Shown one piece after another: positions 1 through 21,011 of a stretch of DNA of 21,011 nucleotides (positions within the stretch are counted from its first letter, which is position 1; every line of letters starts with the position of its first letter). Origin of the DNA: a virus. The notes under the pieces are model-generated. The model made no database searches. It was not told the origin of the DNA and saw only the letters and a program-made list of their open reading frames with translations. The stretch is from positions 1 through 21,011 of IMG/VR virus record IMGVR_UViG_3300042522_001021; one strand, given 5' to 3'. The position numbers and the translations under genes are program-made.

Positions 1-1015
1 TGTTTAAATTTAAACAATTCATTAATCGAGAAACTACTATATTTCTTTTTTGTTTGTATTCATCTTCAAATATTTGAATTAATTTAATTCCTGCCTCGTC
101 CGCAAGATCTGCTTTTAATTTATGCAAGGTTTTTCCTTTTTGTGTTTCTGTGTGCCAATAAAGACCATGCATTTCGATTCCTAGTTTCATACTAGGAACG
201 TATATATCTATTTCGTATCCTTTTAAAATCGTTCGTTCTCTGTATATAAATGGTATATCATATTGATCTAAAATATTTTTAATAAAAATTTCCATCTTAG
301 AACCCGTAGGCTTGCACTTACGACATTCTAAATATTTGTGATATTTTAAAATAGATTCAAATTCGTCTCCACATTTTTTGCATTTCCATTTATAAGATTT
401 GTATGCATTAGAAAATCCTTCATATTCTTCAAAAGGAAACAAAGGCATCACGACATCACCATCAACTAAACTATTATAATATTTTAATCTATTAATTTTT
501 GAAATTAATTCTGGATTTCCTTTATTAACTATATTTCCACTTTTAATTCTATCCTTATACTCTTGCGTTTTAGTATAATTAGTTTTTCCGTATTTTTTTA
601 GATTAGTTTCTAGTATCTTTTTCTTTCCTTCTTCTGAGGCAAAGTAATTAGTTGTGCCGTATTTTTCTAAATTTGTTTGTTTTAACTTGACCATTCTTTC
701 TGGTGATTTCATATGGCACGTCCTACTACACGTAGCTTGCCAGCCATTATTTGAATTGAAAATAGTATCTTTATTACAAACAACACAAGTTGGTTGTTGT
801 TTTACATTCTCTACGAAAGAGCGCACCCTAACAGAAAATGCGTATACAGAATTATCCAAAAATTTAGTTTCTTCTATAATTTCATTAAACAAGTCACTTC
901 CGAAATTTTTAATGAACATCTTTTCTTTTACGAATCTATAAGATCCTTCGTAATTTTCTTTCAGAAATTTTATGATTTTAGTTTTGTCGTCTTCCATATG
1001 TACTAAATATATCAT
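1..1015 (-). CDS. Vsr-like (EDxHD) homing endonuclease, C-terminus cut by window edge
   Basis: The frame is open from 1015 to the left edge (338 codons visible, no stop). The C-terminal part carries the core of the Vsr-like EDxHD homing endonucleases (family of I-Bth0305I): a Glu in GSKMEIF, then EIDIYVPSMKLGIEMHG, YWHTE, and a final Asp region ending LIQIFEDE. Before it lie two Cys4 zinc-ribbon-like clusters (CVVC with CSRTC; CKKCG with CRKC) and two copies of an LEKYG-TNY type motif common in phage nucleases, probably DNA-recognition parts. The start at 1015 is chosen because a TAAATA box lies exactly 5 nt upstream, as in many neighbours; an ATG at 997 in the same frame is the alternative. 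It would cut an allele lacking the element and spread itself by repair; the target is unknown but is probably near gene 23. It lies downstream of the capsid gene, past a terminator and a gene remnant. Confidence 0.85.
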   Translation of the reverse strand, partial: MIYLVHMEDDKTKIIKFLKENYEGSYRFVKEKMFIKNFGSDLFNEIIEETKFLDNSVYAFSVRVRSFVENVKQQPTCVVCNKDTIFNSNNGWQATCSRTCHMKSPERMVKLKQTNLEKYGTTNYFASEEGKKKILETNLKKYGKTNYTKTQEYKDRIKSGNIVNKGNPELISKINRLKYYNSLVDGDVVMPLFPFEEYEGFSNAYKSYKWKCKKCGDEFESILKYHKYLECRKCKPTGSKMEIFIKNILDQYDIPFIYRERTILKGYEIDIYVPSMKLGIEMHGLYWHTETQKGKTLHKLKADLADEAGIKLIQIFEDEYKQKRNIVVSRLMNCLNLN

Positions 1016-1020
1016 CAAAT

Positions 1021-1027
1021 TATTTAA
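1021..1027 (-). promoter_or_regulatory. TTAAATA box, 5 nt before the endonuclease start
   Basis: TTAAATA followed by ATTTG and then ATG (1015). It has the same spacing as the boxes before the head genes and resembles the 3' part of the T4 late promoter TATAAATA. It is the main argument for the upstream start of the endonuclease. Confidence 0.6.
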
Positions 1028-1038
1028 TATCAATTAAA

Positions 1039-1245
1039 TTAATCATCTATTCTTCCAGTGGCTTCAAATACACATCCAACATCGAAATTATGTGTAGTCA
1101 TTTTAGTTCTTCTTTTTATTCTAAAACTCTGTCCCTTACTTAACATCGTAAAATATTCTCCGTCTATTTTAAGTTCATTCGTGAAATTTGTATAATTATA
1201 TAGATACTCTTGTGTAGTTCCATTCGGATGATGATGTAAAAACTT
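1039..1245 (-). pseudogene. Remnant of an unidentified gene (3' end, no usable start)
   Basis: An open frame of 68 codons follows an in-frame TAA (1246-1248) and ends in TAA at 1039-1041. It looks coding: a protein-like mix with YLYNYTNFTNELKIDGEYF in the middle and VGCVFEATGRIDD at the end. The first in-frame ATG is at 1146, giving only 35 residues, and no TAAATA box or ribosome-binding site precedes either position. It lies just beyond the capsid-gene terminator and ahead of a homing endonuclease, so it is probably the 3' end of a gene displaced or truncated when the endonuclease arrived. I do not recognise the protein. A real 35-residue gene is possible but less likely. Confidence 0.45.
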
Positions 1246-1257
1246 TTATATAAAACG

Positions 1258-1288
1258 AAAAAACCCGTGGATTTCTCCACGGGTTTTT
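1258..1288 (-). terminator. Intrinsic terminator after the major capsid gene
   Basis: A perfect 10-bp stem (AAACCCGTGG paired with CCACGGGTTT) with a 6-nt loop. On the minus strand it is followed by a T-run (GGGTTTTTTCG). The T-rich flank on the other side means it could work in both directions. It closes the prohead/capsid transcription unit about 30 bp after the gp23 stop. Confidence 0.9.
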
Positions 1289-1318
1289 GTAAGTACTTTA
1301 TTATTAAATACTTAAATT

Positions 1319-2905
1319 TTACATGTAGATCGCTTGATTTCCGGGAGTAAATGCCTGACCAAGATTCTTGAGAATAATGGTGTGGTAATAGAGCGATGCT
1401 CCGAAAATATTATCCACTACGCCATATCTTGTCAAGAGTCCAACGCGAGGAGCGAAGTCATTCGGTCCGATTGTGCGTTGTACCATAACAGGAATGTATG
1501 GGCAGTAAATGATACCTGAATCATAGAATTCAGTACCTTTGTATCCGAGAAGTGCATACTCGATGCCTTCTGGACCTGTTCCGGTGCCATAGCCTACATC
1601 ACCATATACTCCGCTGTTCTGTACTTCGGTGCGTGTATCACGATAAACTTGGAAACGACCACCGAGAGAACCAACTTTAGCTACGCCAGTTTGCTGGGTA
1701 GAAACGTTGCCCTGTACAGTTACCCACTGGAATTCGGGGAGCATTTCAAAGATAGCGCACACGCGAGGTGTTGCTACGATGAAGTTTGCTGCTCCACGAC
1801 GATTGCGGATAGCGATACGGTTTGCTTCGATAATTACTCTCTGGTAGAAGTCACGGTTACGTTCAACAAGCCAACGACCATCGGCAGTAGATGGAGACCA
1901 TACAGAGAATCCTTTCTTGTAACCACCATTTAAGGAGGTTTGGATCATACGGATAATCATTTCACGGTCGATTTCGGCTTGGATCTCATATGCCATAGCA
2001 TTAGTGATTTCAGCGTCGATATCAATACCGTTCATGTTCTTTAAGTCTTGCTCTAGCTCGACAGACCATTTTGCACCAAGGCGGCGAGTACCAGCTTCAA
2101 CGGCAGTCTTCTCGAAGGATACTTCAACGGTTGGGATGTTTGCGTTGATTTCGAAATTCTTGAGAATTTCAGCAACACCACCATCAGCAGCATTAAAGTT
2201 CCATGTTACGCCAGATTCGGCATGAGTACCGAGACCTGAAAGCGCAGCAGCAGAAGCACCAGTGAAACGGGAATCTAGATATTGCCATCCTAATTCGTTG
2301 TCACCTTGTGGTGACTTACCACCTGCTCCACCGGGAAGACCACTACCGAGGTTATCACCAGAAGCTCTGTAATTTACAGTTGAGGTGTTACGATATGGTT
2401 GTCCAGATCCACTTGAAGGATTACCGGGAGCTGCATCCCAAGAAGTACCACTTTGTGATGCATCTTGATAATTACCACCGAGGGTATCCTTGGAGTACTT
2501 ATAACGGAGAGCGAATGCTAGTCCAACTGGACCAGACATTGGCTGAACGCCAACGATTTCGTTGGAGATAAGTTCTGGGAAGGTACGACGAATCATCGGA
2601 ATAAGAATCTTTGGAAGACGATTATCGCCGGGAGCGTAGCTATCGGAACCACCGGGGAATGCTCCACCAGTGCCACCGTTGTTGATAGAACCGAACATAG
2701 TTCCGGCTCCACCAGCTACGTTTGCTTCACGTAAGCAATAAGCTTCTTGGTTTTCAAGTAGCATTGCAGTGTTTAGACGAGTATGATCATCTTCAATTGC
2801 GGCTACGCTCTTGCTGGTGTAGTCGAGCACTGGTGCCCACTTTTCCAAAAGAACCTTAGCGCGATCTTGATCGATGTATGATTGTGCGGGTTTGATTTGT
2901 TTCAT
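1319..2905 (-). CDS. 23: Major capsid protein, T4 gp23 family
   Basis: Forms the hexameric lattice of the T4-type head. The protein is 528 residues (T4 gp23 has 521). Recognisable gp23 segments include GVQPMSGPVGLAFALRYKY near residue 130, the AKWSVELEQDLKNMNGID region, EIQAEIDREMI, ANFIVATPRV and the GLLTRYGVVDNIF C-terminal stretch. The N-terminal ~60 residues look like a removable prohead peptide: CLRE at residues 57-60 followed by ANVAGGAG matches the (L/I)xE rule of the gp21 protease and the position of the T4 cut after residue 65. The ATG at 2905 is preferred; a TTG at 2944 would add a Lys/Arg-rich extension. Unlike its neighbours it has a leader, with its TAAATA box 67 nt upstream. It is last in the order gp21, core protein, gp22, gp23 and is followed by a terminator. 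Confidence 0.96.
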   Translation of the reverse strand: MKQIKPAQSYIDQDRAKVLLEKWAPVLDYTSKSVAAIEDDHTRLNTAMLLENQEAYCLREANVAGGAGTMFGSINNGGTGGAFPGGSDSYAPGDNRLPKILIPMIRRTFPELISNEIVGVQPMSGPVGLAFALRYKYSKDTLGGNYQDASQSGTSWDAAPGNPSSGSGQPYRNTSTVNYRASGDNLGSGLPGGAGGKSPQGDNELGWQYLDSRFTGASAAALSGLGTHAESGVTWNFNAADGGVAEILKNFEINANIPTVEVSFEKTAVEAGTRRLGAKWSVELEQDLKNMNGIDIDAEITNAMAYEIQAEIDREMIIRMIQTSLNGGYKKGFSVWSPSTADGRWLVERNRDFYQRVIIEANRIAIRNRRGAANFIVATPRVCAIFEMLPEFQWVTVQGNVSTQQTGVAKVGSLGGRFQVYRDTRTEVQNSGVYGDVGYGTGTGPEGIEYALLGYKGTEFYDSGIIYCPYIPVMVQRTIGPNDFAPRVGLLTRYGVVDNIFGASLYYHTIILKNLGQAFTPGNQAIYM

Positions 2906-2972
2906 ATGTGTTATTTTTCTTTCTTTTTTGATTTTCGACCTCAAGATATATTAATATCAGGATCTCAAGTAA

Positions 2973-2979
2973 TATTTAC
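2973..2979 (-). promoter_or_regulatory. GTAAATA box upstream of the capsid gene (67 nt before ATG)
   Basis: GTAAATA lies in the gap between the gp22 stop and the gp23 start. With T4-like promoter geometry it would give a leader of about 62 nt, so the most highly expressed gene is the one with a clear untranslated leader. The leader contains two CTTGAG copies about 25 nt apart. Confidence 0.5.
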
Positions 2980-3009
2980 TTCTACCAAATTTTTATAAGA
3001 GCAAATATA

Positions 3010-3897
3010 TTAGTATTTACTCAATTCGTTCAAATAATTTGAAACGCTTGAAAAATTTTCTTCGATTGTTTGAACTTCTTCGGTTGTATCTTCTTCGATA
3101 ACAACACGATCTTGTTTAATTTGACGATGTGTGAACGCTTCTTCTTTAAGAGTTTGAAGACGTTCTTCTTCTTTCTTATCGAAAAGTGAAAGTGTATAAT
3201 CAATGTTCTCCATGATGAACTTTGGAGATTTTCCTTCAAAAACACGTTGTGCGTATTCTTTCTTCTTGGGATTTAGCTTAGAAGTCTTTTGTTCAAGAAT
3301 TAGAGCAGCTTTTGCTTTTGCGAGAGTTTCGCGAAGTGTTTCTACTTCGGACTTAGCTTGTTCTGCAACTTTACGTGATTCTGTAATTTGAGTTTTGCCG
3401 TCGAGAAGAGCTTCTTTTAGAGAGTCGTTCATTAATGCAGAATCAATTGCGAGACTTTCGCGGAGATTGTTTAGAATGATACGAGCTTTCTTATTTTGAA
3501 CAGCTTCGGCAATAGCTTTCTTTGGAATTTTGCTTTCGATGAATACGTCGATGTAATCAGAAACTTTTCCTACTAAGTCTGCCTTGAATTGTTTGGCTTG
3601 CTCACTTACAATAGTTTGATATTTATTAATTACTGTTTTGAGTTTAGCAGTATTGTTAGCATCTAGTGCTTCTACGACTTTTTGTAATTTCTTGCTATGA
3701 TCTGCATCGATAGCTTCTAGAAGTTGTTGTGCTTTTTCGGTATATTCAGCATCTTGTTCAGTTAGAGCTTTTTCTACATGAATCTTTACTCGTTCATTAA
3801 CAGCACTATCGAATGCTTCTTGAATTTGGCCGAGTGTTTCGTCTGTTAAAATTCCTTGGGTAGCTTCTTTGAGAAGTTTTGTAATTTCAGTTGCCAT
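3010..3897 (-). CDS. 22: Prohead core scaffolding protein, T4 gp22-like
   Basis: Internal scaffold around which gp23 assembles; in T4 it is later degraded by gp21. The protein is 295 residues, very rich in Lys, Glu, Ala and Gln, has no Cys and is almost entirely predicted helix or coiled coil, as expected for the family. The N-terminal LLKEATQGILTDETLGQIQE segment resembles gp22-like scaffolds of other T4-type phages, and the acidic C-terminal part (EEDTTEEVQTIEENF) is also typical. The position directly upstream of gp23 and downstream of the protease supports the call. The start at 3897 has a TAACTA box exactly 5 nt upstream and a full TAAATA box 19 nt upstream. Sequence conservation in this family is low, so synteny carries part of the weight. 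Confidence 0.87.
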   Translation of the reverse strand: MATEITKLLKEATQGILTDETLGQIQEAFDSAVNERVKIHVEKALTEQDAEYTEKAQQLLEAIDADHSKKLQKVVEALDANNTAKLKTVINKYQTIVSEQAKQFKADLVGKVSDYIDVFIESKIPKKAIAEAVQNKKARIILNNLRESLAIDSALMNDSLKEALLDGKTQITESRKVAEQAKSEVETLRETLAKAKAALILEQKTSKLNPKKKEYAQRVFEGKSPKFIMENIDYTLSLFDKKEEERLQTLKEEAFTHRQIKQDRVVIEEDTTEEVQTIEENFSSVSNYLNELSKY

Positions 3898-3902
3898 AAT
3901 AT

Positions 3903-3909
3903 TAGTTAG
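3903..3909 (-). promoter_or_regulatory. CTAACTA box, 5 nt before gp22
   Basis: A variant (TAACTA for TAAATA) followed by ATATT and ATG, in the standard position. The same variant occurs before the gp31-like gene. Confidence 0.4.
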
Positions 3910-3916
3910 TCTTTTT

Positions 3917-3923
3917 TATTTAT
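3917..3923 (-). promoter_or_regulatory. ATAAATA box, 19 nt before gp22
   Basis: A second, exact ATAAATA lies 8 nt upstream of the TAACTA variant in the 48-nt gap before gp22. It is a better match to the T4 late promoter and would give a leader of roughly 14 nt. Confidence 0.45.
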
Positions 3924-3945
3924 TTTTATTGATGAAATAATTAAT

Positions 3946-4593
3946 TTACCTTACGTTTGTATCGTCTCCTAAAGTTTCTGTGTTATATCTAGGCATGTCT
4001 CTTTCGAATTCTTCTTTATCTTCGTACATTTTAGTACCAGCTTCTTTGATTTTTTCGTGAATTTCTTTTAGATATGCTTTATCGGAAGAATCTTTACATG
4101 ACATAATGCATCCTTGGATTTCATCTAATAAATCCCCCCAATGTTCCATATCGACTTTTCCTAATGTATAGGCAGTCTCCATAAATCTTGTGTTTGAATT
4201 TCCGCCATGACAAGACCTTCTGAATAGTTCTTTCATCTTGGAAAATAAATCAGAGTCAAAAATTGAACGGAGATATAGAGTTTCTGATTCAACAGATTCT
4301 TTTAACTTCTTTCGTTTTGCTTGTGGAAATTTACCACCACCGAATGCGCTCTTTTTTTCTGCGTCTTTTTCGGCTTTTTCGTTACGATCTTTCTTTTTAA
4401 AAGGTTTTAGATTTGAAGTTTTGTCTTTCTTGTCTTTCTTGTCTTTTTTAAAAGGATTCTTTTTTGCTGCTTCTGCGATAGTAACTTTGATTTTTTCATT
4501 GATTACATTTTCTAGAAATGTATGAGCAGTACTAAAGTCATCAACGATTAATGAATCGACAAATTTTACAATATTTTGTTCTACGATATTCAT
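3946..4593 (-). CDS. Probable prohead core protein (gp67/gp68-like position), with extra C-terminal domain
   Basis: A 215-residue protein between the protease and the scaffold, the slot of genes 67 and 68 in T4. The first ~45 residues (FVDSLIVDDFSTAHTFLENV then INEKIKVTIAEAAKK) resemble the short gp68-type core proteins, in which a helix is followed by a KIKV-like segment. Residues 46-95 are an extremely basic low-complexity stretch (repeated KKDK, KPFKKKDR). The C-terminal ~115 residues are a distinct, more ordered helical region with three Cys (RRSCHGGNSN, GCIMSCKDS). The start at 4593 is supported by a CTAAATA box 5 nt upstream. Family membership is inferred from position and the N-terminus only; the C-terminal part is not recognised. 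Confidence 0.5.
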   Translation of the reverse strand: MNIVEQNIVKFVDSLIVDDFSTAHTFLENVINEKIKVTIAEAAKKNPFKKDKKDKKDKTSNLKPFKKKDRNEKAEKDAEKKSAFGGGKFPQAKRKKLKESVESETLYLRSIFDSDLFSKMKELFRRSCHGGNSNTRFMETAYTLGKVDMEHWGDLLDEIQGCIMSCKDSSDKAYLKEIHEKIKEAGTKMYEDKEEFERDMPRYNTETLGDDTNVR

Positions 4594-4598
4594 ATTTT

Positions 4599-4605
4599 TA
4601 TTTAG
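4599..4605 (-). promoter_or_regulatory. CTAAATA box, 5 nt before the core protein gene
   Basis: CTAAATA then AAAAT then ATG. The TAA of the box is also the stop codon of the upstream gp21 gene (4602-4604), so the two signals are fused. Confidence 0.6.
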
Positions 4606-5273
4606 CTTAATTTAATTTTATTTAAAAAATTAATAATAGATTCTTTCAAATATTCTTCTACTTTCTTTTTTGGTAGGCTGGAAATAGATCTTTCAAAATC
4701 ATCATACACTTCTTCGAATGTTCCGGATTCACCGAGAACCCATGCTTTGGATTCGAGGATTCCGTTTACGAATGCTTTTGGAAAACTTGGATCGGCTACA
4801 CAATCAATTGAAATAAGACGTAGATCTTTTACGATATTTTTACCACCAGCGGCTTCTTCTAATTGACCAAGTGCTCTGGAACTCATGCCTACACGAACTC
4901 CGTCATTTACTAGTGCACGAACAATGTGTCCACAAGGTGTGGTTAATACTTTGCTTTTTCCGTGGAAGATATTTCCGTCTTGATAAAGTTCAGTTACGAT
5001 ATGACAAGCTTTGTCGAGACTAACTTCTGCACTGCTTTCGTGGTTCAACGTACCCATTGAACGGTTTGTACGAATCATTTCTTCTTTGTAACGATTAACT
5101 TCTTTAACCATTTCTTCTAATTTGTACAAACGGTTATTACGATTGTAATTTTCCGCCATCATGTAAGGCCCTTTAATAAAAAGGGTGGACGGGCTCTTTC
5201 TATCTTTTTCCTCAAAGATATATTCAAACTGTTCGTCTGGAGCTGGTTTTTCTACAATTAATCGTAGTGACAT
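4602..5273 (-). CDS. 21: Prohead maturation protease, T4 gp21 family
   Basis: Serine protease that cleaves scaffold and capsid proteins inside the prohead. The protein is 223 residues (T4 gp21 has 212). The two family signatures are present: a His motif, GTLNHESSAEVSLD, with His at residue 78, and a nucleophile motif, VGMSSRALGQ, with Ser at 131/132. A conserved KGPYMMAENYNRNNRLY segment near residue 35-50 and the IDCVADPSFPKAFVNG segment near the end of the fold also match phage prohead proteases. The ~50 C-terminal residues are a charged tail. The start at 5273 has a CTAAATA box 5 nt upstream. This gene opens the minus-strand prohead cassette and is divergent from the plus-strand gene at 5339. 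Confidence 0.95.
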   Translation of the reverse strand: MSLRLIVEKPAPDEQFEYIFEEKDRKSPSTLFIKGPYMMAENYNRNNRLYKLEEMVKEVNRYKEEMIRTNRSMGTLNHESSAEVSLDKACHIVTELYQDGNIFHGKSKVLTTPCGHIVRALVNDGVRVGMSSRALGQLEEAAGGKNIVKDLRLISIDCVADPSFPKAFVNGILESKAWVLGESGTFEEVYDDFERSISSLPKKKVEEYLKESIINFLNKIKLS

Positions 5274-5278
5274 AAAAC

Positions 5279-5285
5279 TATTTAG
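5279..5285 (-). promoter_or_regulatory. CTAAATA box, 5 nt before gp21
   Basis: CTAAATA then GTTTT then ATG. It lies in a 65-bp intergenic region shared with the divergent plus-strand gene. No same-strand gene lies directly upstream, so this or another promoter in the gap must drive the prohead cassette unless transcription crosses the opposing gene. Confidence 0.65.
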
Positions 5286-5325
5286 AGTGAATAATAGTTT
5301 TTTTCAGTTATATTTATTCAAAAAA

Positions 5326-5333
5326 TATAAATA
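5326..5333 (+). promoter_or_regulatory. TATAAATA, perfect T4 late promoter match, 5 nt before the plus-strand gene
   Basis: TATAAATA then TTCGT then ATG (5339). It is the full 8-base T4 late promoter consensus, on the strand of the only plus-strand gene, with the same 5-nt spacing seen on the minus strand. Confidence 0.7.
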
Positions 5334-5338
5334 TTCGT

Positions 5339-6358
5339 ATGACTACGGATTCAGTAGAAATTTTCGAAAAGTATTTAAAATCGTTAAACGAAGCACGAAT
5401 GCCGAAAGGAACTCCTCGTCCAGATGTTATTGGTAGTAAAAGTTATAAACAAAAAACTACAATGGCAGATAATCCAGATGCTTCTGAAGCACACGGGGCT
5501 ACTATTGGAAGAAACACTGCATTAACTCCAACACAATCTGATAAAATTAGAGATAGAAACTTTGAATCATATAGAAATGAAGATATGGAAGAAGGTTATT
5601 ATATTCAATTAACTGGAGAAGGATCTAGAGTTTCTAGAAATTCACAAAAAACCTTAATGAATTTAATGCGTGAATATTCAAATAACAAATACTTTCAAAA
5701 TGAAGTAGACGGAGATTTAGTAATTCCTTATTGGATACTTCCAGATTGTATAGAATATTTTACTATGAGTGCAAAGTCGGAAAAAAATCCAAATCTTCGT
5801 CAAGCATATATAGATGCACTCATATTTATGTATGAAGCCATGAGTGATAAAACCACTTATCAACAAATATATAGAAATTCTAAACCTGTATTAAGAATAA
5901 AATCAGAAGGAGGAAAAAGAGAAGTAGAAGAATTAAAAGATACTTATGATGAATTTTCTTCTAAAATAATAGGAAGAATTAAAACATTAAAAACAAATCC
6001 TCCAATGGCATTAGTATTAAAGCCTTTTCTTTTTCACAACCACACAAAACCAAGACAACAAGTAAAATTTGGGTCTGATGTTTACGAAGATGCTATATTT
6101 CTACATGCTCCCGGAGAAGGTGGTCATACTATTTTTGGAAAAACAGATATAGAACCCAAACATGACTATGAAGGAACAGATCCAACATATGGTGTAAGTA
6201 GTGCTGAAAATATAACAGAACCAGAATTAAATAAAATTCACATAAAAGACAAAGAACAAGCAAGAAATACTCCATCTCCAGCAAAATCATTAGGAACACC
6301 AAAAGTTAAAAGAAAGAAAATAAAAGAATCTTTCTTTATCAAGGATATTCCTTTTTAA
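5339..6358 (+). CDS. Unidentified 339-residue phage protein, only plus-strand gene
   Basis: I do not recognise this protein. It has no signal peptide or membrane segment. The N-terminal ~75 residues are polar and probably disordered (KGTPRPDVIGSKSYKQ, DNPDASEAHG). Residues ~85-235 look folded and helical, including DGDLVIPYWILPDCIEYF and a Tyr-rich helix. The section around residues 220-270 is more beta-like (MALVLKPFLFHNHTKP, EDAIFLHAPGEGGHTIF). The C-terminal ~50 residues are again polar and end in a Lys-rich stretch with a hydrophobic tip. The start is set by TATAAATA 5 nt upstream. It is inserted against the direction of all neighbours between gp21 and the 6355 gene, and its stop overlaps the stop of that gene by 4 bp with no terminator between. 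It may be a structural protein or a late insertion. Confidence 0.85.
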   Translation: MTTDSVEIFEKYLKSLNEARMPKGTPRPDVIGSKSYKQKTTMADNPDASEAHGATIGRNTALTPTQSDKIRDRNFESYRNEDMEEGYYIQLTGEGSRVSRNSQKTLMNLMREYSNNKYFQNEVDGDLVIPYWILPDCIEYFTMSAKSEKNPNLRQAYIDALIFMYEAMSDKTTYQQIYRNSKPVLRIKSEGGKREVEELKDTYDEFSSKIIGRIKTLKTNPPMALVLKPFLFHNHTKPRQQVKFGSDVYEDAIFLHAPGEGGHTIFGKTDIEPKHDYEGTDPTYGVSSAENITEPELNKIHIKDKEQARNTPSPAKSLGTPKVKRKKIKESFFIKDIPF

Positions 6359-6825
6359 ATGAATATCTCAGAAAGAAAACTTTCCCACTTTTCGTGGTGT
6401 TCTGCAATATTTTCTTGATTGTTCTGTGTGAACAGTTTTTTAGATAATCCTCTATAGAATTCAGAAGGTGGTGCTCCTTTTTTTGCTCTACGTTCCATTG
6501 CGGCTCGAAAGAAAGATAATGCTACTAATGTTTTTTCAGCTAATATAAAACCACGATCATCTAAAACATAAGGAAGTGGATCTTTTCTTTTTAATCCGTT
6601 ATAAACAATAATTGCTACTTGATGACATTCTTCTTTGTTTTCTGCGAAAGTAGCAGTCATACAGAGAAAAGTTAAAACATCAAGTGGTTTGGAAGATAAG
6701 AATGTTTCACTTTTCTCTAAGATCTTAGTTCCAAAAGCAACATATAACTGTTCTGGATCTTCGGAATATAATACTTTGATTAATTTTGCTGATTTATCAT
6801 CGTATAATTCATCAATTAAACTCAC
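6355..6825 (-). CDS. Conserved-looking hypothetical protein, 156 residues
   Basis: No function assigned. It is a soluble, mainly helical protein with two notable parts: a hydrophobic helix pair around residues 45-75 (SKPLDVLTFLCMTATFAENK and VAIIVYNGL), and a C-terminal segment RRAKKGAPPSEFYRGLSKK followed by IAEHHEKWESFLSEIF. The latter reminds me of short conserved proteins in T4-type marine phages, but I cannot name a family. The start is GTG at 6825, supported by a TTAAATA box exactly 5 nt upstream. It directly follows gp4 (15 nt gap) and converges with the plus-strand gene. Its place among head genes suggests a late or virion role (inference). Confidence 0.85.
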   Translation of the reverse strand: MSLIDELYDDKSAKLIKVLYSEDPEQLYVAFGTKILEKSETFLSSKPLDVLTFLCMTATFAENKEECHQVAIIVYNGLKRKDPLPYVLDDRGFILAEKTLVALSFFRAAMERRAKKGAPPSEFYRGLSKKLFTQNNQENIAEHHEKWESFLSEIFI

Positions 6826-6830
6826 AATAT

Positions 6831-6837
6831 TATTTAA
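6831..6837 (-). promoter_or_regulatory. TTAAATA box, 5 nt before the GTG start at 6825
   Basis: TTAAATA then ATATT then GTG. The flank AAGTTAAATAATA is shared with the box before gp4. Confidence 0.6.
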
Positions 6838-6839
6838 CT

Positions 6840-7292
6840 TTAAAACAATTCTTTTTCTGTTAAGATAATAAATTCTGCTCCTCTGTCTTTTGCATATTTT
6901 TTAGCGGCTTCCCATTTAGCTTGGTTAACTGCCCATTGTGTATTTTCGTACAATACCGTAGCTTTCTTTTTCTTTTTAGAAGGAACCGGAGCCAACGTTT
7001 GTTTATATGGCTTTATCTCTATAAGATACTTTTTAATCTTATCACCTTCTTTTAATACTATGTAATTGTCTACAAAATATCGGTGTATTCTGTTGTCTAT
7101 TGGACTTCTATACGGGACTACGATATTCTCCGATCCCCACTCAACCACATTAGGATTAGAATCCGCCCATAAAAGAAACTTTCGTTCATAAGAAGATCGG
7201 AAGACCGCATATTCACCCATAAACTTTTGGGGATTTTTAGGTTTAAAATAACCTTGTTTAAATCGTTCATCTTTTTTTCCTAATGGAAGCAC
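6840..7292 (-). CDS. 4: Head completion protein, T4 gp4 family (PD-(D/E)XK nuclease fold)
   Basis: In T4, gp4 (also called gp50) is needed to finish the packaged head before tail joining. The protein is 150 residues, the same length as T4 gp4. Highly conserved segments are visible: FRSSYERKFLLWADSNPNVV with Glu 36, EWGSENIVVPYRSPIDN, HRYFVDNYI with Asp 75, LIEIKPYKQ with Glu 92 and Lys 94, and a C-terminal QAKWEAAKKYAKDRGAEF. Asp 75 and the ExK triad fit a PD-(D/E)XK nuclease core. The start is GTG at 7292 with a TTAAATA box 5 nt upstream. It lies between the repeat protein and the 6355 gene, away from its T4 neighbours. Confidence 0.92.
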   Translation of the reverse strand: MLPLGKKDERFKQGYFKPKNPQKFMGEYAVFRSSYERKFLLWADSNPNVVEWGSENIVVPYRSPIDNRIHRYFVDNYIVLKEGDKIKKYLIEIKPYKQTLAPVPSKKKKKATVLYENTQWAVNQAKWEAAKKYAKDRGAEFIILTEKELF

Positions 7293-7297
7293 GTTAT

Positions 7298-7304
7298 TAT
7301 TTAA
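7298..7304 (-). promoter_or_regulatory. TTAAATA box, 5 nt before gp4
   Basis: TTAAATA then ATAAC then GTG. The TAA of the box is also the stop codon of the upstream repeat-protein gene (7301-7303). Confidence 0.6.
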
Positions 7305-9457
7305 CTTTTCAATAATAAACTTCTGATTAAATTGTAAATCACAGAATCATTTAATTTTTCCTTTTGTTCCGTAGGTTCTACTATTTCTAAATTTTGTAGA
7401 TCAATTCCAGATATATATTTTATCAAATTTCTGCTAATCGTAATTTTTTGTAACTTGCTAGAATAAATAACTACATAGTCTCCTTTAAGTTCTTGTAACT
7501 TTGGTAAATAAATAATATTTGCGTTATGAGCACGGATATAACCGCTCTCTTTTAATTGTGGTAATTCTATTTTAGCAGCTTTTTCACAATCAATATCACC
7601 ACTTTCTTTTAATTGTGGTAAATGTAATGAACGTATCGAATTCGAAGAAATTTTACCACTTTTTACTAATTCTGGTAATGATAAAGTCTGTGTTAAACTA
7701 GCATATATAGCCCCACTCTGGATTAATTCGGGTAATGATAAATTTAATGTTCTTCGGCAGAAAATAGATTTACAATATTTTAATTTTGGTAACGATAAAT
7801 TTCGTATTTCTTCAAAAAGAATATTTTCACTTTTTTCTAATTGTGGTAATGTTATTGTTATGGCTTTTTCGCATCCAATATCACCACTTTCTTTTAATTG
7901 TGGTAATTCCAAATTTGTCGCTAAATGTGCAGTTATATTACCACTCTTTTTTAAGAATGGTAAAGATACAACTGTTGCGTATTCGAAATTCATATCTCCG
8001 CATTCTACCAAATTAAATGGAAATAATACATATTTAAGAGGCCATACAAATCTATCTAAAATAACCACCCCATTTTCATTTATTTGATGTTTTCGATTAT
8101 TTAAAAAATCTTGAACAATTTTATTTATATTTTTATTAAATTTTGGATCATCTTTCTTTAAACTTAAAAACCACATGGTGCTACCAAAATTTTCCAAAAA
8201 ACTATTTGAAAAATTTTCCACATCTTTCAAAGCATATAATTGATTTGGCGTAAAATCCAGTCCATCTTCATAATCATAGTCGTCAGGAGTCCATTCCGAT
8301 ACTTGAAGTTCCACTCTTCTTTTTACATTTTGTAAATATTGTTTATGTAGTCTAGGCTTTCCTTCGAAAACATAATCAGGAATATCATATTTTTCCGTCA
8401 CATAAATAGCCTTTTCCAAAATCTTATTCCATTCTTCTTTTGGAATTCCATTCCATTCTTCTGGTTTTATATCTTTAAATGATGCAAACGTCACTCGATC
8501 TTCCGTATTTTTAAGTTCTAAGATACTTTCTAAATCATAAAATTTTTGATAGAATTCCAATTCTCTGCCTCTAATTCGAACATAATTGAATACATTATTT
8601 TCAAAAGGTTCTGTCAATTCTGGGTAAAGTTTCAATAATTCTTCTTTAGAAATACTAATATCCTCATTTTCTGTCATCGGATTGTACTGTAATTCTCCAT
8701 CTTCATCTACATCAACCAACATATAGTGTCCTCTTTTTTTGAGATAACAGAAATATGTAGTCAACTTGTCGTTCCATCTATAATCATGATAATGATAACT
8801 AGCATTTGACCCAGAAATACACAGATTTGTTCCTTTTCCAAATTCTTTACATCTTTTGACTCCATTAATCGGATTTTCCGTATCATTAGCCAAATACACC
8901 GCAACTTCATCATTTTCGAATAATGCTTTTTCGGTTTCAGTTTTTTTAATTTCTTGTGGTTTATGTTTTTCCTTACCAGCAAAAGAATGCACAATATCCA
9001 TCCATTTTGGAATACCTTTTTGAAAAAGATTAGAAAATTGAGGGTTGTTCAGTAATTCCTCTTTCTTATCTAAACTATCTTTGTAATCATGCAGAAGAAC
9101 TGGTAATGCTCTATTATATAAATTTTTATTAATCTTGGATTCATCTCCATTAATCTGATTAACATATTGTTGTGTACCAGACATCATAAGCAAAGAATTA
9201 ATCAAGCTCATTAAATCTTTACCTTCAAATAATTCCCCGCCTTTTTGTTTTTGTATTTGTAATATCTGATTTATTATATCAGTAGCTATCGAATCTGCTT
9301 CTTTTTTTAAATTTAGATTAGATTTATAAAGAGAAGATCCAGTAATAAATTTAGCCAATAATTCTTTAGGATCATCGGATTTTATAACATCTCTAGCTTC
9401 TAATAAAATTCTATTATAATATATATCAAATATATTATTTTCATCATTCAACAACAT
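7301..9457 (-). CDS. Large protein with C-terminal 19-residue leucine-rich-like repeats
   Basis: A 718-residue protein of unknown function. Residues 1-165 are mostly helical. Around residues 205-265 is a compact domain with KGTNLCISGSNASYHYHDYR, then YFCYLKKRGHYMLVDVDEDG; similar G-T-x-C-I-S plus YR patterns occur in other large phage proteins, but I cannot name the family. Residues ~300-470 are charged and helical. From ~476 to ~665 there are nine to ten tandem 19-residue repeats of the form [LI]xLPxLxxSGxI followed by about seven variable residues, expected to fold as a beta-solenoid or leucine-rich-repeat arc, usually a binding surface. The start at 9457 has a GTAAATA box 5 nt upstream. 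It is inserted between the putative spanin and gp4. It has no signal peptide or membrane segment, so it could be a virion-associated recognition protein or a cytoplasmic host-interaction factor (inference). Confidence 0.85.
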   Translation of the reverse strand: MLLNDENNIFDIYYNRILLEARDVIKSDDPKELLAKFITGSSLYKSNLNLKKEADSIATDIINQILQIQKQKGGELFEGKDLMSLINSLLMMSGTQQYVNQINGDESKINKNLYNRALPVLLHDYKDSLDKKEELLNNPQFSNLFQKGIPKWMDIVHSFAGKEKHKPQEIKKTETEKALFENDEVAVYLANDTENPINGVKRCKEFGKGTNLCISGSNASYHYHDYRWNDKLTTYFCYLKKRGHYMLVDVDEDGELQYNPMTENEDISISKEELLKLYPELTEPFENNVFNYVRIRGRELEFYQKFYDLESILELKNTEDRVTFASFKDIKPEEWNGIPKEEWNKILEKAIYVTEKYDIPDYVFEGKPRLHKQYLQNVKRRVELQVSEWTPDDYDYEDGLDFTPNQLYALKDVENFSNSFLENFGSTMWFLSLKKDDPKFNKNINKIVQDFLNNRKHQINENGVVILDRFVWPLKYVLFPFNLVECGDMNFEYATVVSLPFLKKSGNITAHLATNLELPQLKESGDIGCEKAITITLPQLEKSENILFEEIRNLSLPKLKYCKSIFCRRTLNLSLPELIQSGAIYASLTQTLSLPELVKSGKISSNSIRSLHLPQLKESGDIDCEKAAKIELPQLKESGYIRAHNANIIYLPKLQELKGDYVVIYSSKLQKITISRNLIKYISGIDLQNLEIVEPTEQKEKLNDSVIYNLIRSLLLKS
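7470..8030 (-). repeat. Tandem ~57-bp coding repeats (19-residue units)
   Basis: The repeats in the gene above are visible as DNA: the plus-strand string cttttaattgtggtaa recurs several times at about 57-bp steps. Two units (near 7560-7620 and 7850-7910) are nearly identical over about 45 bp, encoding LPQLKESGDI followed by DCEKAA or GCEKAI. This suggests recent duplication or gene conversion between units. Boundaries are approximate. Confidence 0.8.
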
Positions 9458-9462
9458 ATTTT

Positions 9463-9469
9463 TATTTAC
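9463..9469 (-). promoter_or_regulatory. GTAAATA box, 5 nt before the repeat-protein gene
   Basis: GTAAATA then AAAAT then ATG (9457). It lies in the 12-nt gap after the spanin-like gene. Confidence 0.6.
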
Positions 9470-10027
9470 CTACTTTCTAAAGAAGAACCCTATTATCGAA
9501 CTTCCTATACTTAGAAACTTAGTAGGAAAGAAGTAAAACAAAGCTCCTAAAGAAGAAAGTATGATTCCAAGTATTGCGTATAATTTTATGGTTTTCTTTT
9601 TTTCGTAATCTTTAATAGTTTTTGCTTCTATATTATCCGTGACTATTTCAGCTACTAATTCTTCGTTCTTTTCTTCTAGAACTTCGATATCTGCTAAATC
9701 TTTTTTACTTTCGTTAAACGTTTCTTCTATAGCTAATTCTTGTTCTTTTTCGTTTAGATTTTTATATTCCGAACCGTCGTCTATTTTTGCTCCTAAAAGT
9801 GTTTGACTTTTTTCTATTATATCAATAGCTCTTTTGATTTCAGATCTTTTTAAATCTGTTTTATTTAAAATATTTTTAGCAGTTGCTATGAAATCTTTGG
9901 CATCTTCTTGAAGCTTTTGTTGCTTCATATCAATCTCTTTTTGATATTTTGTATAATTTGCCGTAGGTGTCGAACACCCAGAAATCAATAAACAAAGTAT
10001 TAAAAAATGTTTGTATAAAGTTTTCAT
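9470..10027 (-). CDS. Putative unimolecular spanin (lipoprotein with C-terminal membrane segment)
   Basis: A 185-residue protein with a bacterial lipoprotein signal: Lys/His-containing N-terminus, hydrophobic stretch LILCLLISG and lipobox ISGC with Cys 18 followed by Ser. The middle, residues 25-145, is a highly charged helical or coiled-coil region. Residues 149-167 are a strong membrane segment, followed by a second weaker hydrophobic stretch (171-183) and a basic RK end. An outer-membrane lipid anchor, periplasmic coiled coil and inner-membrane C-terminus form the architecture of u-spanins such as T1 gp11, which fuse the two membranes at lysis. No endolysin or holin is visible nearby, so the role is inferred from architecture alone; a superinfection-exclusion lipoprotein is the main alternative. 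This is one of few late-looking genes without an exact TAAATA box (the upstream region has TAAAATAAA). Confidence 0.55.
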   Translation of the reverse strand: MKTLYKHFLILCLLISGCSTPTANYTKYQKEIDMKQQKLQEDAKDFIATAKNILNKTDLKRSEIKRAIDIIEKSQTLLGAKIDDGSEYKNLNEKEQELAIEETFNESKKDLADIEVLEEKNEELVAEIVTDNIEAKTIKDYEKKKTIKLYAILGIILSSLGALFYFFPTKFLSIGSSIIGFFFRK

Positions 10028-10034
10028 AAGTAGT

Positions 10035-11282
10035 TTATTTTATGTATTCTATTCTAATTACGGAATTGTCTGGAAATATATGTTTAGCACTTCCAGCCCG
10101 TTTTTTCATATGATATGTCATATTTGGAAGTTTTTTGATTCTTCCTAATAAAGATCTATCACATTTAAATTTATTACAACAATCGGTTTCGCTAAGACAA
10201 TAGACAGGTTCGTTATCATTTATAATGATATTAAAAGGAAATTTATATTTAAAATTTAAATATTTTTTTGTTTTATGTTTAGTTTTGTTATTTTTCAAAA
10301 AAATCCAATTTTCGATTTTTTCTTTTTGGCGATTTATAATATCGTTTATAATATTTATATCTAATTTAGGATTATCCTCTATATTACAAGGAATTAACTT
10401 GATTATAGATTTATCAGAAAAATAATGACTACTGTTTAATTGTCTTGTTATTTTATGTCCATTTTCTTTTGATTTTTTAAATTTTCTCAAAAGAGTATCA
10501 TATGAATTAAATGTTTTGCAGAAAAAGCTTTCGGATTCACAAAAAATAGGTGTTTCGTCATCTATTTGTATAAAGAATGGCTTTGCTGTGGGAAATATAC
10601 AATCTTCTCCTTTCATTTCTTTATAGGTTTTTCCTTTATTAGGAGGGCCATTGTAATTTTCCCCGTATATTTCTATAGCAGTTTTTCCTTTTGATGGATT
10701 AACCCAATTAGGATTATTGAGTCTTTCTCGCATCTTTTTGCCTTGTTGTCTCTCGGAGATTTTCTTAAATGATTCTAGTTCTCTTTCTGTAAATTGTTTA
10801 TTTTTTCTTCTTTCTATTCTTTGTTGCGTACTTTTAATTTCTTTTTCCGTTTTACCAACTTTTTCCATTCTTAGTCTTTTAGATTTTAATCTATTTTCTA
10901 CTTGTTTTTTTATTATTAGATCTTTATTTTTTCCGTATTGTTCTTCGTAAGATTTCCCCTTTCTCAAATTAATGTATTTATGTCTTCCCGGAGACTTCCC
11001 TCCTGCATCTATATTAGACAAATATCCATCTCTAGTAACTAATCTTCCACATTTTTTGATTATTTGTTTTTCTATTTTCCATGCTTTTTCTAATGGAATC
11101 ATTTTATATATTATTTTTCTTATGAAATAATTATCTGGTAAGCTATTAACTATCTTTTGATGAATAGAGTTTCTTTTTAAATAAGAAACTCTAAAATAAG
11201 ATCCTATCCCAACATAAAAAATTTTTTTAGTTATCGGATTTATATCAACATAAACATTAACTTTGTATTTTCCGTCATACAT
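10035..11282 (-). CDS. GIY-YIG homing endonuclease
   Basis: The 415-residue protein has an N-terminal GIY-YIG nuclease domain (about residues 8-95). The signature is VYV, ten residues, then YVG, followed by Arg in GSYFRVSYLKR. A helix with the catalytic Glu follows (EKAWKIEKQIIKKCG), then LSNIDAGGKSPG. Behind it come Lys-rich helices and several GK[ST]-xE-xYG motifs (GKSYEEQYG, GKTAIEIYG, GKTYKEMKG) of the type found in NUMOD3-containing phage nucleases, and two diverged copies of a C-terminal motif (PIFCESESFFCKTF and PVYCLSETDCCNKF) that probably bind DNA. It is free-standing between gp13 and the spanin-like gene. An ATAAATA box lies 3 nt before ATG rather than the usual 5. The target is likely in a neighbouring conserved gene of relatives lacking the element. 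Confidence 0.8.
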   Translation of the reverse strand: MYDGKYKVNVYVDINPITKKIFYVGIGSYFRVSYLKRNSIHQKIVNSLPDNYFIRKIIYKMIPLEKAWKIEKQIIKKCGRLVTRDGYLSNIDAGGKSPGRHKYINLRKGKSYEEQYGKNKDLIIKKQVENRLKSKRLRMEKVGKTEKEIKSTQQRIERRKNKQFTERELESFKKISERQQGKKMRERLNNPNWVNPSKGKTAIEIYGENYNGPPNKGKTYKEMKGEDCIFPTAKPFFIQIDDETPIFCESESFFCKTFNSYDTLLRKFKKSKENGHKITRQLNSSHYFSDKSIIKLIPCNIEDNPKLDINIINDIINRQKEKIENWIFLKNNKTKHKTKKYLNFKYKFPFNIIINDNEPVYCLSETDCCNKFKCDRSLLGRIKKLPNMTYHMKKRAGSAKHIFPDNSVIRIEYIK

Positions 11283-11285
11283 AAG

Positions 11286-11292
11286 TATTTAT
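11286..11292 (-). promoter_or_regulatory. ATAAATA box, 3 nt before the GIY-YIG gene
   Basis: ATAAATA then CTT then ATG. The spacing differs from the 5-nt rule; a transcript starting at the standard distance would miss this ATG, so translation may rely on readthrough from gp13. Confidence 0.4.
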
Positions 11293-11318
11293 CTTAGTAT
11301 TCGCGGATCACCATCACC

Positions 11319-12494
11319 TTAACCTACACAGAATATCGCTGGTGGAGCGTCTCCGAACGCGGCGGCGTTATTAAACAATTGAGTTTCTAGCTTTTCTTTT
11401 TCAGTTAAACCTTGTTGCATTAAGTCATTTGTAAAAACTTGCCCACCAAATAGATTTACATTACTAAATTTACCTCTTACCATTCCAACTGTTATTTTTG
11501 TAAGAGCTAAGGCATAGTGATAAACCCACATTTCTTTAATAACATCACGTATTGGACGTTCTACATAACAATAAATAACTCCATAAAATCTTACGGAATC
11601 TGTTGGTTCTGGATATATTCTTAAAATTTGAGTTCTATCGTCAAATTCAAATGATCTTTTAGTTGCTAAAACTTTTTCACGAGTATCTAGCCATTGTTTT
11701 ACTGTGTACCAACTAATTAAATCAAATCCGTAGTTACCCATTGCATAACTAAAATAAGTTTGCTGAGCAAGAGTTTGTTCAATAGTAAACAAAGTATTAA
11801 TACCAGTAGATGCTCCTTCTTGGAAATCTGTAACAGCCATGACTTTTCTGTAATCCATAGCATCATAATCAAACATATTGTTATAGATAACAGTAGGTTG
11901 TTTTTCATCCACTATTCCTTTCATACTAATAGTCTGACTATAAGATGGTATAAAATATGTTGAAATAGGTATTACATTTAATGTAGGATCATTTGCAAAT
12001 GCCGTGACCACTTTATTATATGTAGCGTAATCTAAAATAACATTTCTTTCTAGTCCATCTACAAATAATCCAGATAATTCAGAATTAATAGAAAAGAAAG
12101 CTTTATTAAGAGCAGAAGCAGAAATATAAAAAGTATCTTCGCTGTGTATATAAGGAGCAGTGTCTCTAGATTGTGTACGGTGTGTTACACGATTTGGTTC
12201 TGATATATTTTTATTGGCAAGCGTAAATAACTTATCAATAGGCAATCCTCTACCTTTTTCGTATAGAGAAGAATCTATTACTAGATATTCTTGGGTATAT
12301 CCGGCATATTTGGTGAAAAATTCACAAGCTTGTGAAATAGCATCGAACAATTGATCTTGACTAATTTCAACAGAAACTAATGGTGCACCAAGAGTTCTTA
12401 CTATTCTTTGTGCCAACTTATCAAAAGAATCCATTTTATTATTCAGATTGGTATTCTGAAAAGCCGAAACCGGCATTAAATTATCACAAGACAT
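11319..12494 (-). CDS. 13: Neck / head completion protein, T4 gp13-like
   Basis: Neck protein that closes the portal end of the filled head and lets the tail attach. The 391-residue protein (T4 gp13 has 309) has the family pattern: an N-terminal LAQRIVRTLGAPLVSVEIS region followed by DQLFDAISQACEFF, the equivalent of the LGxPxVxxEI-xQ-xxDxI motif, and a C-terminal module with VRFYGVIYCYVERPIRDVIK, WVYHYALALTK, GKFSNVNLFGGQ and an end in PPAIFCVG, like the PPxFxVG ending of gp13 proteins in marine T4-type phages. The middle (residues ~85-230) is longer than in T4. The start at 12494 is set by a TTAAATA box 5 nt upstream, directly after a terminator. It lies next to the portal gene, with which it works in the neck. 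Confidence 0.75.
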   Translation of the reverse strand: MSCDNLMPVSAFQNTNLNNKMDSFDKLAQRIVRTLGAPLVSVEISQDQLFDAISQACEFFTKYAGYTQEYLVIDSSLYEKGRGLPIDKLFTLANKNISEPNRVTHRTQSRDTAPYIHSEDTFYISASALNKAFFSINSELSGLFVDGLERNVILDYATYNKVVTAFANDPTLNVIPISTYFIPSYSQTISMKGIVDEKQPTVIYNNMFDYDAMDYRKVMAVTDFQEGASTGINTLFTIEQTLAQQTYFSYAMGNYGFDLISWYTVKQWLDTREKVLATKRSFEFDDRTQILRIYPEPTDSVRFYGVIYCYVERPIRDVIKEMWVYHYALALTKITVGMVRGKFSNVNLFGGQVFTNDLMQQGLTEKEKLETQLFNNAAAFGDAPPAIFCVG

Positions 12495-12499
12495 ATAAT

Positions 12500-12506
12500 T
12501 ATTTAA
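12500..12506 (-). promoter_or_regulatory. TTAAATA box between terminator and gp13 start
   Basis: TTAAATA then ATTAT then ATG (12494). It begins 4 bp after the end of a hairpin terminator, so a promoter for gp13 has no other room on the downstream side of the terminator. This is one of the best arguments that the box is a promoter. Confidence 0.7.
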
Positions 12507-12509
12507 CGA

Positions 12510-12541
12510 AAAAGCCTATCATTGTTAAACGATAGGCTTTT
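12510..12541 (-). terminator. Intrinsic terminator after the portal gene
   Basis: An 11-bp stem (AAAAGCCTATC paired with GATAGGCTTTT) with a 10-nt loop, ending in a short T-run on the minus strand. It begins 5 bp after the portal stop codon and separates the portal from gp13. Confidence 0.85.
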
Positions 12542-12546
12542 CTATT

Positions 12547-12747
12547 TTATCCTTCTGCTGGTGGTGCTCCTTCTGCTGGTGGTGGAGCTTCTGCGCCAGC
12601 TTCTGGAGGTGGTGATTCTTCTCCTCCTTCTGGTGGAGGTGGTGCTCCGCCCATTCCTCCCATTCCGCCACCACCCATTCCTCCACCCATACCACCACTT
12701 GGTGGTGCTCCGCCTCCGGGTGCTCCGCCTCCGGGTGCTCCTCCTGC
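12547..12747 (-). repeat. GC-rich tandem-repeat tail of the portal gene (Gly/Pro-rich, 66 codons)
   Basis: The 3' end of the portal gene is visibly GC-rich against an AT-rich genome. It contains a 15-bp unit (plus strand GGTGCTCCGCCTCCG) repeated in tandem near 12703-12744, plus GGTGGT runs. It encodes GGGAP repeats, then GGMGGG-type repeats, then PPPEGG/PPAEG. Such a tail is expected to be disordered and is not part of the T4 gp20 fold. Confidence 0.85.
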
Positions 12748-15700
12748 TTCTGCTTGTGCAGCTATGGCTTGTTTCCAATTTGGTCCCATATTTTCAATTT
12801 GAGTTAATTCCCAACGTAATTCTTTATCTTTTCTTAGGAATTCGCGATTAGCTTTAATATCAATATCACTCCATCCTAAATATCTTTTCTGTGCAAAAGA
12901 CGGAGAAATAGATTCATTTGATGCTAATGAACCAAAGTTTTGCACTTTAAGTTCTAACTTTTGACTTTCTCTCAATTCGTAGAAGTTAGTTGGAACATTA
13001 AATTCAATATGAATAGTTTCTTCTTTTAATTCATATTCTTTCCACATTCCTTTTAATTGTAAATGTGTAATAAATCCGTTCTTTAATCCACTTGCAAAAA
13101 TATTTTGCAAACGAATAATAAAACGAGCAAATTTTAATTCTTCACGAAGCATATCAGCACCATCACGAAATGCATCTTGTGGATCTAAACGAGTCGTAGG
13201 AACCTTTAGAGATTGATAAAGTTTCTTAACGAAGTACATCAAATCTGCTAATTCTCCAAGATTTGAATTTTTCGTAAATACCCCACAATCAAGGGCAAAC
13301 GTATGATAACCATGATATCTTTCTTCATTATCAATCGTCAATGTACCTACTTGAATCTTGTTAGGAAGCTTCTCGACACTAACTAAACGATGGTTGAATA
13401 GTTCGCATTCTTTGCGGAATTGCTTCCATGTTTTATATCCAAAGCTCTTAACCATCGGTGCAAAATGAGTATAAGAAATCTTAGTTCCACACCAATTTTT
13501 AATCTTTCTACCTTCATTTAACTTCAAGAAATGACCAAGAATTTCTGGAGTATTGTTAATAATATCACATAAGTCTTCCTTTGTTACTTCATGTGTAGTC
13601 TTTCCGCGTACTTGATCAATTACAAATTTAAGAATCTTATCATCAAAAATAAAAGATTGTGTTTCTGTTAATTTTTTTGAAGCATTTACATAATTTTCAT
13701 TTTTCAATAATTTTTCGTAAGATTTAGAAAAATGAATTTTTCTTTCTTCTTCAGACATTGCAGCAAACTTTGATTTAAGTCCTTTGCTTATCTTCGATCC
13801 ATATTCTTTCTTAAATTCTGAATCTTTTAGCTTTTCTCCTAAAGCAATTGGACCTAATTTTCCATTTTCTCTTGAGATTTCTGCACGAACCGCTCTCTCT
13901 TCTGGTGATAAATTGGAAAAATATTCTTTAATTTCCTTACTTATTTTAGAACAGTGTTCAGTTTTTTCTTTTTCTGAAAAAGAAGACCACATATTTTTTG
14001 TGTTTTGTGATATTTTTTTACAGTACTCTTCGTATTTTTCGTAATTATTTTCTTTGAGATATTTCAATCTTTCGACAGAAGCCATAGTTCCTATCATTGG
14101 TTCGAATTTTATATCTCTATGTAAAATGATATGATCTTTGGCATTAATAAATGCTAAATTATCAGGAGCATTGTCGAAACGATTTAAATTTTTATGATGG
14201 ATTACATCTTTCTTAGAACTTAAATATTTTTCGGAATATGTCATTTCCTCATGTTCATTAACATTTTTGAAGAAATTAGCTACCATTCTATGGGTATATT
14301 CCCATGTTTTGGTATCATTTTGATATACCATTTCATATTCATTAGTATTCTTACTAATTTTTTCGTTCTTAGTGTAAAAAGGTATCATACTCTCGCCTAT
14401 TTCTAGATCTTTTGCTTCTACAAATCCTTTTCCTAAAATTGGGAATTTATGATCAGGTGTACAAATTAATTCTTTTCCATTATCAAAAGTAAGTTTATAC
14501 ACTTCAGCTTCTTCTTGTGTAACGCCAGCCCAAGTAACTAAACCGGGGGCTACGTGACCAGTTTTCGGATCTGTGCTATACACCCATACTTTCTTATCTT
14601 CTTTGATTTCTTGCTCAATTTCGCTTATAGTTAAAGTTCTTCCGTCCAATAATGGAACTTTAGTATTCATAGCTAAACATGCTCCAGCCAACTGTGTTAC
14701 GCTAGTTCCTTCAGATCCAGCACGTTTTGCAAACCAAAAGTTATCTAAAATAGATTGTGGCTTAAACTTTTGTACAATATTTCCTTGATCTGGATCATAT
14801 GTTTTAGAAGACCAATAATTCGTAATTAATTTACGAAGATACGCCTCTGCTTTTGGTGCTGGCATGTTACCAACATCCACATTAAACACTAAACGTTCTG
14901 GAGCACGAGCCAAACGATAAATGATAATCGAATCTTCAATCATCGACAATTGACGATAAGCTCTGCGAGCATTTTCTAAAAATGGCAAACGCATTGTTTT
15001 GCTTTCGTTCCATACGTCAGAATGTACATAAGTAATCTGATTTTTATCCATCGGAATGTAATCAATTCCAATTTGTTTTAATGGATTATTTGGATCGAAT
15101 TTAGGTTTACGATACAAATAACCCTTTACCATTACGTTTTGTACATTAGAAAATACAGGATCAATTAATTCAGTGGGAACTTGCACAACTCCCAAAACTC
15201 CTTCTTCTACATAATCTTTATGGATAATATGTTCCCAATAGATTTCTCCTTCTACTAATAATTGACGAAAATAACTCCATCCTTTGTGCTCGAAGTCAAA
15301 ATAATTAGTATACTTTAAAAATTCCTTTTCAATTGTTTCTTTTTGAAAATCAGAAAGATTAACGTTTCTGTATTTTATTTTCAGACAGCTACTAGTATGT
15401 GGATCTATATTGATAATTTCATCACAAATCTCATCTAATGCATTTGCAACTTCTGAGAAAGCTGCCATGATACGATAATCTTTAACACGAGCCAATTTAT
15501 CTTTTTGGATATTGGCATACATCACTTCACTGTATCGTTTATCCGAAGATACAGTTCCTACAGTTTCGTTGTTAAATTCAAAATTTTGCGAAATTGAATG
15601 ACGAGAAAGAACCTCTGCTCTTTTCATTCCCGTATCTTCGAAATAACGATACTTCGGATTTAAATTCTGAACCATTTGAGTAGTATCAAAACCAGAATAC

Positions 15701-15768
15701 GGAAGTTTAGATGAAATATAATTCATCAACTCTTGTTTAAAGGACGTAGATCCATTAATTTCAGCCAT
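12547..15768 (-). CDS. 20: Portal vertex protein, T4 gp20 family, interrupted by an intein
   Basis: Dodecameric DNA entry and exit channel that nucleates prohead assembly. The precursor has 1073 residues: N-extein 1-363, intein 364-834, C-extein 835-1073. The mature portal would be about 602 residues (T4 gp20 has 524). Family segments include FSEVANALDEICDEI, DIDPHTSS-like NIDPHTSSCLKIK, YIPMDKNQITYVHSDVW, RRAYRQLSMIEDSIIIYRLA, RLVFNVDVGNMPAPKAEAYL and, rejoined across the intein, TSVTQLAGA plus SNLGELADLMYFVKKLY, the conserved NLGE region of gp20. The last 66 residues are an unusual Gly/Pro/Ala/Glu tail. The start at 15768 has a GTAAATA box 5 nt upstream, and a terminator follows. It is flanked by gp15-like and gp13, its partners at the neck. 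Confidence 0.95.
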   Translation of the reverse strand: MAEINGSTSFKQELMNYISSKLPYSGFDTTQMVQNLNPKYRYFEDTGMKRAEVLSRHSISQNFEFNNETVGTVSSDKRYSEVMYANIQKDKLARVKDYRIMAAFSEVANALDEICDEIINIDPHTSSCLKIKYRNVNLSDFQKETIEKEFLKYTNYFDFEHKGWSYFRQLLVEGEIYWEHIIHKDYVEEGVLGVVQVPTELIDPVFSNVQNVMVKGYLYRKPKFDPNNPLKQIGIDYIPMDKNQITYVHSDVWNESKTMRLPFLENARRAYRQLSMIEDSIIIYRLARAPERLVFNVDVGNMPAPKAEAYLRKLITNYWSSKTYDPDQGNIVQKFKPQSILDNFWFAKRAGSEGTSVTQLAGACLAMNTKVPLLDGRTLTISEIEQEIKEDKKVWVYSTDPKTGHVAPGLVTWAGVTQEEAEVYKLTFDNGKELICTPDHKFPILGKGFVEAKDLEIGESMIPFYTKNEKISKNTNEYEMVYQNDTKTWEYTHRMVANFFKNVNEHEEMTYSEKYLSSKKDVIHHKNLNRFDNAPDNLAFINAKDHIILHRDIKFEPMIGTMASVERLKYLKENNYEKYEEYCKKISQNTKNMWSSFSEKEKTEHCSKISKEIKEYFSNLSPEERAVRAEISRENGKLGPIALGEKLKDSEFKKEYGSKISKGLKSKFAAMSEEERKIHFSKSYEKLLKNENYVNASKKLTETQSFIFDDKILKFVIDQVRGKTTHEVTKEDLCDIINNTPEILGHFLKLNEGRKIKNWCGTKISYTHFAPMVKSFGYKTWKQFRKECELFNHRLVSVEKLPNKIQVGTLTIDNEERYHGYHTFALDCGVFTKNSNLGELADLMYFVKKLYQSLKVPTTRLDPQDAFRDGADMLREELKFARFIIRLQNIFASGLKNGFITHLQLKGMWKEYELKEETIHIEFNVPTNFYELRESQKLELKVQNFGSLASNESISPSFAQKRYLGWSDIDIKANREFLRKDKELRWELTQIENMGPNWKQAIAAQAEAGGAPGGGAPGGGAPPSGGMGGGMGGGGMGGMGGAPPPPEGGEESPPPEAGAEAPPPAEGAPPAEG
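13267..14679 (-). mobile_element. Intein with HNH homing endonuclease in the portal protein
   Basis: A 471-residue intein. It begins at Cys (codon 14677-14679) with the block A pattern CLAMNTKVPLLDG, has block B LICTPDHKFPIL with TxxH at intein residues 74-77, and ends with CGVFTKN (Asn codon 13267-13269) followed by Ser as first C-extein residue. The nuclease domain is HNH type: IHHKNLNRFDNAPDNLAFIN then HIILH (intein residues ~160-187). It is followed by ~200 Lys/Glu-rich residues probably involved in DNA contact. The penultimate residue is Lys instead of the usual His, which occurs in some active inteins but may slow Asn cyclisation. The insertion point lies between LAGA and SNLGELADL, a highly conserved portal site, as expected for homing. 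Removal restores a continuous portal sequence in frame. Confidence 0.93.
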
Positions 15769-15773
15769 GATTC

Positions 15774-15780
15774 TATTTAC
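15774..15780 (-). promoter_or_regulatory. GTAAATA box, 5 nt before the portal gene
   Basis: GTAAATA then GAATC then ATG. It lies in the 18-nt gap after the gp15-like gene. Confidence 0.6.
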
Positions 15781-15786
15781 TCTGTA

Positions 15787-16911
15787 TTACGCTGAAATAT
15801 AGTTCAAGAATGTATTTATACTATTTGTGTCTTTCCAACCGACTGAGTTAACAACAGCAATATTAAAATCTCCTTGAGCAGATAAAGGTGGTAATGTCAG
15901 ATGAATAACATTCTCTCCCATTATAGTGTAATAAGAACTTGGAATTAAATAACCACTCAACGGTGGATAATATTCAAACTCAAATGAAGTTAAAGTTTGA
16001 TACATACTAGTTTGATTTGTGCTTATCAATATAGAAGTGGTATATTGAAGCATTTCTCCTAGTATATTAAATGATAGATTTTGATTTTTTGTTTTTATTA
16101 CTTGAGAATCTCCTACTAATTCTACTGGATAAGAACCATTGGAATTTAACAAATAAATATTTGTCAATAAAGGGGCAGCAGAAATAGATATAGTTTCTGA
16201 TTGTGTATTTTCCGCAGCTAATTCATCAAACAAATCATATTGTAGTATAGATCTGTTTGTTAAATGAAAATTAGAATCTATAAAATAAATAGTTTTGAGA
16301 GGATCTTTAGCAGCAGCAGGAAACAACCAACCCTTAATAGTGAAATTAGTAGTGGATTGAAATCTTGGTTTGTCTGTTGATTGCAATTCTATCGGTTGTT
16401 CTACCTGAATAGAACCGCTCCATAATACTTCAGAACGTATTTCGGATAATTCAGGCAAACCAAATTCAAACGGAATTTTCCAAGAAATTATTAAGTAAGG
16501 ATTAGAATACGGAACGAAATTCGAAAGAATTTGATCCATGTCGCTTTGATAATTAGTTAATATAGTAACCGAAACCCCGACATTAATTGGTATCGGCATT
16601 GGTACTTTTGGTGTTGTGGTATTAACTCCACGAGAAGCCGTGTTGTAAAATCCTTCGATTTTATTGAAAACTCTATTTTCGTCTCTATCAATAGAAGTTA
16701 TGTTAACAGCTATTACGGGAACTGTTATGTTTTGGGATTTGTTTATTATGTCTAAAAGAACCCGCTGAACTGGAGCATGAACATATCTTACCTTTATTTG
16801 TTCTTTTTCTACACGATTTTTATCGTATCTAGAAATAATAACATCGTCCATTGCTGCAACAAATTGCACCAGTAGATCGTGTATTTCAAAATAAAATCCT
16901 TTATTATACAT
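15787..16911 (-). CDS. 15: Tail completion / sheath stabiliser protein, T4 gp15-like, with C-terminal extension
   Basis: gp15 caps the finished tail and joins it to the neck. Residues 1-~205 follow T4 gp15: a short helical start, then IKVRYVHAPVQRVLLDIINK (the IxVPIxYAxKExF region), ITVPVIAVNITSIDRDENR, then VSVTILTNYQSDMDQILSNF matching the T4 ELSIFTRYEDDMFQIVEQIL segment, and FTIKGWLFPAA matching FEVNGWMYPP. The protein is 374 residues against 272 in T4; the extra ~165 C-terminal residues are beta-rich, with two Ig-like looking stretches (the last ends DFNIAVVNSVGWKDTNS). The start at 16911 lies 13 nt after a CTAAATA box, longer than usual, and is preceded by AGAAGAA, a possible weak ribosome site. 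It lies just upstream of the portal gene. Confidence 0.82.
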   Translation of the reverse strand: MYNKGFYFEIHDLLVQFVAAMDDVIISRYDKNRVEKEQIKVRYVHAPVQRVLLDIINKSQNITVPVIAVNITSIDRDENRVFNKIEGFYNTASRGVNTTTPKVPMPIPINVGVSVTILTNYQSDMDQILSNFVPYSNPYLIISWKIPFEFGLPELSEIRSEVLWSGSIQVEQPIELQSTDKPRFQSTTNFTIKGWLFPAAAKDPLKTIYFIDSNFHLTNRSILQYDLFDELAAENTQSETISISAAPLLTNIYLLNSNGSYPVELVGDSQVIKTKNQNLSFNILGEMLQYTTSILISTNQTSMYQTLTSFEFEYYPPLSGYLIPSSYYTIMGENVIHLTLPPLSAQGDFNIAVVNSVGWKDTNSINTFLNYISA

Positions 16912-16924
16912 TTCTTCTATACAT

Positions 16925-16931
16925 TATTTAG
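16925..16931 (-). promoter_or_regulatory. CTAAATA box, 13 nt before gp15
   Basis: CTAAATA followed by ATGTATAGAAGAA and ATG. The sequence 5 nt downstream is TAG, not a start codon; with promoter geometry the leader would be about 8 nt. Confidence 0.5.
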
Positions 16932-16944
16932 AAGAAATAATAAT

Positions 16945-18579
16945 TTAAACGAATCTTGAAATAAAATACTTGGGCAATTTCCTTACTGATCGTATAACCG
17001 CATCTGTGATTGTTCCATCTAAGATATAAGTGATACATTTATCATTTTTTGTTCTTACTCCTCTACCACAAGCTTGAATTAAATTATTCAACATTTTATT
17101 AACATACCAATCAGGATCTTCTTTGAAGAGTCTTTTAATTCGTTCGTCATTTAATGGCATGTATGCCGCTTTCAATAATATTTGAAATCTAGCCAGATCT
17201 TCTTTCAAATCTACTCCGAATGCCATTGAAGGACTCACTAATATAGTAGGTTCTTTTGATTCAATATGCTGTTTAATAATAGCTTCGTTATTTTGCCCGT
17301 CTATTCTGAATAGAAATCTAGGATCATTTGTTCGGTCTTTTAAATACTGAGTAATTTCCATAGTATGAGTATGGATAATTCCTTTTTGGTGTTTATGCAG
17401 TTCACATATTTTTAAAGTATTTTCGCATAACTTCGGAAGTTTTTCTTTTAAATTCTTAAAATTAATCTTTTCGCCTACTTTTACATAGATGGGAGCATTT
17501 TTAGGTTCAAATGCCGAATCTACTTCAATATACTTATATTTCTTGATTCCTAATGTTTTAGCAAAATTAGCATGATCAATAATTGTCGCAGACATTAACA
17601 ATACTTTGTCACCAAATCTAAAAATACTATCAGACAATCTTTCAACTCTGAGTGGCTTTAATGTTACACCTTCTAAGTTATGTTCAATTACATATTCACA
17701 TTCTTCCCATGTATCTAATGTTACTTTTATTTGAGAATGTAAATTACTAAAAAGTTTATACCTTTGAACATCAGAATCGATGAATGTACTCTTTTTCTTT
17801 TTGTTTAAAACTTTTTTAAGTTCTTCTACTTCGTTTCCTAAATTAATTTTAAGACTTTCCAACCAAATTCTAAACTTTTTGTAATTTTCTACTGGTACGT
17901 CTTGTGGTTTAAACCCTAGTCTTTTTAGGATTTTGTAATTTAAACTTCTACTAAAACGCTTTACCAATTCATCTTCTAGTTCCGAAGCTTCATCACAAAC
18001 AATATATTCTCTTCTCTTTACATGATCAGGAAGAGAAAGAAACATACTATAATTAAGAATTCCGAATTTGTTAATTAATGTATCTCTTCTATTATTATAA
18101 TAATCACAACGAGAGTTTAAAATGCATCCTTCTTTTAATTTAGAATTAAAAAGACAAGGAGCTACTTCCACATCACAACTTGGATCAACTCTACAAATAT
18201 AACTACTCTTTCCTTTCAAAGAAAATGCATCGTTAAAACTATTTGTGTATTGATCTTGTAATCCTTTTGTAATAGTCAGCGCAAAAGCTCCAAAAGAAGG
18301 TTCGTCTCTACATTCATCTGCTCTCAAATAATCTCCGTATTGATCTGCTCTGAAAGCATTATAAGATTCGATTAAATTTCTAAATTTATCGGTAGCATCT
18401 TTTGAGAAGTTTGCAAGTGTTTTTGATAAAAACGACTTACCACTTCCAGTGGGAGCACAACAAATTACAAATTTATATCCACTTTTAAAGGCGGAATCTA
18501 TCTCTTCAATTAAGTGTGTTTGTTCTTCAGAAGGTTCGTATTTTCCACCTTCGTAAGGAAAGTAATCTAACAATACCAT
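16945..18579 (-). CDS. XPD/DinG-type superfamily 2 DNA helicase with Cys cluster (Fe-S)
   Basis: ATP-dependent 5'-3' type helicase by family. The protein has 544 residues from ATG 18579 (a TTG directly before it is the alternative). Motif I is CCAPTGSGKS (residues 41-49) and the Walker B box is CDEAS (195-199), where Ser replaces the usual His. Motif V-like VSPSMAFGVDLKED and motif VI QACGRGVR (502-509) are present. Between motifs I and II, Cys residues at 129, 135, 142, 152 and 158, ending CDYY, match the 4Fe-4S cluster region of XPD/DinG helicases. Role in the phage is unknown; replication or recombination is likely. It has no TAAATA box and follows the 18595 gene by 15 nt, so it is probably co-transcribed with that gene as an early or middle gene. 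Confidence 0.9.
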   Translation of the reverse strand: MVLLDYFPYEGGKYEPSEEQTHLIEEIDSAFKSGYKFVICCAPTGSGKSFLSKTLANFSKDATDKFRNLIESYNAFRADQYGDYLRADECRDEPSFGAFALTITKGLQDQYTNSFNDAFSLKGKSSYICRVDPSCDVEVAPCLFNSKLKEGCILNSRCDYYNNRRDTLINKFGILNYSMFLSLPDHVKRREYIVCDEASELEDELVKRFSRSLNYKILKRLGFKPQDVPVENYKKFRIWLESLKINLGNEVEELKKVLNKKKKSTFIDSDVQRYKLFSNLHSQIKVTLDTWEECEYVIEHNLEGVTLKPLRVERLSDSIFRFGDKVLLMSATIIDHANFAKTLGIKKYKYIEVDSAFEPKNAPIYVKVGEKINFKNLKEKLPKLCENTLKICELHKHQKGIIHTHTMEITQYLKDRTNDPRFLFRIDGQNNEAIIKQHIESKEPTILVSPSMAFGVDLKEDLARFQILLKAAYMPLNDERIKRLFKEDPDWYVNKMLNNLIQACGRGVRTKNDKCITYILDGTITDAVIRSVRKLPKYFISRFV

Positions 18580-18594
18580 CAAACCATACTACTC

Positions 18595-18951
18595 TCAAAC
18601 AACCGAAAGATCAAGTGAATTTTTCTCAAATAATAATACTTTGCTATTGTAGAATCTAGAAACTTGATTTTTATTTAATGATAATAATCTGTAATAAAGT
18701 TCTGAGTCATTTTTAGAAATTGATTCTAACTTATAATCAAATGTCAAATAATTGTCAATTTTTTTAATATTAAATGGATACGGAAGTTCGTATTTTTTAT
18801 TTTCCCCAATATTATTTTTTAAATTAAAAATTAAATAATAATCTTTTTGTGAAAATAGAATTAATTTTCCTTCTTTAATTATTTTATTTTCCATTGAAAA
18901 AACTATATCTCTTTGTAAAAAATAATTAAAGTGACTTTCGATATTATCCAT
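18595..18951 (-). CDS. Hypothetical protein, 118 residues
   Basis: Not recognised. A small soluble protein, rich in Asn, Lys, Leu and Tyr, with alternating hydrophobic residues that suggest a beta-rich fold (GKLILFSQKDYYLIFNL, then KKYELPYPFNIKKIDNYLTF). No membrane segment or signal peptide. The start at 18951 has a GTAAATA box 6 nt upstream. It lies between the 18993 gene and the helicase; codon content is even more AT-rich than in neighbours. Confidence 0.8.
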   Translation of the reverse strand: MDNIESHFNYFLQRDIVFSMENKIIKEGKLILFSQKDYYLIFNLKNNIGENKKYELPYPFNIKKIDNYLTFDYKLESISKNDSELYYRLLSLNKNQVSRFYNSKVLLFEKNSLDLSVV

Positions 18952-18957
18952 TTGATG

Positions 18958-18964
18958 TATTTAC
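18958..18964 (-). promoter_or_regulatory. GTAAATA box, 6 nt before the 18951 start
   Basis: GTAAATA then CATCAA then ATG; one base longer than the common spacing. Confidence 0.5.
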
Positions 18965-18992
18965 AAAGAATATAAAAATGATCAAGAATTAA

Positions 18993-19478
18993 TTAATCCA
19001 TCCATCCATATCTTTCAGATTCAGACATAGTAAGATATGCATTATTTAAAATATATTTTCTGATAAAATTTGCTCCTCCTATAAAATTATCTTTTGGATC
19101 AACTTTTACCCACTGCAAACTAATTGGATGTAAAAACAAACCCCTTTTCATCCATGCTCTTACATCTTTTTGATTTACTGGATATTTATGAATCATATAA
19201 GTATCATCTAAATTTATATTTCGATGATCATGCATTAAAATATCCCAAGTAGTTACTAGATTGTATTTACGAGCATTAAATGGAGGTGGATTTGTTGGTG
19301 CTCTAAAAAGTAAACGAGTCATTCCGTGAAATGAACGGAGTAACTCGTTTGAATTTGTACACAACATTCTTCTATAGACTGGACGATTTTTAAGTAAAAT
19401 TCTACGACGTTTTATAAAAACTTCGCACAAATTATTACGTAAATCGTTTTCTAAAGAAAAAAGAGATAATTTCTGCAC
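18993..19478 (-). CDS. Hypothetical protein, possibly SH3-like barrel (WYL_2-like)
   Basis: A 161-residue protein. The start is GTG at 19478, because a GTAAATA box lies exactly 5 nt upstream and the gene then no longer overlaps its neighbour; a longer frame from an ATG at 19529 would run 47 bp into the cochaperonin gene. The pattern NNLCEVFIKRR, YRRMLCTNSNELLRS, LVTTWDILMHDHRNINLDD recalls small phage proteins of the WYL_2 type (beta-barrel, formerly DUF2693), where a CT motif is followed by a V-WD-xxx-R-x-x-x-D element; this is a weak, memory-based match. The C-terminal half (VRAWMKRGLFLHPISLQWVK, then NFIRKYIL) is not recognised. Confidence 0.75.
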   Translation of the reverse strand: MQKLSLFSLENDLRNNLCEVFIKRRRILLKNRPVYRRMLCTNSNELLRSFHGMTRLLFRAPTNPPPFNARKYNLVTTWDILMHDHRNINLDDTYMIHKYPVNQKDVRAWMKRGLFLHPISLQWVKVDPKDNFIGGANFIRKYILNNAYLTMSESERYGWMD

Positions 19479-19482
19479 ATAA

Positions 19483-19902
19483 TTATTTACTCTTTTGCTT
19501 CTTGGCAATACCAAACATACGTTGTTCATTAAGGAACATACCCTTCTTTACCTTACCGTATCCATCTATATCAAGATTAGCAACACTCACTCCCTTGTCA
19601 TTAGGGAAAATCACAATATCATCTTTCTTACAAAATTGTACGTTTGGTCCTGTTAGGACGACTTTTGCCTTTCGCCAAGCTTTTGTGTTTACATTTGTAG
19701 GAACATACAAACCATTACGCATTACAGCAGATCCCTTGGAATCTTCCACTTCATCAACGAATTCTACTAATACAATATCATCAAAAACAAAAGAAAGCTT
19801 ATAATCATCTAGTCCAAAAAAACCTTCGGAATTTCCATCTAGATCGATCATTCCCTTTTTATGTTTAACGTTATCCATGTGAGAAGGTAATTCTATAGCC
19901 AT
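19483..19902 (-). CDS. 31: GroES-like cochaperonin, probable T4 gp31 analogue
   Basis: In T4, gp31 replaces GroES so that GroEL can fold gp23; the capsid protein in this window makes the same role plausible. The 139-residue protein (T4 gp31 has 111) shows the GroES layout: a strand DDIVLVEFVDEVED, a Ser/Gly/Ala-containing mobile-loop-like stretch (SKGSAVMRNG), then GLYVPTNVNTKAWRKAKVVLTGP, then KKDDIVIFPNDKGVSVANLD, equivalent to the VGDxVIFxxxxG segment, and a last strand ending FLNEQRMFGI. The start is ATG 19902, with a TAACTA box 5 nt upstream; a TTG at 19935 would overlap the upstream gene. Sequence identity to GroES is low, so the call rests on the pattern. Confidence 0.65.
   Translation of the reverse strand: MAIELPSHMDNVKHKKGMIDLDGNSEGFFGLDDYKLSFVFDDIVLVEFVDEVEDSKGSAVMRNGLYVPTNVNTKAWRKAKVVLTGPNVQFCKKDDIVIFPNDKGVSVANLDIDGYGKVKKGMFLNEQRMFGIAKKQKSK
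19484..19490 (-). promoter_or_regulatory. GTAAATA box, 5 nt before the GTG start at 19478
   Basis: GTAAATA then ATTAT then GTG. It overlaps the stop codon of the cochaperonin gene (19483-19485) and defines the start of the next gene. Confidence 0.6.
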
Positions 19903-19907
19903 GAAAA

Positions 19908-19914
19908 TAGTTAA
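19908..19914 (-). promoter_or_regulatory. TTAACTA box, 5 nt before the cochaperonin gene
   Basis: The TAACTA variant, followed by TTTTC and ATG. Same variant and spacing as before gp22. Confidence 0.4.
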
Positions 19915-19931
19915 GACACTTCTTTTATAAA

Positions 19932-20315
19932 TCAATCATTTAAACCTAATTCTTCCAACATTTTTAAATTTTCTTCTACTTCTCTTTTAGAAGTTTCCAT
20001 AGCCTTTGCCAATAAAACCAAATCTGTGTCTTCTTTTTTAGGTTCTTCTTTGGTTTTCTTAATATAATTAATTCTTTTCTTTTTAACTCTTGGAAGCATG
20101 TTTAATACAAATTCGTATTGCTCTTGCTTCGTCTGAAATAATTTACCGTATTTGTTCGACGTTTCGTTGATGATCTGAGCAACATCGGAAGAATACATAG
20201 AACACCAGCGATTAACCATATACAAATTGAATTGAGTTTCGCCTTCATTGATGGTATTTAGTTTCTTCTTATTAAAAAGAACAGAATCTATAAAATTAAA
20301 TATTGTATCATCCAT
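19932..20315 (-). CDS. 62: Probable DNA polymerase clamp-loader small subunit, gp62-like
   Basis: In T4, gp62 works with the gp44 ATPase to load the gp45 sliding clamp. This 127-residue protein resembles the short gp62-like proteins of marine T4-type phages: [20 protein letters not shown] near residue 30-50 (the YxxxxVNRxLSxxxD element), an Asn-Glu helix, then [19 protein letters not shown] (the QYxFLxNxxxKxKR element), and a C-terminal helix pair with an alternating Lys/Glu pattern ending MLEELGLND. The start at 20315 overlaps the end of the GDP-fucose synthase gene by 8 bp (ATGGATGA), which suggests translational coupling. It has no TAAATA box. No gp44 or gp45 is in the window. Confidence 0.6.
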
Positions 20316-21011
20316 TTATTTTTTTCTTGTAATCTTCGTATGCTAACTCCAAACCAACTTCAAATGGAGTTTCTTCGAAGTTTACCACAGATTTTAATAA
20401 TGAACAATCTAATTTTTTTCTAGGTGTTCCATCCATTGATGGATCTCCTGTTGTTATACTTCCATTAAAACCAACCACTTTTGCTATTTTTTGAGATAAT
20501 TCCAAAATACTCATTTCTTGATCAGTTCCTACATTAATCCAGTCAGGAGGATCTTCCAACTTTAACAATTCTAAACAAATTTTAGCTAGATCATCTACGA
20601 ATAGAAATTCTCTTTTAGGAGTACCACTTCCCCAAATTTTAACTTCCTGAGAATTGTTAATTTTAGCTTCATGAAAACGATGTATCAATCCCGGAATTAC
20701 ATGTGAATTTTCTGGATGATAATTGTCATTCATTCCGTAAAGATTCGTAGGCATTGCTGAATGATACGTGACTCCGTATTGCTTTCTGTAATATTGACAC
20801 ATCTTCAATCCAGCAATCTTTGCAATAGCATATGCTTCGTTTGTTGGTTCTAATAGAGAAGTTAGCAAAGAATCTTCTCTAATTGGTTGCGAAGCAAATT
20901 TTGGATATATACAAGAACTACCTAAAAACAGCAATCGTTTAACACCATATTTGTAAGAACTATTGATGATATTAGATTGAATAATAAGATTATCGTAAAT
21001 GAAATCTGCTG
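20308..21011 (-). CDS. fcl: GDP-L-fucose synthase, N-terminus cut by window edge
   Basis: NADPH-dependent epimerase-reductase converting GDP-4-keto-6-deoxy-mannose to GDP-L-fucose, a precursor for surface glycans. The frame is open to the right edge (234 codons visible), so the N-terminal Rossmann motif lies outside. Visible hallmarks closely match E. coli Fcl: [10 protein letters not shown] with the catalytic Ser and Cys, [14 protein letters not shown] with Tyr and Lys of Yxxx[24 protein letters not shown] with the catalytic His, and [17 protein letters not shown]. All catalytic residues that can be seen are intact, so it is likely active. It precedes a replication gene, with which it overlaps by 8 bp, and has no virion gene beside it. 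Phage copies probably alter host or phage glycans (inference). Confidence 0.95.

Follow-up and report, generated by a model that had tools for sequence, protein, structure and literature searches.

A conserved, single-chain predicted lipoprotein among the virion genes of T4-like phages from metagenomes is a candidate all-helical unimolecular spanin

The window analysed here is the entire IMG/VR record IMGVR_UViG_3300042522_001021, 21,011 bases in length. It carries matches to T4-like phage genes for the major head protein, head maturation protease, gp4-like closure protein, neck protein, portal and tail sheath stabiliser, and the phage is thus a T4-like one, known only from metagenomes. Among these virion genes lies an open reading frame (ORF) of 185 amino acids on the minus strand (10027..9470; ATG at 10027, stop codon at 9470-9472). 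An earlier sequence-only reading had proposed this ORF, strand unstated, as the gene of a unimolecular spanin (u-spanin), and the ORF itself is borne out. Its conserved upstream neighbor is a neck/head-tail adaptor gene (phrog_211; 11319..12494, minus strand), and its conserved downstream neighbor is a gp4-like head closure gene (phrog_218; 6840..7292, minus strand). In the window the candidate is flanked by a 415-amino-acid ORF (10035-11282) and a 718-amino-acid ORF (7301-9457), inserted one on each side, and in the relatives L005 and L009 it lies directly between its neighbors without such insertions.

Several of the surrounding genes have features of their own. The 415-amino-acid ORF, just upstream of the candidate on the minus strand, has a YVGIG-like N-terminus and by eye is perhaps a GIY-YIG homing endonuclease, with no match in Pfam; it is missing from this place in L009 and in G001, a 236-kb near relative whose candidate copy is 91% identical. 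The portal gene (12547-15768, minus strand) carries an in-frame insertion with similarity to HNH endonucleases that appears intein-like by eye (CLAMNTKV ... TKNSNLGEL); the insertion is shorter at the same site in L003 and is lacking in L005. The protein encoded at 7301-9457 (minus strand) begins like a group of 12 G001 proteins that match an N-terminal pattern such as MNDEELIWEAY, and that at 5339-6358 (plus strand) begins similarly. Ten of the 12 start with MND and the group is otherwise dissimilar by eye, a count made without a chance control. Such starts resemble the T4 capsid-targeting sequences that are cut by the gp21 protease, and they may mark internal head proteins.

The layout that had been proposed for the 185-residue protein, namely a lipobox, a charged middle and a C-terminal hydrophobic segment, is confirmed in all three parts. 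Lipobox and transmembrane (TM) calls were made with motif patterns and Kyte-Doolittle hydropathy. Residues 1-18 (9974..10027, minus strand) form a lipoprotein signal peptide with the lipobox ISGC, in which Cys18 is the predicted lipidated residue and serine occupies position +2. A charged, predicted periplasmic domain follows (residues 19-148; 9584..9973, minus strand) that is free of cysteine and is predicted to form helices at residues 27-54 and 61-78 and a long helix that starts at residue 93. The C-terminal TM helix spans residues 149-167 (9527..9583, minus strand; mean hydropathy 2.08), and the protein ends in an invariant Pro168 and a short, amphipathic tail with a basic end (residues 168-185; 9473..9526, minus strand).

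Besides the window, 17 IMG/VR contigs carry relatives of the candidate, giving 18 contigs in all and, because three contigs are repeats, 15 distinct sequences. The copy in G002 is identical to the window protein (P0001); 13 of the distinct relatives are 29-91% identical to it, and the remaining one, L340, is 57% identical. Residues invariant in 14/14 aligned members include Cys18, Lys148, which precedes the TM segment, and Pro168, which follows it. The family is apparently small and undescribed: no description of it was found among the mainly open-access journal articles searched, survey supplements aside.

Under a lax motif the lipobox cysteine is present in 15/15 distinct members, even though the signal peptide is otherwise variable. 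Ten of the 15, the window protein included, fit the strict consensus [LVI][ASTVI][GAS]C; the other five depart from it at the -3 position (four have Phe and L340 has Thr), and these departures count against a u-spanin. No member (0/15) has Asp at +2. The lipobox and the +2 residue suggest host export and an outer-membrane sorting signal. Cysteines in all 15 members are confined to the signal peptide, lipobox or TM segment, such that the family shares with u-spanins the lack of any periplasmic cysteine. The stretch KKKTIK places positive charge just before the TM segment, on its supposed periplasmic side, and this too argues against a u-spanin.

The sequence-only reading had also described a double hydrophobic C-terminus, and had suggested that it forms a hairpin or re-entrant anchor. 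Its first element stands: residues 149-167 give a single strong Kyte-Doolittle peak (mean 2.08), beyond which a weaker shoulder extends to the final residues. One such C-terminal TM segment, with peak hydropathy of 1.66-2.84, is found in 15/15 members, the most distant of which are only 29% identical to P0001. The supposed second stretch comprises only 13 residues (171-183). Most relatives of at least 42% identity have a tail of KFLSIGxxIIGFFxRK or near it, and five diverged members (L014, L100, L102, L010 and L013) have short, polar-basic tails such as SKGLLSIFKK and SNLTKVIPKK. L015, which is 34% identical, keeps a longer and fairly hydrophobic tail, SGLISGTFSAITSFFKK. Mean tail hydropathy is 0.72 for P0001, 0.58 for L015, 0.14 for L014 and 0.02 for L010, and hydrophobic moments for 11 tails range from 0.43 to 0.58, values obtained without a random control. 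Since 13 residues are too few for an ordinary TM helix and the five diverged members have polar tails, there is no conserved double membrane anchor, and we read the tail from these alignments as an amphipathic helix at the membrane surface and not as a second TM segment. The TM hairpin or re-entrant anchor was consequently set aside as a trait of the family, for which it is unlikely: most of the divergent members have one TM segment and a short polar, amphipathic tail. L015 keeps a second hydrophobic stretch, and single members may have such an anchor.

We assessed how often this architecture arises by chance using 902 called genes of 100-300 amino acids from nine related phage records, four of which (G001-G004) had been found through their carrying the candidate family. 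The lipobox pattern occurs in 9/902 genes, and six of the 902 also encode a lone C-terminal TM segment. These six are the four candidate-family genes of G001, G002, G003 and G004, a gene of the phage record G007 (8624..9193), and a gene for a 100-amino-acid protein of G008 that we judged to be a multi-TM false positive. When the candidate was shuffled, the lipobox together with a C-terminal TM segment was obtained in 0/200,000 sequences and the lipobox alone in 50; shuffling of all 902 genes gave the combination in 0/18,040.

Values of dN/dS for the candidate are 0.15, 0.16 and 0.17 against L003, L004 and L009, respectively, and 0.47 for L010 and L013, a close pair separated by few changes. 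By these sequence comparisons the ORF is a real gene under purifying selection, which favors the u-spanin reading. The order neck gene, candidate, gp4 on one strand is retained at 18/18 loci where all three were found. In L008, gp4 lies near the contig end and a neck gene is lacking. Such a constant slot, on the same strand as the neck gene and gp4, is what would be expected if the protein belonged to the virion or its assembly, in the region of neck and head closure, and merely happened to be hydrophobic at both ends. However, a lipobox cysteine preserved in 15/15 members despite a varying signal peptide, together with a TM segment kept at full length, points to envelope signals. Moreover, 26 bases separate the neck match from the gp4 match of L017, with no candidate between them, which argues that the protein is not needed for the neck. 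A structural role is accordingly highly improbable.

An envelope protein need not act in lysis. Cor and T5 Llp are examples of phage lipoproteins that act in superinfection exclusion or envelope takeover, and with these as precedents the candidate, which lies outside a lysis cassette, could be an envelope lipoprotein of this kind, anchored at both ends and without a role in lysis. Yet receptor masking would not call for an inner-membrane TM segment following the lipobox. The position of the candidate among virion assembly genes is also fixed at all 18 loci, whereas accessory genes of the exclusion type usually vary in place. No exclusion-lipoprotein family (Cor/Llp-like) in PHROGs, Pfam or NCBIfam gave a significant match to the candidate; a Cor label did arise, from a weak PHROG match (E 0.074) of a different protein over its signal peptide. 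We regard an exclusion or takeover function as unlikely.

To examine the fold, AlphaFold was run on the candidate with a 13-sequence alignment. The model is all helical and of low confidence (mean pLDDT 67.7, pTM 0.27), with helices at residues 27-54, 61-78, 93-166 (74 residues, running into the membrane) and 168-184. At 1.5 Å per residue for helix and up to 3.5 Å for loops, a chain folded as modeled could reach about 250 Å, enough for the periplasm. A Foldseek search with the model against viral models gave no match at E ≤0.001, as expected of a low-confidence coil. The low confidence of the helical fold weighs against an all-helical u-spanin, as does the beta-rich character of the T1-family u-spanins that have been published.

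Homology searches place the candidate in no known family. No significant match was obtained in Pfam, PHROGs, NCBIfam or PDB sequences. Two further null results count against the u-spanin reading: the best matches to PHROG spanins (Rz-like) reach only E 0.2 and 0.51, and tblastn with P0001 in 50,697 phage records gave no match at E 10. A tblastn search of phage records with L015 likewise gave none at E 1. U-spanins of the T1 gp11 type (spanin survey and SpaninDB; Kongari et al. 2018, PMC6139136) resemble the candidate in having one chain, an N-terminal lipobox, a C-terminal TM segment and no periplasmic cysteine. The survey lists 58 u-spanins in 13 families, none of which has a periplasmic cysteine (PMC6139136). 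The T1-family periplasmic domain is described there as a short helix plus at least four strands, whereas the candidate is predicted to be all helix, a comparison that rests on the published description (PMC6139136); the helical model (pLDDT 67.7) contains no beta-rich periplasmic domain of the T1 gp11 type. This domain is a trait of the T1 family, and its lack bars the candidate from that family, not from u-spanins at large.

The candidate also shares features with two-component spanins. Like Rz-type spanins, it combines a charged periplasmic part, predicted here to be helical, with a TM segment for the inner membrane. In T4 PseT.3/PseT.2 and in Rz/Rz1, however, the anchors are divided between two chains, and the TM segment of two-component spanins is N-terminal whereas that of the candidate is C-terminal. 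With both anchors on one chain, the candidate differs in kind from an Rz or Rz1 homologue. A published contrast sets helical two-component spanins against beta-rich u-spanins, by analogy with viral fusion proteins of class I and class II, respectively (PMC6139136). In flavobacterial phages, u-spanins have been predicted for Ingeline and Nekkels (PMC8776804). Like the candidate, these are single-chain proteins, and their phages infect an outer-membrane phylum (PMC8776804).

Genomic position sets the candidate apart from T1-type u-spanins and from that of Nekkels. Nearly all T1-family members are reported to lie in a pinholin/SAR-endolysin cassette (PMC6139136), and the Nekkels u-spanin is described as near a GH19 enzyme (PMC8776804), whereas the candidate lies among virion genes. 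No recognised endolysin or holin adjoins it, its fixed neighbors being virion genes, and this counts against a u-spanin. Nonetheless, linkage to a holin or endolysin is usual but not defining for u-spanins. The lysis genes of T4-like phages are unclustered (PMC6139136).

We looked for other lysis genes in G001. Pfam searches covered 149 of 184 called G001 genes of 85-340 amino acids outside 62-89 kb, from which some that were antisense or had already been identified were removed by eye, and six picked G001 genes, two of which are among the 149. The only recognised wall hydrolases in this set are a DPBB/RlpA-like lytic transglycosylase and a GH46 enzyme, each a candidate endolysin. PF00959 was not matched in G001-G004, nor were PF13539, PF08291, PF01510 and PF01464. 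These Pfam searches thus identified no confident endolysin of the candidate's lineage, a further point against the u-spanin reading. Two G001 proteins might act in lysis: a papain-like peptidase (17069..17998), which has a hydrophobic segment at its C-terminus, and a 112-amino-acid RlpA-like lytic transglycosylase (29672..30010), which has a likely signal peptide. In G005, gp4 is adjoined by a gene (60007..60861) for a GH24 protein that is extended at its N-terminus and has homologues in G010, G016 and G017, all of which may be lysozymes packaged in virions. The GH24 genes near gp4 in G005 and G010 resemble lysis genes, but their N-terminal extensions suggest that they may be virion enzymes, and we did not count them as evidence. 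The T4 late promoter sequence TATAAATA occurs in 25 copies in G001 and within 120 bases upstream of 9/236 genes, to which we give no evidential weight.

An all-frame scan of G001 for lipobox ORFs of at least 35 amino acids used a pattern that requires Lys or Arg close to the N-terminus and may overlook unusual signals. Besides the candidate it returned one credible lipoprotein, of 117 amino acids and without a TM segment (210183..210536); the other hits are two internal starts of larger genes and three ORFs antisense to called genes. This lipoprotein gene and the divergent GH46-matching gene (209448..210113; GH46 match at 209493-210077) have their starts about 70 bases apart. The 117-amino-acid protein could be an o-spanin, which is a point against the candidate. 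The true spanin might then lie elsewhere, for example as this lipoprotein with an unlinked inner-membrane partner, leaving the candidate some other envelope role. Spanin genes of T4-like phages need not cluster with other lysis genes (PMC6139136), which is compatible with such an arrangement. But no gene of the i-spanin-like type, with an N-terminal TM segment and a coiled coil, was seen near the 117-amino-acid gene, and no Rz/Rz1-type pair was recognised in the 236 kb of G001, a possibly incomplete record. Searches of viral contigs for close relatives returned only the 117-amino-acid protein itself, and only itself for the GH46 enzyme, more distant relatives lying beyond this search, whereas the candidate family is kept on 18 contigs. 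We consider a spanin elsewhere quite improbable. The spanin survey identified no spanin in 91 of its 677 genomes (PMC6139136).

The G007 gene that emerged from the architecture screen provides a yardstick. G007 is 203 kb long, has a gp4 54% identical to that of the window, and contains no member of the candidate family. It encodes A6 (L115:8624-9193, that is G007 8624..9193, plus strand), a 189-amino-acid lipoprotein with a C-terminal TM segment and the motif SCTVYTEKQSEALS. A6 is followed by a 143-amino-acid protein with two hydrophobic segments, by eye a putative holin, and then by a 203-amino-acid lysozyme that matches Phage_lysozyme (GH24) at E 2.3e-9. Among relatives of A6 (L171-L250), of which 80 of 81 loci were kept, the 4 kb downstream contain a GH24 gene at 54/80 loci, a putative holin at 56/80 and at least one of the two at 58/80; four of the 22 loci with neither end within 150 bases. 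A lax lipobox pattern is matched at 73/80 loci. A6 gave no tblastn match at E 0.01 in the 50,697 phage records, and its best PHROG match is at E 0.03. A6 is likely a cassette u-spanin.

The AlphaFold model of A6 (mean pLDDT 79.4) has helices at residues 21-39 and 43-56, a middle part with two short strand pairings, and a helix at 109-183 that runs into the TM segment. A6 and the candidate are of the same length class and share a predicted plan of two N-terminal helices, a long helix leading into a C-terminal TM segment and a short tail. They differ in that A6 mostly adjoins a GH24 lysozyme and a putative holin and the candidate does not. Homology between the two was rejected: profile comparison gave a probability of 19, with only 21 TM columns aligned, and this too counts against the u-spanin reading. 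On sequence grounds the two families look convergent. That A6, with this shared architecture, neighbors genes for a lysozyme and a putative holin makes helical one-chain spanins plausible in these phages.

A u-spanin implies a host with an outer membrane, as had been noted in the sequence-only reading. G001 encodes two proteins recognised as DUF1501-like (7124..8395 and 54244..55608), which may be a host clue or auxiliary genes; the one tested gave no match in NCBIfam, and no description of DUF1501 in such phages was found in the literature searched. Among the best 80 bacterial loci listed for relatives of the 7124..8395 protein, 57 are Verrucomicrobiota, 21 Planctomycetota and 2 other, by titles of which some are doubtful, and the first 15 listed are 66-69% identical and all Verrucomicrobiota by title. 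Shine-Dalgarno (SD)-like motifs precede 14/236 G001 genes, compared with 11% of random places. These relatives and the scarcity of SD-like motifs fit an outer-membrane host on the PVC or Bacteroidota side. The claim is plausible on these observations, neither of which proves it, and we conclude that the host probably has an outer membrane and is perhaps one of the Verrucomicrobiota. Bacteroidetes phages in one survey data set are reported to have u-spanins exclusively (PMC12596118), which favors the u-spanin reading.

On balance, we consider it probable that the candidate is an all-helical u-spanin, with its lysis role and topology deduced from the evidence above. Support for what survives of the original proposal comes from the conservation of both the lipobox and the C-terminal TM segment, the cysteine-free periplasmic part, the rarity of the architecture, the failure to recognise an Rz/Rz1 pair in G001, and the precedent of A6. 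A u-spanin of this kind would be expressed late and exported, then cleaved and lipidated at Cys18 and delivered to the outer membrane. Its C-terminal helix (149-167) would span the inner membrane, the amphipathic, basic tail lying at the cytoplasmic face, such that one chain would bridge the periplasm through helices 27-54, 61-78 and 93-148. Intact peptidoglycan might cage the chains; once the wall is removed by holin and endolysin, the helices could oligomerise or fold back, pulling the membranes together until they fuse and progeny are released.

More tentatively, and with somewhat less than even confidence, we suggest that not all u-spanins are class II-like fusogens rich in beta structure, and that phages of hosts with an outer membrane, perhaps Verrucomicrobiota or Bacteroidota, gave rise to two unrelated single-chain families that are all or mostly helical, the candidate and A6. 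In such proteins a lipid anchor, a helical rod that folds back, a TM segment and an amphipathic tail in the inner leaflet would do on one chain the job of Rz and Rz1. Of the two families A6, which has a clear cassette, would be the simpler to test first. If the candidate is indeed an all-helical u-spanin, it would break the pairing of helical folds with two-component spanins and of beta-rich folds with u-spanins, and would allow fusion by helical spanins to be modeled with a single gene. In T4-like phages whose hosts have been little studied, and in which lysis genes are scattered, it would further serve to mark the outer-membrane lysis gene that is missing.

Follow-up and report, generated by a model that had tools for sequence, protein, structure and literature searches.

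The locus described here raises the question of how a phage might obtain a working portal protein from a gene that is interrupted in frame by an intein, and whether an unusual residue at the end of this intein could set the pace of head assembly. The window, i.e. the whole stretch of DNA that was analysed, comprises 21,011 nucleotides of a viral record from IMG/VR (IMGVR_UViG_3300042522_001021), and all its features mentioned below lie on the minus strand. The gp20 portal precursor gene occupies positions 12547..15768 and its reading frame is open through all 1073 codons. Pfam Portal_T4 matches the product (1.5e-93) in two stretches, one on each flank of the intein, T4 gp20 structures match both flanks as well, and PHROGs recognises a portal (PHROG 213). 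Neighbouring genes encode a tail sheath stabiliser, a head protease, the major head protein and head closure proteins, and this T4-like gene context, together with Portal_T4 over both flanks, places the protein among T4-type portals. A gene identical to it (100%) is present on an independent viral contig, L002. Our reading, in which we have high confidence, is that the insert is a class-1 mobile HNH intein located in the channel loop of the portal, that it splices to leave a 602-residue portal and that it spreads by homing.

The intein (13267..14679) is 471 amino acids long and corresponds to precursor residues 364-834, from Cys364 to Asn834. It gives matches to Pfam Intein_splicing inside the portal (1.3e-11) and to NCBIfam intein_Nterm (2.8e-10). 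The N-extein (14680..15768) consists of portal residues 1-363 and ends with TQLAGA (T4 A353), while the C-extein (12547..13266; 239 amino acids and a stop codon) starts with SNLGELADL, whose Ser is the +1 residue at T4 D354, and has a Gly/Pro-rich tail. When the intein is removed, the joined exteins form a portal of 602 residues. The initial annotation had proposed a 471-residue HNH intein at exactly this place, splitting gp20 between LAGA and SNLGELADL, with portals of about 602 residues when spliced and 1073 when unspliced; the domain matches and the intein-free alleles confirm the former, and the computed lengths agree with the latter. As alleles without any intein but with identical flanks (LAGA/SNLGEL) occur in contigs L007, L008 and L009, the boundaries of the intein are exact. 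A split intein or an intron was ruled out, since the frame is open throughout.

Blocks A and B, the C-terminal motifs, the penultimate Lys and the +1 Ser can all be read in the sequence as they had been described. Block A (CLAMNTKVPLLDG, 14641..14679) begins with the N-terminal nucleophile Cys1, block B (TPDH, residues 74-77, 14449..14460) provides the Thr74 and His77 of the TxxH motif, and blocks F and G (IQVGTLTIDNEERYHGYHTFALDCGVFTKN, 13267..13356) contain Asp450, His459, the penultimate Lys470 and the terminal Asn471, followed by Ser+1. In a 23-member alignment of inteins, Cys1, Thr74, His77, Asp450, His459 and Asn471 are invariant. The one class-1 sequence feature that is absent is the penultimate His, which is usual though not obligatory and is replaced here by Lys (codon AAA, 13270..13272). 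As class-1 inteins without this His are known and do splice (PMC5050341), Lys does not bar class-1 membership. The homing endonuclease region (13390..14379, residues from about 101 to 430) is absent or shortened in family members of 147, 222 and 244 amino acids. Within it lies an HNH motif (VIHHKNLNRFDNAPDNLAFINAKDHIILH, residues 159-187, 14119..14205), which is matched by the HNH endonuclease family PHROG 7545 (2.6e-8). For Pfam HNH_3 the window intein falls under the cutoff, and its relative L168 is above it.

An AlphaFold model of the full window intein, built from 23 sequences (pLDDT 87), has the Hint fold expected of a class-1 intein, and two strands (159-162 and 175-178) followed by a helix (180-189) form the beta-beta-alpha pattern typical of an HNH nuclease. 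Foldseek and VIA-align results cover the Hint part of this model. It superimposes on the NrdJ-1 split intein (8ubs) with a Z score of 20.7 and 1.6 A over 142 residues, and this alignment draws on residues from both ends of the window intein, whose predicted Hint domain is closed and complete. Npu DnaE (4kl5) has the same fold (Z 18.6); both inteins, however, are devoid of an HNH nuclease, share only 20-24% identity with the window intein and reside in other host genes. Npu DnaE also lacks the penultimate His, and it is among the fastest inteins known. The same two proteins are the top matches of a model of the mini-intein from contig L003 (pLDDT 73.5).

Mapping to T4 gp20 puts the intein junction at 353|354, between A353 and D354. 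In T4, the channel loop (residues 350-359) runs between the clip domain and stem helix 7 and leaves the DNA channel about 28 A wide (PMC4493910). Because the insertion site is inside this constriction, an unspliced portal should not work, and a 471-residue insert present twelve times in the channel loop should block it. The initial annotation had made portal assembly dependent on splicing, and the catalytic residues, the Hint fold, the purifying selection seen in the family and the channel-loop position all favour this idea; we thus infer that a working portal must come from splicing. Its description of the site as the most conserved one of the portal did not hold: when 245 portals were aligned (effective number 96), the site came out at the 95th percentile of smoothed conservation, and the peak lies around T4 272-289 (RAPDRRVWYVDTG).

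The proposed sequence of events would be as follows. The precursor would be made as a single 1073-residue chain, from which the Hint domain would excise the insert: a thioester would form at Cys1, followed by transfer to Ser+1, cyclisation of Asn471 and a final acyl shift. The cyclisation would probably be helped by the block-F His459, standing in for the missing penultimate His, and the 602-residue spliced portal could then form a dodecamer. In co-infected cells, the nuclease would cut intein-free gp20 alleles, and repair would copy the intein into them. It is from the sequence that we infer splicing and cutting, as well as the role of His459; cutting of the intein-free allele is suggested indirectly, by the coexistence of intein-bearing and empty alleles and by their incongruent histories.

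The survey of gp20 homologues for intein-free alleles that had been suggested with the initial annotation did find them: most close relatives of the portal on viral contigs carry no intein at this site (e.g. L004, L005 and L007-L010). A search of bacterial and archaeal genomes found no portal relatives. Complete intein alleles at the site of the window are of 471 (window), 435 (L053), 244 (L072) and 147 (L003) residues, and all four end with DCGVFTKN before Ser; the nuclease is wholly absent in L003 and partly kept in L072. In L073, there is a frame shift within the nuclease region, near the contig end, so this copy is eroded, frame-shifted or misassembled, and contig L049 breaks off after the first eight residues of its intein. 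The +1 residue is Ser in 81 of the 82 distinct intein-bearing genes with the insertion at T4 354 (among the matches listed). In intein-free close relatives, the corresponding residue is Ala in 41, Ser in 9, Gln in 8 and Gly in 7 cases, repeated fetches of some contigs being counted. We also observed that a contig bearing the same portal sequence (L006 / L079) breaks off some 100 bases short of the insertion site, which could reflect a mixed population of intein-bearing and intein-free phages in that sample.

Exteins and inteins differ in their histories. The portals of the window and L053 are 81-84% identical at the residue level, with dS of 1.3 for one flank of the intein and 3.7 for the other, whereas their Hint domains are 95% identical, with dS of 0.43 and dN/dS of 0.05. 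Conversely, exteins of the window and L003 are 98% identical, and their Hint domains only 64.5%. The extein tree groups the window with L003 (support 100/97), while the Hint tree groups it with L053 (100/90). In the AU test, a grouping of the window with L053 was rejected weakly for the exteins (p 0.041), and a clade of the window and L003 was not rejected with the short Hint alignment (p 0.35); support for incongruence from this test is thus weak, and the case for movement rests mainly on dS values and branch support. Taken over all sampled pairs, the Hint domain is much better conserved than the surrounding portal, and between the window (L143) and L157 the exteins are 23-29% identical and the Hint domains 66%. 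No island of raised flank identity, as left by co-conversion, was seen around the site in the window/L053 pair or in other pairs. Given these different histories, the element appears to move horizontally. Judging by the sequences, the nuclease may also be lost: inteins of 222 (L133) and 469 (L138) amino acids reside in host portals which are 98% identical, so that most of the nuclease has been deleted here, recently and in frame.

Three scans of viral contigs with intein or nuclease alignments yielded at least 220 ORFs with parsable inteins, among which there are at least 139 distinct inteins, all from one lineage (L094-L332). All of the at least 220 ORFs listed match a portal profile that was built partly from the ORF set of the first scan; when eight varied ORFs, most of them outside that set, were checked with Pfam, all eight gave Portal_T4. 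Among the matches listed, insertion points (T4 numbering of the +1 residue) are 354/355 (87), 329 (23) and 317 (20), with a few further inteins at 319-320, 340-342 and 358, and all of them fall within the clip domain and the channel loop. Of the 139 inteins listed, 28 are not longer than 170 amino acids, 14 have 171-380 and 97 exceed 380, and an HNH pattern is present in every one of these 97. Two or three inteins per portal occur in 17 fetched ORFs, some of which are copies (L120, for example, has three). Counts of Cys1, TxxH and the block-F His in the family are partly circular, as these motifs were used in parsing, but the same catalytic residues are invariant in the 23-member alignment, independently of these counts. 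The window intein can thus be assigned, by sequence, to a large and widespread intein family specific for T4-type portals.

What does the penultimate Lys mean in this context? The initial annotation had suggested that Lys in place of His makes splicing slow or dependent on a signal, so that the supply of portal and head assembly would be timed. Some phage inteins are indeed known in which the penultimate residue tunes splicing (PMC5050341). Moreover, nuclease-less mini-inteins with Lys have been kept as a clade of 14 members, recovered in both the extein tree and the Hint tree, as might be a useful regulator, and many sequences of the 23-member alignment, but not all, have a Cys six positions ahead of the terminal Asn. 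However, exact loss from an essential gene is rare, and persistence without a nuclease is therefore expected in any case, while the intein is missing from most close relatives. Lys is also the family norm: among the 139 inteins listed, the penultimate residue is Lys in 91, Cys in 16, Phe in 8, Gln in 7, Tyr in 4, Arg in 3 and His in only 2, with others making up the rest. It occurs at several sites, in members with and without the nuclease, and the mini-inteins which have it are under strong purifying selection (dN/dS of about 0.04; for the Hint domains of L096/L103, dN 0.019 and dS 0.44). Kelley et al. (2016) described mycobacteriophage inteins of class 1 whose penultimate residue is Gly, Lys or Ser, a block-F His can substitute for the penultimate one, and in the RDF intein restoring His made splicing slower than it was with the native residue (PMC5050341). 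Lys thus gives no reason to expect slow or conditional splicing, and the block-F His, which is invariant here, counts against it too. We consider timed splicing improbable, and the family sequences argue that the penultimate Lys is a working family trait and does not point to splicing that is slow or conditional.

It might also be supposed that the intein is dead or deficient in splicing, and that the contig represents a non-functional portal allele. The penultimate His is missing, after all, and the window is known from a metagenomic contig alone. On the other hand, the frame is uninterrupted, the core residues are all intact and invariant, the Hint domain has a dN/dS of 0.05 relative to L053, and an identical gene exists on L002; decay, if present here, would be visible, as the eroded, frame-shifted or misassembled copy in L073 shows. 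We thus regard a dead intein as very improbable, even more so than timed splicing. A broader speculation, to which we give little credence, is that gp20 inteins are useful to their hosts, with inteins of the clip and channel loops splicing in response to a signal of the infection stage, and dodecamer formation and head initiation waiting for it. If this were true, stage-responsive splicing would explain purifying selection on nuclease-less mini-inteins with the unusual penultimate Lys.

The preferred reading, a mobile class-1 intein that splices, has parallels in other systems. Inteins likewise occur in the portal gene of cluster C1 mycobacteriophages (PORT; PMC5050341), though this is a different phage group, and the 14 records of an annotated phage collection which match the window intein (E<=0.01) include no mycobacteriophage, so the PORT inteins are not its near relatives. 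The T4-like phage Maynard also has an intein in a DNA-packaging gene (PMC3868846), but in that for the large terminase rather than the portal. The annotated collection contains 2474 records with a similar portal, yet the only portal host identified among the 14 records is the uncultured LR756508; the other informatively named hosts are genes for polymerases, reductases and deaminases, and there are also some that are unannotated or ‘hypothetical’. The portal of this 484-kb uncultured phage (LR756508.1, L012, 1030-5190) contains three inteins at sites other than that of the window. Within this collection, the window intein is most closely related to the third of them (35.8% over 187 amino acids), which resembles it in having an HNH region and a penultimate Lys, ending with TLKN before Ser; this third intein differs in its portal position and in being one of three inteins per portal.

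In kind, therefore, the window intein is ordinary, and what appears new is the spread of its family through T4-type portals. Our literature search, whose coverage of subscription papers was thin, found portal inteins in mycobacteriophages only, and the gp20 family is apparently undescribed. One odd gene has thus become a family. Its members, at least 139 distinct inteins, interrupt T4-type portals of uncultured phages and cluster in the clip and channel loops, which face the DNA; given the data for this family, a penultimate Lys can no longer be taken as a sign of slow splicing. Ranging from a full nuclease to a bare mini-intein beside many empty alleles, the family is well suited, as a natural series, to studies of how homing proceeds in a structural gene that is essential. 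Protein engineering can draw new inteins from it (short, with Ser+1 and a penultimate Lys), and surveys of phage diversity that rely on gp20 should take note of it, as such an insert breaks up or extends their marker gene.

Some minor observations concern the head gene cluster of the window. A 718-residue ORF with repeated LPQLKESGDI-type motifs (7301-9457) lies within it, and no family match was found for this ORF. Another ORF, of 415 residues (10035-11282), adjoins the head-tail adaptor gene and has no Pfam or PHROG match; its start (KVNVYVDINPITKKIFYVGIGS) is GIY-YIG nuclease-like, and thus it probably encodes a free-standing homing nuclease. Finally, a PHROG homing endonuclease (7e-42) is encoded at 2-1033, next to the major head protein gene, so the head genes of the window may hold up to three mobile nuclease genes.
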